From Promethearchaeota archaeon (GTDB lineage: Archaea > Asgardarchaeota > Lokiarchaeia > Sigyniarchaeales > SOKP01), in NCBI GenBank assembly GCA_030606485.1, contig JAUWGH010000006.1, positions 1 to 64,000 on the forward strand: a DNA stretch of 64,000 nucleotides, given 5' to 3'. The notes beneath the pieces were generated by a model, which saw only the letters and a list, made by a program, of their open reading frames with translations, ran no database searches and was not told where the DNA came from. The position numbers and the translations under genes are program-made. Positions 1 to 64,000 of the stretch are shown here, piece after piece. Numbering within the stretch: position 1 is the stretch's first letter; every line of letters starts with the position of its first letter.

Positions 1-81
1 TTAGATGACTTGAAAGCAGAAGCTAACCTTACAGTAGAAAAGCTTATAGAATTATATGATATTATGGATTTGTTCTTTTAA
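1..81 (+). CDS. C-terminal end of an unidentified protein (partial)
   Basis: An open frame enters from the left edge and ends with TAA at 79-81, leaving 26 residues of C-terminus. The peptide is acidic and helical and ends in Asp-Leu-Phe-Phe. Too little remains to assign a family. It is convergent with the thiolase gene that follows. Confidence 0.45.
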   Translation, partial: LDDLKAEANLTVEKLIELYDIMDLFF

Positions 82-264
82 CAAGTCGCTTTATAAGAAA
101 CAATTTCGCATCATTTCTTGGATAATTTCATCATATTACAATCTAGACCTTGAAAATATCTTATTTACTAAAAAAAAATAAATTTTAAAAAATCCTATTT
201 TATCATAGCATTTGTAATTTTTCTATTAAGTAAAATTAAATACTAAATGAAAAAAAAAATTATT

Positions 265-1440
265 TTAATCTGCTTGACCTAAAATACTAACGCTGCAAAC
301 GCAAAATGCTCCACCAAGATTATGAGCTAATCCTATTTTAGCATCAGGTACTTGTCTTCCTTCCGCTCTTCCTTGAAGTTGTTTAGTTACCTCTTGCAAC
401 ATTCTACATCCAGTAGCACCGATTGGATGCCCAAAAGCTTTTAGGCCTCCAGATGGATTAACCGCAGTTTCACCATCCCAATTAAATGTACCATTCTTTA
501 ATTCTTCAGCTGCCATTCCACTGTCGCAAAACTTTAAATCTTGACAGTTTAAGAGTTCAGTAATTGTAAAACAATCATGGACTTCAGCACAACTGATTTC
601 TTTTCTGGGATCCGTTATTCCGGCTTCTTTATATGCTAATTCTGCTGCTTTTCTGGTCGCTGGAAATGAAGTGAAATCGAAGCTCGGCCAATACCAAGGC
701 ATTCCTGTATAAACAGCTAATGCATTAGCTTTTACTAAAATATAATCATCTCCATGGGCATAACTCGGTGCAAGCTCTGGACTCGTTAATATCAATGCTG
801 CTGAACCATCTGAAATAGCACAACAATCGTATCGACCCAAAGGATCTGCAATCATTGGAGCGTTTAAAACCGTTTCTAATGAAACTGGCCTTCTAAAATG
901 GGCTTTAGGATGATGTGCTCCATTATCATGATTTTTTACTGCAACTCTCGCTAAATCTTCCTTGGTCCATCCATAATCTTTAAAACTACGTGTAGCTGCT
1001 AGTGAAAATATCGCAGGGGCAGAAGGTCTTGGATACATTGGATGACCAAATTTCCGAAATCCAGGTAAACCTCGGGATCCCTCATCTAATATTTTTTCAA
1101 CACCGCATGCTAAAACTACATCATTAACACCTGAAGCGACAGCATTGCATGCATTTCTAAATGCATCCATACCTGAAGCACAATAATTTTCTACTCTTGT
1201 AATTGGAATACCCCACAGTTTTAAAGCATCTGCAAATGTTCCGCCTGATAATCCTGTAAAATAATAATATATTCCCATCCAAACTGCTTCAATCTCATTT
1301 CTTTTTACTCCAGCATCTGCCATTGCTTCATCGGTAGATTTAATCAATAAAGAAAATTGATTTTCATCCCATAATTCTCCATATTTTGTTGCACCAACAC
1401 CAATTATTGCAACTTTATCTCTAATACCTTTTACTACCAT
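265..1440 (-). CDS. Thiolase superfamily protein, SCP2-type (acetyl-CoA acetyltransferase-like)
   Basis: This 391-residue protein belongs to the thiolase superfamily, which makes or cleaves a C-C bond in acyl-CoA substrates in the cytoplasm. The acylated cysteine is Cys87 in ENYCASGMDA. His289 lies in the VHDCFTITE segment, the NPSGGLKAFGHPIGATG loop (328-344) carries the active-site His338, and the C-terminal Cys pair 380/382 sits in the position of the second catalytic Cys. These features are typical of the SCP2-type thiolases common in archaea, which often pair with a DUF35 protein in mevalonate or beta-oxidation contexts. No DUF35 gene is adjacent; instead an SCP2 sterol-carrier-domain gene lies 54 bases upstream on the same strand, suggesting a lipid or acyl-CoA role. 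The family is well supported; the substrate is unknown. Confidence 0.9.
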   Translation of the reverse strand: MVVKGIRDKVAIIGVGATKYGELWDENQFSLLIKSTDEAMADAGVKRNEIEAVWMGIYYYFTGLSGGTFADALKLWGIPITRVENYCASGMDAFRNACNAVASGVNDVVLACGVEKILDEGSRGLPGFRKFGHPMYPRPSAPAIFSLAATRSFKDYGWTKEDLARVAVKNHDNGAHHPKAHFRRPVSLETVLNAPMIADPLGRYDCCAISDGSAALILTSPELAPSYAHGDDYILVKANALAVYTGMPWYWPSFDFTSFPATRKAAELAYKEAGITDPRKEISCAEVHDCFTITELLNCQDLKFCDSGMAAEELKNGTFNWDGETAVNPSGGLKAFGHPIGATGCRMLQEVTKQLQGRAEGRQVPDAKIGLAHNLGGAFCVCSVSILGQAD

Positions 1441-1494
1441 TTTTTTTCATATTTTTAATAAAATTAAATAATAACAAAAATTTTTTTGAAAAAA

Positions 1495-1899
1495 TCACCA
1501 ATCCTTGAGATACTTTGTTAGATATTTAAAAATGTAGGTTGTTGCTTTTGTATTACGTCTTAACTTATCCAAATTACCTTGAAATTTAAATTTACCCATC
1601 CTCATCGCAATAGTTGGGTCTAATTCTCCTTTAAATAATCTTCTCCAATTAGTCTCATTTGCCGAAATATAACATTCAAAAGGTTTTTCGGATGGTCCAC
1701 CAATGAACTCCACACTTCTAACTTTTCCGTGCCATAAATCAAGCCATAAATAATAATTTTTTTTTAATTTATTACCATCAGATAAAAACTCTATTGTAAT
1801 AGCTCCTTCCCAATCTTTTGCAGTTTTCCTATAACTTTCATTTTCATTTAGATCATCCATTATCTTTTTTTCAATTTCTTGGTTAGGAATTTCCACCAT
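1495..1899 (-). CDS. SCP2 sterol-carrier-domain protein
   Basis: This 134-residue protein matches the SCP2 sterol-transfer fold. It has a beta-rich centre followed by the FKGELDPTIAMRMGKFKFQG segment (about 88-107), whose 'G-x-x-D-P-T/x-A... G-K-x-x-x-x-G' signature is characteristic of the family. It has no signal peptide or membrane segment. SCP2 domains bind lipids or acyl-CoA. The gene is immediately upstream of the thiolase on the same strand, so the two are probably co-transcribed, a split version of the eukaryotic SCP-x arrangement in which thiolase and SCP2 are fused. That functional link is inference. Confidence 0.75.
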   Translation of the reverse strand: MVEIPNQEIEKKIMDDLNENESYRKTAKDWEGAITIEFLSDGNKLKKNYYLWLDLWHGKVRSVEFIGGPSEKPFECYISANETNWRRLFKGELDPTIAMRMGKFKFQGNLDKLRRNTKATTYIFKYLTKYLKDW

Positions 1900-2035
1900 A
1901 ACAAGTTCTTGTTTTATCTCATTTTGAACCTTTTTAATTTAATTATCTTATAGTTGAAATTATTAAAAAAGATTTATTTTCTAAAAAAATCAATAAATTT
2001 TAGATGAAAAAAACAATATTTGAAAACTTCAATGA
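1900..2035. other. Intergenic, promoter region of the SCP2/thiolase pair
   Basis: This AT-rich stretch holds the upstream region of the minus-strand SCP2 gene, whose start codon is preceded by an A-rich leader. I see no tRNA or repeat here. The rest of the gap up to 2412 is described in the next entry. Confidence 0.3.
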
Positions 2036-2350
2036 AATAATTTAATCCATTCTCTAATATGCTATAATGAAGGGGAAATTGAGGGTTGGGGTTATGATTG
2101 TAAATATATAAATTCATCCTTTAACTGTCCGTTTTTACGCAATGACGATATAAATTGTCCGATAAAGAATGGTTTTAAAAATCGCCCGAATAAATGTACT
2201 GTATGTAAAAAAGGAGAAATTGATTATTGGGATCAAACTCCTGCCGAAATTATTTTTCAATGTAGATTTTACCATACATTTTATCCAATATCATTTGAAA
2301 AAGAATTATTAATATATTTTTTAATTGTTATTATTTTATTATTGACATAA
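2036..2350 (+). pseudogene. Start-less Cys-rich open frame with hydrophobic tail (probable gene remnant)
   Basis: A frame open from 2036 to the TAA at 2348-2350 encodes about 104 residues, with seven cysteines and a C-terminal hydrophobic stretch that could span the membrane. Its Cys pattern includes CPF..., CPIK... and a CTVC pair, reminiscent of a small zinc-binding domain. No in-frame ATG, GTG or TTG precedes the conserved-looking part, and a TGA closes the frame at 2033-2035. The Cys-rich content is unlike the surrounding random AT-rich spacer, so I read it as the 3' remnant of a gene that lost its start, lying at the edge of the restriction-modification island. A rare start codon such as ATA (2057) cannot be excluded. 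I do not recognise the family. Confidence 0.4.
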
Positions 2351-2412
2351 TAAAAACAAATTTTTATCAAAAACAATAACGTTTATTTATTGTATTTTAA
2401 AAGAAGATTTTT

Positions 2413-5400
2413 ATGAGAATAGATGAAGATTTCATTCTTGAAGAAATTAAGCAGAGAATAGATATTCAGTATTATTATAAAGTTCTTAAAGATAAAAAAG
2501 AGATTAAGCCGGAATGGATGCTTGAAGAACAGAAACCTGAAAGTTTAGTGGAGCAAATATTTTTAAATATATTGAGAATTTTAAAAATCCCCGAAAAACA
2601 AATCATTTCTCAGAATCGTGTTAAAACTTTTGATTTATATAAAGAAAAGAAATATCGCTATCCAGATTTTAAAATAATTAAACATCGAAAAAGCGAAAAA
2701 AATCTATTGATCGAGTTAGAACCATTCAATTCAGATATTCAAATTGGAATAAAACAAGCAAAAGAATGGATTCAAGATATCAATATCGGTTCATTTAATA
2801 ACGCCATGGCTATTAACTTGAGTAATTTCATATTAATTTTTTTTAACGGTAATACAGTTCGAGAAAAAGAGCTAAATATTGAAGAAGCATATAGTTATAT
2901 TTCAGATGTTGTTTTTGGAAAGAAAATAACGATTAATTTAGAGAAAATTAACAAGATAACTGAACAGTTTTATAACCAATTCTTCGCGTTAATACATGGT
3001 GGATCCTATATTAGCACCAAAGAAGAAAGAATTTCGATATCTGAAGAAAATTCTATTTTTAAAAACCTCTTATATGATGAAAAGTTACATGAATCTGAAA
3101 AAATTGAATTTTTATATACAATTTTCAATAGACTCATTTTTATTAAGATTTTAATGGATTGGGGGTCGATATTTAATCTTTTTGACTATCTGCGTCAAGT
3201 TCCAGAACATTTAATGCATACCGAATTAAATAATCTATTTTTTAAAACACTAGCTGTTAAAAAAGAAAATAGGGTTAATTTACCAAAAGAATTCGAGAAT
3301 GTTCCATTTTTAAATGGAGGTCTCTTTAGACTTACAAAAGTCGAAGAAGATAATCCTAATTTAATGATTGAAGCAAAATATTTACTAAAAATTTTCGAAT
3401 TTTTAGAAAAATATTCGTTTTTAGATAATGGAGCAGACGAATCTTCATTAAATAGTGAGATATTAGGTTACATTTTTGAAAAAACTATAAAATTTCGTAA
3501 AGGTACTGGTTCATATTATACTCATAATTTAATATGCGATTTTATTTGCGAAAATGTATTATATCCTCATTTACTTATCAGAATAAACGATTTTCTTAAG
3601 GCAAAAGGATACAAGGAAAGTGAGTTACTTGAGAATTTTGAAGAAATTTTTATGCTAAAAGAAAAGACATTACTAGGAGTTTACGAAAAAATTATAAAAA
3701 ATCTTAAAGTTTGCGACATTTGCGTTGGTTCAGGCGCTTTCTTGTTATCAATGGGTAATTTGTTATTAGAAGTTCATAAAAGAATACTAAAAACATTAAA
3801 TAAAGAAATAAATGAAACCAAAATTAAACATTATATTGTCGAATACAACTTATATGGCGTAGACTTGCTACTTTCTGCAATTCAAATATGTCAGTTAAGA
3901 TTATGGCTTTGGATCTCGGAAGATTCCGAAGAAATTATGCCTCTTCCAAATATTGAATATAACTTAAGAGTAGGAAATTCTTTACTGGGAACTGTATCCC
4001 AAATTAACATAAGCACAGTTAATTATCAATTTATTAACAAAATACAGGGCACTGATTTCCTAGACTTTAGCGATCCTAAAATTTCGAAAATTTTAGAAGA
4101 ATTAGAAAGTGGAGTAATTACTTTTTCTTCATTAAAGTCTCTTAAAACAACATTAATTGATCTTTATTTATACAGTCACGATAAAAATACTATTTTACTA
4201 AAGGATTTAATTGAAAGCCTAAACAATCTTATTGTTGATGACGCAGATAGAATTTATCTAAACACCCTAAATGATATTATTAATAAAAAAAACCTAAAAA
4301 ACAATCTGAATACAGAGTTCCTGAGAAGAATGAAAGCGTTTCATTGGTATTTAGAGTTCCCGCAAGTTTTTCCTAAAGGTTTTGATATTATTATTGGAAA
4401 TCCTCCTTATGTCTCAGTCAAATTTATGGAAAAAATCCCAATTGAACAAGATATACAATCCATAACTAAGAAGTTGAAAAAAAAAAGGAAAAAGATAAAA
4501 AAATTAAAATCTGAAAACACGATCGAAAAATATAAAGAGATTATAATATCATTGAAGAAAGAATTAAAAATAAAGGAAGTATTATTAGAAACTGATTATT
4601 ATAAACAAGAGAAAATCGATAATTCCTTATATAAGAATTTTCTTAAAAACAATTATAATTGGGCCTATAAAATCTATGACATATTAATTCCATTTTTTGA
4701 GAGAGGATTATCTCTACTAAAAAAAAATAACAAAACATATCTTAGTTTTATTACTTCAAATAAGTATTTAGCAACGGATTACGGCGTAAAAATTAGGGAG
4801 GCCTTTCTAAATAGTTACAACATCGAAATATTAGTTGATATATCCATGATAAAGGTGTTTAAAGATGCTGCAGTTTATCCAATTATTACTGTCTTAAGAA
4901 ATTTTAGTAAAAAGGAGGGTTCGATGATACAAGTAGGTAGATATTCGGATATAAATGAATTAGGAAGTTATTTACATCCTATAGAGCTGGTGAGATATAA
5001 TAACCAAGAAACTAATTATTTGATATATATTCCTCTTCACCTCGAATCGTTCGAATTATTTGATAAATTATATTACCATCCCAATTGTTCAACCGTTGGA
5101 AAAGGGTTTATAAATTGTTATCGAGAATTTGATTTTACACAATGGGGAAATTACGAAGTGTTTGTATCAGAAAATAGAGGAAAGAAATTAGGAGAGGATT
5201 ACTATAATTATATTACTAATAACGATATTTTCCCCTTCCAATTAAATCCTGTAAATCAATTCTATTTTTTAAGAGAAATTCCGAATTCAAAAAACCCAAA
5301 TAATTTAGAAATTGTAGAGGGAAAGTGGAATATTTTTCAAAACGAACTTCTTATGATAAGAGAGGTGGCTTTAGACTTAATGTGTGCCATTGGGAAAAAT

Positions 5401-5904
5401 TTTGCAAATATTGGAAAGATATACGCATTGAAATTAAACCCAAATTCAGACCTTAATTATTTATCCAATTACTATTTTCTGGCTTTATTTAATTCTAAAT
5501 TATTAGATTTTTACTTTAGGGTTATGTTTTGGAATACACATTTAAGTGGAGGTTATTTAAATTTTCACTTTAGCTATCTGTCTCTACTTCCTGTTCTTAG
5601 AATAGATTCAAAATCGTTGGTGTATAAGCAAATTGTATTTTTTTCAAAATTGCTTTCCATGAAATACATAGATTTGGTAAAAATATTATTAGATTTATTG
5701 ATCTTAAAAGCTCACTTTCCAAATGATTTAGATCTAAAAGATATAGACCTTACCTTTTTAGAAGCTTTTCTTGATATACAATTAACCGATGAAATTATAG
5801 AAAATGTCTTAATAGAATTAAGAAAAATTGAAAGTGAAGTTAATAAATTAGCTCAAAACAATTTATATCAAATAATGGTTAAAGAACGGCAATTTGAAAA
5901 ATAA
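2413..5904 (+). CDS. Type IIG-like restriction-modification enzyme (fused nuclease, N6-adenine methyltransferase and specificity regions)
   Basis: This 1163-residue protein has the layout of an Eco57I-class type IIG enzyme, cutting and methylating DNA with one polypeptide. The N-terminal region contains a PD-(D/E)xK-like nuclease core: Pro84-Asp85, then Glu101-Leu-Glu103 and a downstream QAK (about 114-116). An N6-adenine methyltransferase core follows, with motif I in CDICVGSGAF (about 434-443) and the catalytic NPPY motif (about 661-664). A lysine-rich coiled insertion (about 685-735) separates it from the C-terminal half, which should hold target recognition. It starts with ATG at 2413 after an AT-rich leader. 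It could alternatively be a PglX-like BREX methylase, but the nuclease core and the lack of BREX neighbours favour type IIG. The exact specificity is unknown. Confidence 0.85.
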   Translation: MRIDEDFILEEIKQRIDIQYYYKVLKDKKEIKPEWMLEEQKPESLVEQIFLNILRILKIPEKQIISQNRVKTFDLYKEKKYRYPDFKIIKHRKSEKNLLIELEPFNSDIQIGIKQAKEWIQDINIGSFNNAMAINLSNFILIFFNGNTVREKELNIEEAYSYISDVVFGKKITINLEKINKITEQFYNQFFALIHGGSYISTKEERISISEENSIFKNLLYDEKLHESEKIEFLYTIFNRLIFIKILMDWGSIFNLFDYLRQVPEHLMHTELNNLFFKTLAVKKENRVNLPKEFENVPFLNGGLFRLTKVEEDNPNLMIEAKYLLKIFEFLEKYSFLDNGADESSLNSEILGYIFEKTIKFRKGTGSYYTHNLICDFICENVLYPHLLIRINDFLKAKGYKESELLENFEEIFMLKEKTLLGVYEKIIKNLKVCDICVGSGAFLLSMGNLLLEVHKRILKTLNKEINETKIKHYIVEYNLYGVDLLLSAIQICQLRLWLWISEDSEEIMPLPNIEYNLRVGNSLLGTVSQINISTVNYQFINKIQGTDFLDFSDPKISKILEELESGVITFSSLKSLKTTLIDLYLYSHDKNTILLKDLIESLNNLIVDDADRIYLNTLNDIINKKNLKNNLNTEFLRRMKAFHWYLEFPQVFPKGFDIIIGNPPYVSVKFMEKIPIEQDIQSITKKLKKKRKKIKKLKSENTIEKYKEIIISLKKELKIKEVLLETDYYKQEKIDNSLYKNFLKNNYNWAYKIYDILIPFFERGLSLLKKNNKTYLSFITSNKYLATDYGVKIREAFLNSYNIEILVDISMIKVFKDAAVYPIITVLRNFSKKEGSMIQVGRYSDINELGSYLHPIELVRYNNQETNYLIYIPLHLESFELFDKLYYHPNCSTVGKGFINCYREFDFTQWGNYEVFVSENRGKKLGEDYYNYITNNDIFPFQLNPVNQFYFLREIPNSKNPNNLEIVEGKWNIFQNELLMIREVALDLMCAIGKNFANIGKIYALKLNPNSDLNYLSNYYFLALFNSKLLDFYFRVMFWNTHLSGGYLNFHFSYLSLLPVLRIDSKSLVYKQIVFFSKLLSMKYIDLVKILLDLLILKAHFPNDLDLKDIDLTFLEAFLDIQLTDEIIENVLIELRKIESEVNKLAQNNLYQIMVKERQFEK

Positions 5905-6127
5905 AGATGAATGAAATGGCTATTATTAACTCAATTTTTTTAAGAACTGATAAAAAATTATAAGATTTAAATATTCAAAATATTTATGTTATTATTAATC
6001 TTTATGATTTTTACTCAAATTCAAATAAGCTTAATAAAGAAATGACTCTAATCCTAAATCATAAGTGGATTAAACTAATTGAAAATATATGTAGATTAAG
6101 CTAAAATTTGAAAAGATTCTACTAATC

Positions 6128-6976
6128 TTAATAGTTTATAATTAAAACCTCTTTAATTTGTCCTCTACCCGAAGCATCTGAATTTATAGCTCTTCTTGCA
6201 TAAACTGTTTTTAAATCATATTTTTTATACAAATCTAAAATAAATTCATTATAGGAATTACTTAACATAACTTTACATCCACGATTATCTAACTCTTCAT
6301 AAACTTTAAACAATCTCACTTGATCTTCTTTATTAAAATTCTCTTTGGTATAACTAGTAAAATTAGCAGTAGTCGAAATTGGTTGATATGGAGGGTCAAA
6401 ATAGATAAAATCATCCTTTTCTGCAAAATCAAGACAAATTTCAAAATCTGAATTGATAATTCTAACTCCTTTTAACACTTGATATACAGTTTTTAAATTT
6501 TTTTCATCACAAATATTTGGGTTTCTATATCTTCCATAGGGAACATTAAATTCTCCCTTACTATTTACCCTATACAATCCATTGAAGCATGTCTTGTTAA
6601 GATATATCATGCGAGCTGCTCTTTCTATATTTGAAAGATTTATAAATTTTTTAGGATTTTTATCAATATGTCGAATCTTATAATAAAATTCTTTATTATT
6701 ATTTTTTTTATGTACTTTCAATAATTTAATTAATTTATCAACATTATCTTGAATTACTTTATAGATATTTATTAATTCTTCATTAAGATCAATTAAAAAA
6801 GCTTCTTTTGGTAATAGATAAAAAAATAGGGCACCGCCTCCCAAAAAAGGTTCTATATATTTATTAATTCCTTTAGGGAGATATTTATCTATTTGACTTA
6901 ATAATTGTCTTTTCCCTCCAGCCCATTTTAAAATTGGATAAACTTTAGAAAAATCTTGAATAAGAAATTCTTTCAT
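6128..6976 (-). CDS. dam: DNA adenine methylase, Dam/D12 class
   Basis: This 282-residue enzyme should methylate the N6 of adenine in a short DNA site. It shows the D12-class hallmarks in order: KWAGGKRQLL (17-26), the SAM-binding motif EPFLGGGALFF (42-52), conserved NKTCFNGLYRVN in the middle and the catalytic DPPY tetrad (about 194-197). Length and motif order match Dam and M.DpnII. It is convergent with the type IIG gene, and the unassigned 295-residue gene at 7151-8038 lies upstream on the same strand. A broken copy of this same gene lies at 8141-8250. Family assignment is firm. Whether it protects against a partner nuclease or acts alone is not shown by the sequence. Confidence 0.93.
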   Translation of the reverse strand: MKEFLIQDFSKVYPILKWAGGKRQLLSQIDKYLPKGINKYIEPFLGGGALFFYLLPKEAFLIDLNEELINIYKVIQDNVDKLIKLLKVHKKNNNKEFYYKIRHIDKNPKKFINLSNIERAARMIYLNKTCFNGLYRVNSKGEFNVPYGRYRNPNICDEKNLKTVYQVLKGVRIINSDFEICLDFAEKDDFIYFDPPYQPISTTANFTSYTKENFNKEDQVRLFKVYEELDNRGCKVMLSNSYNEFILDLYKKYDLKTVYARRAINSDASGRGQIKEVLIINY

Positions 6977-7150
6977 TTTCTGATATTTTATTTATTTTTT
7001 CAGTATCCATATTCGCTATCAAATTTTAAATATGAATATTCATCGAGAAAAAGATTCTCAAATATTTTTTATTTTTAAAATTAATAAAGTTTTTTGTTAA
7101 GATCTCTGAAAATAATTATATTTTTTAAATACTCCGAAAAAATGACTTAT

Positions 7151-8038
7151 CTATTCAAGTTTCCACTTATGCAACCGAGTAATAAAACCACTTTCAAGCA
7201 TCCAGATTTCAGCTTCGCCACTAACCACTTGTAAAATGCTTTCAATAAAAAGAATATTGAATAGAAACCATAAACGATCTATTTCTTTTTTTATCTGTGT
7301 AACTTTTTCGTTATCTTTAGTAAAAAATGGAGTTAAATCCTGCTGTACAGCATTACTCTTAGGATCACCTAAAGGAAAAATAAACTTAACAATTGCGGTT
7401 GTTTCATCTATGATATATTTTTCAGCTTTTTTTTGAATTTCTGCAACTTCTTCAAAAGATTTTAAAGTACTTGCCCTAAATCGCCCTTGAAAATGTCCAA
7501 TCGAATATCCAATAAATTTATTTGAAATCCAATTACAAATTCTTTCATAATATTGATCATTAGTTTCATTTTCTTTTGAAGGAAAAAATGCTTTAATTTT
7601 TTCAATAGGAGTTTTTTTCAGACGATTAATGATTGCATCTTTGTAAAATAAAGAATCTAATGAAGATCTAAGATTTCCTTCATTTGTTAATGGCATATAA
7701 AATTCATAGATAGTAACAGTTTCATATCTCTCTTTTATAAAATCATCACGCATTCTTCGAGTTTGTGAAAAATGTCTCTTGAATTTATTAAAAGATGATA
7801 AATTTCTAAAAGTTTCACCCACTTGATATTTATCTTTCTCATGCTCAAGTAATAATGGTTTAAAAATTTTTGTAAAATAAGTATTAAAAGTAGATTCTTT
7901 ATCCCACTGAGTAATATTTTTCAAGTCTTCTTTGGTAAAATATTCACTAGTTTGATATTTCTCTCTGAAAAAATTAAAAACTTTCTTGATACTAGTATCA
8001 GAATTATATTTTTCATTTTTTAAATTCAAAATTATCAC
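7151..8038 (-). CDS. Unrecognised protein associated with the Dam methylase
   Basis: I do not recognise this 295-residue protein. The N-terminus (about 10-70) is helical and resembles a winged-helix or DNA-binding segment; the middle is rich in Arg, Lys and aromatic residues; and the C-terminal part (about 205-290) contains IVKFIFPLGDPKSNAVQQD and GEAEIWMLESG. There is no signal peptide and no clear membrane segment, and no unambiguous PD-(D/E)xK or HNH motif. Its position immediately upstream of the Dam methylase, on the same strand in a restriction-modification island, makes a cognate endonuclease or an accessory defence protein plausible. That is inference from context only. Confidence 0.7.
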   Translation of the reverse strand: MIILNLKNEKYNSDTSIKKVFNFFREKYQTSEYFTKEDLKNITQWDKESTFNTYFTKIFKPLLLEHEKDKYQVGETFRNLSSFNKFKRHFSQTRRMRDDFIKERYETVTIYEFYMPLTNEGNLRSSLDSLFYKDAIINRLKKTPIEKIKAFFPSKENETNDQYYERICNWISNKFIGYSIGHFQGRFRASTLKSFEEVAEIQKKAEKYIIDETTAIVKFIFPLGDPKSNAVQQDLTPFFTKDNEKVTQIKKEIDRLWFLFNILFIESILQVVSGEAEIWMLESGFITRLHKWKLE

Positions 8039-8555
8039 TTAAACGTAGTATTATTTTTTTAGATTTTTCTCTTGATTATTCTTTTTTATTTTTTTATAAT
8101 TATAACATCTTTTAAAAATATTAAAAAATACTCTTCATAAAAATTTTCTTTAGTATAACTAGTATTATTAGATATATACGAAATTGGTTGATATATAGGA
8201 ATAAAATAAATAAAGTTATCCCTTTTAGCGAAGTTTAAATATTTCTCAGACTCTAACAATTCTTTTTGCTTTTTTATTTTGCCTTCTTTTAAAATTTCGA
8301 AGTGAAATAATATTATTATCTTCCCCGAAATAATTTAAAATGCTTCCTTGAAATTTATTTGCTCTCAATATCCTTCTTGACTTTAAACTCTAATCGATAA
8401 TAAAAACTATGTTTGTTTTCATTATTAAATGAATCATTTTGAAAAAATTAAAAGCGTTATTCTTGAAATATGAAAATATATCTCTGTAGAACTTTTAATT
8501 GTTTTATTAAAAAAAAAGTAAAAAAAATGAGATATTTATTTTTTATTTCTTTATT
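8039..8555. other. Gene-poor spacer after the restriction-modification island
   Basis: This 517-base gap contains the Dam remnant listed separately and otherwise only very AT-rich DNA with no credible frame over 30 codons that carries a ribosome site. It separates the restriction-modification genes from the membrane protein gene at 8556 and probably consists of degraded mobile or defence DNA. Confidence 0.4.
8141..8250 (-). pseudogene. Remnant of a second Dam-type methylase gene
   Basis: The stretch from about 8141 matches the intact dam gene around 6341-6440 in the same orientation. Both contain a shared 'tatAACTAGTA' block, then 'cGAAATTGGTTGATAT' and an 'AAAATA(g/a)ATAAA' block, in the same order. 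In the intact gene this segment encodes the region around the DPPY motif. In the remnant the DPPY codons are altered and no long frame survives, so it is a decayed fragment. The alignment was made by eye and its outer limits are approximate. Confidence 0.6.
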
Positions 8556-9002
8556 TTAATCGTATCTCTTTCTTGTTAATAAAAGCCAGAAGAAACCAAT
8601 TAATCCGATAATAAAAGCCACTATTACTATATAATTCGGCCAATAAGTCAAATCAAAAGAAGCTGGAGCACTAATCCAACTTATTATCGCTGAAACCCCT
8701 GTCACAACCATTAAACTTAGAACTACAAGTGCTTGTCCCATAGCCCATTCTTCTTCTTTAAACATTCCTATTCCCGCAACTAAACACCAGAAACCTAAAG
8801 CTACCGAGATTAGACCTTGCGAACCAAAAAAACTAAGAGCAGCAGCTGTATCAGGATTCGTTGCAAAATCACTCAACCAAACTGGAACCAAAATACCGCC
8901 CCATGCCAAGAAATCAAGAATTCCTTTTACTATAAAGAAAACACCAACTATCAGCAGCAAAATATTCAATAATTCATTTGAATCTTTTTCAACTTCACTC
9001 AT
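8556..9002 (-). CDS. Small four-helix membrane protein
   Basis: This 148-residue protein has four predicted membrane spans at about 11-35, 60-80, 88-110 and 122-143, with a short acidic N-terminus and a basic C-terminal tail (RKRYD), consistent with a cytoplasmic C-terminus. There are no motifs for a transporter or enzyme family. It stands alone, divergent from the PLP enzyme gene downstream of it in the map. The gene is real on the basis of its coherent hydrophobic pattern, but its function is unknown. Confidence 0.7.
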   Translation of the reverse strand: MSEVEKDSNELLNILLLIVGVFFIVKGILDFLAWGGILVPVWLSDFATNPDTAAALSFFGSQGLISVALGFWCLVAGIGMFKEEEWAMGQALVVLSLMVVTGVSAIISWISAPASFDLTYWPNYIVIVAFIIGLIGFFWLLLTRKRYD

Positions 9003-9209
9003 ATTGAAATCATTCTCTAAATTTTTAATTAAAATTTAAGTTTTGTTTGTGAATAAATCAATTGATAGTTATAAAGTTTGTTTATATATTCATAATATTA
9101 AAGGTATTAATAAAAAAACGTTCAGAATTAGTTAGATTTTATTTAAACAATGATAATACTGCGGATAACTGATAATAATCATTAAATTAAATACATTAAT
9201 CTTATAATT

Positions 9210-10487
9210 ATGGTCAGAGATAAACCAATTCTTTTTGAAAGATTTCCAAACTTAAAGGATAGGATTCCATGGGTCGCTATAGGCAAATATCCGACTCCTG
9301 TTCAAAAGATGGAAAATTTAGGAAAGGAGCTTGGGCATAATAACCTATGGATTAAAAGGGATGATATAAGCACCGATTTCTATGGTGGAAATAAAATCAG
9401 AAAATTCGAATTTGTTTATGGGAAATTTTTAAAGTCTGGAAAAAAAATCGTTGCAACTGCTGGTGGCATAGGCACAAACCACGGATTAGCAGCTGTATTT
9501 GTTGGGAATAAATTTGGATTGAAAACACGATTATATTTATTTCCTCAACCTTTAACGTGGCATGTTCAGCGTTCATTATTATTATATCATCATCTTGGTG
9601 CAAAGATTATATTTGTAAAAGGTATTTATAGATTAGTACTTAAACTTCTAGGATTAAGATTATTTAAACGAAAATATTATTTAATGCTTTTTGGAGCCTC
9701 ACCTCTGTTGGGTATTGGTACTTCCCTCGGAACATTAGGTTTTGTAAATGCAGCTTTTGAATTAAAAAAACAAATAGATGCTGGAGAGATACCTGAGCCA
9801 GATCATATCTTTGTACCATGTGGTTCTACGGGGACTGCGGCAGGTTTAATTGCTGGATGTAAAATTACTGGATTAAAAACAAAAATTAGACCAGTTAGAG
9901 TAGCTGATGCAATCGTAATAAACACTAAAAATATTGCGAGAACTGCAAATAAGGTTATTAAACTTTTACGCAAATATGATAAGTCCGTTCCTGATATTAT
10001 AATAAATGAAAGTGATTTTGATTTAGAAATAGATTATTATGGCTCAAATTACGGTGTTAAAACTAAGCGTGGTCAGGCAGCTGTTGATAAAATTTATGAA
10101 TTAGAAGGAAAACAGAAAGATTTCAAAATTGAAACAACTTATACTGGAAAAACATTAGCAGCGATGATTGATTTTGCAAAACAACCCGAAAATAAAGAAA
10201 AAGTTCTATTATTTTGGAACACCTATAACTCAGTCTCATTAGATGATCATTTGAAAAAGACAAATTTTAACTATACCCAACTTCCTAAAAAATTTCACAA
10301 ATTTTATGAAACATCTTTTCAATGCTGGAGAATAAAAAAGTGTTTAGAGCAAAAGAGGAAAAAATGTCCCTCTTATTTATGTGATGAATATCGATGTTGG
10401 AAAGTTAAAGTATGCTCTGAACAAGAGAGAAAGAATTGCATCGCGTATAACCAATTAAAAGATATTATAAAGCTTGAAGATGCATAA
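9210..10487 (+). CDS. PLP-dependent enzyme of the D-cysteine desulfhydrase/ACC deaminase family with a tandem Cys-rich tail
   Basis: The first 350 or so residues of this 425-residue protein form a fold-type II PLP enzyme. PTPVQ (28-32), IKRDD (48-52) and the cofactor-binding GGNKIRK with Lys62 are typical of D-cysteine desulfhydrase and ACC deaminase, as is the glycine-rich ATAGGIGTNHG segment (about 84-94), where other members have Ser-Asn in the substrate loop. The C-terminus has an extra domain: two near-repeats, CWRIKKCLEQKRKKCPSY (about 372-389) and CWKVKVCSEQERKNCIAY (about 397-414), each a C-x5-C-x7-C pattern. This short Cys module occurs on unrelated proteins and may bind metal or a cluster; its fusion to a PLP enzyme is unusual. 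The reaction could be deamination or desulfhydration; the substrate is unknown. Confidence 0.85.
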   Translation: MVRDKPILFERFPNLKDRIPWVAIGKYPTPVQKMENLGKELGHNNLWIKRDDISTDFYGGNKIRKFEFVYGKFLKSGKKIVATAGGIGTNHGLAAVFVGNKFGLKTRLYLFPQPLTWHVQRSLLLYHHLGAKIIFVKGIYRLVLKLLGLRLFKRKYYLMLFGASPLLGIGTSLGTLGFVNAAFELKKQIDAGEIPEPDHIFVPCGSTGTAAGLIAGCKITGLKTKIRPVRVADAIVINTKNIARTANKVIKLLRKYDKSVPDIIINESDFDLEIDYYGSNYGVKTKRGQAAVDKIYELEGKQKDFKIETTYTGKTLAAMIDFAKQPENKEKVLLFWNTYNSVSLDDHLKKTNFNYTQLPKKFHKFYETSFQCWRIKKCLEQKRKKCPSYLCDEYRCWKVKVCSEQERKNCIAYNQLKDIIKLEDA

Positions 10488-10578
10488 TTTTTCAGATTTC
10501 TATTTTATTTAAATTGAAAATATTATTATAAAATCTAAAAATAAAATTTATTTCATAGTAATAAATTAATGATATATT

Positions 10579-10878
10579 ATGGGTAAAAAAAAAACCGTAG
10601 AAAAAGAAGAAGAAATTGATGACATTCCAGATCAAGAGGAAATAAATTTAGAAGAATGGGACGATGATTTAGAAGAGGAAACCTATGAGGATCTAAGTAA
10701 AATTAAAGATGAGATGCTGGCAGATGAGACTGATAAAGAAAAATCGGGGCGTTCAGCAAGTGAAATTGAAAAAATGTTGAAGGCTACAATTTGTGTAAAT
10801 TGTTCGGGAAGTAGTTCAAAGAGAAATTGTAAGATTAGAACCGAATATGGTTGTCCACCGGATAAAGCTAACAAATAA
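10579..10878 (+). CDS. Small acidic protein with C-terminal Cys cluster
   Basis: This 99-residue protein has a short lysine-rich start, a long Asp/Glu-rich helical stretch (about 9-65) and a C-terminal CVNCSGSSSKRNCKIRTEYG (about 72-91) followed by CPP, giving four or more cysteines that could hold zinc. It begins with ATG about 90 bases after the PLP enzyme gene on the same strand and is followed by a UUCG-capped hairpin. I do not recognise a family. The tail resembles the small Cys motifs of its upstream neighbour in general character but not in spacing. Confidence 0.65.
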   Translation: MGKKKTVEKEEEIDDIPDQEEINLEEWDDDLEEETYEDLSKIKDEMLADETDKEKSGRSASEIEKMLKATICVNCSGSSSKRNCKIRTEYGCPPDKANK

Positions 10879-10914
10879 AAATCTACAATGATAATTTAAA
10901 CCAACTTTTGAAAA

Positions 10915-10955
10915 TTTTTAAAAAAAAGGATTCTTCGGAATTTATTTTTTTTTAG
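10915..10955 (+). terminator. UUCG-capped hairpin with A/T-rich arms
   Basis: ATTC at 10930-10933 and GAAT at 10938-10941 pair around a TTCG tetraloop (10934-10937). Two G-T wobble pairs extend the stem, and flanking runs of A and T allow further pairing. It lies about 50 bases after the acidic Cys protein gene and is followed by a T-run, as expected of a transcription end. An RNA-stability role is also possible. Confidence 0.4.
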
Positions 10956-11007
10956 TTTTTATTGATGTTTTTTTTACAGTATTTAAGTTAAAATAATATA
11001 GGGAACC

Positions 11008-12006
11008 ATGCTTTCGAAAAATAGTAAAAGAATAATATTAATTACTGTGGATATTTTCTTTTCTGCTTTTATCTTTTATGTCAATGCATCTTGGAAAAAT
11101 CCTATTTATACATGTTTTATATTATCCCTTACAACTTTTCTAATTGTATTAATTCCATTTGAAGTTTATTGGAGTTTTCGTGATATATGGTTTGATAGAT
11201 GGAATAAGATTAACCTAAAAAATATACACGTGGAAAAAATAAGCATTTCTGTTGAAGGGGGATCTTTATCTGGTGCAATATATCAATTGAAAATTTCTAA
11301 TTCAACTCATTTATCTCAAAATAAACCCATAATCATAATATCCCCGGGATTTTCAGATCTAAAAGAAGATTTAGAATATTTTTTCCTTCCAATCGTAAAT
11401 TCTGGTTATCCAGTTCTTGCTTATGACGCTCGTGGTACTGGTGAATCTAAAAAAGTAGGAAAAAAAGCTGATATTAAGAATAGAATTAATGATTTTTTAC
11501 ATATTGTGAGATGGATTCAAAAAAATGATAAGTTAGGCAATAAAGAGATTTATACAGCCGGATTTAGTATAGGTGCGTTGACCATTTTATGTGGAGGTTT
11601 TCCTTTAGAAGAAATTAAAAAAATATTTGCAGTATCTGCAATTGCTGATTTTAGAGAAAATATTCCTCATTTTAATCCAATTGTGTGGCTTCGATATTTC
11701 TTTAAAGGAATACACCAATTTCCCAACGAAGAAACCAATTTAGCAATATCTCCTTATCATGTGATTAAAAACTTTAAAACTCAAAATTTTTCTGGTTCCG
11801 AGGCTAAATGGAAAGAATTCACCAAAAAAGTAATGTTAGTTCATGCAAAAAACGATAGAATCGTAAAATTTAAGAATTTTATAAAAAATAAAGCATTGTT
11901 GGAGTTATCAGAAAAAAATACTTTAGTTTTTAAAAAGGGAGGTCATTTGCTTAAAAAGAATGAATTGTCTATAGTTACTTATGCTTTGAATTTCTTTAAA
12001 AATTAA
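11008..12006 (+). CDS. Membrane-anchored alpha/beta hydrolase
   Basis: Two N-terminal hydrophobic segments (about 9-27 and 33-54) anchor this 332-residue protein. The rest is an alpha/beta hydrolase: SPGFSDLKED gives the oxyanion region (112-121), YDARGTGES (139-147) is a conserved turn, GFSIGA holds the nucleophile Ser187, HAKNDR gives acid Asp283 and GGH gives base His313. The full catalytic triad is visible. Family members are serine esterases or peptidases of the YqiA/FrsA kind; the substrate is unknown. The 3' end overlaps the convergent M14 peptidase gene by 11 bases. Confidence 0.87.
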   Translation: MLSKNSKRIILITVDIFFSAFIFYVNASWKNPIYTCFILSLTTFLIVLIPFEVYWSFRDIWFDRWNKINLKNIHVEKISISVEGGSLSGAIYQLKISNSTHLSQNKPIIIISPGFSDLKEDLEYFFLPIVNSGYPVLAYDARGTGESKKVGKKADIKNRINDFLHIVRWIQKNDKLGNKEIYTAGFSIGALTILCGGFPLEEIKKIFAVSAIADFRENIPHFNPIVWLRYFFKGIHQFPNEETNLAISPYHVIKNFKTQNFSGSEAKWKEFTKKVMLVHAKNDRIVKFKNFIKNKALLELSEKNTLVFKKGGHLLKKNELSIVTYALNFFKN

Positions 12007-13168
12007 AATTTACAACTGCTTTAATTGTTTCTCTTACTATCTCTATTGTTTTATTGATATTATCAATTTTTTTATTAAAATAGACTTGGTTGCTTTTGCA
12101 TTTCTCAATTTCTTCTAAAAGATTAAAAAATTGTTTATCACATTCTAATTCAAATGTGAATGTTTTAGGTCTTTGAGTAGAATGTCCCAAGCATACAAAA
12201 CATCCATGATCTTCTGGGTGAAGAAATGCTGGTTGTCTTATATCCCACATGAGATCTTTCAATTTACTTTGAACATTTCTTGCAATTGATCTGCAAAAAT
12301 CACCGCTCTTGTAATTATAAATATAAGCAAAGGGCAATTTGTCATTATTTTTCTCCCAAGCTTCTTTTAAATTCTCTCTTAATTGTTCCCCTTGGTTAAT
12401 GGTAATATTAAAATGATGATGATCTAAATCTGGATGGGGTTTCACAAATAATGGTTCTCTTTTAGGCAAAACTTCTCTTTTTACGAGATATTCAACAATC
12501 CACATTTTATAATAATGTTCTAATTTGTAGAAAGCATTTAAATTTTTAACCATATCCTCTGTAAATCTTCTTAATAATGAAGTTTCATGAAAATCGATTA
12601 AATATATCTCGAGATCCCTCTCCCAGTATTCCTGAATAAAATTTTTAAAGACTAAAGCATTTTCCGGAATAATATATGGGTTATTGTCCTCATCTTTCTC
12701 TATATAATTTGAAATAAAAGTCTTCCTCCAATATCTATTTAAATTGTCACCATTTTTCAAATAATAACCGGATTTATTATCAGGTCGAGGGTTTAAAAAA
12801 CCATAAGGGTTCATTAATGGAAAAAATATCATCATCGAAGACTCCGGCTCTTTAGGAAGAAATTCACTATTATTTGTCGAGATTAATCCATATAGATAGG
12901 ATATCTGTCCAAAAAGCCCGCAATACTCATTATGTTGGGATCCAACCATGATATATACTTTTTTTAATTGGTCTAAGCTTTTTGGCTTATTAATCGTTAA
13001 TACAGGTATTTTTCCATCTGAAATTTCTAGAAATACAAGTTCAATGAGATCATTTTTATTAAAATTGTCAAAGATTTCATAAATTTCTTTTAATAAATTG
13101 TTTCTATCTTCTGGATTTAAAATCTTTTTTAAGATATTTGCATCAATATAATAATCTAATTTATTCAA
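11996..13168 (-). CDS. M14-like zinc carboxypeptidase/deacylase
   Basis: This 390-residue protein has the order of motifs of M14 peptidases and the related succinylglutamate desuccinylase/aspartoacylase group: QHNE (78-81) at the first zinc-ligand position, NPYGF (120-124), DNLNR (141-145), DFHE with zinc-ligand His194, and ELEC (340-343) where the catalytic Glu lies. The first ligand motif is irregular: the canonical HxxE reads Gln78-His79-Asn80-Glu81, so the His has moved by one residue. No signal peptide is seen, so it acts in the cytoplasm. Its start codon overlaps the end of the ATP-grasp gene by 8 bases, so the pair is almost certainly co-translated. Cleavage of an amino-acid conjugate made by the ATP-grasp protein is a reasonable inference. 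Confidence 0.75.
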   Translation of the reverse strand: MNKLDYYIDANILKKILNPEDRNNLLKEIYEIFDNFNKNDLIELVFLEISDGKIPVLTINKPKSLDQLKKVYIMVGSQHNEYCGLFGQISYLYGLISTNNSEFLPKEPESSMMIFFPLMNPYGFLNPRPDNKSGYYLKNGDNLNRYWRKTFISNYIEKDEDNNPYIIPENALVFKNFIQEYWERDLEIYLIDFHETSLLRRFTEDMVKNLNAFYKLEHYYKMWIVEYLVKREVLPKREPLFVKPHPDLDHHHFNITINQGEQLRENLKEAWEKNNDKLPFAYIYNYKSGDFCRSIARNVQSKLKDLMWDIRQPAFLHPEDHGCFVCLGHSTQRPKTFTFELECDKQFFNLLEEIEKCKSNQVYFNKKIDNINKTIEIVRETIKAVVNFNF

Positions 13169-14552
13169 TTAACCTACTCCAATCTGAAAAATTAATAATT
13201 TTATAATAATTTTCGGTGATGCTTTTAAAAAGTACGCATCCAATACAAAACATATCAACAAAATCCTCATCAGAGAGGTTCAATATATCTCTTGTTCTTG
13301 GTGATATGGCTAATGCACGATCTGCCTCAATGTTTCCATTATAACCACTTAAATTAACCACAAACTCCTGTTTATTCAATGTTCCTCCATAAGAATTACG
13401 CGCAATTCTAACCAAACCACCAATTGGAATTATTTTTCCTTCTTTTTGACTCAAATATATTCTGATATCAAAAGTGTGATTTCCATTTCTCCAATTAATT
13501 AAGGAGAAATTTGCCATTTCCATAATTGTGTAGGGATATGGATCCCGATTTTTAAGAAATTTTCCGAAAAATTCATCTTTACTTTTTTTAATAATCTTTT
13601 TAAAATTAGAGGGATCTTCGTCAGAACTAATAGGAATAATACCTGCTCCACCAGATCCACCACTTGGCTTGATAATAAAATTTGTTTTGTAATTTTTAAC
13701 AACAAAATCCATTTTTTTCAATAAATCCTCTTCATTCATTCCTTTACTAAACATCAAATATTTTACTCGATATTTTTCTAACTTACTTTTAGCAAAATAT
13801 TCAGCCAAATAAGTTAAAGATTTATCATCTGTAATAAAAAAAATCGGATTGACAATAATTGTATTAATTTTTCGAAAATCTTCTCTCATTAATCGCTTAA
13901 AATCTTCATCTTCTATCCTACGAGCAATTCCATCTCCGATTAATAAATTTATTTTTTGATCTTTATACATAACCCAATTATCTCTAAATGAGATATTCAA
14001 GGCTATATTTCTATAATCTGTGATAAAAAATGCCACATCTTCAGTAAAAAATCCTTTAACATTTAATTCAGTATAAATATTGACGCTATATCCGATTTCT
14101 AATATTTTTTTTTTCAAATATTCTAATAGAAAAATCTTTTCATGAAGCAGCGCATCATTAATAGGCGTGCCAACTAAAATAAAGAGCTTATTATCTTCTC
14201 TTTTATTGTTTTTTAAGGAATTTTTTATGGCTTGTAAATATCCATCATATAACAATCCTTGTTGTTTAGATGTTATGATTGAAAGACCTCTTGATGAGCC
14301 TCCATTGGTCTCAAGTATGAAAAATCTTTTACGCCCATTATTTTCTTCTACCATAAAATCAATAGCCCCAGCATAAAACATTTCTTTCTCAATTAAATAA
14401 TTCTCCTTTGATTTCTCCAGTTTTTTTAATGCCCTTTCTCTGAGTTTATCAGCGTATTTATCATCCTGTGATTCTCTCAATGATTTAAATGATATTAAAT
14501 TTACACCAAAATATTTACCTAATTCAATTAAATCTGAATCATCTAAGTTCAA
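13161..14552 (-). CDS. ATP-grasp-like ligase
   Basis: This 463-residue protein looks like an ATP-grasp enzyme, which joins a carboxylate to an amine with ATP. The ATP-binding signature is FIIKPSGGSGGAGIIP (about 292-307), followed by an acidic FDIRIYL strand (about 362-368) that matches the metal-binding core. An N-terminal region (1-250) of mixed alpha/beta character contains LETNGGSSRG (about 79-88). It is the middle gene of an operon, 39 bases after a Clp1/Grc3-like kinase and overlapping the M14-like peptidase gene. The product could be a peptide or amino-acid-tagged molecule. The family is inferred from motifs; the substrate is unknown. Confidence 0.7.
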   Translation of the reverse strand: MNLDDSDLIELGKYFGVNLISFKSLRESQDDKYADKLRERALKKLEKSKENYLIEKEMFYAGAIDFMVEENNGRKRFFILETNGGSSRGLSIITSKQQGLLYDGYLQAIKNSLKNNKREDNKLFILVGTPINDALLHEKIFLLEYLKKKILEIGYSVNIYTELNVKGFFTEDVAFFITDYRNIALNISFRDNWVMYKDQKINLLIGDGIARRIEDEDFKRLMREDFRKINTIIVNPIFFITDDKSLTYLAEYFAKSKLEKYRVKYLMFSKGMNEEDLLKKMDFVVKNYKTNFIIKPSGGSGGAGIIPISSDEDPSNFKKIIKKSKDEFFGKFLKNRDPYPYTIMEMANFSLINWRNGNHTFDIRIYLSQKEGKIIPIGGLVRIARNSYGGTLNKQEFVVNLSGYNGNIEADRALAISPRTRDILNLSDEDFVDMFCIGCVLFKSITENYYKIINFSDWSRLIE

Positions 14553-14591
14553 TTGTTTTCCCCAAAATATTTCAAATATAAAAAAAAAATT

Positions 14592-15833
14592 TTACAGATA
14601 TAAATACCCCTGATAATTTCCCTTGACGGAGAGCCTAAGACTTCCTATTACGATCTTTTTAATTTTAATTTGCTCCTTATAATTAAAATCTGAATACAAA
14701 AGAAAATAGTGTTTCTCAGTATTTATGTTAAAAAGAAGCCCTATATTAATTAGTTCATTCTTTTCGGTTTTTAAAGCAATAATTACATAATGATAAGGTA
14801 ATTTTACCAATTCTTCTAAATATAATTGTTTTTCGATAATTTTCTCATTTTCCAAGTCATACTCCTCTTTAATCAGAATTATCTCATTAAAAGGAACAGT
14901 AATTTTGCGAAATTGTTCAAAAACCATGGCAAATTGCCTTTGTCTTAAAAACCGGCGATCTTCTTTAGTTCTTTCAAAATAATATTTATTTTCAGCATCT
15001 ATTAAAAAGATTTTAGGTTTTGAACTGAGTTTTTTTATATCTTTCTCAATTTCCTCTAACTCTTTTACTTCCTTGTTTTTAAATATGATAGCATAATCTG
15101 GTTGAATCATAGAAGTAAAATATTTTTTATAAAGTATACCAGTTTCTGTCTTGATCCAGCCATCTGTATCAATAAGAATAAATCGAATTTCTTTATTTTT
15201 CTTGCAAAATTCTTCAATTAATTCTTTAGAATAATGTGGTAAGATATATTTCAAGTCAGCTTTTGGAAACGTAGAACCAATAAATTTTGTGTCTTTAGAA
15301 AGAAAATCTTGAGTTGATAAAATATGTGAATCTATCATTCCAATATTAATCGTTGTGGGAATATACATCTGCTGTTGCCCTAAATCTGAATCTAAATATC
15401 CTCCCTTTAAACCCTCTGCTAATAATTTATTGGCTAAATATTTAATAATTGTCGTTTTCCCGCTGCTAAGACCTAATACCATTATTTTTACTGGTGTAGT
15501 ACTGGTCGATTTTTTAATATCTTCAATAATTTTATTAGAAATTTTAGCCCAACTTTCTGGAATCGAATTATCCTCCAATTCAATAACCTGGTCTTCATTC
15601 GCCACATAAATATCAATTTCAGAATCTTCCAAAAATAATAAAGGATACCTTATACCGGTTGTAATAATTATTACATTAGGATCTTTTTTATTCGGTTCTA
15701 AAAGATCTATTCTTTCTCTTTTGCCTTTAACCTTTATAACTTTTCCAAAAATCTCAACTTCTCCATTTAATAATGCGGCCTTAGAAGGTCCAGCTAATAA
15801 AATTGATTGCCCTTTTTTGTATTTTTTTATCAT
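14592..15833 (-). CDS. Clp1/Grc3-family P-loop polynucleotide 5'-hydroxyl kinase (predicted)
   Basis: This 413-residue protein resembles Clp1/Grc3 kinases, which phosphorylate the 5' hydroxyl of RNA or DNA ends. The N-terminal beta domain (1-110) is followed by a P-loop domain with VLGLSSGKTT (about 118-127), the family's YLDSDLGQQ segment (about 146-154) and the Walker B-like LIDTDGWI (about 221-228), a close match to the usual TDGW of the group. The Walker A has only three residues between the glycines (GLSSGKT), one shorter than usual. It is the first gene of the operon with the ATP-grasp and M14-like genes. Function in RNA processing is by family; the link to the other two is only genomic. 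Confidence 0.78.
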   Translation of the reverse strand: MIKKYKKGQSILLAGPSKAALLNGEVEIFGKVIKVKGKRERIDLLEPNKKDPNVIIITTGIRYPLLFLEDSEIDIYVANEDQVIELEDNSIPESWAKISNKIIEDIKKSTSTTPVKIMVLGLSSGKTTIIKYLANKLLAEGLKGGYLDSDLGQQQMYIPTTINIGMIDSHILSTQDFLSKDTKFIGSTFPKADLKYILPHYSKELIEEFCKKNKEIRFILIDTDGWIKTETGILYKKYFTSMIQPDYAIIFKNKEVKELEEIEKDIKKLSSKPKIFLIDAENKYYFERTKEDRRFLRQRQFAMVFEQFRKITVPFNEIILIKEEYDLENEKIIEKQLYLEELVKLPYHYVIIALKTEKNELINIGLLFNINTEKHYFLLYSDFNYKEQIKIKKIVIGSLRLSVKGNYQGYLYL

Positions 15834-15912
15834 AACTTAATCCTCTTTCCCCTTTAAAGCAATATTATTGAATTGCTTTAAAATACTAATTTAGAAGATA
15901 AAAATTTAAATA

Positions 15913-16356
15913 TCACATTTTAATTTCCAAAACTTTAAAAATTTCACTAAATCCAAATTTAGTAAATAAATTACTTGCGCCTTCATCTAACTCCGTTTTA
16001 ACAATGATTCTTACAGAATTAATATGGTTCCTTTTAAAGAAATCAATCGAATATCTTATTAATTCTTCCCCTAAACCTTCTCCTCTATAACTTGGATCAA
16101 CTATTAAGTTTGAAATATTTCCAAATAAAAATCCAAAATTTGTTTTTCTAATAGAAATCAAAGCCATCCCTGCGACCTTGTTTTTCATCTCGTTAATCGC
16201 AACTATCATTTCATTCTTAACATCTTTCTTAAATTCCGCTATTAATGAGTGCTTCCAACGTTCCTCGTCAAATTCTTGATTTGTTATTGAACATAATTGT
16301 TTCATTAAATTAGTGATTTCTTCTGTATCTTTCTCCGTAAATGCACGAATTTGCAT
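15913..16356 (-). CDS. GNAT-family N-acetyltransferase
   Basis: This 147-residue protein has the GNAT fold, with N-terminal helices, a central beta sheet and the acetyl-CoA-binding loop VDPSYRGEGLGEELI (about 92-106), whose RGEGLG matches the Q/RxxGxG/A signature. The terminal SNLFTKFGFSE fits the usual 'A..LY.k.GF' end of the family. The target may be an amino group on a small molecule or protein. It is divergent from the coiled-coil gene at 16497, and the intergenic region holds overlapping palindromes. Confidence 0.85.
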   Translation of the reverse strand: MQIRAFTEKDTEEITNLMKQLCSITNQEFDEERWKHSLIAEFKKDVKNEMIVAINEMKNKVAGMALISIRKTNFGFLFGNISNLIVDPSYRGEGLGEELIRYSIDFFKRNHINSVRIIVKTELDEGASNLFTKFGFSEIFKVLEIKM

Positions 16357-16399
16357 GATACTATATTTTTTTCCTTCAAATTTTTTATAGATCTATATT

Positions 16400-16421
16400 G
16401 CGAAAATATTTCGCGAAATAT
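16400..16421. promoter_or_regulatory. Overlapping palindromes in a divergent promoter
   Basis: Positions 16400-16414 form the palindrome GCGAAA-ATA-TTTCGC and 16406-16421 form the perfect 16-base palindrome ATATTTCGCGAAATAT, so three GCGAAA-type half-sites are packed together. They lie between the GNAT gene and the coiled-coil gene, just upstream of a TATA-like ATTTTATATT (about 16461-16470). This suggests a repressor or activator site that could control both genes; the regulator is unknown. Confidence 0.45.
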
Positions 16422-16496
16422 ATATTCTTAGAATTTTAAGAAAAAGATATATAGATAAACATTTTATATTTTTAACATAGATAAACTCAATAAAGA

Positions 16497-17720
16497 ATGA
16501 AATATCTCCCTTTCGTTGAGAAAATAATTATGAATAATGAAAAAAAAGAAAAAGATGATTCACTTTCAGATGCCCTATCCGCATTAGGTTGGATAGAAGA
16601 AGAGGAAGGCAAAGAAAGCAAGGAAGAAATGCCGTCTTCTTTGGAAGATCAAGTTAATTTCTTACTGAAAAAAAATAAGCAATTAGAAGAACAAAATTTA
16701 ATGCTAAAAAATTATATTGAACAGTTGGATTCAAGCTCCTCTAAAGCTGAAAAACCTGAAGTACCCGCCGATTTTGAGTCAAAAATTAATGAAAAAGATG
16801 GAATTATTTCTAAATTAACGGCAGAAAGAGATAACATTAAAAAAAAATTAAAAGAACAAAGAGAAAAAATCATTTCCTTGGATTTAAAAGTTGGGGAACA
16901 AAATGATATATTGATTGAAAAAGATAAACAAATCAATGAGTTTTCTATAGAATTTAGCCAATTAAATGAAAAGGAAAATCTAATCAAGCAACTTAAGGCA
17001 AAAATTAAGGAATTTGAATCAGGAGAACATGGTATTAGTGAATTTCAAGAAAAAATTAAACAACGAGATTCTCAAATTCAAGAACTTCATCAACAAATTC
17101 AATATCTTGAGAAAGATACTATCCAAAAGTCTAAGTATGACAAATTAAAAGTTATTATTGAAAAGAAAGATGAAATTATAACACAAAAAGAAAAAGCTCT
17201 TTTTGATAAAGAAAACTCTCTCAGTAAAGCAAAAGAAGAAATTAATGAATTAACAGGAAAAGTTAAAGAAACAGAAAAAATTCAAGAAAAAATAGCAGAA
17301 AAAAATGAAGAAATTAATTTTCTTAAAGGGGAAATAAATCATTTGAATCAACAACTTGAAAAATCCAAATCATTGCAAGATAAAATTAAAGAATTTGAAG
17401 AGCAACTTATTAAGCGAGAAACAGAAAATGTGGAAATCACTAAATCAAGCATGGTAAAAGAAGAAATTGTAAAAAGAGTTGAACAAAAACTCGAATTAGC
17501 TCAAAAGGAGAGTGTAAAAAAAGATATTGAAATTGAAAATTTGAAAATTAATTTCGAGAAAGAATTAGAAGCATTAAAGACTAAAGAGAATAGTTATCTG
17601 GATAACATTCAAATCCTTAAAATGGAAAATTCACGGATGGAAAAGGAATCTGGAAAACTAAAAGATGAAATAATTGATTTAAAAAAGAAAATCAAAGTTC
17701 TACGTAGAGGTAGTTCTTAA
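16497..17720 (+). CDS. Long coiled-coil protein
   Basis: This 407-residue protein is a nearly continuous coiled coil from about residue 50 to 400, dominated by Glu, Lys, Gln and Leu in heptad order. The first 50 residues are acidic, with a SDALSALGW segment. There is no membrane segment and no ATPase motif, so it is not an SMC protein itself. The ATG at 16497 lies about 27 bases after the TATA-like element, fitting a nearly leaderless message; an internal ATG at 16530 is an alternative. A structural, scaffolding or membrane-remodelling partner role is conceivable in an Asgard cell, but this is inference. Confidence 0.75.
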   Translation: MKYLPFVEKIIMNNEKKEKDDSLSDALSALGWIEEEEGKESKEEMPSSLEDQVNFLLKKNKQLEEQNLMLKNYIEQLDSSSSKAEKPEVPADFESKINEKDGIISKLTAERDNIKKKLKEQREKIISLDLKVGEQNDILIEKDKQINEFSIEFSQLNEKENLIKQLKAKIKEFESGEHGISEFQEKIKQRDSQIQELHQQIQYLEKDTIQKSKYDKLKVIIEKKDEIITQKEKALFDKENSLSKAKEEINELTGKVKETEKIQEKIAEKNEEINFLKGEINHLNQQLEKSKSLQDKIKEFEEQLIKRETENVEITKSSMVKEEIVKRVEQKLELAQKESVKKDIEIENLKINFEKELEALKTKENSYLDNIQILKMENSRMEKESGKLKDEIIDLKKKIKVLRRGSS

Positions 17721-17768
17721 AAAATTTTTGCTAAAAAAGAAAATGAATAAAAAATATTTGGAAATTTA

Positions 17769-18026
17769 CTACTTTTCGCGCCATTCACAGCCACACTTTC
17801 CACATTTGTATTTCTTACCCCAAATTCGAGGGTAATCGAGAACGATCACTCCCTTATCGACACTCTCGTGAATCATATGTTTAAGTACCTCACCACATTT
17901 AGGACATTTTCGACGTCCCTCTGGTTTTGGTACGGTTAATATATCTGAGAACTCTTCGCTTGGAGGAGGAGTTTCTGGTTCAGTTTCTTTTTCTGGTTCT
18001 TTATTTTCTTCAGACATTATATTCAT
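17769..18026 (-). CDS. Small zinc-ribbon protein, paralogue of the gelsolin C-terminal domain
   Basis: This 85-residue protein has a Glu/Pro-rich N-terminus (about 5-27) and a C-terminal zinc ribbon with CPKC (about 41-44) and CGKC (about 75-78). The ribbon is closely similar to the C-terminal domain of the gelsolin-like protein encoded 156 bases upstream on the same strand: both contain GRRKCPKCGE, MIHE, a D-K segment, DYPR and GKKYxCGKCGxEWREK. One copy was probably made from the other by domain duplication. Ribbons of this shape bind nucleic acid or proteins; here a shared partner with the gelsolin protein is likely. Confidence 0.8.
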   Translation of the reverse strand: MNIMSEENKEPEKETEPETPPPSEEFSDILTVPKPEGRRKCPKCGEVLKHMIHESVDKGVIVLDYPRIWGKKYKCGKCGCEWREK

Positions 18027-18182
18027 TATTTTTTATTTTGTATAAACATGCAATATGTATATCAAAATCATATTGGTTTACATATTAATCTTTTTGGATT
18101 AATAACGTTTTTCTGAATTAAAAAAATAAAAGGAAATTTAAAATAAATAAATTATTTTATTAGGGAATACTATTTCTTTAGG

Positions 18183-19148
18183 TTACTTCTCCCTCCACTC
18201 TGTCCCGCATTTTCCACACCTATATTTCTTGCCATATACTCTTGGGTAATCCATTATGATGTTATTTTTGTCAATGGTCTCATGAATCATATACTTAAGT
18301 TCCTCGCCACATTTGGGGCATTTACGCCGTCCAATGGGTTTTTCTACTGTTAAAATCCCAGTATCAACATCCATTGCAGTTGGGGTAGGGGGTTCTTTTA
18401 TAGGTTCTATTACCATTTCAGGTTCCTTTACTGGTTCAGGCTCAGGTTCTTTTACCGGTTCAGAGACTTCTTCTTTCTCTAATGCAGATTCTGCAGAAAA
18501 TTGTACATGTTCATCAACAGAGGTCTCAACTTTTTCTTCGAAAATTTTCATAAATTCTGAGTCGTCACCTTCCTCAAAAATAACTTCATTTTGTGATCCT
18601 GCTCTCTCAGCATCAAAACTTCTTGCCCATTGTCCGGCTTTTACTTTTTCTTTAACATTAGTATTCGCACCTTGCCAAATATAAATTTTATCGCCTAAAT
18701 CTGCAATAAAACAATCTTCAGAATCTAAACTTTCTTTTTTAAAGGGTACTTGGATAAATTTCATGGTATTTATATCTTCAAACTCTTCAGAAGAGACTCT
18801 ATAGAGTGTGTTTACATGCTCTCCCGCACCTGACCAATCACCAGTGTCTACATCAATGAGCATAGTCTTTGCTAAATTTTTATCTACGATTTTCATTCCT
18901 CCAACAAGTTGCAAAAACTCTTTAATCTCTTGACCTTGGTCAAGAGTGATGATTTTTGCAGCACCACCTCTTTTTCCATCCAATTCTCTAGCTTTCATTG
19001 CCGCAAATGTTTTTTCATCTACTGAACAATATTTGCCAAGCCATATATAAATTGTTTTTTCATCATCAACAATATAAGTATCTCCAGAGGAAAATATTGG
19101 CTTATTTACTTCCTTTAATTCACCCTTAGCAACTATATATATTTTCAT
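18183..19148 (-). CDS. Asgard two-domain gelsolin-like protein fused to a zinc ribbon
   Basis: Residues 1-90 and about 110-210 are two gelsolin repeats. The conserved pattern is visible twice: YIVDDEKTIYIWLGKYCS (25-42) with the following E-K-x-x-A-x-x-A-R-x-L/F-D helix, and CFIADLGDKIYIWQGANT with KAGQWARSFD. Asgard two-domain gelsolins (2DGel) are known to bind and sever or cap actin, with calcium control in characterised examples. A Pro/Glu-rich linker (about 220-260, repeats of 'VKEPEPE') leads to a C-terminal zinc ribbon with CPKC (about 279-282) and CGKC (about 311-314). No signal peptide is seen. The fusion to a zinc ribbon and the neighbouring stand-alone ribbon are the unusual features. 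Confidence 0.9.
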   Translation of the reverse strand: MKIYIVAKGELKEVNKPIFSSGDTYIVDDEKTIYIWLGKYCSVDEKTFAAMKARELDGKRGGAAKIITLDQGQEIKEFLQLVGGMKIVDKNLAKTMLIDVDTGDWSGAGEHVNTLYRVSSEEFEDINTMKFIQVPFKKESLDSEDCFIADLGDKIYIWQGANTNVKEKVKAGQWARSFDAERAGSQNEVIFEEGDDSEFMKIFEEKVETSVDEHVQFSAESALEKEEVSEPVKEPEPEPVKEPEMVIEPIKEPPTPTAMDVDTGILTVEKPIGRRKCPKCGEELKYMIHETIDKNNIIMDYPRVYGKKYRCGKCGTEWREK

Positions 19149-19271
19149 ATAAAAAATACCTCACAAATATTAACTTATATTTTTCTTATGTTTCTTTCAA
19201 TATATAAATTTATATCAAAAAAATCCGATTAAAATTAAAAAGATAATTGGGTTGTAGCAGATCTCGAGGAT

Positions 19272-20645
19272 TTATTCGTATTCGCTCATAGCTTTTTTAA
19301 TTCTCGAGACAAATTCTGGAATTTTTCTAATATCTATTGAGCTATATGCAATTCTGAAGCCGTTAATTCCTTCATGAGGTTTTTCTATGGGAATTACTCC
19401 AATTTTGTATTTTTTTAGCAACAAATCAGCAAAATCAGTAGCTTTAATCGACTTTAAATTGACAAATAGAAAGAAACCACCACGATTAGGATCAATAGAA
19501 ATTTCATTGCTTTTAATTGTATTCAATTCTTGATTAAGTAAAATATACCTTTTTTCCAACATTTTTTCTACTTTTTTACGGTGCTGTAGGGTTTTTTCAA
19601 TTTCCTGACTTGAGAGTAAAGAGTTAAGAATAGTTTGGTATAAAATATTTGAATTTGAGATTGTGCTTCTTATAAAACCTGAAAATTTATTTTCTATTTC
19701 AACTTTTAACTGTTCTAATTCAAGGTCAGTTGTGATCCAATTTTTATGTATTCCTATAGTTAGTGCACCTATTCTCCCTCCATACATTAATAATTCTTTA
19801 GTTATTCCGTCTAACTTGATTGGAATGATATTTTCTTCCAATTGAAATAAATCATAAAATAATGAGGTTTTTATTGCGTCTATATCATAAGTATATCCTT
19901 CATAGGCATCATCACAAAAAATTATTAATGGTTTTTTGTTTTGGATTGCGATTTTTTTAAATAAATCTATTAAATCACTAGCCTCCTTTCTTGTTGGAAT
20001 ATATCCCGTAGGATTGTTTGGAATATTTAAAATTAAAATTATTTTATCCTGTGTTTTTAACACATCTTGCATCGCTTTTTCTAAGCTTTTTAAATCAATA
20101 GTGTCTTCGGAGAAATAGTTAAAAGATTTTATTTTAGCTCCAATATTTTTTTCTATGATATTATCATAATTACCCCATCTTTTATCTGGCAAGATGATAT
20201 ATTCACCTTGATTTATGAACATACTACAACATGTAAAAATCCCATGAGTAATCCCAGGTGTAAATAGTGTTAAAGTCAGATATTTTTCGAGATCTTTTAA
20301 TGATTTTTTTTTGTTATCATCCAATTGTGATTTCTTAATAATCCAATCTTTCCATCTCTTTCTACTATCAGTTAAACCAGGAATAGAAGCATAAGGTACG
20401 ACATTAGTAATATCAGTATTGAAAAATTGTTTTATATTTTGTAGATAACAAGGAACCCATCGATCTCCTCCAGCCTCAATAAAATCTTTTTCAAAACCAA
20501 ATGCTGCTCCAATTGTTCCACTTATTTCTGCTTCTTTTTTTGCTCTTTCAGCCCAATAAAAAATACTTCGTGGTAAGAAAATCTTTTTTCCGACTTCAGA
20601 AAATGCCTTATAAATTGGAGTATTTTTAATTGTTTCAAATTCCAT
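19272..20645 (-). CDS. PLP-dependent aminotransferase, class I/II
   Basis: This 457-residue enzyme is a fold-type I aminotransferase. Clear motifs are NIPNNPTGYIP (about 204-214) with the conserved Asn, IFCDDAYEGYTYD (about 242-254) with Asp and Tyr that contact PLP, and the DGITKELLMYGGRIG segment (about 278-292) holding the Schiff-base Lys and the phosphate-binding Arg. The N-terminus is longer than usual for aspartate aminotransferase. It probably works on a free amino acid, but the substrate cannot be read from the sequence. It is divergent from the coiled-coil tail-anchored protein at 20804. Confidence 0.88.
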   Translation of the reverse strand: MEFETIKNTPIYKAFSEVGKKIFLPRSIFYWAERAKKEAEISGTIGAAFGFEKDFIEAGGDRWVPCYLQNIKQFFNTDITNVVPYASIPGLTDSRKRWKDWIIKKSQLDDNKKKSLKDLEKYLTLTLFTPGITHGIFTCCSMFINQGEYIILPDKRWGNYDNIIEKNIGAKIKSFNYFSEDTIDLKSLEKAMQDVLKTQDKIILILNIPNNPTGYIPTRKEASDLIDLFKKIAIQNKKPLIIFCDDAYEGYTYDIDAIKTSLFYDLFQLEENIIPIKLDGITKELLMYGGRIGALTIGIHKNWITTDLELEQLKVEIENKFSGFIRSTISNSNILYQTILNSLLSSQEIEKTLQHRKKVEKMLEKRYILLNQELNTIKSNEISIDPNRGGFFLFVNLKSIKATDFADLLLKKYKIGVIPIEKPHEGINGFRIAYSSIDIRKIPEFVSRIKKAMSEYE

Positions 20646-20803
20646 AATTAGCTATTCTTAGTAAGAGTAAAGTTATAAATTTTTTTTTAAATAGAAAATC
20701 CTTTATGGTTCTGTGAAGAAAATGAAAATAAAAACAAATAAGTAAAATATGCTTATTTTTGAAAGTACGTATTTTTAAATATATGCAAATCTAAATTATT
20801 CTT

Positions 20804-21412
20804 ATGGAAAATCAAGATTTAGATGAATTAAATAAAAAGATAAAAGAACAGTTTGATAAAATTACTAAAAACTTTAATAATCTTTTTGAAATAAAGAAGG
20901 TTAGTGAAGAGATTGAAACAAGTGATGTTAAACAAAAAGCCCAAGAAGCAGATGCAAAATCGGGAGACCTTACGAAGATAGATATTTCAAAAAATTTTGA
21001 AGGAGAATGGAATAATTTTATATCTGGTATTCAAAACGGATTTGGAGTTTTAAAAAAATCTACGGAAGAACAATCCAAATCTTTTTTAGAACAATCAGAA
21101 GAAAATAAAAATAAATTTAATCAATTCTTTAAAAATTTGAAAAATAAATGGGATACACAAATTAATACCTGGCAAGATGAATTTAAGCATAAGCAAGAAA
21201 AAACTAAACTTGATTGGGAAAACAAATTGCAAAAAATTAAAGGGGATTATGAAATATGGCAAGAACAGCAAAAACAAGAATTCAAAGAAGGAATGAGGGA
21301 ATTTAGCAGGGCAACTATAAAAGGAGCTTATCAATTTTTAGTATTTATGATTCCTATTCTTGTAGTTGTGATTGTCCTAGTTTGGGTATTAAGTTATGTC
21401 CTTCCCAAATAA
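20804..21412 (+). CDS. Coiled-coil protein with C-terminal membrane anchor
   Basis: This 202-residue protein is helical and Gln/Lys/Glu-rich, with a coiled coil from about 80 to 165, then a single hydrophobic segment at about 175-199 ending in SYVLPK. It has the layout of a tail-anchored protein with its bulk in the cytoplasm. Trp and Asn punctuate the coil (KWDTQINTWQDEF and DYEIWQEQQ). Tail-anchored coiled coils are common in Asgard genomes, but I cannot assign this one a family. It stands alone between divergent neighbours. Confidence 0.7.
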   Translation: MENQDLDELNKKIKEQFDKITKNFNNLFEIKKVSEEIETSDVKQKAQEADAKSGDLTKIDISKNFEGEWNNFISGIQNGFGVLKKSTEEQSKSFLEQSEENKNKFNQFFKNLKNKWDTQINTWQDEFKHKQEKTKLDWENKLQKIKGDYEIWQEQQKQEFKEGMREFSRATIKGAYQFLVFMIPILVVVIVLVWVLSYVLPK

Positions 21413-21550
21413 AAAAAGAAAGTTATCTGGTCTTTAAGTTAAAAATTTAATTTTTTATTAAATTATGATTTAAATAATCTACTGTTTTTAGCTAATATAT
21501 CTTTATTTCTATAAAAAAAGCGCATAAAAAAGAAATATTATTAAATTGGG

Positions 21551-22612
21551 TCAATACCAAAAAGGTTCTAAAACAAAAATTATCATTAAATAAGCCAGAC
21601 CACAAGCTAAGATTGATAAATAAAACACTAATAGATTATTATCAAAAATAATCCTTCTTTTAATAAATTTTAAATCTAAATTAATTGTAAAGAATTCTTT
21701 AGTTTTTAGAATTCCATAAAAGATCAAAGGTTGGAAATATCTAATAAAAGGAACACTAAAAAACATAAATGAGACCATTGTAACAATGGAAACGAATGTT
21801 ATTTCTATAGGGTCTGCCTTTTTTAATCTGAATATTAAAAATAAAATAGAAATAATTGCGATTAGAAGAATTCTGAAATAAATAGGAGCAAATTCTGCAC
21901 CCAAACTCTCCCAATAAAGATAAATATTGATATAATCTTCCCAGAAAAAAAAGGGTAAAATTAAGAAGCTAAATAATAGGGGAACTACTGATATTAAAAA
22001 AATTTTCATTTCTCTCCAATCTTTTTCAATAAGATATTTTATAAAGAAAAAAGCTACAGTAGGTAATGTATACCATTTCGAAACAATTGATAATGATAGA
22101 AAAATGTAAAATAAATATCGATACTTAATTTCTTTTTTGGGATAAAATATCAACGCCAAAAATAAAAATATAAAAAAGAAAGAGTCCGTAATATGGTACC
22201 CACAATTATCTAAGCTAAACACATTATTTAAAAATAAAAAGGGGTTGATTAAAAACAAACCAAATACATATTCTTTCTTTGGTATTTTAAAACTCTTAAT
22301 AACAAAATAAAACATCAAACAAATTAACATATCAAAAAAAAATGCCCAAAAAGTAAATACTTCAAGAGATCCAAATGATAATACAATGAAAATCTCTAAC
22401 AAAAGCATAGATAAAGGTGGATATACATATAAAGGAATGAAATTTAATTCAACATCTCCCCAACTTCTTGATGGATCTATAACGTGTATATAATAATAAA
22501 AGATTAACATGAATATTCTTATTGCAATTCCCGTAAATATAAAGATTGGAGCCTTATAATCTAACAATTTTTCTAAAAAAGATTTCTCTTCTAATGTTAT
22601 TTTATTTTCCAT
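21551..22612 (-). CDS. Polytopic membrane protein, probable GT-C type glycosyltransferase
   Basis: This 353-residue protein has about nine or ten membrane spans. Acidic residues in the first extracytoplasmic loop (IDPSRSWGDVELNF, about 44-57) and the following YPPLSMLLLEI resemble lipid-phosphosugar-dependent mannosyltransferases of the GT-C class, where an early loop Asp is catalytic. A WYTLPTVAFFFIKY segment recalls the same class. It is divergent from the GT2 gene at 22879, in a small glycan-assembly neighbourhood. The class is an inference from topology and the loop motif. Confidence 0.6.
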   Translation of the reverse strand: MENKITLEEKSFLEKLLDYKAPIFIFTGIAIRIFMLIFYYYIHVIDPSRSWGDVELNFIPLYVYPPLSMLLLEIFIVLSFGSLEVFTFWAFFFDMLICLMFYFVIKSFKIPKKEYVFGLFLINPFLFLNNVFSLDNCGYHITDSFFFIFLFLALIFYPKKEIKYRYLFYIFLSLSIVSKWYTLPTVAFFFIKYLIEKDWREMKIFLISVVPLLFSFLILPFFFWEDYINIYLYWESLGAEFAPIYFRILLIAIISILFLIFRLKKADPIEITFVSIVTMVSFMFFSVPFIRYFQPLIFYGILKTKEFFTINLDLKFIKRRIIFDNNLLVFYLSILACGLAYLMIIFVLEPFWY

Positions 22613-22878
22613 TTATATTGCACCTAAATCGTAGATAATTTAATTTAATAAAAAATATAAATTTTTTAAATTAAAATAAATTATTCTTAAATATTTTTAA
22701 TTAAAAAGCTTATCATATAGTTATAGGAAGGAGATATATAATCAGTTTATGCTAGATAATGATTTTTATAAGATTTTTCTTATACAAATTATTTGATTCG
22801 ATTTTTAATTTATGAAATAATAAAATAAAATAAAGATTTTTTTATTTTACAATAAATACAACAGAATGGTATTAATTT
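22613..22878. other. Divergent intergenic region between two glycosyltransferase genes
   Basis: This AT-rich gap contains start regions for both genes. A GGAAGGAG run at about 22726-22733 looks like a ribosome site but is followed only by a 15-codon frame (from 22749), which I do not count as a gene. No other structure is seen. Confidence 0.3.
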
Positions 22879-23982
22879 TTGAAGACTTCAATTGTTGTTC
22901 CAATGTGGAATGAAGAAAAACGGGTTGAAAATTCATATAATAAATTGTATGAATACATCTCTAAAAGTGATTTGGATATTCAAATAGTTTTTGCTACTAA
23001 TGGATGTACAGATAAAACAGTTGATATTATTAACGAATTAAAGAAAAAAGATTCAAATTTAATTCATTACGATTACCCGGAATCAATTGGAAAAGGTAAA
23101 GCTATACAGCAAGCCTTCGAAATGGTCCAAACACCTTATGTTATTTTTATGGATTGTGATATTGCAACTGATTTAAAACATGTACCAGAAGTTATTGAAC
23201 ACTTAGAAAATGGAGCTGATGTTGTGATTGGCTCTAGAAAATTAAAAGATTCTGAATGTAAAAGAGGTTTTAAACGCCGTATTTTCAGTACCTTCTATAA
23301 CTCAATGGTTAGAACCCTATTTAGGTCAAAACTTAGAGATCATCAATGTGGATTTAAGGGTTTTCGAAGAAAATCATTCTTAACTTCACTTAATGATATT
23401 GAGAGTTCAGGTTGGTTCTGGGATACAGAAATTTTAATAAAAGCACAAAGGAGAAATCTAAAAGTTGTAGAAATACCTGTTCATTGGGAAGATTTGGATG
23501 AACAATGGTCAAAGTTTAATCTCTTGGGGGATACAAAAAAGATGGCGATAAATCTAATCAGATTTCGATGGAAACTATTTGCTCCATGGTTTCAACAATT
23601 AATAAAATTTTTAGTTGTTGGTGTTAGTAATACACTAGTCTCCATATTTATTCTCTGGCTGCTTGATTTTACAATAGGGCGAGGTTTTTGGGGTTATCCA
23701 TTTGCTTATCTTATAGGAACTACTAATAGTTTTATATTAAACAAACTTTTTACATTTAAGAAAAAACGATTTACGAAAATAACAATATTTCGATATTTTA
23801 TATATTTGGGGTTAGGGATTATTGCAGGAACGATTTATTCATTAATTGCGATTTTTCTTGAGGTTATTATAGGATTAAATTATGTTTATGCAAGTTTTGG
23901 TGGAACAATAATTCACTTTATGGTTCAATTTGTGTTTTACAAATTTATTGTTTTTAAAATGAAAGTAAAAAAATGGGAATAA
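22879..23982 (+). CDS. Family 2 glycosyltransferase fused to a GtrA-like membrane domain
   Basis: Residues 1-235 form a DPM1-like GT2 domain: VVPMWNEEKRVENS (6-19) binds the nucleotide sugar, DCD at 92-94 is the metal-binding DxD, and DHQCGFKGFRR (about 154-164) is the conserved acceptor-side motif. Residues 240-365 form a GtrA-like domain with four spans starting IKFLVVGVSNTLVS. Such fusions are typical of dolichol- or polyprenol-phosphate sugar synthases that also flip the lipid sugar. The start is TTG at 22879, because no in-frame ATG precedes the conserved IVVPMWNEE. It ends one base before the convergent methyltransferase gene. It probably supplies lipid-linked sugar for glycosylation. 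Confidence 0.9.
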   Translation: MKTSIVVPMWNEEKRVENSYNKLYEYISKSDLDIQIVFATNGCTDKTVDIINELKKKDSNLIHYDYPESIGKGKAIQQAFEMVQTPYVIFMDCDIATDLKHVPEVIEHLENGADVVIGSRKLKDSECKRGFKRRIFSTFYNSMVRTLFRSKLRDHQCGFKGFRRKSFLTSLNDIESSGWFWDTEILIKAQRRNLKVVEIPVHWEDLDEQWSKFNLLGDTKKMAINLIRFRWKLFAPWFQQLIKFLVVGVSNTLVSIFILWLLDFTIGRGFWGYPFAYLIGTTNSFILNKLFTFKKKRFTKITIFRYFIYLGLGIIAGTIYSLIAIFLEVIIGLNYVYASFGGTIIHFMVQFVFYKFIVFKMKVKKWE

Positions 23983-23983
23983 T

Positions 23984-24688
23984 TTATTTTATACAATAAC
24001 CTACTAAAGAAAGCCCAAATGGTAATTTAAAACCAGAATTTATTAACCTGTTTTCAATTTTAAGCAATCTCACAAAAATTTTTTCTAGTAAATTTGGTAG
24101 ATTAAAAAAATCCAATTTCGGTTCTGATCTTTTTTTCATTATTCTCATTAGTGATACTGGTAAAAATAATAATGAATTCCAATAACTTATTTTAACTTTT
24201 CTAAAATCTTTTAGGAGTTTTAAGATAGTTATTTCACTATACCTTCTGAAATGGTTTAAAGCCTTGTCATGAGAACTAAAAATAAATTGAAATGCAGGTA
24301 CTGTAAAAACTAAATACCCTCCTTTCTTTAATACTCTTCTTACCTCTGATACGGCTTTAAAATCTTCTTCAATATGCTCAAAAACATCAAAAGAACAAAC
24401 AACATCAAAATATTCATCAGGATAAGATAAATTTCTTACATCACACAATTTTTTTTCAATATATAGATTTTCAGGAATTAAGTCAAGAGCCTTTTGATTA
24501 ATATCTATAACATAAACATCTCCATATTTATTCAATATTTTAAGATCTATGCCTGTTCCTGCTCCAATATCTAAAATCTTTAATGTTTTTCCTTTAACTT
24601 TACTCATTAATACATTAATTAAATTCTTTTTACCTCGAAACCAAAAATTTTGTTCTGTTTGTCCAGCGATAAAATCCTTATAATCCAT
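23984..24688 (-). CDS. Class I SAM-dependent methyltransferase
   Basis: This 234-residue protein has the SAM-binding motif LKILDIGAGTGIDLK (36-50), an acidic end of strand two (VYVIDINQK), and a post-I motif FDVVCSFDVFEHIEED (about 88-103) typical of Methyltransf_11/UbiE-like enzymes. A C-terminal hydrophobic stretch (about 180-200) could touch the membrane. It is convergent with the glycosyltransferase gene with one base between the two stop codons. A role in sugar or lipid methylation is suggested by its neighbours only. Confidence 0.85.
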   Translation of the reverse strand: MDYKDFIAGQTEQNFWFRGKKNLINVLMSKVKGKTLKILDIGAGTGIDLKILNKYGDVYVIDINQKALDLIPENLYIEKKLCDVRNLSYPDEYFDVVCSFDVFEHIEEDFKAVSEVRRVLKKGGYLVFTVPAFQFIFSSHDKALNHFRRYSEITILKLLKDFRKVKISYWNSLLFLPVSLMRIMKKRSEPKLDFFNLPNLLEKIFVRLLKIENRLINSGFKLPFGLSLVGYCIK

Positions 24689-24970
24689 AATTAGAAAGTT
24701 TTTCTATCTATTAGTTTATAGTTTAATTAAGAAATATTAATTTTTAATACATTCTATTTCTTTTAACTTAAAATTGGAATGAATAAAATTTATGCCCGAA
24801 ATTTAAAAAAAAGTATTAGATCTTCAAGTTCTTTTTAAATTCTTAAAAAAAAAAGTAAAATATTCGTTCTAATCTAAATTTAAAAAAAATTATAAAGCAA
24901 TATATACCTTTTCTACTTAAAGATTTTAGACCTAATTATTAAATTTGAAATTTTTAATAAAACTGACATT

Positions 24971-25939
24971 ATGACCGAAATTATCCGTGTAGAAAATTTA
25001 AGTAAAAAATTTATAAATAAAAAAGATAAAACTGAAGTCTTGGCTGTTGATAGCATCAATTTTTCAGTAAATTCCGGTGAAATTTTCGGTTTTTTAGGAC
25101 CAAATGGTGCAGGTAAAACGACAACCATAAGAATGCTAGCCTGTTTATTAAGACCAACTCTTGGAAACGCAATTATCAATGGTATGAGTATATTAGAAGA
25201 ACAAGAAAATATAAGAAGTATTATTGGATTTTTAACAGAAAATCATGGGAATTATGAAACTCTAACTGTTAAACAGAATTTAGAATTCTTTGGAAAATTT
25301 TATAATATTCAAAATCTCAATGAAAGGATTGAAGATATTTTAGAACAATTTGAGATGTTAGATAGAATTGAGATGTACGCTGGTGAATTATCAAAAGGAC
25401 TCAAACAAAGGCTGGCTTTAGCTAGGACCCTAATTCACGACCCTAAAATTCTTTTTTTTGATGAGCCTACTGCTGGGTTAGATCCAATTGCCGCTGTTAA
25501 AGTAAGAGAATTAATTCTAAAATTAAAATCAAAAAATCGGACTATATTTATTAATTCTCACAATTTAGAAGAAGTACAAAAGGTTTGTGATAGAGTGGGG
25601 ATTATCGATGAAGGTAGGATAAAACGGATTGGTACATCAGATGAAATTGGAAAAAATTTGTGGGAATTTAGAATTTTAGAAATTAAATTGAAGAAACTAT
25701 CCGATGAAATTATATCTCGATTATCAAAATTTGATTTTATAAAAGAAGTATTTCTAATTAACGGTTGTATTAGAATCCATTTAAAAAATTTGGAAGAATT
25801 TACTCCCATTATTGTTGAAAAAATTGTAGAATTGGGTGGAAAAATAATATCAGTTGAACCTATTGAGTATAGCTTAGAAGATATTTATATAAAATTAATG
25901 GAAGATTCGAAAATTAATCAACAATCAGGGGAGAAATAA
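24971..25939 (+). CDS. ABC transporter ATP-binding protein (NatA/CcmA-like)
   Basis: This 322-residue ATPase has Walker A GPNGAGKT (43-50), a Q-loop near GFLTEN, the ABC signature ELSKGLKQR (about 139-147), Walker B ILFFDEP (about 159-165) and the switch His of NSHNLEE. The C-terminal 90 residues form the extra domain common in drug- and Na+-export ATPases of the ABC-2 type. The permease gene starts two bases after its stop codon, so the two form one transporter. Substrate is unknown; export of lipids, drugs or sodium is typical. Confidence 0.93.
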   Translation: MTEIIRVENLSKKFINKKDKTEVLAVDSINFSVNSGEIFGFLGPNGAGKTTTIRMLACLLRPTLGNAIINGMSILEEQENIRSIIGFLTENHGNYETLTVKQNLEFFGKFYNIQNLNERIEDILEQFEMLDRIEMYAGELSKGLKQRLALARTLIHDPKILFFDEPTAGLDPIAAVKVRELILKLKSKNRTIFINSHNLEEVQKVCDRVGIIDEGRIKRIGTSDEIGKNLWEFRILEIKLKKLSDEIISRLSKFDFIKEVFLINGCIRIHLKNLEEFTPIIVEKIVELGGKIISVEPIEYSLEDIYIKLMEDSKINQQSGEK

Positions 25940-25941
25940 TA

Positions 25942-26745
25942 ATGAAAGTAAAAAATTCTTTTTATATATTTAAAAAAGATTGGCAAGAAATTTATAAGAA
26001 TAAGGAAATTTTATTGCCTATTATTATATTACCAATACTCTTTTCAATTATCTTTCCAATTCTACTTATTGGATCTGCTTTACTCATCCCACCAGAAGAA
26101 ATTAATAATGGTGAAAGTCTTAGAGATTTAATTCCTTTCTTTCAAGGCCAAGAAAATGAAGTTTTAAAAATTATTATTTATTATAATATCAACTTTCTGA
26201 TGAAACCACTTTTCTTATTCACTCCCATGATCTTGACTATGGTAATAGCCTCTGATTCTTTTGCAGGAGAAAAGGAAAGAAAAACAATTGAAAGCCTTTT
26301 AATACTTCCGATAACTGATAAAGAATTGATTTTAGGAAAAGTCTTGACAGCATTTATTCCTGCAATTATAGCAACATGGGCTGCTTTTGGAGCATTTCAA
26401 GCACTGATCTTTTTCATGACTTACGATATAATTGGCTTTAATCTCATTGGATTGGACTGGTATTTATTACTATTTTTATTTACACCATTGCTTTCTTTTT
26501 TTTCCGTAATATTAATGATAATAAACTCATCAAGAGCAAAAGACGCCAAATCTGCCCAAAATGTGGCGGTAATAATCATACTTCCTGTAATCTCCTTATT
26601 TTTCTTACAAATGGCAAATATTTTTGTATTAGACGTTATTAATATACTTATTCTATCAGGTTTTCTCGGATTATTAGATTTATTGATGATTTATTTAGGG
26701 GGAAAACAGTTAAATCGAGATCGTTTGATATCACGAATAAGATAA
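25942..26745 (+). CDS. ABC-2 type transporter permease
   Basis: This 267-residue protein has about six membrane spans. The signature of ABC-2 exporter permeases is seen in DSFAGEKERKTIESLLILPI (about 109-128), the coupling element that contacts the ATPase, followed by TDKELILGKVL. It pairs with the ATPase two bases upstream. An extracytoplasmic loop of about 50 residues (LIPPEEINNGESLRD region) follows the first span. The next gene is a LysE-type transporter 24 bases downstream, so the operon exports more than one compound or uses two routes. Confidence 0.88.
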   Translation: MKVKNSFYIFKKDWQEIYKNKEILLPIIILPILFSIIFPILLIGSALLIPPEEINNGESLRDLIPFFQGQENEVLKIIIYYNINFLMKPLFLFTPMILTMVIASDSFAGEKERKTIESLLILPITDKELILGKVLTAFIPAIIATWAAFGAFQALIFFMTYDIIGFNLIGLDWYLLLFLFTPLLSFFSVILMIINSSRAKDAKSAQNVAVIIILPVISLFFLQMANIFVLDVINILILSGFLGLLDLLMIYLGGKQLNRDRLISRIR

Positions 26746-26769
26746 AAAAGTGAGGAAAATAATAAATTT

Positions 26770-27441
26770 ATGAATTTATTCGAATTATTTATATTTTCTT
26801 TTTTAGTAGCATTAACTGGAGCAATATCTCCTGGACCCCTACTAACTTTTACAATATATAAAACTCTTAAAAGTGAAAAAAAGGGGTATTTAATCGGGAT
26901 TTTGGTTGTCATTGGGCATGCTGCATTAGAATTTGTTTTAATTTTATTACTTTTAACTGGAGTTTCATTTTTTCTTCAAAATATCACCATTCTAATCTTA
27001 ATCGGCTTAATTGGTGGCTTTCTTCTATGCTTTTTTGGTATAATGGTTATTAAAGATGTGTTAAAAAATAGGATCAATATAGAAATAAAAAAAGAAGATA
27101 CAATGGATATTAAAGGTTATAGCAGAAATAGTATTTTAGGAGGAATTTTGGTCTCTATGAGCAATCCATATTGGTGGCTCTGGTGGGCAGTAATTGGTTT
27201 AAGCTTTATGGTAAATTATGAAGTAAGATTTGATCAACCCATTAATATATTATTATTCTTTTTTGGACATGAAATGGGTGATTTAATTTGGTATTTCGCA
27301 ATTTCTGCGTTTGTATATTTTGGAGGGAAATCTTTTAATCCTAAAGTATTTAACATTATTCTGATACTTTGCGGGCTATTTATGGTCGTATTTGGTCTAT
27401 ATTTAGCCATAAATCCACTTATAAATCCACCAACTACATAA
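26770..27441 (+). CDS. LysE/RhtB-family exporter
   Basis: This 223-residue protein has about six membrane spans and the LysE family N-terminal signature ALTGAISPGPLLTFTI (about 15-30). A second conserved element, GGILVSMSNPYWWLWWAVIG (about 123-142), matches the family's NP loop. LysE proteins export amino acids or other small metabolites. It follows the ABC permease on the same strand by 24 bases and is probably the third gene of that operon. The substrate is unknown. Confidence 0.87.
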   Translation: MNLFELFIFSFLVALTGAISPGPLLTFTIYKTLKSEKKGYLIGILVVIGHAALEFVLILLLLTGVSFFLQNITILILIGLIGGFLLCFFGIMVIKDVLKNRINIEIKKEDTMDIKGYSRNSILGGILVSMSNPYWWLWWAVIGLSFMVNYEVRFDQPINILLFFFGHEMGDLIWYFAISAFVYFGGKSFNPKVFNIILILCGLFMVVFGLYLAINPLINPPTT

Positions 27442-27578
27442 ATCAATAATTTTTTTTTCAAATTTTGAATAAAATTGAAAATTTAGTAGTTTATATAGAT
27501 TGAATTGAGATTATGTTTGTAGTAATTCGGAAATTTAATCCTATTATCAAAATAAATTCAAAAAAAAGGTTTTATTAA

Positions 27579-27839
27579 ATGATAAAGTTGGATAAAAAGA
27601 CTCAAACTTTTTTATCAAGTAAATTATTATGTATCTGTCCTCTCTGTAAAAAATACATTTACGGTAAAGATATAGAAATTGTTAAAATTGAGCCCTCTAA
27701 AGTAAAACGATGGCCTATAACTGTTGTGCATTGTCATTCAAATAAAAATTATCCTATACATGCATTAACTCTTTATATTGATGCAAACTTCTCAATTCGT
27801 AGCAGAGATGTCTCACAATATTTAAAAATACAAACTTAA
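27579..27839 (+). CDS. Small zinc-binding-type protein
   Basis: This 86-residue protein has CICPLCKK (18-25) near the N-terminus and VVHCHS (49-54) with a later His61, giving four to six ligands for one zinc. The HALTLYIDANFSIRSRD segment (61-77) resembles the C-terminal zinc element of some Asgard small-GTPase-associated proteins, where a Cys pair is followed by a His/Cys pair and a 'YIDxNFxVR' strand. That resemblance is from memory and weak. It starts with ATG at 27579 after a T-rich leader and stands alone. Confidence 0.65.
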   Translation: MIKLDKKTQTFLSSKLLCICPLCKKYIYGKDIEIVKIEPSKVKRWPITVVHCHSNKNYPIHALTLYIDANFSIRSRDVSQYLKIQT

Positions 27840-27888
27840 AATCAACTAAATGGAGTTTCAGTATCATATCCATTAGAGTTTTAAATCT

Positions 27889-30390
27889 TTATCTAAAATA
27901 TTTTCCAATTATTGAATTTTTATTTAAATTCAAATCTTCTGGCGAGCCCTCAGCTATTATTTCTCCACCAGCTGGACCGCCTCCAGGACCCAATTCTATG
28001 ATCCAATCAGTATAGGACAAAATATCCAGATCATGTTCAATAATTACAACACTATTCCCTCTCTCAACCAATTCATTTAATAATGTCAATAATTTCGCGA
28101 TATCATATGAATGAAGCCCTATGCTCGGCTCGTCCAATATGAGTAAAGAGTGAGCTTTCTTCTCTCGACCTAATTCTTTCGCCAACTTTACTCTTTGTGC
28201 TTCACCACCGCTTAAAGTAAGCGAAGATTGCCCCAAAGTCATATATCCCATACCAATTTTATCTAAAATCTCTAAAATTTTAACGATGTTTGTTTGACCT
28301 TTAAAAACTTCTAACGATTCCTTAACTGTTAAATCTAAAACTTCTCTAATTGTTTTTCCCTTATATCTAACTTCAAGAATTTCTGGTTTATATCTCATAC
28401 CTTTGCATTCATTACATGGAATCGATAGTCCGGGCAAGAACAGTGATATTTGCAGATCTTGATATCCATAACCTTTACAAGCTGGGCATCGTCCCTTATC
28501 AGAATTGAAACTGAAATGACCAGCTTTATATTTTTTCCTTTTTGCTAAAGGTTGTTTCGCGTATAAATTTCTAATCTTGTCCCATATCCCAATATAACTT
28601 GCTGGAAAGGAGGTTCGAAGGCGACTGAGAGGCTTTTGATTTACTATTATAACTTCATCAATATTTTCCCACCCAATTATATATCCTGAAGTTGTTAAAT
28701 CTCCCTCACCACCGTTTTCTACCTCCTCCAATGCCTTTATTTTTTTATTGCTTCTTTGCCTTTCGAAATAAGGTGTTATTAAGGGGACTAGTGTATCTGA
28801 AATGAGCGAGCTCTTTCCACTGCCAGATACACCCGCAATTCCCACTATTAAGCCCAATGGAATATCAACTTTAACATTTTTCAAATTATGAGTGTTAACT
28901 TTCTTTAAATTAATTTTGGGATTATGTTTAGAAACTTTCTTTCGATCATTAGCGCTCTTTTTAGGAATTTCCAATTCACCGCTTAAATATTTACCAGTAA
29001 TTGATCTTTTGGACCTTGTGATACCCTCTAATATTCCTTGATATACAATTTCTCCACCTTCAATTCCCGCACCAGGTCCCATATCGATTATCTCATCAGC
29101 AGAGGATATTAATTTTTTATCATGCTCAACTATGATAATGGTGTTTCCCAAATCTTTAAGCGATTTTAACATTTTCACGAGATTCTCTTTCTCTATTTCG
29201 TGAAGTCCCATTGTAGGCTCATCCAAAATGTATATTAGCGAATTTAATCCGGAATCCAGATGGTTCATTAACGCTAACCTGCTTAATTCCCCACCCGAAA
29301 GAGTGGGTAATTCCCGATTTAAGTGAAGATAAGGAAGTCCAACATTCACTATACTTTTTAACTTTTTTTGTATCAAACTTTTAAGACCACGGCCTTCAGA
29401 TGTTTTTAAATAGGAATTATCTAGAAGATCAAAGAACTCTATCAACTCTGTAATAGTCATCATTGCTAATTCACCAATATGTTTTTCGCTTATTTTGATT
29501 TCTCGGGCTCGATCGTTTATTCTATAACCCTTACATTCAGAACACAGTTCTTTTTTCATGTAATACTTCATAATTTTTTTTCTCCTATAATCACTCGTAC
29601 CAGAAGTCATCGCTCGTTCTATATGGGGTATAATTCCTTCAAATTTTCTTGCTCTCAAGACCCCCGAAAAAGTTTTGGATTCCCATCTAAAATTCAGCTT
29701 TTTGTTACTTCCAAATAAATACAAATGTTTAATCTCTTCTGGAAGGTCTTTATAAGGGGTATAAATGTCAAAGTCGAATATATCTCCCAATTGCTCTACC
29801 CAGTGGAGCTGGTCAGCAAAACAACCAGATCCAACTTTTGTAATCTCAATCAAGTTTAAATTTGGGTCCTTAACGATTAAATCCTCTGTAAAATGCATGA
29901 TATAACCCCTCCCTTTACATTCAAGGCACATCCCAGATGGTTCGTTGAAGCTAAAGTGTTTAATTTGCAATGGTTCGACTTGCATACCGCAAATGTCACA
30001 CTCTAAAGCCGGCTTTTCGACGAACTCTTTGCAAATCGGACAAATTAATACACCTTCAATTGCGTAGAACATTCTCAAAAGATTATAAATGATTGTTTTT
30101 GTCCCAACCGTGCTTCTAGGGTTAACAACTCTCGTTGTTCTCTGCTCCACAGCGATGGTGGGGCTCAATCCAGTTATCATATCGAACGGGGCTTCATCAC
30201 TCCCACGCGGCGGATAACCAACCGCCTGCATATATCTCCTTAACCCTTCGTCAAATATAGTGTCGAAAGCTAAGCTCGACTTTCCAGATCCACTCACTCC
30301 CGTTATTAATACCATTTTATTTTTCGGTATTGAGATATCTATATTTTTAAGATTATGAATTCGAGCGCCTTTAATTTCTATCTTATCCAT
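27889..30390 (-). CDS. UvrA-like excinuclease ATPase, short paralogue (UvrA2/DrrC-type)
   Basis: This 833-residue protein has both UvrA ABC ATPase cassettes. Walker A1 is GVSGSGKSS (31-39) and Walker A2 is GVSGSGKSS in the second half; signatures are LSGGELSRL and LSGGEAQRVKL; Walker B elements are YILDEPT and LILDEPSIGLH. The zinc modules CPIC...CDIC (about 116-137) and CPAC...CNEC are present. It is about 100 residues shorter than housekeeping UvrA, as in UvrA2/DrrC proteins that protect against DNA-intercalating drugs. No uvrB or uvrC is nearby. It is the last gene of the PadR-headed operon, 19 bases after the GyrI-like gene, which favours a drug or genotoxin response over general repair. 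Confidence 0.92.
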   Translation of the reverse strand: MDKIEIKGARIHNLKNIDISIPKNKMVLITGVSGSGKSSLAFDTIFDEGLRRYMQAVGYPPRGSDEAPFDMITGLSPTIAVEQRTTRVVNPRSTVGTKTIIYNLLRMFYAIEGVLICPICKEFVEKPALECDICGMQVEPLQIKHFSFNEPSGMCLECKGRGYIMHFTEDLIVKDPNLNLIEITKVGSGCFADQLHWVEQLGDIFDFDIYTPYKDLPEEIKHLYLFGSNKKLNFRWESKTFSGVLRARKFEGIIPHIERAMTSGTSDYRRKKIMKYYMKKELCSECKGYRINDRAREIKISEKHIGELAMMTITELIEFFDLLDNSYLKTSEGRGLKSLIQKKLKSIVNVGLPYLHLNRELPTLSGGELSRLALMNHLDSGLNSLIYILDEPTMGLHEIEKENLVKMLKSLKDLGNTIIIVEHDKKLISSADEIIDMGPGAGIEGGEIVYQGILEGITRSKRSITGKYLSGELEIPKKSANDRKKVSKHNPKINLKKVNTHNLKNVKVDIPLGLIVGIAGVSGSGKSSLISDTLVPLITPYFERQRSNKKIKALEEVENGGEGDLTTSGYIIGWENIDEVIIVNQKPLSRLRTSFPASYIGIWDKIRNLYAKQPLAKRKKYKAGHFSFNSDKGRCPACKGYGYQDLQISLFLPGLSIPCNECKGMRYKPEILEVRYKGKTIREVLDLTVKESLEVFKGQTNIVKILEILDKIGMGYMTLGQSSLTLSGGEAQRVKLAKELGREKKAHSLLILDEPSIGLHSYDIAKLLTLLNELVERGNSVVIIEHDLDILSYTDWIIELGPGGGPAGGEIIAEGSPEDLNLNKNSIIGKYFR

Positions 30391-30409
30391 GTTTTTCCCT
30401 CTTTATTTT

Positions 30410-31033
30410 TCAAACAAATGGTTGTCTTATTACTGTCTTTAATTTTTCAGGTGCAGTTTTTCTCGGATCGCTCAGATAGATCTCGTGGTGCTTTTGTTTA
30501 TGTCCATCAAAACTCCCTCCCTGCGATTTAATAAAATCATGTATCTTATCAATCGTTGGGCCCTCATCTTTAAATGGACCAATGTATAAGATGTGCGCAC
30601 TCTTTCCTTCATTAAATTTTTCTAATCGAAGGTTCGAAAAGATATCAGGGAGTTCTGGTTTTTTCTCTTTCGTAATCTCAATTGCCTTATCAATCATCTT
30701 TTGAGTAATCCAATCCGGTTGCATTATCATCATAGTCCATTCCCATTTATCTCTTTTACCTTCTCTGAAATCTTTCATATCCTTTGCCCACCACAACCCT
30801 TCTAGAGGTGGAACTACGTAATCCTTACCTCTCCCTTTGCTTAAAAACTTGGTCTTAAACGCAACCGGGTAAAGAACTCCGAGCGCGTCCGTGTACTCTT
30901 TAGAATCGCCTGGAGATCCCATTCCATCTATCATAAGGAATTGCATCTCGGGAACATCGACTATGACGACCTCGTTTACGCTAGGCTTGTACAATTCTTT
31001 AAATTTATTTTTAAAATCTATTTTTGTTGGCAT
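30410..31033 (-). CDS. GyrI-like small-molecule-binding protein
   Basis: This 207-residue protein matches the stand-alone GyrI-like family (COG4832 type). The opening VVIVDVPEMQFLMIDGMGSP is typical, as is the later GPFKDEGPTI and the end segment HHEIYLSDPRKTAPEKLKT. The fold is the SHS2/GyrI module that binds hydrophobic drugs; some members have been reported to hydrolyse cyclopropane-type DNA-alkylating antibiotics. Its place directly before the UvrA-like gene and behind a PadR regulator fits ligand capture or detoxification. The ligand is unknown, and the enzymatic idea is inference. Confidence 0.82.
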   Translation of the reverse strand: MPTKIDFKNKFKELYKPSVNEVVIVDVPEMQFLMIDGMGSPGDSKEYTDALGVLYPVAFKTKFLSKGRGKDYVVPPLEGLWWAKDMKDFREGKRDKWEWTMMIMQPDWITQKMIDKAIEITKEKKPELPDIFSNLRLEKFNEGKSAHILYIGPFKDEGPTIDKIHDFIKSQGGSFDGHKQKHHEIYLSDPRKTAPEKLKTVIRQPFV

Positions 31034-31110
31034 ATTTTTTACCCTTTTTTTTGTTTTATTTCATGTGTTTAAAATCATCATTACTAATCTAACCATTTTA
31101 TTTACCTTCT

Positions 31111-31539
31111 TTATTTTTTATTTGGATTATATTTATATCCGCAATCGTAACATTCTTCGTCGTGAACGCATATCTCGCCTCCACATTCAGGACAAGTGTA
31201 AAGTAGCTTTTGCTCTTCAAGCCATTGATCCACTCCAATTTCTTTCATTCTATTTAAATTGTCTAAAAAATTAACGTTATATTTTGATTTATACCTATTG
31301 TTAATGCTCGTCAATCGTTCGCAAGGCATTTTTTCGCATTCAAAACAATATTCGATTTCATTATTTCTTAAAGCCTTGCAACCCTTCTTAACGAAAGCGC
31401 AATTTTTATCTTGAGCTTTACATCCCTTGCACCCTCTCTTATACCCCTTTTCCTCAAATAAGTCTTTCTTTTGGAGCAAATAGCTTCTACAAGCTCCACA
31501 ATAGACTCCACAACGACCAGCTAAATTATTTTCTTCCAT
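31111..31539 (-). CDS. DUF3795-type Cys-rich protein with zinc ribbon
   Basis: This 142-residue protein begins GRCGVYCGACRSYL, the hallmark of DUF3795, followed by CKGCKAQDKNC and CFECEKMPCERL, for about 14 Cys in total. The last 35 residues form an extra zinc-ribbon-like tail with CPEC and CYDC. DUF3795 proteins are small putative metal- or cluster-binding proteins of unknown role. It is the third gene of the PadR-headed operon. There is no signal peptide, so it is cytoplasmic. Confidence 0.78.
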   Translation of the reverse strand: MEENNLAGRCGVYCGACRSYLLQKKDLFEEKGYKRGCKGCKAQDKNCAFVKKGCKALRNNEIEYCFECEKMPCERLTSINNRYKSKYNVNFLDNLNRMKEIGVDQWLEEQKLLYTCPECGGEICVHDEECYDCGYKYNPNKK

Positions 31540-31552
31540 GTATCAAATCCCC

Positions 31553-32689
31553 TTATAATTTGATTTTTGATAGTGCTTTAAACATGTTCTCTTCCAAATC
31601 GACTATACTCCAAATTATATCTCGCAATTCTTCTAAATTAACATGCGCGATACAATCGTTTCCGCCAGTCTCCATTGCCTCTTTTAACGCGCCAGAGAAC
31701 TCGCTCCACAATGCTACAGATTGTTTTGCGTTTAGTAACTGATTTTCTACGATCTCAATCTCTTCTTGGCTCCACGCTCGCGGACTCTCTTTGGCATATT
31801 GAGGGATCTCTTGTAGAAAATCAACAAATAAGTTTCTGAAATTTGATCCTCCAGTGCCGTATTCCTCGATGAATCCGTACATGCTTTCAAATTGCAAGTA
31901 GGACTGAGACGCCTTTCCTTCGGGGGAAGTGTGCATTTTAGTTGCACTAAGCGTATCTTTCCATTTACTTATGGATTTACCAAATTTTCTTATGCCACCA
32001 ATCCCTTGGCTCCCTAGAGAAGTCTGAAGCATGTTTTTCACGATTTGTTGAATCGCAAGCTTCAACCCCGCGGCAAGTGGAGGGCGCTTACCGTCGGATC
32101 GAGGAATCATCGTAAACCACATGTTCCGCGGGTTCATGTACCTTCCGCATTCGGTCGAGCCCCGCGCTTTCTTTATTAAATCTATTGGGACTTTAAAAAC
32201 ATTAATTAGCTCGTTATCATACAGAAATGCCACATCTTTATCGTCGTAGTAGCCCACGAGCGAAATTGTGTGTCCGCCAAAATGGAATTTTTCGTAAGTA
32301 TCGCTGTAAGGCAAGTAATACATATCGGTTTTAATGATGTGTGGCGTGTTGTTGTTTATTAATTCCTTGGAAATTTTCCACGCTTTATCGGCACTATCCG
32401 AGGTTTTCTGCTTTATAATTACACCTAAGACTCTACATGCGAGACTATTCTCAGAAATCGAGCTAGACTTACCACCAATAAAAAATGGAACCATCCCTTT
32501 GTAAGTGTCTTTAAAGATGTTCTCTTGAGAACTAGCATCCCAAAATGCGAATCCCATAGTTGCATCAAGCCCAAAAGCCATAGCTTCGGTTATTGGATGT
32601 CCATAAAACTCAAACATGTCTCTCATTGCTGTCGATTCACAATGCCGTCCTACTTCATGTCTAAATCCATCAATTAGTACTTTCGCCAT
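31553..32689 (-). CDS. BtrH-like protein (BtrH N-terminal domain plus DUF4872-like)
   Basis: This protein of about 378 residues begins with the pattern GRHCESTAMRDMFEFYG, closely matching the BtrH N-terminal domain with its Cys-protease-like 'HC.s' site. The middle (FHFGGHTISLVGYYDD) fits its catalytic His and Asp region, and the C-terminal half matches DUF4872. BtrH itself is an acyltransferase in aminoglycoside (butirosin) assembly; homologues are often found with peptide or antibiotic genes. I choose the ATG at 32687-32689 because GAGGTGG lies just ahead of it; a longer frame to 32722 is possible. The start overlaps the PadR gene by 16 bases. The substrate is unknown. Confidence 0.78.
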   Translation of the reverse strand: MAKVLIDGFRHEVGRHCESTAMRDMFEFYGHPITEAMAFGLDATMGFAFWDASSQENIFKDTYKGMVPFFIGGKSSSISENSLACRVLGVIIKQKTSDSADKAWKISKELINNNTPHIIKTDMYYLPYSDTYEKFHFGGHTISLVGYYDDKDVAFLYDNELINVFKVPIDLIKKARGSTECGRYMNPRNMWFTMIPRSDGKRPPLAAGLKLAIQQIVKNMLQTSLGSQGIGGIRKFGKSISKWKDTLSATKMHTSPEGKASQSYLQFESMYGFIEEYGTGGSNFRNLFVDFLQEIPQYAKESPRAWSQEEIEIVENQLLNAKQSVALWSEFSGALKEAMETGGNDCIAHVNLEELRDIIWSIVDLEENMFKALSKIKL

Positions 32690-33273
32690 TCTTTTTCCAC
32701 CTCTATCTGCTCTAATATCCATTTTATAAATTCCATATGAGTTTTCATTATTATAATTGGACGATAAAAAAGTGCTTTAATGGTCAACGGGTAATAATTC
32801 CATTGTTCCATCGATTTTTTTATCGAAACTTTCTCTGTTTCCTTCAACATAGTTATGTCTCTTTTAATAATTTCTAAAGAATTCGTAAACGCTTCAATTT
32901 GTTCTTCTTTTGATAGTATCGGTAACATAGACAACGCTAAATCGTAATCGGATTCCCTCCTGCCTTTAAAACTCCTTAAAGTGTCATAAACCTTCGTTTT
33001 TAAAACTTTCAACCCGTATTTGGTAATTGTGTAAATTTTCACTGTATAAGCTTTTCCCTCTTCTTTTTGTTCTTCGATTCTCATATTGACTAATTCATCT
33101 TTTCTTAATTTTTTTAAAACGCCGTAAACAGAGGATTTCCCAATCTCCGTCCAATTTTTCATACCTCGCTCTTTAATTCTCTCATTAATGTTTTTAGCAT
33201 GACTCTCTCGTTCAGCAACTAACCCAAGAACTGCAAATGCAACATGAGATAGTCTATAATTACTTTTCATCAT
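32674..33273 (-). CDS. PadR-family transcriptional regulator
   Basis: This 199-residue protein has a PadR winged helix at about 8-95: FAVLGLVAERESHAKNINER leads, GKSSVYGVLKKLRKDELV is the recognition helix and wing, and the C-terminal helical part (110-199) forms the dimerisation arm. PadR proteins are repressors released by small phenolic or drug ligands. It heads the operon with BtrH-like, DUF3795, GyrI-like and UvrA-like genes, and two tandem palindromes lie 14 bases upstream of its start codon. Autoregulated control of the module is the natural reading. Confidence 0.88.
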   Translation of the reverse strand: MMKSNYRLSHVAFAVLGLVAERESHAKNINERIKERGMKNWTEIGKSSVYGVLKKLRKDELVNMRIEEQKEEGKAYTVKIYTITKYGLKVLKTKVYDTLRSFKGRRESDYDLALSMLPILSKEEQIEAFTNSLEIIKRDITMLKETEKVSIKKSMEQWNYYPLTIKALFYRPIIIMKTHMEFIKWILEQIEVEKEWRKY

Positions 33274-33286
33274 CTTAAGTCAGACC

Positions 33287-33318
33287 ATTCTGATATAAGA
33301 ATATTCTGATAGCAGAAT
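33287..33318 (-). promoter_or_regulatory. Tandem 16-bp palindromic operators for the PadR operon
   Basis: ATTCTGATATAAGAAT (33287-33302) and ATTCTGATAGCAGAAT (33303-33318) lie head to tail with no spacer. The second is a perfect 6-4-6 inverted repeat and the first a 5-6-5 one. They sit immediately upstream of the PadR start at 33273 where the promoter should be. Two adjacent dimer sites for the encoded PadR repressor are likely. Confidence 0.6.
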
Positions 33319-33446
33319 AATTAAATCTTTGTATCAAAATCTGATCTAAATATTTTTGAAAAAAAGTACTAGTTTTGATTAATTGAAAAATATGAAAAAA
33401 AGAAAAATAAAAAAATTATTTTTTTTAACTTCTGCTTTCGAGGTTT

Positions 33447-34139
33447 CTATTTAATTCCAATATATAAGAAAATATTATCTGCCATAAACCCGAATCTTGC
33501 TACAAATAAAACAATTCCAGGTTCCAATAACGCGTCCATCACAGCAGCGATAGTAAATAAGAAAAACCCAATTGTTAGGTATATAAATTTCTTCCTCAAT
33601 TCGCCAGTTAATTGTTTTGCCTTTCGCAATGATCCTATTCCATCAAATAATAAGACTGATAAAATTAAGACTACAATTATTATGAATGGAAGAGCCCCCG
33701 TGTTGAACGAGGAATCAATAACATCTTCACCCATTGGATTTTCATACGGTTTAAAAGAATTTAGTGTATCAAAGAATAGTAAATACATAAAAATTAAACC
33801 GATAACAGTAAAAACACCAACAATATACCATTTCGCCCTTGGAGCGAGAAGTTCACCTCCTATCCACATCATAAAAACTATACCCGGAACCACCCACATA
33901 TAACTTAATCTAACATATAAAAAAAAGTCTATATTACTCCCAGTTAAAAGCACAAACAAAAAATCCGTGGCAGGGCCGAGAAGCAAGAGTCCCATAAAAA
34001 TTGCCATGATGCCAAAATTCCTAAGAAGTTTTTGCTTCGTTTTTATTGATTTAATAATAGCAAATAACCCAACTATTATGCCAAATATTACAACAAATAA
34101 CGCACTTAATCCCGTTAGCCAAAAATTAGTTGTAACCAT
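33447..34139 (-). CDS. Seven-helix-type membrane protein
   Basis: This protein of about 230 residues has about seven predicted spans, from FWLTGLSALFVVIFGII at the start to VARFGFMADNIFLYIG at the end, with loops of 10-30 residues. The layout is like the N-terminal 7TM sensor regions seen on archaeal signalling proteins, but no kinase or cyclase follows. The ATG at 34137-34139 is preferred over an upstream TTG at 34148. It is not in an obvious operon. Function is unknown. Confidence 0.68.
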   Translation of the reverse strand: MVTTNFWLTGLSALFVVIFGIIVGLFAIIKSIKTKQKLLRNFGIMAIFMGLLLLGPATDFLFVLLTGSNIDFFLYVRLSYMWVVPGIVFMMWIGGELLAPRAKWYIVGVFTVIGLIFMYLLFFDTLNSFKPYENPMGEDVIDSSFNTGALPFIIIVVLILSVLLFDGIGSLRKAKQLTGELRKKFIYLTIGFFLFTIAAVMDALLEPGIVLFVARFGFMADNIFLYIGIK

Positions 34140-34412
34140 ATCAATCAATCCTTTTTAAATATTTTTTATTTGTAATTATATCTTTGATTCTTTTTACTTA
34201 TAAATATTTTTTATAATATTGTCTACAAACTCTATTATTCTAATTTATATTTTTTTTGTATAATTACAAATTATGATATATAAATTTCTTATTATTAAGT
34301 CCATTTAAGATCACCTTAAAAATTAATATTTAATGATTCTTATTCAAATTCTTTGCGATTTTTTTTTACACATTAAATATTTTGGGGGCAACAATAAGAA
34401 AAATAAGAAAAT

Positions 34413-35828
34413 TCATTTATTTAACGCCAATTCTGGTTCTTGCTTTTCTATTTTTTTCCAAATTCTTTTGGGTGGGCTAGTAGGTATCATCTCATAGAAT
34501 TTCTTTCGGAACTTCTTCATTTTAAGGAACAACATCAAAAAACCCCGCGCCGCCTTCCAAATCAATGATACTTTATTTGGGAGTGTATCATATAGTCCAT
34601 ATTTCTTATAATACTTATGATCTGCCCTGAAAACAATGCGGAGATTGGCGTGAATTTCATCTCTGAATAATTTAAACCCACCTTCATGTCGAAAGGTATA
34701 ATTAACATAACCACTATCTGCGAATTTAATTAATTTATCAGCAAAAGATTGCAATAATAAATCAATTTCATTCGAAGTTCCAAATTCATCTGTTATGACT
34801 CCAACAAGATTAGCCTCTTGAAATTCGGTCCACGACTCTAAAAACTCTCGGAAAATCATATCTTGGCTTAATGGCCCTGAAATAATAAAGCCTAATTGTT
34901 TCCCTACTAATACTGGTGTGTGTGTATTAAAAAAGGCTCTATCAAAGAGAAGTTTCCATCTTGAAGAAAAAAATCTATCCTTCATAGCCCCAGCAAAAAT
35001 CAGAATATCAGCCGACATTACTTTATTTTTATAAAATCCGATAAAATTATCTCCTTTAACTTTGAGATAATGACACTCATTATTATAACCGCTTTTTAAA
35101 CAGCCTAAACAATGTCCTGTGATATTAACATCCCATATATTTGCTATCTCCGCTTCCGAAAAGCAGTTTTTCATTGCAGTAACCATTTTTCCAATATTTG
35201 TTTTTTCATCAACGGAATCAGTTACTATTAAAATCTTTTTACCTTTAGTTTCTATTACTTTAAAATTTTCTCCTGGATTATACTCAAATTCTCTGTATTT
35301 TAGAGGAGTAAATTTTTTGGGTGTTGGTACTTTCCTATTAATGCCATCAAAAAAATTATCTATAAACTTAATAAAATTCTGTCTCTTTTCAAAATCATTT
35401 ATATCAAGCATATATGGCGAATAATATCCAAAATACTTCATATCTAAATCATCGATTATTCCCTGCATGTAATTGTGGGCCATATGGTCATAAAAATGTA
35501 TACTCGTTGAAATAGTTATTGCATATTTTCCTTTGAATGCATTTTCCACCCCTCGCTCCCAAATAAGTTCAATAAATCGTTTATAATTTGAATGCACATG
35601 TAATATATAAAGTGGAAAAGCCCATATAATTCCTTTACTGGATTGAATTTCATCTATAAGTTCTTGAAAGGCACCCATATTATTTTCATAATACTTTAGT
35701 TTTTGAGCGATGTGGAAAATTCGTATTTCTCGTTCGGGATATTTGCGCTGAATATATTTAACGAATTGAATTGTAGTGCCATTACTACCTTTTGGGCTTC
35801 CGTTTAAAGCTATTATTTTTGCAACCAT
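34413..35828 (-). CDS. Tandem flavodoxin-like (NADPH-dependent FMN reductase) protein
   Basis: This 471-residue protein has two flavodoxin-like domains. The first (about 1-170) opens IIALNGSPKGSNGTT, the FMN phosphate loop of the NADPH:FMN reductase family. The second (about 190-385) opens KILIVTDSVDEKTNIG with the same role and contains CLGCLKSGYNNEC, as in iron-sulfur flavoproteins. A basic C-terminal tail (about 400-465, LMLFLKMKKFRKKFYEM) may be membrane-associated. Electron transfer is likely; the double domain in one chain is unusual. Confidence 0.82.
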   Translation of the reverse strand: MVAKIIALNGSPKGSNGTTIQFVKYIQRKYPEREIRIFHIAQKLKYYENNMGAFQELIDEIQSSKGIIWAFPLYILHVHSNYKRFIELIWERGVENAFKGKYAITISTSIHFYDHMAHNYMQGIIDDLDMKYFGYYSPYMLDINDFEKRQNFIKFIDNFFDGINRKVPTPKKFTPLKYREFEYNPGENFKVIETKGKKILIVTDSVDEKTNIGKMVTAMKNCFSEAEIANIWDVNITGHCLGCLKSGYNNECHYLKVKGDNFIGFYKNKVMSADILIFAGAMKDRFFSSRWKLLFDRAFFNTHTPVLVGKQLGFIISGPLSQDMIFREFLESWTEFQEANLVGVITDEFGTSNEIDLLLQSFADKLIKFADSGYVNYTFRHEGGFKLFRDEIHANLRIVFRADHKYYKKYGLYDTLPNKVSLIWKAARGFLMLFLKMKKFRKKFYEMIPTSPPKRIWKKIEKQEPELALNK

Positions 35829-35941
35829 AATAAATCTTCTCGATTGATTAAAAAAAAATCTATTATTTTGAAAATATGATATGGCTTAAATATTTTTAAA
35901 AATTTTATTTAAATTATTAGAATATAAAATTCAAGATAAAA

Positions 35942-37213
35942 ATGAATTTCGAAATCATCATCATTGGAGCTGGTATCTCTGGTGCTTCATTTGCTAATAA
36001 AATTGTAAAATTTGCAAAAACTCTTCTTCTTGATGCGCAAGATATATCTCAGCGCCCACTATCTACAAATATTTTCCCATTCCATAATAAACCCTATATT
36101 GAAGAAACTGAATGGGCAAATGTAGAAATATTTCCAACATATCATGTTAAAACGAATTATATGGGAAGTAAATTTGATGGAATTGTTAATTCTGAAGAAT
36201 TTGGTCGCCCTTTAGGAAAAGTAGTTTATTTAGAAAAATTATTAAACAGAATGATCCAAAAATTCGAAGACCAGGGTGGTGTTTTTAAAGATAAACAAAA
36301 AGTAAAAAAAATAAATAAATATAGTGACCACTTGGAAGTAATTACTAATAATGGTCAAACCTTTTCATGTAAATTACTAGTTTTTGCTACTGGTTCCCGA
36401 GCTTTGGATTTGCAACGTTCAATGGGTTTTGATACTCCGGATGAATATGTGGGTATATATTGTCATTTTCATGGAGATGAGGATAAATTAAATGAAAATA
36501 TGGATGCAAATTATCTCTTTCATATTAATCCAAAAATAAGCCGAAATGGTCCATTATTTATAAATAAGGGGAAAGAAAGGCTTTCAATAGGTTTTTTAGG
36601 AGATAATCAGCCAATTCAAGAACTCGGTTTAAAATTAAATAATATTCTTAATTCTTATAAAAAAATTCAACCATTTATAAAAGGATTAACGCGTGATCCA
36701 AAATCAATTGTTGCGAAAATTTCAAAACATCCAATTAAAACATTTTCTCATGATAGAATGTTAATTTTAGGTGAAGCTGCTGGTTTAGTTACAGCGTTCT
36801 TCTACGAGGGAATACTATGTGGGATAATATCGGCAGAGATTGCTTCTAATACAATTAAATCATTAATGGAAATTAATAATGATTTTAACCAGCTCTCTCT
36901 TAGACAGTATGATAACGAAATCAACCGAGTATTTGGTAATTATTTTAAAAATGGAAAAGGTTCAGAATATATATTCTATCATTCTGGTTCTAATATGGAG
37001 TTGATTTGGGACACTTATATAAAAGTGGTTCGTAAAGATAAAAAACTTAGAAAATATATTTGGGAAGCGTATCAAATTGAGAACATTGAAGCCCTCGCTA
37101 ATTATGATATTAGTAGAGATCGATATGCTGGGGAGAGAATGCTTGCTAATTTGCCCTTCCTATCCAAAATAAGCTTAGTTCCCCTCTTTCTTAAGGCTAG
37201 GTTTATATTATAA
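35942..37213 (+). CDS. FAD-dependent oxidoreductase, geranylgeranyl-reductase-like
   Basis: This 423-residue flavoprotein has an N-terminal Rossmann motif IIIGAGISGASFANKI (6-21) and the family's second FAD element RMLILGEAAGLVTAFFYEGI (about 275-294). In place of the usual acidic residue after the second strand it has LLLDAQD. Such enzymes reduce polyprenyl chains of archaeal lipids or oxidise other substrates. It is divergent from the tandem flavodoxin gene, with only 113 bases between start codons, so electron supply from that protein is possible. Substrate assignment is not certain. Confidence 0.78.
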   Translation: MNFEIIIIGAGISGASFANKIVKFAKTLLLDAQDISQRPLSTNIFPFHNKPYIEETEWANVEIFPTYHVKTNYMGSKFDGIVNSEEFGRPLGKVVYLEKLLNRMIQKFEDQGGVFKDKQKVKKINKYSDHLEVITNNGQTFSCKLLVFATGSRALDLQRSMGFDTPDEYVGIYCHFHGDEDKLNENMDANYLFHINPKISRNGPLFINKGKERLSIGFLGDNQPIQELGLKLNNILNSYKKIQPFIKGLTRDPKSIVAKISKHPIKTFSHDRMLILGEAAGLVTAFFYEGILCGIISAEIASNTIKSLMEINNDFNQLSLRQYDNEINRVFGNYFKNGKGSEYIFYHSGSNMELIWDTYIKVVRKDKKLRKYIWEAYQIENIEALANYDISRDRYAGERMLANLPFLSKISLVPLFLKARFIL

Positions 37214-37235
37214 AAAATATTTAGTAAAGATTATT

Positions 37236-39227
37236 TTATTCTCCTTCTTGATCTTCAAATAAACCTAGATTTGGGTCTAGGAATTGATTACTACACATAG
37301 GACAAGCATTATATTTAGAAATCCAATAAGCTACGCATAGATAATGAAATACCGACCCGCAAAATGGACACACAATTATATTTTCTCTCGCGATATTAAT
37401 ATATTTATGGCATACAGTGCATTGGACATTAGAGGTTGAAATTCCCTCCCTTAATCTAATTCGAGAGGATAAAACTTCTTCTAATTTTGACATTTCTTCT
37501 TGATAAAGTCTTTTTTCTCGATTTGATTTTTTTATTTGAGAATTAATCGATTGAATTCTCTCCTTTAATTCATCATCAGATAATTTTTCCGGAAAAAGTG
37601 TTGTAAAACGATAATTCAGTGGAATTTCATGGTCTAATAATCCAATATTTTTTATCGTGCTAAAAAGAATCTCTTCTTTGCCAATAATCTCTTTAAATGA
37701 AATAAAAAGTTTAGAAATTGATAAGTATAGTGCAAATTTCATTTGATTTGTTTTTTCAGTAAAATTTTTTTCCCAATTTTTTATAAGACTGTATGGACTA
37801 ACTCCTTTTTTTCTAATATCTTCAAATATTTTTGTAATCTCTTTTTGGATTTTAGTAGTTTCTACCGTATATTTTCTCAGCATATTTTTAATATTTTCTA
37901 ATTCAGGAAACTCCTGATTTATAGTCTTAGAGGTTTCTTGTTGATAAAAATTCAACATATGATTTAATTTTGCAATTTTATTATCAATAACATCTTTTAC
38001 TTCAGCTTTTACTTTCTCTTCATATATAGATTGAGCGGAATTTTCAAAATTTTCCGTTCTTCTTTGAATTTCTGAATTTATATTATTTATTGTTTTATTT
38101 ATATTTAATGTGATCTCATCGTAAGGCTTTAAATAATTTTCAAATTCTAAAATCCAATCCACAATATCATCTAATAAATTAATTAATTGAAGATTCTTTA
38201 AGCGAAGGTGGATTATACAATCTTGTTCTTCAATCCTTTTTTGATAATAAGTTTCAATTTTTTCAAAAATCTTTAATATCGGTTTTGAAATGAAATTATA
38301 AATATCACTTTGATTTAACTCTTCTAAGATTTTCTTTATTTCACTCTTAGTAATGATCTTTCCGTCATCATAAATTTCTTTCCTTTCTAAAAACAAATTA
38401 AATATAAAATCCCTTAATAATTCAATTAAAAATAAACGTAAATTTTTTTTAATCTCTGCTTTCTCTGTAGAATCCCTATATTCCTCTATTTCATTGATAG
38501 AAAAAATCCCCATTGAATAAAATAAATTAATATATTCATAAATAAGCACGGATTTAAAGATTTTGGACTCTTGAAGGTCAGAAATTATATCATGTAAATA
38601 AAAAACAATATTTTCTTCTCGTCCCTCATTAATAATTGGGACTTCAGCGTGCTGTTCTACGATTTCACATAATGATTTTAATGGCTCCCAAATTTCAAGA
38701 TTTAACGGAAGTTTTTTAAGAATAAAAGAAGTTTTCTTAAGTATAGAGCTTTCAATAAATATATTAATTTGATTATTGAATCTGGGTCTGAACTTTTCCT
38801 TATTAGATTGTACAAAATCAATAAGATTATCGCATTGGTCTCTTGAATACTTAATATTTTTATATATTTTTTCAATTAATTTCTTATTTTTAATTATAAC
38901 TTTTATATTCCTCATATCTAAGAAGAGAATTCTAATCCTCTGTTCAATTCGCATTAATTCACTTAAAATTTCTGATAGAAAATAATATAATTCATTTAAA
39001 TTCCCAACTTCGAAATAATTACTAAAAAAATCTTCTAAATTTATTAAGTATTCAGAAATTTTATTAAAATCTTCTAAATCAAACTTGGACGAAATAAAGT
39101 TTATAATTTCTGATTTCTTTGATTTATTTTTCTCAAAATAAATTAATTGTTTTTTTATTTCTTCAATCTCTACTTTTGTAAATCCTTTTATATCATCAGA
39201 AATAAAACCATTATTACTAAATAACAT
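37236..39227 (-). CDS. Large coiled-coil protein with C-terminal RING/PHD-like zinc finger
   Basis: Most of this 663-residue protein (about 1-590) is helical and coiled coil, without membrane spans. The last 60 residues hold a cross-brace type finger with ligands Cys603, Cys606, Cys620, Cys623, His628, Cys631, Cys642 and Cys645, in the spacing C-x2-C-x13-C-x2-C-x4-H-x2-C-x10-C-x2-C. This C4HC3 order matches PHD and RINGv fingers and also the prokaryotic RING family. Eukaryotic relatives include ubiquitin ligases and membrane-protein adaptors. It lies 39 bases after the proteasome beta-type gene on the same strand and is probably co-transcribed with it. A ligase role is inference; no ubiquitin, E1 or E2 gene is in the window. 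Confidence 0.82.
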   Translation of the reverse strand: MLFSNNGFISDDIKGFTKVEIEEIKKQLIYFEKNKSKKSEIINFISSKFDLEDFNKISEYLINLEDFFSNYFEVGNLNELYYFLSEILSELMRIEQRIRILFLDMRNIKVIIKNKKLIEKIYKNIKYSRDQCDNLIDFVQSNKEKFRPRFNNQINIFIESSILKKTSFILKKLPLNLEIWEPLKSLCEIVEQHAEVPIINEGREENIVFYLHDIISDLQESKIFKSVLIYEYINLFYSMGIFSINEIEEYRDSTEKAEIKKNLRLFLIELLRDFIFNLFLERKEIYDDGKIITKSEIKKILEELNQSDIYNFISKPILKIFEKIETYYQKRIEEQDCIIHLRLKNLQLINLLDDIVDWILEFENYLKPYDEITLNINKTINNINSEIQRRTENFENSAQSIYEEKVKAEVKDVIDNKIAKLNHMLNFYQQETSKTINQEFPELENIKNMLRKYTVETTKIQKEITKIFEDIRKKGVSPYSLIKNWEKNFTEKTNQMKFALYLSISKLFISFKEIIGKEEILFSTIKNIGLLDHEIPLNYRFTTLFPEKLSDDELKERIQSINSQIKKSNREKRLYQEEMSKLEEVLSSRIRLREGISTSNVQCTVCHKYINIARENIIVCPFCGSVFHYLCVAYWISKYNACPMCSNQFLDPNLGLFEDQEGE

Positions 39228-39266
39228 AAAAATAGTCTTTTTATCCTAAAATAATATTAATAAAAT

Positions 39267-39884
39267 CTATTCGCCTAATTCATTTAACTCGAGATATTTC
39301 TCTTTATATCCTGCATCAGTTATTGTTAAAATATCAATACCATTACCTGCCATTGCATCTCTTGCTAATGCAGAACGTATTACTTTTTCTACTAATTTTT
39401 CACCTTTTGCAATTGTCATTTCTGGTATGTATTCCGATTCAAGCATTCCTACCATCATCAGCATACTCGTACCCCCCACTCCGTAGTCATCAGGCATCAA
39501 AGATCCGATCGCATCTAATGTATAAAGCTTTGGTCCATCAATATCTACTCCAGCTATAACAACATTTGTAAATAAGGGAAACATTTTCCGATAATACAGA
39601 TAATTACTAATCATCTTTCCCATACTTTGTGTAGAAATTCTTGAACCAGCTTCGTATTGATACAAATTTGCTCTAGCTTTCATAATTTTTACTAAAATTT
39701 GAAAATCTCCAATTAATCCATATGCAGAAAGGCCAATATTATCGGTTAATGGAAATACCTTTTTAGTTGATTTATTCGTAACAGTATAACCTAATGTAGC
39801 CCGTCGATCATTGCCTAAAACCACTCCTTCTTTGCATTTTATTGCGACCGAAGCCGCTCCTGGAATCATGAATTCCCTGCTCAT
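39267..39884 (-). CDS. psmB: 20S proteasome beta-type subunit lacking the Thr1 nucleophile
   Basis: This 205-residue protein is a clear beta-type subunit: VAIKCKEGVVLGNDRRAT (13-30) aligns with the family start, and ARDAMAGNGIDILTI matches its C-terminal block. Counting from the usual Gly(-1)/Thr1 cut, residue 10 (Ala, in PGAAS) is in the Thr1 position. The partner residues Asp17 (Asp26) and Lys33 (Lys42) are kept, but Ser169 of the D-x-x-S-G motif is Ala (DAMAG). The DNA reads GGA-GCG-GCT-TCG, so this is not a translation slip. It should therefore be inactive and structural or regulatory, as in some archaea with two beta subunits. An active beta would have to lie elsewhere. Confidence 0.9.
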   Translation of the reverse strand: MSREFMIPGAASVAIKCKEGVVLGNDRRATLGYTVTNKSTKKVFPLTDNIGLSAYGLIGDFQILVKIMKARANLYQYEAGSRISTQSMGKMISNYLYYRKMFPLFTNVVIAGVDIDGPKLYTLDAIGSLMPDDYGVGGTSMLMMVGMLESEYIPEMTIAKGEKLVEKVIRSALARDAMAGNGIDILTITDAGYKEKYLELNELGE

Positions 39885-40175
39885 TTCCCTTCGTTTTTTT
39901 TCTTATTTAATCCTTATTCTCAATATTAAATTAGAACTTATTAATTTAATATATAATTTACCTTAAATTTCTTTTCCAAATATTTAATAAATCTAAAGCC
40001 TAGCCTACATTTGATCAAATATTTTTCTCTTGTCAAAATAATATATAGATTGAATTAATATCATATTTTATATAACTCACTATATTTATTATACCGATAA
40101 GTATAGTTAGATAAATTAATCCAAGAGAAAAAAAAAAAAATAAAAAAAATGATATTTACTAATCGGGAACTCGAG

Positions 40176-40394
40176 TTAGAAATATTTGATTGCTAAAAGC
40201 AAATCATCCTTTGTTACTTTCTTTCTACCTGCATGATTACAGAATGTGATAGCTTGTTTAGTAATAGATGTAGCTGTACTCTCTAAATTTTCAATCAAGA
40301 GATCTACTGCATCTCTCGCAACAATAGTTGCACCTTGTTTTTTCATTAATCTCCTAACTGGACTCCAGGCGAAAGAATGTTTCTTTTTTGCCAT
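40176..40394 (-). CDS. Archaeal histone
   Basis: This 72-residue protein is a single histone fold. The first helix region is SPVRRLMKKQG (11-21), followed by the long helix with ARDAVDLLIENLESTATSIT and the third part NHAGRKKVTKDDLLLAIKYF (53-72), with the RKKVTxDDLxxA signature of archaeal histones. The start has a clean ribosome site, GGAGGA, about ten bases upstream of the ATG. It binds and wraps DNA as dimers or polymers. The N-terminal MAKKKHSFAWS is a short basic tail, shorter than eukaryotic tails. Confidence 0.93.
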   Translation of the reverse strand: MAKKKHSFAWSPVRRLMKKQGATIVARDAVDLLIENLESTATSITKQAITFCNHAGRKKVTKDDLLLAIKYF

Positions 40395-41073
40395 AATTTT
40401 ATTCCTCCATTTTTTTTTTCTAAAATTTCAGTTTTTAATTTTTTTTAATTTAATTTTTATTAGAGACTTAGTTTAAATTATAAGCATTCGTATATTTAAA
40501 CCTTTTGCCAAGAAGGATATTTTTAAAATCATAAAGTAAAAATCGACAAAAATAAGAAATTATAAAATAGTTAAATTTTCTTAGAATAAAGCCCATAAAA
40601 ATTACTTAAAGAAGGAAAATACAAAGTTAAAAATTTTTATTAAGAATAATAGAAAAAATTATTAGGTTATATATTGAAATTGATTATGATATTTCATTAA
40701 AAATCTTTATCTTAAAGGACTTAAAATTAAAATTTGTTGCCAATATTAGTAATATTTGTTTTTTCTTTAAGATTTTCGTTGAATCTTCGAAAGAATGTTA
40801 AATACAATGGATTTTAGTATTTTTAATAAATTTTTAATAAATTTTAAATTCAATTAAATTTATTCAATTTAATTTTTCTGTTAGATGATCAACTTGTGTA
40901 TAATTTTTGCTCTTTTAATCACAAGTAATATTAAATTTGCCTTGATAGCGTGATTATGATATGAAATTTGTAAGATTTTTAAAAATATAGTATTTTTAAT
41001 GCATTCTTAAAAATTATTATATAATAGAAAATTAATTTAATTATTGTAATCAAATCAAATAATTTTGATTAAT
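40395..41073. other. Long non-coding spacer between histone and SIS genes
   Basis: This 679-base gap has no frame with a credible start and ribosome site. It contains the histone promoter region at its left end and long A/T runs elsewhere. I see no tRNA-like or strongly paired region, but a small RNA in the AT-rich part cannot be ruled out by eye. Confidence 0.35.
40488..40507 (-). promoter_or_regulatory. Predicted BRE/TATA promoter of the histone gene
   Basis: On the minus strand the sequence AAAAGGTTTAAATATACG reads like a purine-rich BRE followed by a TATA box. It lies about 95-110 bases before the histone start, which implies a leader of around 70-80 bases. No experimental start site is available. 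Confidence 0.4.
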
Positions 41074-41739
41074 ATGGTTCTGAAAGAAGAATTAAAAAAG
41101 AAAAAACCAGCTGCTGAACACGAAAAAAATGGTATAACTAAGCAATATTTATTCGACAGTATGGAACTAATCATCGATAACATAAAAAAAAATATTGAAC
41201 ACCTTTCTATGAACTGGAAATATACAAAAACTTTCATAGATATTATATATGAAGGAATAAAAACCAAAAGACATTTCTTCTTATTAGCATCAGGCAGGAG
41301 TGCCATGATATTACAATGTTTTGCAACGCGATTAGTCCATTTGGGAGGGAAAGCGTATATGGTTTCTAATTTGCAAAGCATTCCTGCTATGAAAAAGAAA
41401 GATATTTTAATTGTTCTTTCAGGATCAGGTACTACTTCAGTAGTCCAAAGTCTTTTGGGATCTTATGTAAATTCTGTAATTCCACACGCTATAATTGTAG
41501 TAACATCTTATCCTGATACCACTATTGGCAGAATGGGGGATTTGACAATCAAATTATTAGGAAGAACAAAAAGAGACCAAGAAGCAAAAGATGATGATCT
41601 CGAAGCAATTCTTACTCCTGAGGGAACAGCCTTCGAACAAGTCGCATTTACTTATTTAGACGCGGTAGTTGCTGAACTAGCATTACGCTTGAAAAAAACT
41701 AATAAAGACATGCTTAAAAAGCACTCTCAAGGGACGTAA
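41074..41739 (+). CDS. SIS-domain protein, 6-phospho-3-hexuloisomerase-like
   Basis: This protein of 221 residues is a single SIS domain with LLASGRSAMILQCFATRLVHLGG (in two parts, about 71-94), LIVLSGSGTTS (about 109-119) and a C-terminal EGTAFEQVAF that together match the archaeal phosphohexuloisomerase pattern (S-G-S-G-x-T, then E-x-x-x-F/E-Q). I chose the ATG at 41074 over TTG at 41065. The enzyme of this family interconverts hexulose 6-phosphate and fructose 6-phosphate in the ribulose monophosphate route used for pentose supply. No hexulose-phosphate synthase gene is next to it. Confidence 0.8.
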   Translation: MVLKEELKKKKPAAEHEKNGITKQYLFDSMELIIDNIKKNIEHLSMNWKYTKTFIDIIYEGIKTKRHFFLLASGRSAMILQCFATRLVHLGGKAYMVSNLQSIPAMKKKDILIVLSGSGTTSVVQSLLGSYVNSVIPHAIIVVTSYPDTTIGRMGDLTIKLLGRTKRDQEAKDDDLEAILTPEGTAFEQVAFTYLDAVVAELALRLKKTNKDMLKKHSQGT

Positions 41740-41841
41740 ATTTTAATTATTTTATTTTGGTTTTAAAATTTTTATTTATTGTTGATTTTAGGATAAGTTC
41801 GTAATCCAAATATTAAAATAATTTATTATATTTTATATCAA

Positions 41842-41913
41842 TGCACCTGTCTATAGTGTTTTTTTGAGATTCTAATTTTGGAAACAATGATAAAGAATCT
41901 TCCAACAGGTGCA
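41842..41913. repeat. Nested inverted repeat (possible structured RNA or mobile footprint)
   Basis: An outer pair of 9-base arms, TGCACCTGT (41842-41850) and ACAGGTGCA (41905-41913), is perfectly complementary. Inside it a second 7-base pair, AGATTCT (41867-41873) and AGAATCT (41894-41900), surrounds a 20-base loop. The whole 72-base element lies between the SIS gene and the radical-SAM gene and is less AT-rich in its arms than the spacer around it. Confidence 0.5.
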
Positions 41914-41963
41914 CTTTATATTAATTTTGTGTTTGTAGATTAACTTGGTGCAAATAATATTAA

Positions 41964-43271
41964 ATGAGTTTGGAAATAAAATCTTTAATTTTATTTAATT
42001 ATTCAAAACCTAATACTTATTCTTATGCTGCTTTAATGGGCTCATTGGATTCCTACTCTACTTTTTCTGAAAATATTGAAATAAAAATAATTAACCAAAA
42101 TTTATTTAAATTTTTTAAAAATGAACAAACTTGGAAGAATTATTCCAATTATAAACATATTATTTTATTATATTCACTATTCTCTGAGCAGTTTCTTGGA
42201 TTTTCTGATAAAATATTTAAAATTAAAAAATTATTTAAAGACCATATAGGAAAATCACCTATAATTATTGCTGGTGGTCCTCATCCAAGCGCAAGACCTA
42301 TAGAAGTGTTAAAAGCAGGTGTAGATATTGTCATTCAGGGAGAAGGAGAATATAATTTTCCAAGAATAATAAATTGGATCCATCAAAAAGGTTATTTAGA
42401 TGAATCTTATGATGATTATCGAGGTAAAGGTGGAATATATTATTACTATAATAACAAATTATGTTCAAAAGAAAGTTCGGAACGTTTAAATTTAGACAAT
42501 TACTCATCGATAAGTTTCAAACACAGATTATTTGGTCCAGTAGAAATTTCTCGTGGGTGTCCATTCTGTTGTAAATTTTGTCAATATGGAAATTTCTATA
42601 ATAATATGAAGCATAAATCTATTAAGACCATATTTAAAACTATAGAGAAAGCAGTTGAAGTGAAATATGATAAAATATGGTTTCTTTCTTCAAATTCTTT
42701 TGCCTATGGATCAAAATCTCTAAACCCAAATCCAATGAAGGTGAAAGAATTATTAAGTAAACTTTACAAAATTGAAGGTTTAAATGAGATCTATTTTGGT
42801 ACATTTCCAAGTGAAGTTAGACCTGAATTTGTGACACATGAAATGTTGGACTCTTGTATCCCGTACATTTCAAATAAATATTTTATTATTGGAGCTCAAA
42901 CGGCATCAAATCGATTATTGCAATATATTAACCGAGGTCACACATTTGAAGATGTCTTGAATGCTATAGACATTTTAAAGGAATATGGATTTAATTGTCA
43001 TCTAGATTTTATTTTTGGACTTCCCTCAGAAACTTCAGAAGATATTGATGAAAATATTAATTTTTTCAAATATATTCTGAAACAAAATAATATTAAAATT
43101 CATTCTCATACTTTTATGCCTTTACCTGGTTCTAAATTTGAAAATAAGCCAGCTGGTAAGGTTATTCCTCTTCGACTCCAAAAAATCTTGAGGCAATTAA
43201 TAAGTCAAGGTAAGGCATACGGACAATATCAAACTCAACTAAAAGTAGCACAATTAATCGAAAATCTTTAA
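41964..43271 (+). CDS. Radical SAM protein with N-terminal cobalamin-binding-like domain
   Basis: The N-terminal half of this 435-residue protein contains IIAGGPHPSARPIEVLKAG (about 99-117) and VIQGEGEYNFPRI, typical of the B12-binding-like Rossmann domain of MJ_1487-type proteins. The radical SAM core has RGCPFCCKFCQYG with cluster cysteines Cys199, Cys203 and Cys206 (C-x3-C-x2-C), and later GAQTASNRLLQYINRGHT and LDFIFGLPSET, conserved in B12-type radical SAM enzymes. It is the first of four same-strand genes. The product modified is unknown. The canonical B12-binding DxHxxG was not seen, so the B12 domain may be vestigial. Confidence 0.87.
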   Translation: MSLEIKSLILFNYSKPNTYSYAALMGSLDSYSTFSENIEIKIINQNLFKFFKNEQTWKNYSNYKHIILLYSLFSEQFLGFSDKIFKIKKLFKDHIGKSPIIIAGGPHPSARPIEVLKAGVDIVIQGEGEYNFPRIINWIHQKGYLDESYDDYRGKGGIYYYYNNKLCSKESSERLNLDNYSSISFKHRLFGPVEISRGCPFCCKFCQYGNFYNNMKHKSIKTIFKTIEKAVEVKYDKIWFLSSNSFAYGSKSLNPNPMKVKELLSKLYKIEGLNEIYFGTFPSEVRPEFVTHEMLDSCIPYISNKYFIIGAQTASNRLLQYINRGHTFEDVLNAIDILKEYGFNCHLDFIFGLPSETSEDIDENINFFKYILKQNNIKIHSHTFMPLPGSKFENKPAGKVIPLRLQKILRQLISQGKAYGQYQTQLKVAQLIENL

Positions 43272-43353
43272 AAATCTTTCATAATTAAAAGGTTTAAAAT
43301 TTATTCTAATATATTGAAAAGCTTTAATAAAATAAAATCTAGATTAAATTAAA

Positions 43354-44733
43354 ATGAACAATGCATTTAGTGTCTCCATTACTACGGGTGATAACCCAAA
43401 TGATGCTGTTATAAAAGGAATAAATAATCTTGGTGGAATATCAAAATTTATAGAAAAAGACGAAACTGTTTTTATAAAAATTAACTTAACCATGATTACC
43501 GGATTTCCTTCTAATGTTAATTTTAATACACTTATTGAAGTTATTAAACTTTGCAAAACAGCTGGGGCTAAAAAAATTTATGTCGGCTCATTTCCATTTG
43601 AAAATCTTACAATCAAAGATGTTTCTGAAGAATTAGGACTCAAAGAATTTACCGAATATTTTGGTAGTGAATTAGCCTTTTTAGATAATAGTGATAAGTT
43701 AAAAATATCCAAAGAGGAGAAATTAAGACTTCAGAAAGAAAGTTTTAAGGAGGTTGAGGTTCAAGATTCAATTATTAAATATCCCAAATTAATTTTAAAT
43801 GTAGATAAATTTATTTGCATAAATCAAGTTAATGTCCATCCTTTATTTGATATTCACTTATCTTTATTAAATTTATTTTCTTGTATTCCGTTCAAATTTA
43901 GGAAAATTGAACATCAAGAAGATGTAGAAAAAGATTATATTATTGCAGATCAATATAAAACAGATTTGATTTCAAGAATTTTGGATATCTATGAAATTAA
44001 AAAATCAAATTTAATAATAAATGATCTTTTCTACTTTATGGAAGGAGCAGGTCCATTTATTTATAAAGATTCTAAAATTAATCCAATCAAACATATAGTA
44101 TGTGGAAATGAAGCAATAGCAACAGACTATATAACTTTAAAAATTCTTGGACTTAATCCCAAAAAGAATTTCTTAATGTCTCATTGGATTGAAAAAAATA
44201 TTGGTATTTCAAATTTGGAAAAAATAAATCTCTCAGGAGAAAATCTTGAAGATATTAATTTCACCTTTAAACAGTGTAAAAAAAGAATAGAAGATATCTA
44301 TGTACAAAAATTTAATATCAAAAAAGGTGAAATTTGTAGCGGATGCTTCTTGCAATCATATTATCTATTAAACTTTTTGAAAACTTTTTTCTTAAAAGAT
44401 TTGAACTATTTACCACAATGCTCGTATCTCGTTGGAGCAAATCCATTGGAGCCCGATTCGCCTAATAATATATTACTATACGGGGATTGCGCAATAAAGA
44501 CAACTGAAAAAAGAGAATTTCGAACTATTGAAAAAGAAGGAAAGGATATAAAGACTTTATTTCTAAAAAAAGCCATTATAGAAAAAAAGAATAAAAAAAT
44601 ACTAGAAATCCCTGGATGCCCCCCAAATTTACAAGACACCTTGAATCTTTTTTTAAGATATTTTAAGAAAAGTAATCTTCCTACACTAAATTTCTATATG
44701 AAAAAATTGAATAAAACACAAAAAAACAGTTGA
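43354..44733 (+). CDS. DUF362-type protein
   Basis: This 459-residue protein has the DUF362 layout: a start with VFIKINLTMITG (about 45-56), a central HPLFDIHLSLLNLFSCIP (about 162-179) and a GNEAIATDYITLKILGL segment (about 251-267) that is conserved in the family. The C-terminal part has several Cys residues, including CSGCFLQSYY and a final GCPPN. DUF362 domains occur with or without ferredoxins and may be iron-sulfur enzymes. It follows the radical SAM gene by 82 bases, and its stop overlaps the next frame. Confidence 0.82.
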   Translation: MNNAFSVSITTGDNPNDAVIKGINNLGGISKFIEKDETVFIKINLTMITGFPSNVNFNTLIEVIKLCKTAGAKKIYVGSFPFENLTIKDVSEELGLKEFTEYFGSELAFLDNSDKLKISKEEKLRLQKESFKEVEVQDSIIKYPKLILNVDKFICINQVNVHPLFDIHLSLLNLFSCIPFKFRKIEHQEDVEKDYIIADQYKTDLISRILDIYEIKKSNLIINDLFYFMEGAGPFIYKDSKINPIKHIVCGNEAIATDYITLKILGLNPKKNFLMSHWIEKNIGISNLEKINLSGENLEDINFTFKQCKKRIEDIYVQKFNIKKGEICSGCFLQSYYLLNFLKTFFLKDLNYLPQCSYLVGANPLEPDSPNNILLYGDCAIKTTEKREFRTIEKEGKDIKTLFLKKAIIEKKNKKILEIPGCPPNLQDTLNLFLRYFKKSNLPTLNFYMKKLNKTQKNS

Positions 44734-44738
44734 TTTTG

Positions 44739-46265
44739 ATGAGTATTAATGAGATATTTAAAGAGAATTGGCTAAAAATTTTAGATTTCAATGCTAAAAT
44801 TGGTGAGAAAAAGTATCTTGATAAATCTCTAATAAAAGTAAGAATTCCAATCACACCATTAGAAATAGACCCGGCTCTATTATATAAGTTAGTCTCATAT
44901 ATTTATCCGGATTTTGTTAATGATAAGCAGCATGTTTTAGATATTATAATCTCAGATGATCGAAAAAAAATTGAGAAAAGCTATTTACACTTAACTTATA
45001 AAAATGGTAATCATTACAAAGTAAAAAAAATTGACCTGAATAACGAATCCCTTGTAGACCAAGATTTTAAAAATTTTGGAGTAATTTTTAACAAATTTCA
45101 GAATAATTTAAGGGAGAAAGAAGGTATTACTATTTCTGGGTTAAGAATTTACACGGAAAAGGCAATAGATAAAATAAATTCATTAACTAGTAGTATAAAT
45201 AGTATTGATCTAAAAACTTATTTGACTAATCTATGCCAAATATTCTATAATCTCATCAATAAGAATATGTTATACATTTATCCTGAACCCTCTTTCATAA
45301 CTTTTCTTAAACGTTTAGTTAGATATCTAAATTTTATTGATTCTAGTAAAATTTTTACATCAATTTTTGAAGTGCTCCCTGAATTTAATAGTGGTATAAT
45401 ATTAGCCCAAGAAAATTTGTACTTGTTAATTTTAATTAGGAAATTTTCTTCGAATCTAAATATCAAATTATTAGATCTTGAAGGTTTTAATTATGATTTT
45501 AATGCAATAAACAAAAAAACCTTTTTAAAAAAAATTACTAAAAAATTTAAACTTAAATCTACCTATTATTTTAACTTTCAACAACTTTTGCATTTTTTAA
45601 ATGATTTAATTGAGAGTGATTTTCCTTTTGAGCAAGGCCGGTTTTCACTTCTACTTCAAAAATTACTTTATGCTTATAAAAGCTATGAAATTAATTGGCA
45701 CTCTTATCCAAGACCGATTATATATAATTTCTTTATAAAATTCTTTAGCCGATTAGTTGGATATAATGTTAATTTAAAAAAATTAAGCTACTGGGCTATT
45801 CCAGAATTAATTTGTAATATCCACAATTCTCTTTTGGGATTATCAAATAAAATAATAATCATATTTACAAACTTGGAATCATCAAATAAAGGAAAATCTA
45901 ATAAGCAAGTTTCAAATGCCTACTTAATAGAAACATTTAATGGAAAACTGAAAAAAATTTCATTACTTGATAAATCCGATGTTATTTCAGGTAATCAACT
46001 AAATTCCTTATCTGATATTAGAAATAGATTATCTTCTAAAATTGGATATATATCTTCGGTAATCAATATTGATAAATCGTTACTAAAATTAGTAGTTCAA
46101 AACTTTTTTTTAAACTTAAATAGATTTAATCCATTTGCCAAATTAATAACTATAAGAAAATTTCAAAATCAAAATTACTTTAATATTTATCCAAAAAACA
46201 CTTTAGTTCAAAAATTAAAAATCAAAAATTTATTACCAATTTTGATTGATAAATATGAATTTTAA
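44739..46265 (+). CDS. Unrecognised large helical protein in the radical-SAM/DUF362 operon
   Basis: I do not recognise this protein of about 508 residues. It is rich in Ile, Leu, Asn and Lys and mostly helical, with no membrane spans clear enough to call and no Cys clusters or nucleotide motifs. A C-terminal stretch (about 370-440) contains IIIIFTNLESSNKGK and a Leu/Ser-rich segment. The ATG at 44739 is preferred over TTG at 44730, which would overlap the DUF362 stop. Its close spacing shows it belongs to this operon. Confidence 0.65.
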   Translation: MSINEIFKENWLKILDFNAKIGEKKYLDKSLIKVRIPITPLEIDPALLYKLVSYIYPDFVNDKQHVLDIIISDDRKKIEKSYLHLTYKNGNHYKVKKIDLNNESLVDQDFKNFGVIFNKFQNNLREKEGITISGLRIYTEKAIDKINSLTSSINSIDLKTYLTNLCQIFYNLINKNMLYIYPEPSFITFLKRLVRYLNFIDSSKIFTSIFEVLPEFNSGIILAQENLYLLILIRKFSSNLNIKLLDLEGFNYDFNAINKKTFLKKITKKFKLKSTYYFNFQQLLHFLNDLIESDFPFEQGRFSLLLQKLLYAYKSYEINWHSYPRPIIYNFFIKFFSRLVGYNVNLKKLSYWAIPELICNIHNSLLGLSNKIIIIFTNLESSNKGKSNKQVSNAYLIETFNGKLKKISLLDKSDVISGNQLNSLSDIRNRLSSKIGYISSVINIDKSLLKLVVQNFFLNLNRFNPFAKLITIRKFQNQNYFNIYPKNTLVQKLKIKNLLPILIDKYEF

Positions 46266-46285
46266 ATCTTAAGAGGGAAAAATAT

Positions 46286-46735
46286 ATGGAAAATAAGAAA
46301 TGGATTATTCTTTGCATTTTAGGTGGAACTTTAATGATTATTGGGTGCGCTACAGGTAGTATTGTACTTTATGAAGTAATTCATAATTTAGCCTTAGGTT
46401 ATATTGGAGAAGAATTGGCAACAATTTTTTCAATAATTTTAAAAATCTTTGGATATATAGCCGCAGCTGGTGGTGCTTCAGTTATTATTGGCGCTTTAAT
46501 AGTAGCAATGGGTCGTTATAGACTTGGGAAATTTATTATTGGTCTCGGAGTTGGCTTAGGATTGATTAGTTTAATAATATTTATAATAACAGGTATAATT
46601 GAGGGTACAATCACAGGATTTTTCATAGAGTTAATAACAGAATTAATCGCTTTAAAGGGCGGTTTTGGTTTTACTGGAGCAGTTCTTACATTTTTTTCTA
46701 GAAGGCAATTAAAAAAGGAAGAAAAAGAAGATTAA
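46286..46735 (+). CDS. Small Gly/Ile-rich membrane protein
   Basis: This 149-residue protein has about four membrane spans (about 8-32, 45-70, 77-105 and 115-135), the first starting IILCILGGTLMIIGCATGSI, and ends in a charged RRQLKKEEKED tail. It is 20 bases after the unknown 508-residue gene on the same strand, so it is probably the last gene of the operon. There is no known motif. GGAGGG-like residues (AAGAGGG) precede the start at a good distance. Confidence 0.68.
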   Translation: MENKKWIILCILGGTLMIIGCATGSIVLYEVIHNLALGYIGEELATIFSIILKIFGYIAAAGGASVIIGALIVAMGRYRLGKFIIGLGVGLGLISLIIFIITGIIEGTITGFFIELITELIALKGGFGFTGAVLTFFSRRQLKKEEKED

Positions 46736-46825
46736 ATTTATTTTTTTTTTTAATTTTAAGCATAAAATGTAGGAATTAAAATATTCTCATAAACAATTAG
46801 AATTTAAATATTAGCGCAATTTATG

Positions 46826-47893
46826 TTAAATATATTTTTTAGCAATTAAATATTCAGCAGATAAAACTCCACCTCGCCCTGCGCCTAACTCAGTATTATG
46901 ACTTAGAACAGTAAATTTTAATCCGTTGATAAAATTCGTCTTTTCTATTCCACCAACATAAGTTCTCATCCCCGTTTTTTCATCCCCTTTATTATCAAGG
47001 TCAATTCTTGGTTGAGGTCGATAAGGGTCATCGAAAACCTTTATTGGGTGTTCAGGAGCATTTGGTAAATCTAGACCAGCTGTTTGTCCTTCAAAATCTC
47101 TCAATGTTTGTTTAATTTCTTCAATATCTTCAAATTCCTTAACTGTTTCTATAAAAACACTTTCCATATGACCATTTATAGAGGGTACTCGATTACACTT
47201 ACAATCGATTAAAAATTCAAGATCATGTATTTTATCCTCAATTATTGTACCAAAAATCTTCTTAATCTCTCTCATTACTTTTCTTTCCTCCCTTTCTATA
47301 TGAGGAATAACATTTGCAATTATGTCGTAGCTAGCAACACCAGGATAACCTGCTCCTGTAATTGCTTGCATGGAAACCATATGAACACTTTTAATACCAT
47401 ATTTTTTTAAAATAGGATATAATGAAATTGCCAATCCGATAGCTGTGCAATTAGGACCAGGAACAATAAAACCTTTCCACCCACGTTTCTTTTTTTGAAT
47501 ATCTAAAATTCTATAATGCTCTCCATTAACAATAGGTAAAAATATTGGAACATCTTCTTCATATCTATAAGCAGCTGCTGTACTTATCACAGGTTTACTT
47601 GTTGCAATTTCACCCTCAATTTCTCGAGCATACCCTGAAGGAATTGCAGAAAAAACAATGTCAATTGAATTTAGATCTAAATCTTTAATATCAGTAACTG
47701 TCATTTCTTTTATTTCCTCTGGATATTTATAACTCGTAAAGCCCCTGATTGATTCCCCAAATTTTTTGCCAATCGAGGCGTGTCCATGCAATGATATGAT
47801 TTCAAACCAAGGGTGTCCTATTAATGCTTCCATAAACTGCTGTCCCGCCATTCCAGTGGCACCAATTACGCTCGCTCTATATTTTTTAGGCAT
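46826..47893 (-). CDS. asd: Aspartate-semialdehyde dehydrogenase
   Basis: This 355-residue enzyme makes aspartate semialdehyde from aspartyl phosphate, for lysine, threonine and methionine. The NADP loop is VIGATGMAGQQF (9-20), the active Cys149 is in FIVPGPNCTAIG and the base His lies in PSINGHMESVF (about 238-248). The AITGAGYPG element (about 178-186) is conserved in archaeal forms. It stands alone on the minus strand. Length and motifs match the archaeal and fungal asd type. Confidence 0.94.
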   Translation of the reverse strand: MPKKYRASVIGATGMAGQQFMEALIGHPWFEIISLHGHASIGKKFGESIRGFTSYKYPEEIKEMTVTDIKDLDLNSIDIVFSAIPSGYAREIEGEIATSKPVISTAAAYRYEEDVPIFLPIVNGEHYRILDIQKKKRGWKGFIVPGPNCTAIGLAISLYPILKKYGIKSVHMVSMQAITGAGYPGVASYDIIANVIPHIEREERKVMREIKKIFGTIIEDKIHDLEFLIDCKCNRVPSINGHMESVFIETVKEFEDIEEIKQTLRDFEGQTAGLDLPNAPEHPIKVFDDPYRPQPRIDLDNKGDEKTGMRTYVGGIEKTNFINGLKFTVLSHNTELGAGRGGVLSAEYLIAKKYI

Positions 47894-48078
47894 AATTTTT
47901 CTCTACTCAAATTTGAACATAATGAAATTTAAAAAATACTATATTATTTTATTTTTGAAGAAAATATTTAAAACTTATTTTCTATTTATATTGTTAACAA
48001 AAATTTCTAACTGGGTTAAATTAAATCTCTTAAAAATTTTCCCAATTTAATGTAAATTTTTGAAGGATTGAGATATAG

Positions 48079-48603
48079 GTGAGAAAGATAGTAGATTCCA
48101 TAGCACTTCTTGAATCACAAGCTGAAGACTTTGAAAATAAAGCAAAAATAGAGACGAGAAAAAAGAATTACGCAGAAGCCATCTTATTTTTTGAAGAGGC
48201 TGTAGATATCTATCTCAAATTAAATTGGGATGGAAAAATAAAGATGTTAGAAAAAACGATTGAACGTCTTCAAAACGTTATTGGATTTGAAAACAACAAT
48301 CACTTAAACTCTGATTTTATCAATATTAAGCAAGAAATGGAGAATAAATCAAATAATCTAACCAAAACAAAAGAAGTACCAGAAGAAATTAAACAGAAAC
48401 TTGCAAAAATTGAAATGCTCGAAAGAAAAGCAGATAATGATGAGATACAAGGGAATTTGAAAAGAAGTTTTGATAGGTATCAATTAATCTTGGAATTAAC
48501 AACTGATATTAATTCTTTAGAACAATTTAATTTTGAAAATAAAATTGTAGGAATTAAAGACAAAATAAATAAATTGACTGAAAGGTTAAAGTCCAATTTA
48601 TAA
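48079..48603 (+). CDS. Small helical protein, TPR/MIT-like
   Basis: This 174-residue protein begins with GTG at 48079 and an AAGGAT run ahead of it. Helices with ANK-like or TPR-like character appear: AKIETRKKNYAEAILFFEEA (about 23-42) and VDIYLKLNWDGKI match a tetratricopeptide or MIT-like hairpin; the C-terminal half (about 110-174) has a second helical pair. Asgard MIT-like domains act in membrane remodelling. It ends 41 bases before the Nog1-like GTPase gene on the same strand. Family is inferred. Confidence 0.65.
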   Translation: MRKIVDSIALLESQAEDFENKAKIETRKKNYAEAILFFEEAVDIYLKLNWDGKIKMLEKTIERLQNVIGFENNNHLNSDFINIKQEMENKSNNLTKTKEVPEEIKQKLAKIEMLERKADNDEIQGNLKRSFDRYQLILELTTDINSLEQFNFENKIVGIKDKINKLTERLKSNL

Positions 48604-48644
48604 AAAAAAATTTATTCTTTGTGTTCTTTAATATTTTAGATATA

Positions 48645-49676
48645 ATGATTAATCCTTTCGCAAATTTTTATCGTGTCCCGACATCTCAAGAACTTCTAGA
48701 TATTGCTTTTAGTAGAGCTATGAAAAGTAGTGCGGCAGTATCTAAAAATGCCCCTAAAATATTAAAAGCAAGAAAAAAAGAAATTAAAAGAATTCAAGTC
48801 GCAATCAAAGAAATTATAGATAGAATTTTAAAAATTATTAAGATGGTCCCGATTATCCAGGAAATACCCGAATTCTATCGAGAATTGGCCTCATTAATCG
48901 TTAATACTGATGAATTAAGACTAACTCTAGGAAAATTAAATGGTATATTGCCTATCTTAAGTAAAATTGAAAAAGATTATAAAACTCGAATTAAAAATTC
49001 AGAAATCCCCAAAGAAATTGCGAAATATAGACGAGCAGTATTTGGAAGAATATCTTCAATAATAAACAAACAAAAAAAAAGTTTAAATTATTTAAATGAA
49101 ATTAGAGGAGAATTAAGAAGAATACCCTCTATTGATTATGAAATTCCTTCAATAGTTATTGCCGGGTATCCTAATGTAGGAAAGAGTAGTCTTGTAAGAT
49201 TAATTTCGTCAGGAAAACCCGAAGTTCAACCATATCCTTTCACAACTAAAAAGATAATTATCGGACATCATATAGTAGAAAAAAACTATGATATGACTAA
49301 ACTCCAAATAATTGATACTCCAGGGATCTTGGATAGACCTATGTCAAAAAGAAATAAGATTGAATTGCAAGCAATACTAGCTCTAAACTTGATTTCTGAT
49401 GTTATAATTTTCATATTTGACCCTACTCCTGCTTGCGGATATGATATTGATTGTCAGGTGGATTTATATTATGAAATTTGTGATAATTTCTCCAAAGATG
49501 GCAAAATACCAATTATCTTAGTTTTTAATAAAATGGATCTGGCTAATGAGGAGGAAATTCAATTTTTAAAGAATAAATTAAATTTAAATGAAGATGATTT
49601 TTTTCTAATTAATGCTTTAATAAAGGATGAATTCGTAAATAAATTGATTGAATTCGTAATAAATAAATTGACATAA
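48645..49676 (+). CDS. Nog1-like GTPase (ribosome biogenesis)
   Basis: This 343-residue protein has GTPase motifs GYPNVGKSS (about 173-181; G1), the TT of PFTTKK (G2), DTPG (G3) and NKMD (G4), preceded by a long helical N-terminal domain (1-165). Archaeal Nog1/Obg-type GTPases have this layout and help assemble the large ribosomal subunit. The start MINPFANFYRVPTSQELLD is typical of archaeal Nog1, so I chose the ATG at 48645 and not the frame start at 48621. Confidence 0.9.
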   Translation: MINPFANFYRVPTSQELLDIAFSRAMKSSAAVSKNAPKILKARKKEIKRIQVAIKEIIDRILKIIKMVPIIQEIPEFYRELASLIVNTDELRLTLGKLNGILPILSKIEKDYKTRIKNSEIPKEIAKYRRAVFGRISSIINKQKKSLNYLNEIRGELRRIPSIDYEIPSIVIAGYPNVGKSSLVRLISSGKPEVQPYPFTTKKIIIGHHIVEKNYDMTKLQIIDTPGILDRPMSKRNKIELQAILALNLISDVIIFIFDPTPACGYDIDCQVDLYYEICDNFSKDGKIPIILVFNKMDLANEEEIQFLKNKLNLNEDDFFLINALIKDEFVNKLIEFVINKLT

Positions 49677-49806
49677 TCTAGGTCCTCCTATTTAAGATAT
49701 TATTGATTTATGTCTTTTTTTTTAAAAAAAATAAAGTAAAGCTATATATATAAGAAAAATAAATGTATTTTCGTTATATCAAAAACCAATTACTATCCTT
49801 AAAACA

Positions 49807-51054
49807 ATGCAATTAGAGATTAAATCACTTTACAAAAATTTTTTTGATTTTGTTATTTGGGATGTAATTAAACCATTATTTAGTGGATTATCAATTAATA
49901 TTCCTTATAATGAATTAAAAAAATCTGTTGGTAAGGTTTTTGTGGAGGGAGCTTTACATTATAAAGTCAATTACGACAATATTTTGGAAATATTAAAGAA
50001 ATATAATCTCCCAATTGCTATTATAGATTATATTATTGATTTATTATCAAAATTTGCTAACCAATTAGATAGTTACTTCTTAAAAAACGTAAATGATATA
50101 AATTCAGTATATAAAGGTAAAGAACTCGAGAATATTTTACATGATTTTAATAATATTATTAATGAATACATCTTAATTTCCTATTTCGATTTAATCGTAT
50201 TAAAACAAGCAACTTCTTTACTCGTTTATGCATCTGATCTTTCATTAGCAGATATATATCAATGCAGAATGGAATTTACAGAGCTACTTAGATCAGCTTT
50301 AGTTAAAGATACATCGTTAATAATTGCGGAACTACTAGAATCGATAAGAGAAAAATTGAGTAGTATTACTGATAACGAAAAAATAATTAATTTAATTATG
50401 ATTCAATTAGCTAGTTTCTTTGAGTGGTTAGTATCTTCTGATGATTTTAATACAATTATTCCCATAATGAAGGAAATTCTCTCGCATGAAGTTATTAATT
50501 ACCATCAAGTTTCTTCCTTAATTCCATCTAATAATTTAAATATTATAACTGAATGGTTTAAACAACAGGTAATTGAAATACCAATAATTCTTTTACAAAA
50601 ATCTTTATCTAATGATTTCACATATGAATGTGGGAACTTAAAACACGATATTTTAGAGATATTCAAATTATTTATAAACGGAACAATAACATATGATATT
50701 CTCGAAAAGAGATTACAAGAAGTTGGAAAAAAATTAGGTTTGGAAAAATTATATAAAATTGAAGAAAATATTTTTGAATTTTTAGAATTAGATCAATCCC
50801 TAGATTTAGTGAAATCTTACCCTCTTCAAAAGATACGCACAAAATTCAACTTTAATTTACCAAAATTTCAAAAACGAGAAAATGATCAAAAATATATTGA
50901 ACAAGTAAATTTAATCATTCTTTATCAAATTTATAATAACAGTTTAACCTATTGTAAGTTTATTGAAGAAGAAAAAGCCATTGACCCATCATTAAAAAGA
51001 TTAATCCAATATATAAAGAGCAAGATTCAAATTACCGAGACTTTATATATCTAG
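49807..51054 (+). CDS. Unrecognised helical protein next to the mfn genes
   Basis: I do not recognise this 415-residue protein. It is rich in Leu, Ile, Asn and Lys and mostly helical, with no clear membrane spans, Cys clusters or nucleotide-binding motifs. It begins with ATG at 49807 and lies 74 bases before mfnF on the same strand. It could belong to a coenzyme or C1 operon or be independent. The low complexity and length suggest a helical-repeat scaffold. Confidence 0.65.
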   Translation: MQLEIKSLYKNFFDFVIWDVIKPLFSGLSINIPYNELKKSVGKVFVEGALHYKVNYDNILEILKKYNLPIAIIDYIIDLLSKFANQLDSYFLKNVNDINSVYKGKELENILHDFNNIINEYILISYFDLIVLKQATSLLVYASDLSLADIYQCRMEFTELLRSALVKDTSLIIAELLESIREKLSSITDNEKIINLIMIQLASFFEWLVSSDDFNTIIPIMKEILSHEVINYHQVSSLIPSNNLNIITEWFKQQVIEIPIILLQKSLSNDFTYECGNLKHDILEIFKLFINGTITYDILEKRLQEVGKKLGLEKLYKIEENIFEFLELDQSLDLVKSYPLQKIRTKFNFNLPKFQKRENDQKYIEQVNLIILYQIYNNSLTYCKFIEEEKAIDPSLKRLIQYIKSKIQITETLYI

Positions 51055-51128
51055 ATGATGATTCTTTTTTTAATTTCACAATGGCTTTAAGAAATTAAAA
51101 TATTTTATGTGAATAGTTGAAAATATAT

Positions 51129-52211
51129 ATGACAGACAAGAGATATTTGCTAGGACTTGACATTGGAGGGGCAAATACTAAAGCTGCGTTAGTGGAATTT
51201 GATAATAAAAAGTTAAACAAAATTTTTACTGCTATTAGGTATTACCCATTTTGGGAAAAAACCATAAAAGAATTACCTAATATGCTAAGAAATTTAAGCA
51301 CACAACTGTTAGAAAAGAGTAATATTGATATCAATGATATAAATAAAATTGCAGTTACTATTACAGCCGAGTTGTCTGACGCTTTTCAAACAAAAAGGGA
51401 TGGGATTCAAACCATCTCAAAGGCGCTAAAAAGAGTCTTCGAGTCAGATAAAATAATGGTGATCAACAATCAAAATATATTCCTTAAAGTTCAAGACGCG
51501 TTGGAAAATTATTTAAATGTTGCTGGAGCAAATTGGGTTGCAACAGCTCTATTTATCGGCTCTTATAAGCCGGAATGTATTTTAATTGATGCTGGCTCAA
51601 CAACTATTGATCTTATTCCGATTAAATATGGAAAACCTCAAACAATTGGTAAAGATGATGTTTCAAGAATAATGAATCACGAATTAATTTATACTGGTGC
51701 ATTAAGAGCAACCATTCCCTCAATAACTCATTTTATTCCATTTAAGGGAAAAAGTTGTAGAATTTCATTTGAAAAGTTTGCATTAATTGCAGATGTTCAT
51801 CGCATTTTAGGGCATATTACCGAAGAGGAATATACTTGTGATACTGCAGATAATCGTTCTAAGTCCTTTGATAATTGCTATGCTCGACTTTCACGTATTA
51901 TATGCAGTGATTTAGAGCAAACTACAAAAGATGAGTTGAATTCAATTGCCAACTATATATATCAAGCTCAGCTTAAAATTATTATGGATGAAATTCAGTT
52001 GTTTATGGAACTAACATCTTATAGACTGCCAGATTTAACGCAAAATCCATTATTTATTACAACGGGTTTAGGTGAGACATTTTTAATAAATACTGCGCTA
52101 AGTAATTTAGGATATAATAATATGGTAAGCTTTTCAGACATAATCAAGTTTCCAGATAACGTGATATCCTCCGCTATTGCTGTTGCGGGGGCATTAAATC
52201 TATTTATATAA
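51129..52211 (+). CDS. mfnF: MfnF-like methanofuran-biosynthesis protein (COG1548 hydantoinase/ASKHA-like)
   Basis: This protein of 360 residues has an N-terminal LLGLDIGGANTKAALVEF typical of the COG1548 family and a second phosphate element ILIDAGSTTIDLIPIKYGKP in the middle (about 150-169). The fold is ASKHA. In methanogens the family member MfnF joins the furan unit to the gamma-glutamyltyramine side of methanofuran. I chose the ATG at 51129 over the TTG at 51117. It is 20 bases before mfnE, so the pair is almost certainly an operon. Confidence 0.83.
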   Translation: MTDKRYLLGLDIGGANTKAALVEFDNKKLNKIFTAIRYYPFWEKTIKELPNMLRNLSTQLLEKSNIDINDINKIAVTITAELSDAFQTKRDGIQTISKALKRVFESDKIMVINNQNIFLKVQDALENYLNVAGANWVATALFIGSYKPECILIDAGSTTIDLIPIKYGKPQTIGKDDVSRIMNHELIYTGALRATIPSITHFIPFKGKSCRISFEKFALIADVHRILGHITEEEYTCDTADNRSKSFDNCYARLSRIICSDLEQTTKDELNSIANYIYQAQLKIIMDEIQLFMELTSYRLPDLTQNPLFITTGLGETFLINTALSNLGYNNMVSFSDIIKFPDNVISSAIAVAGALNLFI

Positions 52212-52231
52212 AAAATTGTTGATATTTATAG

Positions 52232-53005
52232 ATGATTGATAATGTTCTTCTATTTAAAATCGGAGGAAAAATAATCGATAACAAGACTGATTTAGATAAT
52301 ACTATCTCCCAATTACGTGCCATTAAAGAAATTAAACCGTCGATAAAATCAATAATTCTAATAGCTGGAGGGGGCTCTAATGTTGATGAAATTCGAAAAT
52401 CCTATAAAAGAGGAGAAATCAATGATGAGGTTGCGCATTGGCAAGCAATTAAAATTATGGATCTGAATGCTATAAAAATTCAAGATCTCAATAAAGATTT
52501 TACTCTTACTGATTCATTCATTGAATTAACAAGGTTAGTGTCGTCATCTGGACAGTTTAAAATAATTAATTTTCCAACCTTTAAATATCTAAAAAGAAAT
52601 GATGAGCTTCCCCATAACTGGAAAACTACTTCAGATTCGATTTCATATTTTATAGCCAGTAAATTGAATCTCTTAAAATGTTTTTTAATTAAAGATCTAG
52701 ATGGAATTTATCTCAAAGACGGTAAAAAAATAATAAAGAATTTATCAATAAATGATTTTCAAAAATTTCAAAAAAACGATCTATTATTCAATCCTATAAT
52801 CTATGGGATTAAAAAGCAATTTTTTTCTCTAAAGAAGCAATCAACCCCGATTGACTCATATTTATTAACTTTAATTAAAGAGTATAAATTAGATTGTATT
52901 ATATTAAATGGAAAAAAGCCATCTACAAATATTACAAAATATTTTCAATCTATAAACGAAGATGAGAAAGTTTATACAAAATTATACTGCGACGCTTCAA
53001 GGTAG
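52232..53005 (+). CDS. mfnE: MfnE-like kinase (methanofuran biosynthesis; COG2054 amino-acid-kinase family)
   Basis: This 257-residue protein is an amino-acid-kinase-fold protein: LFKIGGKIIDN (7-17) is the phosphate-binding start, ILIAGGGSNVDEIRKSY (about 42-58) the glycine-rich loop, HWQAIKIMDLNA (about 69-80) the family mark and KTTSDSISYFIASKL with LIKDLDGIYL (about 150-160) the substrate part. MfnE phosphorylates the aminomethylfuran phosphate to the diphosphate used by MfnF. Both enzymes together support a methanofuran-dependent C1 route. The gene ends seven bases before the 418-base repeat. Confidence 0.83.
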   Translation: MIDNVLLFKIGGKIIDNKTDLDNTISQLRAIKEIKPSIKSIILIAGGGSNVDEIRKSYKRGEINDEVAHWQAIKIMDLNAIKIQDLNKDFTLTDSFIELTRLVSSSGQFKIINFPTFKYLKRNDELPHNWKTTSDSISYFIASKLNLLKCFLIKDLDGIYLKDGKKIIKNLSINDFQKFQKNDLLFNPIIYGIKKQFFSLKKQSTPIDSYLLTLIKEYKLDCIILNGKKPSTNITKYFQSINEDEKVYTKLYCDASR

Positions 53006-53011
53006 CGGAGA

Positions 53012-53429
53012 TATCACGCATAGATCAAACCGAAAGATTAATCTCTTTAAAGCATTGACAGCAAGGAATCCCTATAATAATTTTATTTTTATAAGTTTTT
53101 GATTTATGCATTAATTTTAACAAATTTTCTTTTAATTTTTTCGCAAATTTAGTTTCTTCAAAATAAAACCTCATTAAATCATCTTTATGATTTTCTCCTT
53201 TACAAATAGGACAAATAGAATAAAATTCTAAGAAATTATCACAAATTTTCTTTTCTTCATCAGATAAGGCTTCATAGTCCTGATTAACAGCAAATGTATC
53301 TTCAAATAATATTTCTTGTATTCTTTCAATATCTACTAGCATTTGCTCTCTAATCAAAGTTATAGTGTCAATATCTCCCTCATGATTTTCCTCTGATTCA
53401 AATGGATTCGAAGAAAAATAAGACATATC
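53012..53429. repeat. Gene-sized direct repeat, left copy (418 bp)
   Basis: This stretch matches 57252-57669 in the same orientation, with no gaps and about 26 mismatches by eye (about 94% identity). It covers the small Cys gene from 13 bases after its stop codon to three bases before its start, and both copies end sharply in the same TATC and ACATATC bases. The most conserved part is the 3' half of the gene. It marks the left border of the MFS/GH2 segment. Confidence 0.85.
53025..53426 (-). CDS. Small Cys-rich protein (left copy of a duplicated gene)
   Basis: This 133-residue protein has CPIC (about 71-74) and a later CCQC (about 124-127) that could form one zinc site. The N-terminus is acidic and contains NPFES-type residues; the middle is helical. 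It is nearly the same as the protein at 57265-57666. I chose the ATG at 53424-53426 because the similarity starts here; a longer frame to 53492 adds 22 hydrophobic residues that the other copy lacks. I know no family for it. Confidence 0.72.
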   Translation of the reverse strand: MSYFSSNPFESEENHEGDIDTITLIREQMLVDIERIQEILFEDTFAVNQDYEALSDEEKKICDNFLEFYSICPICKGENHKDDLMRFYFEETKFAKKLKENLLKLMHKSKTYKNKIIIGIPCCQCFKEINLSV

Positions 53430-53938
53430 TATAAATATCCATATATTTTTAAAATATGAACTTATGAAAAACAGGTTATTAATATGAACCATTAAAATTA
53501 AGTAGTTTTTTATTCATATATAAGAAAATGGTCATAAAACATATAAAAGAAACCGAATTTCAAACAAGTTCTGAAATGACGGTCTAATGGGCTTATTTTA
53601 ATATCATCTACACATGTATAGATTTATACATTTTTCAATTTCGAATTATACAGAGAGATAAATCGATTTATACAAAGATATAAACTTGTGAAAAATGATA
53701 AAAGCAAGGTTTAGAAAAGTGCTTGGCTTCGCTTGATTCCAAATGGACAAGTTTAATAGAGAATCTTATACTAAAAAAAAAAATTATTAAAGGAGGTAAA
53801 GCTGGTTCATCCTAATAATATTGAGTTTATATAAACTTTAAACGAATAGTTAAATAGTTCAAAGAAGATAAAATTTTTAAGATCAAAAATATATCTGTCC
53901 AAAAAAAAAATAAATAAAAATATTAAGTGATTAGTATA
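53427..53938. other. Long regulatory spacer before the MFS transporter
   Basis: This 512-base gap has no gene. Apart from the phased repeats listed separately, it has AT-rich DNA, an isolated AAAGGAGGTAAAG run (about 53787-53800) with no frame behind it, and the promoter of the MFS gene. The region may hold remains of the DNA that came with the MFS/GH2 segment. Confidence 0.35.
53614..53674 (+). promoter_or_regulatory. Phased TTATACA repeats and palindrome before the MFS/GH2 pair
   Basis: TTATACA occurs at 53624-53630, 53646-53652 and 53668-53674, exactly 22 bases apart, so all three lie on the same face of the helix. The first forms the perfect palindrome ATGTATA-gatt-TATACAT (53614-53631). 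The set lies about 265 bases before the transporter start, in the only long spacer of this segment. It should bind a sugar-responsive regulator; none is encoded next to it. Confidence 0.5.
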
Positions 53939-55276
53939 ATGAGTGAAGAAAACGAACAAAAGCAGAGTAAAATCCAAGTGAGAAGAATTGGAAAACGTAA
54001 TATTTTGTCCATTCTCTTCTTAGGAACCGCAGGACAAATTGCCTGGGTTGTTGAAAATAGCTGGTTCAATACATTTGTGTACGATCGGATTACGACCGAT
54101 CCAACACCGATTGCGTGGATGGTAGCAGTAAGTGCAATAACTGCTACTCTTACCACAATTTTAATGGGCGTTCTTAGCGATCGAACTTCTGGGAAATGGG
54201 GTAAAAGAAAACCTTACATTGTCTTTGGATACATTCTTTGGGGCGTAATAACAGCAATCTATCCAATGGTAGAATGGATTCAAACGATTGGGATTGCTGT
54301 TATAATGGTAATCATTACCGATGCAATCATGACCTTTTTTGGCTCAACGGCAAACGATGCTGCGTATAATGCTTGGATAACGGACATAGGACATTCGAGT
54401 AATCGTAATCGAATACAAAGTATTAATAATATAACGGTATATATTGCAGCTATGATTGCATTTGGTGCTGCAGGAGTAATTATAGATATCTTCGGGTATT
54501 TCGTGTTTTTCTACATTCTAGGGGGGATAGTAACTTCCACTGGTTTGATTGCTGCATTTTTAATTGAATCTACTCCAATAAAAAAAGATGAAATTAAATT
54601 TGAAAAGTCATTACTCAAAGAATTTGCTGATCTCATGAATCCTAAAATTCTGAAAGAAAATCGCATTCTTTTCTTGCTGTTTCTGTGCATGGCTTTAGCG
54701 GGTATAGGAAGCCAAGTTTACATGCCTTATCTCTTCATATTCATGGAAAATTACGTTGGTTTCTCAAAAACGGAACTAGGTCTTTTTATGGCGCTTTTCT
54801 TGCTTCTCACGATAGTCGTATTGGTTATTGTGGGTATTTTTAGTCATCGATTTAACCGCAAGACTTTGGTCGTAATTGGCTCGATCTTGGGGGCAATAGG
54901 AACGATTATATTAGGGTTCACATCATTTCTAGTTAAAGGAAATAGTTCTCTAGCAGTAGTGATATTCCTCCTTTATTTTGTGGCAACTATACCAGCGCTA
55001 ATATCTCAAGTTGCGCATGGAGGGTGGCTTCTTGATAAATATCCTGAAGGAGATATTGGAAAATTTCAAGGCATTCGCATGATTTTCATGGTTCTATTAC
55101 CCATGGTTATAGGAGCTCCGATTGGATCGGCTATCATAAGCACATTTGGAATCCCTATAGCTGATGGATACATTCCGACACCTGAGATATTCATTTTTGG
55201 AGGGCTAATTTCGCTATTGTCGGTGATTCCAATATTATTTATTAGTAAATCCGAAGGACAAATAAAACTTGATTAA
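53939..55276 (+). CDS. MFS sugar transporter (glycoside-pentoside-hexuronide:cation symporter-like)
   Basis: This protein of about 445 residues has about twelve membrane spans. The loop after span 2 has GVLSDRTSGKWGKRKPYIVFG (two parts, about 72-92), the MFS motif A as found in sugar transporters of the GPH or SUT type. I chose the ATG at 53939 because GTGATTAG lies seven bases ahead, in line with the archaeal 16S tail; GTG at 53927 is the other choice. It is followed by the GH2 gene after 34 bases, so import of a glycoside followed by hydrolysis is the natural reading. Confidence 0.85.
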   Translation: MSEENEQKQSKIQVRRIGKRNILSILFLGTAGQIAWVVENSWFNTFVYDRITTDPTPIAWMVAVSAITATLTTILMGVLSDRTSGKWGKRKPYIVFGYILWGVITAIYPMVEWIQTIGIAVIMVIITDAIMTFFGSTANDAAYNAWITDIGHSSNRNRIQSINNITVYIAAMIAFGAAGVIIDIFGYFVFFYILGGIVTSTGLIAAFLIESTPIKKDEIKFEKSLLKEFADLMNPKILKENRILFLLFLCMALAGIGSQVYMPYLFIFMENYVGFSKTELGLFMALFLLLTIVVLVIVGIFSHRFNRKTLVVIGSILGAIGTIILGFTSFLVKGNSSLAVVIFLLYFVATIPALISQVAHGGWLLDKYPEGDIGKFQGIRMIFMVLLPMVIGAPIGSAIISTFGIPIADGYIPTPEIFIFGGLISLLSVIPILFISKSEGQIKLD

Positions 55277-55310
55277 TTTCAGTGATTTATCAACATTTTA
55301 AAATATTTAA

Positions 55311-57239
55311 ATGGGAAAAATCTTGAATTCATTAGAAAAAAAAGAGATTCCAAGACCAGAATATCCCAGACCGCAATTTGTTAGGAAAGATAATTGGATA
55401 AATCTTAACGGAGAATGGAATTTTGCCTTTGATGATTCAGACACGGGCTTGAAAGAAAGATGGAACAAAAAGGAACAAAAAGGTAAATTTGACAAGAAAA
55501 TTGTCGTTCCGTTTTGCTTTCAAAGCAAGTTGAGTGGAATAGAAGATACATCTTTTCACGATACTGTTTGGTACCGAAAAGAATTCGCAGTACCCGAAGA
55601 ATTTATGAATGAAAGAGTTTTATTGAACTTTGGAGCAGTAGATTATTCCTGTGCCGTTTATTTAAATGGGGAATCAATAGGAACGCACGAAGGTGGATAT
55701 ATCGGATTTACTTTAGATGTGTCCGATTTTATAGAAAAAAACAACGTCCTCGTTGTAAGAGTACAAGATCCGAGTACAGATTTAGAGATACCTAGGGGAA
55801 AACAATTTTGGTACGAAAAATTACAACACATTTTCTATCCTCGCGTCACTGGGCTCTGGCAGACAGTCTGGTTAGAAGCCGTTTCCAGAGATTATCGCAT
55901 TGAAGGGTTGAAATTAACCCCAGATGTGGATAAATCTAACATTATCATTGAGTGTGAAGTTGATGGAGTTGGAGTAGGTTTCCCTGAGCTATCCTTATTA
56001 GCAGAAATATTTTTTGAGAACGATAAAATCAACGAAATTGATATCAGTCTAAATTCTCTTGGAAATGCAAAAATAAAAAGGGATAAAAAGTTAATCAAGG
56101 CGAAAAGTCTTACCGGAAAGTTGGTAAATCCTAATCGATTTAAATTTAAAATCTCAATTCCTAAAAACGCATTACATTTATGGGATGTAGAAAACCCCAA
56201 CTTGTATGATATTATAATAAAGATATGTAATAAATCTTCAAAAGAAATTCATGACGAAGTAAAGTCCTATTTTGGCATGAGAAAGATTTCTTTATCGGAA
56301 AGCCCAGAAGAGGTATCAAAACTGAATGATGAGCAAAACGATATAGTGAGTTTTAATCGACAAGTTCTATTGAATGATACACCAATCTATCAAAAATTAT
56401 TTTTGGTTCAAGGATATTGGCCAGACGGTTTATATACAGCGCCTTCAGACGATGCAATAAAGTTAGACATACAATATATAAAGGGTTTTGGGTTTAATGG
56501 ATTAAGAACTCATCAAAAAGCGTTTGATCCCCGGTTTTTATATTGGTGCGATAAAATGGGCGTGCTGGTTTGGGGCGAAATAGGAAACGCTTATCAATTC
56601 TCTACACGATCTCAACTAAGATTAATCAATGAATTTGCAGCTGAAATAGAACGAGATTATAACCACCCTTCGATCATTGCCTGGACGGTTTTAAACGAAT
56701 CCTGGGGCGTCCCCGGAGCAGATAGAGATGAAAGAAAGAGAGATTATACACTCTCTTTATATTACTTGATGAAATCTATTGATCCAACGCGCCTCATTGT
56801 TGATGATGATGGCTGGTTTCATTGTGTAAGCGACATGTGCACAATACATTATTATTCGGCGGGTGAATTCATTCCTAAATCGTTTGAAGACGGGATACGG
56901 AGTTTTAAAAAAGCAAGACCTAAAATTTATCTCAAACCTTATGAATATAACGGTGAGCCAATAATATATAGCGAAATAGGTGGTTTTGGCTACGATTTAC
57001 ACGGAGAGATAAAAGAAAAGTGGGGTTATGGAAATACATTACAAGATTCAGAAGAATTATATACAAAAGTCTTAGAATTATTGAAGGAATTCGATAAAAG
57101 AAAAGAATGGATTCACGGCTTCTGCTATACAGAACTCTACGACCAGTTTCAAGAAATCAATGGCTTATTGACATTTGATAGAGAACCTAAATTTGAACCG
57201 TTGAAATTGAAAAAAGAGTTGGATAAGATGTTCTATTAA
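55311..57239 (+). CDS. Glycoside hydrolase family 2 enzyme (beta-galactosidase/beta-glucuronidase-like)
   Basis: This 642-residue enzyme has the GH2 order: a sugar-binding jelly roll (about 10-180, starting NLNGEWNFAFDD), an immunoglobulin-like domain (about 190-325) and a TIM barrel (about 340-640). The acid/base is Glu463 in VLNESWG and the nucleophile is Glu555 in YSEIGGFG. There is no signal peptide, so it works in the cytoplasm on a sugar brought in by the MFS protein 34 bases upstream. Size matches short GH2 enzymes. Galactosidase, glucuronidase or mannosidase activity cannot be told apart here. Confidence 0.92.
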   Translation: MGKILNSLEKKEIPRPEYPRPQFVRKDNWINLNGEWNFAFDDSDTGLKERWNKKEQKGKFDKKIVVPFCFQSKLSGIEDTSFHDTVWYRKEFAVPEEFMNERVLLNFGAVDYSCAVYLNGESIGTHEGGYIGFTLDVSDFIEKNNVLVVRVQDPSTDLEIPRGKQFWYEKLQHIFYPRVTGLWQTVWLEAVSRDYRIEGLKLTPDVDKSNIIIECEVDGVGVGFPELSLLAEIFFENDKINEIDISLNSLGNAKIKRDKKLIKAKSLTGKLVNPNRFKFKISIPKNALHLWDVENPNLYDIIIKICNKSSKEIHDEVKSYFGMRKISLSESPEEVSKLNDEQNDIVSFNRQVLLNDTPIYQKLFLVQGYWPDGLYTAPSDDAIKLDIQYIKGFGFNGLRTHQKAFDPRFLYWCDKMGVLVWGEIGNAYQFSTRSQLRLINEFAAEIERDYNHPSIIAWTVLNESWGVPGADRDERKRDYTLSLYYLMKSIDPTRLIVDDDGWFHCVSDMCTIHYYSAGEFIPKSFEDGIRSFKKARPKIYLKPYEYNGEPIIYSEIGGFGYDLHGEIKEKWGYGNTLQDSEELYTKVLELLKEFDKRKEWIHGFCYTELYDQFQEINGLLTFDREPKFEPLKLKKELDKMFY

Positions 57240-57251
57240 ATATTAATGAGC

Positions 57252-57669
57252 TATCACGCATAGATCAAACCGAAGGATTAATCTTTTTAAAGCATTGACA
57301 GCAAGGAATCCCTATAATAATTTTATTTTTATAATTTTTTGATTTATGCATTAATTTTAACAAATTTTCTTTTAATTTTTTCGCAAATTCAGTTTCTTCA
57401 AAATAAAACCTCATTAAATCATCTTTATGATTTTCTCCTTTACAAATAGGACAAATAGAATAAAATTCTAAGAAATTATCACATATTTTCTTTTCTTTAT
57501 CAGATAGGTTTTCATAATCCGGACCAACAACATATGTATCATCAAATAATATTGCTTGTATTCTTTCAATATCTGTAATCATTTGTTCTCTAATCAAAGT
57601 TATAGTGTCAATATCTCCCTCATGATTTTCATCTGATTCAAACGGATTTAAAGAAAAATAAGACATATC
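57252..57669. repeat. Gene-sized direct repeat, right copy (418 bp)
   Basis: This is the second copy of the repeat at 53012-53429, in the same orientation and without any gap. It begins 12 bases after the GH2 stop codon and ends three bases before the start of the small Cys gene. The two copies frame 3822 bases that hold only the MFS and GH2 genes and their control region. Confidence 0.85.
57265..57666 (-). CDS. Small Cys-rich protein (right copy of a duplicated gene)
   Basis: This 133-residue protein is the paralogue of the one at 53025-53426, with the same CPIC and CCQC clusters, the same length and an intact frame. Amino-acid changes cluster in the N-terminal half (around positions 30-60), while the Cys-bearing C-terminal half is almost unchanged. 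Both copies being open points to selection on the protein and recent duplication. Function is unknown. Confidence 0.75.
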   Translation of the reverse strand: MSYFSLNPFESDENHEGDIDTITLIREQMITDIERIQAILFDDTYVVGPDYENLSDKEKKICDNFLEFYSICPICKGENHKDDLMRFYFEETEFAKKLKENLLKLMHKSKNYKNKIIIGIPCCQCFKKINPSV

Positions 57670-57734
57670 AATATTTTAGAAAACAATTTAATTAAATAAA
57701 TTTTAGTTTCTCTTTTCTTTATTCAAATTGGGAA

Positions 57735-58865
57735 CTACTTTTTTTTACTCTTTTTTAATTCTTGCTTTATTTTTTCAATCTTGGTATTTTCAATCCAATA
57801 ACGAATTTTTGATTTCGATAATAATGATTTAATTCGATTATTTAATTTTCGGAATATTTTCTTGTCAGCTTCAGATAATTGCGGGATCTTTTCTAAAGAA
57901 TAATCTTCTTCAGAAGGTATAGTTAGTTCTTCTTCTGGTAATGGAATTTGTATCTGCTCTTTTTTATCCAATAACTTCTCTCTTAAAATTCTTTTAATAT
58001 TTTTTCTCCAGCCCTGTATCCAGGGAAAATTTTCTTTAACTTTTGGGTCTTCGATTTCAATATCAAAACGTTTAACTATTATTAGATCCTCAGGACAACT
58101 GTTTTGGCATGCTCCGCAATATATACAATCATCTTCTTTCACTGCAATTTTTCCGTATTTCTTAACATCTTCGGCAGTTTCAGGAATAAAAAAAGATTCG
58201 GTGGGACAAATATTCACACAAGCCTTGCAACCTGTTGGATCGCATCGATGAAGCATATTTTGTTTAATTATAACCTCTCCTTTAATCGGAGATTCTATTT
58301 TAAAACATTTTGTTGGACATTCTTTTTGAATTTTTAAGAAATCTTTAATATGATTTCCATCTTGAACTTTTAGACATAAATTACAAATCTCATTTTTGAT
58401 GTCTTTAATGCATTTTTTAAGGTCAATCTTAAAAAAAGGTTTAAGCTTTGGATATTGGCTTAAAATTAATTGTTCTTCAGGTTTAATAGTTGTTTCATAT
58501 ACATCATTTATACAAACAACAGGACATAACATGCAATAACAGCATTTATCATAATCAATTATGATATAAGGTGCATTCTCTATAATACCTTGTGCGATTT
58601 CAGGAACTGGACCTAATTCAATTGCGTCTGTGGGGCAAACTAATTTACAAAAACTGCATCCAACACATTTATTCAAATCATAAATTAATTTTTTATTAAC
58701 ATCTTTAAATTTCCAAAAAAAAACTAATTTCTCGTTTTCAACATCTGTGGCTTTTAATATATCATCGATCTGCTCTTCTTGAGCATTTAAATCTTTAGAT
58801 TCTTTATCGTTAGATCTCGAAATTATAATCAGAGTCCAATCGTTTATGAAATTTACCAGTTCCAA
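57735..58865 (-). CDS. Polyferredoxin (multiple 4Fe-4S clusters; FwdF/MvhB-like)
   Basis: This 376-residue protein carries four clear cluster motifs: CVGCSFCKLVCP (about 64-75), CCYCMLCPVVCI, CDPTGCKACVNICP and CIYCGACQNSCP, plus a looser group (KKCIKDIKNEICNLC and later CPTKC) that could make a fifth. The C-terminal 110 residues are charged and lack Cys. Polyferredoxins of this kind feed electrons to formylmethanofuran dehydrogenase or hydrogenases. This fits the mfnE and mfnF genes 5 kb away, though no fwd gene is next to it. No signal peptide is seen. Confidence 0.82.
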   Translation of the reverse strand: MELVNFINDWTLIIISRSNDKESKDLNAQEEQIDDILKATDVENEKLVFFWKFKDVNKKLIYDLNKCVGCSFCKLVCPTDAIELGPVPEIAQGIIENAPYIIIDYDKCCYCMLCPVVCINDVYETTIKPEEQLILSQYPKLKPFFKIDLKKCIKDIKNEICNLCLKVQDGNHIKDFLKIQKECPTKCFKIESPIKGEVIIKQNMLHRCDPTGCKACVNICPTESFFIPETAEDVKKYGKIAVKEDDCIYCGACQNSCPEDLIIVKRFDIEIEDPKVKENFPWIQGWRKNIKRILREKLLDKKEQIQIPLPEEELTIPSEEDYSLEKIPQLSEADKKIFRKLNNRIKSLLSKSKIRYWIENTKIEKIKQELKKSKKK

Positions 58866-58990
58866 TTAAAATATAATATTTACTAAATAAAAATTTCACT
58901 TCTATAAATTTTTAATTAGCCCCACTAAAATAAGCTTCTTAAAATTATGTTTTTAGTAACATCGAATAAGGAAAACTAATTTTTTTTTAA

Positions 58991-59785
58991 TTAAAAATCA
59001 AAAAACCAATCATTTTCATCTTCTTTCCATAGAAAATCCATCAATTTAGACATATCTTTTAATAAAATTTTAATTGAAATTTCACTTTTTGCCTGTTCTA
59101 TCTCATCTCTCTTGAGATAAAACATCTCATCAATTAGATTTTCGATATTAAATCTCCCAAAGAACTTTTCTGGACTGAAAAAGAAGGTTGATAAGATCTC
59201 CTTACCTTGATTTCTATATACTTTAGATAAACCTGATTCTTCATTATATAACATATCTAAATTTTCCTTAATTTTTCCCAATAAACACTCTTTTCTTAAA
59301 ATAATATTATTTCGTTTATAATCTAAATTTTTAAGTTCATTATCTAATTCTTTAATCTTCTTACCTAAGTAATGAATTTTTTCGGATTCATCCTTAAACT
59401 CATCTAAATCTGCAAAAATTTCAGAAATTTGCTCATTGATTATATCTGATTTTTCATCTTTTTGATCTAAATTGTGTGTAATATTGAAATAGTTGGGAGA
59501 TAAATCAATGTGTATTGAAATATTATCTTTTATCTTATATGCTTTCCCCTTTTTACCAGAAATATCAAATTCCTCTACGATATAAAATTTTTTAAGTAAT
59601 TCCATCTGACTGTGAACTGCTTGTCTTGAAATTTTTAAAGTATCAGATAATTCTTTAATAGTTAATGGAACCTTCGCAGTCTTACTTAAAATTGCTCTTC
59701 TTGTAGGATTTCCTATAATCTCTAAAAAAGTATCAAGATTTCTTTCCTTCCTATTTTTTATTTCTTTTATAACGATTTTATCCAC
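58991..59785 (-). CDS. ArsR-type winged-helix regulator with coiled-coil tail, Phr-like
   Basis: Residues 17-90 of this 264-residue protein are a winged helix: LDTFLEIIGNPTRRAILS leads, LTIKELSDTLKISRQAVHSQ is the helix-turn-helix, and FDISGKKGKAYKIKDNISIH is the wing and following strand. This order closely matches Phr, the archaeal heat-shock repressor. A helical, Glu/Lys-rich tail (about 115-250) is longer than in Phr. The gene is 29 bases after cdc48, in line with hsp20, and Phr in Pyrococcus controls hsp20 and an AAA ATPase gene. A heat-shock role is inferred from this. Confidence 0.82.
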   Translation of the reverse strand: MDKIVIKEIKNRKERNLDTFLEIIGNPTRRAILSKTAKVPLTIKELSDTLKISRQAVHSQMELLKKFYIVEEFDISGKKGKAYKIKDNISIHIDLSPNYFNITHNLDQKDEKSDIINEQISEIFADLDEFKDESEKIHYLGKKIKELDNELKNLDYKRNNIILRKECLLGKIKENLDMLYNEESGLSKVYRNQGKEILSTFFFSPEKFFGRFNIENLIDEMFYLKRDEIEQAKSEISIKILLKDMSKLMDFLWKEDENDWFFDF

Positions 59786-59814
59786 CTTTTTTTATTACTG
59801 ATTTTTCTTAAATT

Positions 59815-62052
59815 TTAACCATATAAACTTTCTTCTGGACCCACCGTTCTCTTAGCTCTCATATAAGATTTCGTATGTTCATCTGCACGCTTCAAAATTT
59901 TGTCAATAGCTTGTTCAAAATGCTTTTTTTCAATTTTAATAGTTTCGATTTTTTCCTTTTCTTCATTTAATATTTGCTTTTGTAAAACTGCTTCTCTAAT
60001 GGCCAGTAATGTAGCTTCTTCACTTATTGCTTGAACATCTGCACCAGTATAACCATCTAATTTTTCTGCTAATTTATCTATATTTACATTATCATCAATT
60101 GGCTTTTCTTTTAAATGGATTTTAAAGATTTCAATAAGCGCTTCCTTATCCGGTAAATTAATTTGAACATGTCTCCCAAATCTTCCTGCTCTTAATAGAG
60201 CAGGGTCTAACATATCTGGTCTGTTCGTGGCTGCAACTAATACAACGTCCCTTAATTCTTCTAATCCATCCATTTCAGTTAAAAGTTGAGAAATTACTTG
60301 TTCAGATACCTGAGAACCTATATGCATGCCTCTTATACTTGCAATTGCATCGATCTCATCGAAAAATATAATACAAGGAGCTGCCATTCTTGCCTTTCTA
60401 AAGGTTTCTCTAACGGCTTTTTCGCTCTCTCCAACCCATTTTGAAAAAAATTCAGGACCTTTTACGGAAATAAAATTTACTTCACTCTCGTGAGCTAAGG
60501 CTCTTGCTAATAATGTTTTGCCTGTTCCAGGTGGGCCAAATAGTAATATTCCATTTGGTGGTTTTGAATTCATATGCTTATATAGGTTTGGATATTTAAG
60601 TGGCCATTCAATAATCTCTTTTAATTGCTGTTTTGCATCTTCTAATCCGCCAACATCATCCCAGGTTTCTTTAGGCGTAGTTATTAATACTTCCCTTAAT
60701 GCCGATGGTTCAATACTAGTGAGTGCTTGATTAAAATCCTCCATCGTAATCTGAATTTTATTTAAAATCTCTGCTGGTATTGGTTTCTCCATATCTATTT
60801 CAGGTAAAATACGCCTTAAACTTAACATAGCTGATTCTTTAGCTAATGCTTCAATATCAGCTCCTACAAATCCATGGGTTCTATCTGCTAATTCTTCTAA
60901 GTCAACATCCTTATATAAGGGCATTCCTCTTGTATGAATTTGCAAGATCTCATAACGTCCGTCTCTATTTGGAACACCAATAACGATTTCTCTATCAAAC
61001 CTGCCTGGACGCCTTAATGCCTCGTCAATATCATTCACTCTATTTGTTGCTCCAATAACAATTATTTCTCCTCTCGATTTCAAACCATCCATAAGAGATA
61101 ACAATTGAGCAACAACCCTTCTCTCAACTTCTCCAGTAACTTCACCTCTCTTGGGAGCTATAGAATCTAATTCATCAATAAAAATAATCGAAGGAGCATT
61201 TTTTTTCGCGTCTTCAAATATATTTCTCAAATTTTCTTCACTTTGCCCATAAAATTTACTCATTATTTCTGGACCTGAAATAGTTATGAAATGTGCATCT
61301 GTTTCATAAGCAACTGCTCTTGCTAATAATGTTTTACCCGTTCCCGGTGGTCCATGCAAGAGAACTCCTTTTGGCGGAGATATGCCCGCTCTTTTAAATA
61401 ATTCTGGATGTCTCATCGGTAACTCAATCATTTCTCTAATTTTTCTAATCTCTTCATATAACCCTCCGATATCTTCATAAGTTACTCGTAATTTTTCAGC
61501 AGCTTCGATTTCTTCTACCGCCTTTTCTGAAACTATTATTCTAGTCTTAGTATGAATTCTAACTGCCTCAGCTTGAGGAGTAAATTTCGTAATCATAAAA
61601 TCAAATCTTTGTCCCATTGCATAAAAACTAATGATATCTCCTTTTGTAACTACACGATTATCTAATAAATTTGCTAATGCTTTTGAATCCCTTATAACTA
61701 CTGGCCTTCCAATTGAAGCAAACGTAATAGTTCCTGCCAGTTTAGCTTCTATTTTTCTTACAGTAACCCAATCATCAATAGAAGCGCCAAGATTTCGCCT
61801 TAATGAACTGTCTAATCTAATGATACTCGATCCAACATCTACTTGTCTGCCAGGATATAATAATCCAGCTGTTCTTTTGTCTTTATTCTCATTATAAACT
61901 TCAATTACATCTCCTGTTCCTAAATTGTGTTTTCTAGATATCAATGGATCTATACGTAAAATACCACGACCAGAATCTTCTTTTAATGCATCTGCAATCC
62001 TAAGATAATCCTTCTCTTTATTTTTCTTTGATATTGAACTCACAATTTTCAC
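59815..62052 (-). CDS. cdc48: CDC48/VCP-type AAA ATPase with two AAA domains
   Basis: This 745-residue protein unfolds protein substrates. An N domain (1-185, double-psi barrel with [13 protein letters not shown]) is followed by AAA D1, with [15 protein letters not shown] (about 229-243) and [12 protein letters not shown], and AAA D2, with [15 protein letters not shown] (about 502-516) and [10 protein letters not shown]; arginine fingers lie in RRPGRFDR and LRAGRFGR. The protein ends in ESLYG: Leu-Tyr-Gly is the hydrophobic-Tyr-X tail that docks on proteasomes and is also the last three residues of human VCP. The start is GTG at 62050-62052. It is between hsp20 and the Phr-like gene. Confidence 0.95.
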
Positions 62053-62156
62053 CTATAATATGATCTTTTAAATTAATTTAATTAAATTTCTTGTTAAGAT
62101 TTAAATAAATATTAATTATACAAAAAAATAATTTTCCTATTTTTTTCTCAAATTTT

Positions 62157-62780
62157 TTATCTTTCCTTCGATTTTTTTCGTTTAAACTTTAAGCATGCAA
62201 TACCGTTCTTTAATTCTAAAGTATAATCTTTGATATCAAGCTTTATAGGCAATTTAATTTCCTTATAAAACTTTCTACCATCTCTCTTAGCCTCTACTGT
62301 TAATTCTTCTCCTTTCTCATCAAAATTCAACTTAAGATCTTCCTTTTCAACGCCTGGAAGCTCTAAACAAATTTCAATTTGATCTTCAAAATCCGTAATT
62401 TCTGTATATGGTTCGATACTGGTTTTTAACTCTCTCATCTCTTCCTTACTTTCAGGTACTAATGATATTTTCCTTATCGTAGGTCGTTCTGTAATGAATT
62501 TCGGAATCCCTTTTAAGAATATAGAAAGCATTTCATCATCAACATCTCCATTTACCCTGATCTCAGGTTTATCCATCCCCGTTTGATAATGATATGATAT
62601 AGAATACGACTTTGTATTATTCTTCTTGTAATTAAGATCTTTATCTAAATCAATTCTTGGAAACACTGAAAAATCCGAAAAACCGAAATCTCTATCAAAA
62701 AAATCCGAAAATCCTTCAAATAAATTGCGAAATCTTTTCATAAATTTCTTGTAATTCTCATCATATATATCATCATTCAC
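62157..62780 (-). CDS. hsp20: Hsp20/alpha-crystallin small heat-shock protein
   Basis: This 207-residue chaperone has an alpha-crystallin domain at about 123-205, with DQIEICLELPGVEKEDLKLN and the GxL-like ELKNGIACLKFKRK end. The N-terminal part (1-115) is longer than usual and has Phe/Asp-rich repeats (FEGFSDFFDRDFGFSDFSV). It starts with GTG at 62778-62780, and GGAGGT eight bases upstream is an ideal ribosome site. It heads the chaperone operon ahead of cdc48 (104 bases) and the Phr-like regulator. Confidence 0.92.
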   Translation of the reverse strand: MNDDIYDENYKKFMKRFRNLFEGFSDFFDRDFGFSDFSVFPRIDLDKDLNYKKNNTKSYSISYHYQTGMDKPEIRVNGDVDDEMLSIFLKGIPKFITERPTIRKISLVPESKEEMRELKTSIEPYTEITDFEDQIEICLELPGVEKEDLKLNFDEKGEELTVEAKRDGRKFYKEIKLPIKLDIKDYTLELKNGIACLKFKRKKSKER

Positions 62781-62807
62781 TTTTTTTTACCTCCAATTTT
62801 TTCAATT

Positions 62808-62850
62808 ATTAATTGTCAATCATTAATTGTCAATTAACCCTTATAAATGT
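62808..62850 (-). promoter_or_regulatory. hsp20 promoter with tandem 13-bp operator
   Basis: ATTAATTGTCAAT occurs at 62808-62820 and again at 62822-62834, 14 bases apart in the same orientation. A TATA-like TTTATAAG (minus strand, about 62842-62849) lies ahead of it, so the expected start of transcription, about 25 bases on, falls within the repeats. A repressor bound here would block RNA polymerase, as Phr does at its known promoters. The Phr-like gene product is the obvious candidate. Confidence 0.6.
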
Positions 62851-63050
62851 TTCGATTATAAAAATAATATTCTCTAATGATAAATTGGATCTAAAAAACA
62901 AAGTTAAACAAAAAAGAATATAAAAATCTAACTAACCTTTTTCTAATTCAGCATGGATTTTTAATGAAAACATAGAAAGAGAGCTATTTCAAAAAAATAA
63001 AAATCTTCGAAAAATGATTATATTTTTGAGAAGAAAATTTTAATAGCGTT

Positions 63051-63914
63051 TTAATTTTTTTCCTTCAATTTTATTATAAATCTATAAACAGAACCCCACA
63101 TATAATCATCTTCTCTTTCTTTTACCTCGAAGTTATTGGTATGTAACCAGTTTCTAAAAGCTTCCTTTGTTTTATTATCATAATCTCCAGTGATTTCTCC
63201 TTCATAGAATCCATCGATTTTTAAAATCTCTTTTACGGTTTTCATCACATCTCCCTCTAACTTGATAATGTCGTTGGGATCATCTCTTTGAAGCAAGCAC
63301 ATATCATAAATCTCAAACACTTTTCGCAGCTCATTGAGGGGATTAGGGTGCTCATCAACTCGAATGTCAATATATCTATCTGTACCTCCATCATATGCTC
63401 CTTTCTCTTTTACTATTAGAATTGCAGCTGATTCTCGACCTCTCTTATCACCACCTTGTTCTTGTCCGGCTTCTAATGTGGCAAATAATTTTTCTATCAA
63501 ATCACCCTTAGTCTCCAGAAATGCCTTTGACATAGCTGATACGACCCGTTCTGAAGCCAAAATATTTCCTTGGCATGCATGGTTTTTTCCGATTATATGT
63601 CCCGCCCAATCAAAACATTCTTTTCCGGTAAATGATGCTGTGTTACCATAAGAATCTACAACACCTACCTGTCTTTGTTCTTTTAGATCATCATGCTCAA
63701 TCAATTTTTCAATCGTTTCTTCAGCTGTGAGACCCTCTTTAAGTAATGATAATCCCTTAGGACCATAACTGGTATTAGCGTAAGCTTGAGTTGCAATTGC
63801 TCCAACACCTGCCTTTGCAAATGGGACTATTGCTCCTACAGCAACAAATTTTGATTGAATTGCAACACCCCATTCATTATTTTTTGGGTCATATGCCACA
63901 ATTGAAAATGTCAT
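63051..63914 (-). CDS. DUF1028 protein (Ntn-hydrolase-like) with C-terminal peptidoglycan-binding-like part
   Basis: This protein of about 287 residues starts MTFSIVAYDPKNNEWGVAIQ, the hallmark of DUF1028, in which Thr2 may be the N-terminal nucleophile once Met is removed. Conserved segments are SKFVAVGAIVPFAKAGVGA, TQAYANTSYGPKGL and ALEAGQEQGGDKRG-like residues. The last 75 residues form a small domain like the peptidoglycan-binding repeat, with YEGEITGDYDNKTKEAFRN. I chose the internal ATG at 63912-63914 to expose the Thr; the frame extends to 63926. Function of the family is unknown. Confidence 0.85.
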   Translation of the reverse strand: MTFSIVAYDPKNNEWGVAIQSKFVAVGAIVPFAKAGVGAIATQAYANTSYGPKGLSLLKEGLTAEETIEKLIEHDDLKEQRQVGVVDSYGNTASFTGKECFDWAGHIIGKNHACQGNILASERVVSAMSKAFLETKGDLIEKLFATLEAGQEQGGDKRGRESAAILIVKEKGAYDGGTDRYIDIRVDEHPNPLNELRKVFEIYDMCLLQRDDPNDIIKLEGDVMKTVKEILKIDGFYEGEITGDYDNKTKEAFRNWLHTNNFEVKEREDDYMWGSVYRFIIKLKEKN

Positions 63915-64000
63915 AATAAATTTCATTTATTTTATTAGATCATATTTTAAAAATGAAATTATACTTTTAAGAAGTAGCATTAAATATTTGTTAAAAGTTA

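Follow-up and report, generated by a model that had tools for sequence, protein, structure and literature searches.

A proteasome beta subunit without Thr1 and its conserved gene neighbour, a coiled-coil protein with a predicted RING finger, in a family of Lokiarchaeia

How does a proteasome beta-type subunit that has lost its Thr1 nucleophile relate to the coiled-coil, zinc-finger protein that is encoded directly downstream of it? This question is raised by a gene pair in a stretch of 64,000 nucleotides of Promethearchaeota DNA, here called the window. The original prediction had placed the two genes on the same strand and 39 bases apart, and both open reading frames are indeed found in this arrangement on the minus strand, with the following features:

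39267..39884, minus strand: proteasome beta subunit without Thr1, 205 aa (PF00227, 157.8 bits, residues 9-188)
39855..39857, minus strand: codon GCG (Ala10) in the Thr1 position (distinct homologues in the alignment: 74 with Ala, 2 with Ser, 13 with Thr)
39228..39266, minus strand: 39-base gap between the beta stop and the RING start
37236..39227, minus strand: 663-aa helical/coiled-coil protein with a predicted RING finger at the C-terminus (full-length conservation within the order; AlphaFold2 model)
37446..38219, minus strand: long, coiled-coil-like helices, residues 337-594 (DSSP of the AlphaFold2 model)
37293..37421, minus strand: predicted RING finger, C603 to C645, C-x2-C-x13-C-x2-C-x4-H-x2-C-x10-C-x2-C (invariant ligands and W635; PDB matches by profile and fold)
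40176..40394, minus strand: archaeal histone gene upstream of beta (PF00808)

According to the loci read, a histone gene adjoins beta in several other loci of the window's family (f1) as well. By eye, two genes near the pair were recognized as those of a radical SAM protein (41964-43271) and of a GTPase (48621-49676), and a Cdc48-type two-domain AAA ATPase, possibly a proteasome unfoldase, is encoded 20 kb from beta (59815-62052). Also by eye, near-identical short genes (53025-53492 and 57265-57666) lie on either side of transporter and glycoside-hydrolase-like genes, an arrangement that resembles the borders of an inserted cassette.

The beta protein gives a full match to the Pfam Proteasome domain, and the alignment places Gly9 followed by Ala10 where a catalytic beta subunit has its nucleophile, which bears out the claim that Ala (GCG) stands in place of Thr1. 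Asp17 and Lys33 are retained, as had been stated, in the form of Asp26 and Lys42; the Lys33 equivalent is Lys in 93 of 93 loci, and the Asp17 equivalent is Asp in 76 of them, the other 17 having Glu. The Ser169 equivalent is Ala in the window beta, again as claimed, with the refinement that this exchange is a trait of a few members and not of the whole orthologous group (Ser in 53, Thr in 12 and Ala in 6 of 76 distinct orthologues). The same GCG codon is present at this position in G001 and G002, so that it is shared by three genomes of the genus, each assembled separately, and Ala10 is therefore not a sequencing error. Pairwise dN/dS within the genus is about 0.09-0.12 for the beta gene and 0.24-0.33 for the RING gene; purifying selection acts on both.

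Is the absence of Thr1 peculiar to the pair? A search with the beta covered 97 genomes, and orthologues were read from the order, the class and the phylum. All 76 distinct orthologues lack Thr1 (74 Ala, 2 Ser), whereas 13 distinct paralogues keep it. The Thr1-less beta thus is an Asgard-wide orthologous group and no peculiarity of the RING pair. A scan of named genomes found five Candidatus Lokiarchaeota/Lokiarchaeia MAGs with a beta match, at 72-96% beta identity. Outside the window's family, beta is accompanied by, for example, genes for a Nog1-like GTPase, an RNA 3'-cyclase-like protein and a radical SAM protein (names by eye); genes of the radical SAM and GTPase kinds are retained near the pair in the window, as listed above. 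Several genomes of the phylum are without a close orthologue, and three of these have other Thr1-less betas. Two divergent Thr1-less betas, L182:1498-2127 (G085) and L177:1414-2085 (G093), have the N-termini GGTIAAIAGKDFV and GLTIGLRGKDFV, which resemble those of eukaryotic non-catalytic betas, and their placement in the tree is unstable. The two orthologues with Ser at the Thr1 position stem from genus g2 (L012, L015), and in a single MAG (G024, L020:82-705) an in-frame TAA splits the silent beta gene.

In the window's own genome (G000; 3.75 Mb, 13 contigs), proteasome subunits are encoded by five genes, two for alphas and three for betas. The search for a second, Thr1-bearing beta, which had been suggested as a check, yielded two, and the third beta is the window gene. 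As the cell also has these two Thr1 betas and two alphas, the silent beta is likely a member of mixed beta rings, in which it would most likely fill structural positions next to the two Thr1-bearing betas. Directly beside one of the latter, on the opposite strand, lies a JAMM-like gene with an HSHP motif (L153:5286-6425, contig C5).

The best PDB match of the window beta is 6z46_H (E 1.6e-38), which comes from a Sulfolobus acidocaldarius beta that we take to be Saci0662; in a tree, this closest solved sequence falls together with the Thr1-less betas of Asgard archaea (85/83). Among human betas, the non-catalytic beta3 and beta6 outscore the active ones against the window beta, and in a first tree, in which residues 1 and 2 of the 6z46 chain had been guessed (later trees omit them), beta3/beta6 join the Asgard silent group with a support of 98/99. 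This join is no longer resolved when human sequences are added, the placement shifts again with two further Asgard Thr1-less betas, and the grouping collapses when active-site columns are dropped. The yeast and human beta sequences in these trees were compared with PDB chains, with yeast beta1 and beta4 not being among the 60 chains listed. Because AU tests do not reject a single origin of all eukaryotic betas, and because the grouping is unstable to sequences and columns, we do not claim that eukaryotic beta3/beta6 (and beta4) derive from the Asgard silent group; a link between the Asgard silent betas and the eukaryotic non-catalytic ones is a lead only.

The second protein of the pair was searched in the same 97 genomes, and its homologues span the full or most of the length in the four families of the order. 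A long coiled coil and a C4HC3 finger from Cys603 to Cys645 had been predicted, and both are borne out: the ligands are C603, C606, C620, C623, H628, C631, C642 and C645, and all eight are invariant together with W635 in 41 homologues. These conserved ligands and the match of the model agree with the eight-ligand cross-brace of a RING finger, the ligand order being C4HC3 and not the canonical C3HC4 or C3H2C3. The C4HC3 order also occurs in RINGv and Nse1-type fingers, and the Nse1 complex 7dg2 is among the listed fold matches of the finger. AlphaFold2 modelled the whole protein with a pLDDT of 81.8 and a pTM of 0.60 and the finger alone with a pLDDT of 79.9; in the fold search, both models match RING domains with a probability value of about 1.00, and all 50 matches listed for the finger alone are RING-type domains or complexes that contain one, with neither a PHD finger nor a zinc ribbon among them. 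A profile search of the PDB with the finger likewise ranks RING E3s first. Of the RING, RINGv or PHD-like character that had been considered, profile and fold thus point to RING and reject PHD; nor does the structure model bring up a simple zinc ribbon, which had been named as a possible refutation. According to these models, the finger is a true RING, with the RING fold firmly predicted.

The E2-binding positions Val605, Trp635 and Pro643 are kept, the Trp being invariant and the Pro present in at least 90%. No linchpin Arg/Lys follows the last Cys; this position is Ser646 in the window and Q/N/G/H/M/S elsewhere. For the helical body (residues 18-594), the fold search gave no significant match (best E 0.045), and the weak hits that it did give, to the MUN domain of Munc13 and to various helical proteins, were left out of account. 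Many f1 genomes also encode short proteins of about 100-140 aa (e.g. L055:2276-2689), the finger of which is about 40-60% identical to that of the RING protein, and some of these bear an N-terminal zinc ribbon.

How well is the pair itself conserved? In family f1, the beta and RING genes are adjacent in 50 of the 51 listed genomes that have both, and these belong to eight genera. Of the 50 adjacent pairs, 49 have both genes on one strand, with a median gap of 124 bases and a range of 38-43 bases in the window's genus, and the pair stays together whereas the genes that follow RING differ from locus to locus; among f1 genomes with the adjacent pair, beta identity outside the genus is 59-73%. Among these 50 pairs, that of G006 has a gap of 1.6 kb and that of G020 is divergent; the one non-adjacent case is G045, in which the two genes are on different contigs. 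In contrast, the remaining families of the order (f2-f4) have both genes, but apart, with 0 of 12 being adjacent. Because of this difference, the pair is a real, conserved and lineage-specific unit, and the silent beta does not generally come with it. Conservation in other Asgard genomes, for which a test had been suggested, holds for the eight f1 genera and fails for f2-f4. Our literature search found no published description of such a beta-RING pair.

A ubiquitin context comes from the neighbourhood of the pair in other genera. In seven genomes of three genera (G007 and G015 in g4; G008, G016, G021 and G026 in g5; G029 in g3), the RING gene has an E1 gene at a distance of 1.8-4.2 kb. In the g4 and g5 loci that were read, with Pfam support in L137, beta and RING are followed by a coiled-coil gene on the opposite strand and then by genes for a ubiquitin-like protein (Ubl), E1, E2 and JAMM, in this order; in G029, a JAMM match adjoins E1. 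By chance, such a placement within 5 kb would be expected in about 0.3% per independent event, and a single event may lie behind all three genera. In most other f1 genera the E1 of this cluster lies elsewhere, and it is absent from the window's own genus, which is without the Ubl-E1-E2-JAMM cluster. Ubiquitin, E1, E2, JAMM and RING genes form one block in genomes of g3, g4 and g5 but not in the window's genus. The E1 that this genus does have is a different one of 534 aa; it also has a ubiquitin that ends in GGI and an E2 that carries the catalytic Cys motif. The linked Ubl proteins (L137:5887-6258, L139:11778-12140, L136:5399-5809) have a long acidic N-terminal extension and C-termini of the types ..STAG, ..STAGI or ..STAGKC without di-glycine. 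As the Ubl-E1-E2-JAMM cluster is linked in three genera, it supports a ubiquitin-proteasome role for the pair. The original view of an inactive subunit and a finger protein as a proteasome variant is partly supported: it gains this role, and it loses the notion of a beta that is made as a partner for the finger protein, since beta is Asgard-wide and separate from the RING gene outside f1.

We tentatively favour the explanation that a silent structural beta is co-expressed with a lineage-specific, E3-like RING factor, although we would not be surprised to see it replaced. In family f1 the two genes would act as one unit that is probably co-transcribed; the silent subunit of the core would therefore be made together with the RING factor, whereby ubiquitylation would be matched to the proteasome. 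The RING protein would most likely be an E3-like factor or an adaptor of the archaeal ubiquitin pathway, with the RING binding E2 and the helical body binding the substrate or the proteasome. The pair may in this way connect the core of the proteasome with a ubiquitin step of eukaryote-like type; the conserved adjacency as such suggests coupled expression only. Counted against this explanation are the missing adjacency elsewhere in the order (0/12), the lack of a Ubl cluster in the window's own genus, the missing linchpin Arg/Lys, and the helical body without a significant fold match.

How else could these data be read? It is quite conceivable, if on the whole doubtful, that the two genes are mere neighbours in one family, i.e. 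that an ordinary structural beta and an independent E3 or scaffold RING protein are held together by inherited gene order. The separation of the genes in f2-f4, the different, Asgard-wide neighbourhood of beta elsewhere and the histone gene that is also conserved near beta agree with this, but the pair has been kept in eight genera in spite of variable genes downstream, nearly always on one strand and with mostly small gaps, and the ubiquitin genes that are separately linked in three genera also speak against it. Alternatively, the RING protein could be an assembly or gating adaptor for rings with the silent beta and its RING a non-ligase binding module. Such a role would suit the absent linchpin, the long helical body and the persistence of the protein in the window's genus without a linked Ubl cluster; it is unlikely in view of the conserved E2-facing hydrophobic, Trp and Pro positions, the E1-E2 genes linked in three genera, and the complete E1-E2-ubiquitin set of the window's own genome. 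A bolder extension of the favoured co-expression, in which the silent beta would be a 20S docking position for a dedicated RING factor in this Lokiarchaeal family, and ubiquitylation or ubiquitin reading would take place at the proteolytic core and not at a separate regulatory cap, appears decidedly improbable to us.

That the finger is of the PHD type or a zinc ribbon, serving histone or nucleic acid binding with no tie to ubiquitin, might be argued from the C4HC3 ligand order, which PHD fingers share, from a weak Pfam PHD match in 35 of 35 fingers, and from the upstream histone gene; the RING-type fold matches and the leading RING E3s in the profile search rule such an identity out as far as these searches go, and we give it very little credence. 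Hardly worth considering is an artefact, be it a sequencing error in the Thr codon or a decayed gene: nothing in the window was found in its favour, and the Ala in nearly all orthologues, the shared GCG codon and the low dN/dS refute it.

In eukaryotes, only three of the seven beta subunits are active. The Asgard-wide group of Thr1-less betas implies that a division of labour within the beta ring is widespread, too, among those archaea that are the closest known relatives of eukaryotes. A ubiquitin-to-proteasome connection is so far poorly established in archaea, and the conserved RING pair, which is linked to ubiquitin genes in some genera, is a testable candidate for it.

Inactive or conditionally silent archaeal betas are already known or have been proposed (PMC4569737, PMC5753285). 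In the two-beta 20S of S. acidocaldarius (Saci0613/0662/0909; PDB 6z46), Saci0662 and alpha form a particle that is inactive until Saci0909 joins, which resembles the situation proposed here in that one beta gives an inactive particle without a second one; in contrast to the Ala or Ser of the Asgard group, both Sulfolobus betas are reported with the equivalent Thr, and the available part of that report describes no RING gene partner (PMC4569737). The hypothetical MEROPS scheme of an expanded Lokiarchaeal proteasome, with colours for active and inactive betas, is similar in that alpha and beta genes are more numerous than in other archaea, and its accessible text describes neither a RING partner nor a phylum-wide survey of Thr1 (PMC5753285). 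The ubiquitin operon of Caldiarchaeum subterraneum with Rpn11 likewise unites ubiquitin, E1, E2, JAMM and RING genes (PMC5654768, PMC6043591). In reconstitution, the E2-facing Ile and Trp of its RING matter and the linchpin R69 is functionally important (PMC5654768); in an alignment by eye, the former positions correspond to Val605/Trp635. The linchpin position is Ser in the window protein. The Caldiarchaeum RING is small, whereas the protein described here is a coiled-coil RING of 663 aa, and, unlike in Caldiarchaeum, the linked block includes a beta gene and a Ubl without a C-terminal di-glycine. With the eukaryotic non-catalytic betas (beta3, beta4, beta6, beta7), the silent subunit shares a beta fold without an active Thr1. 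The pair is a variant within the known archaeal ubiquitin-proteasome world.
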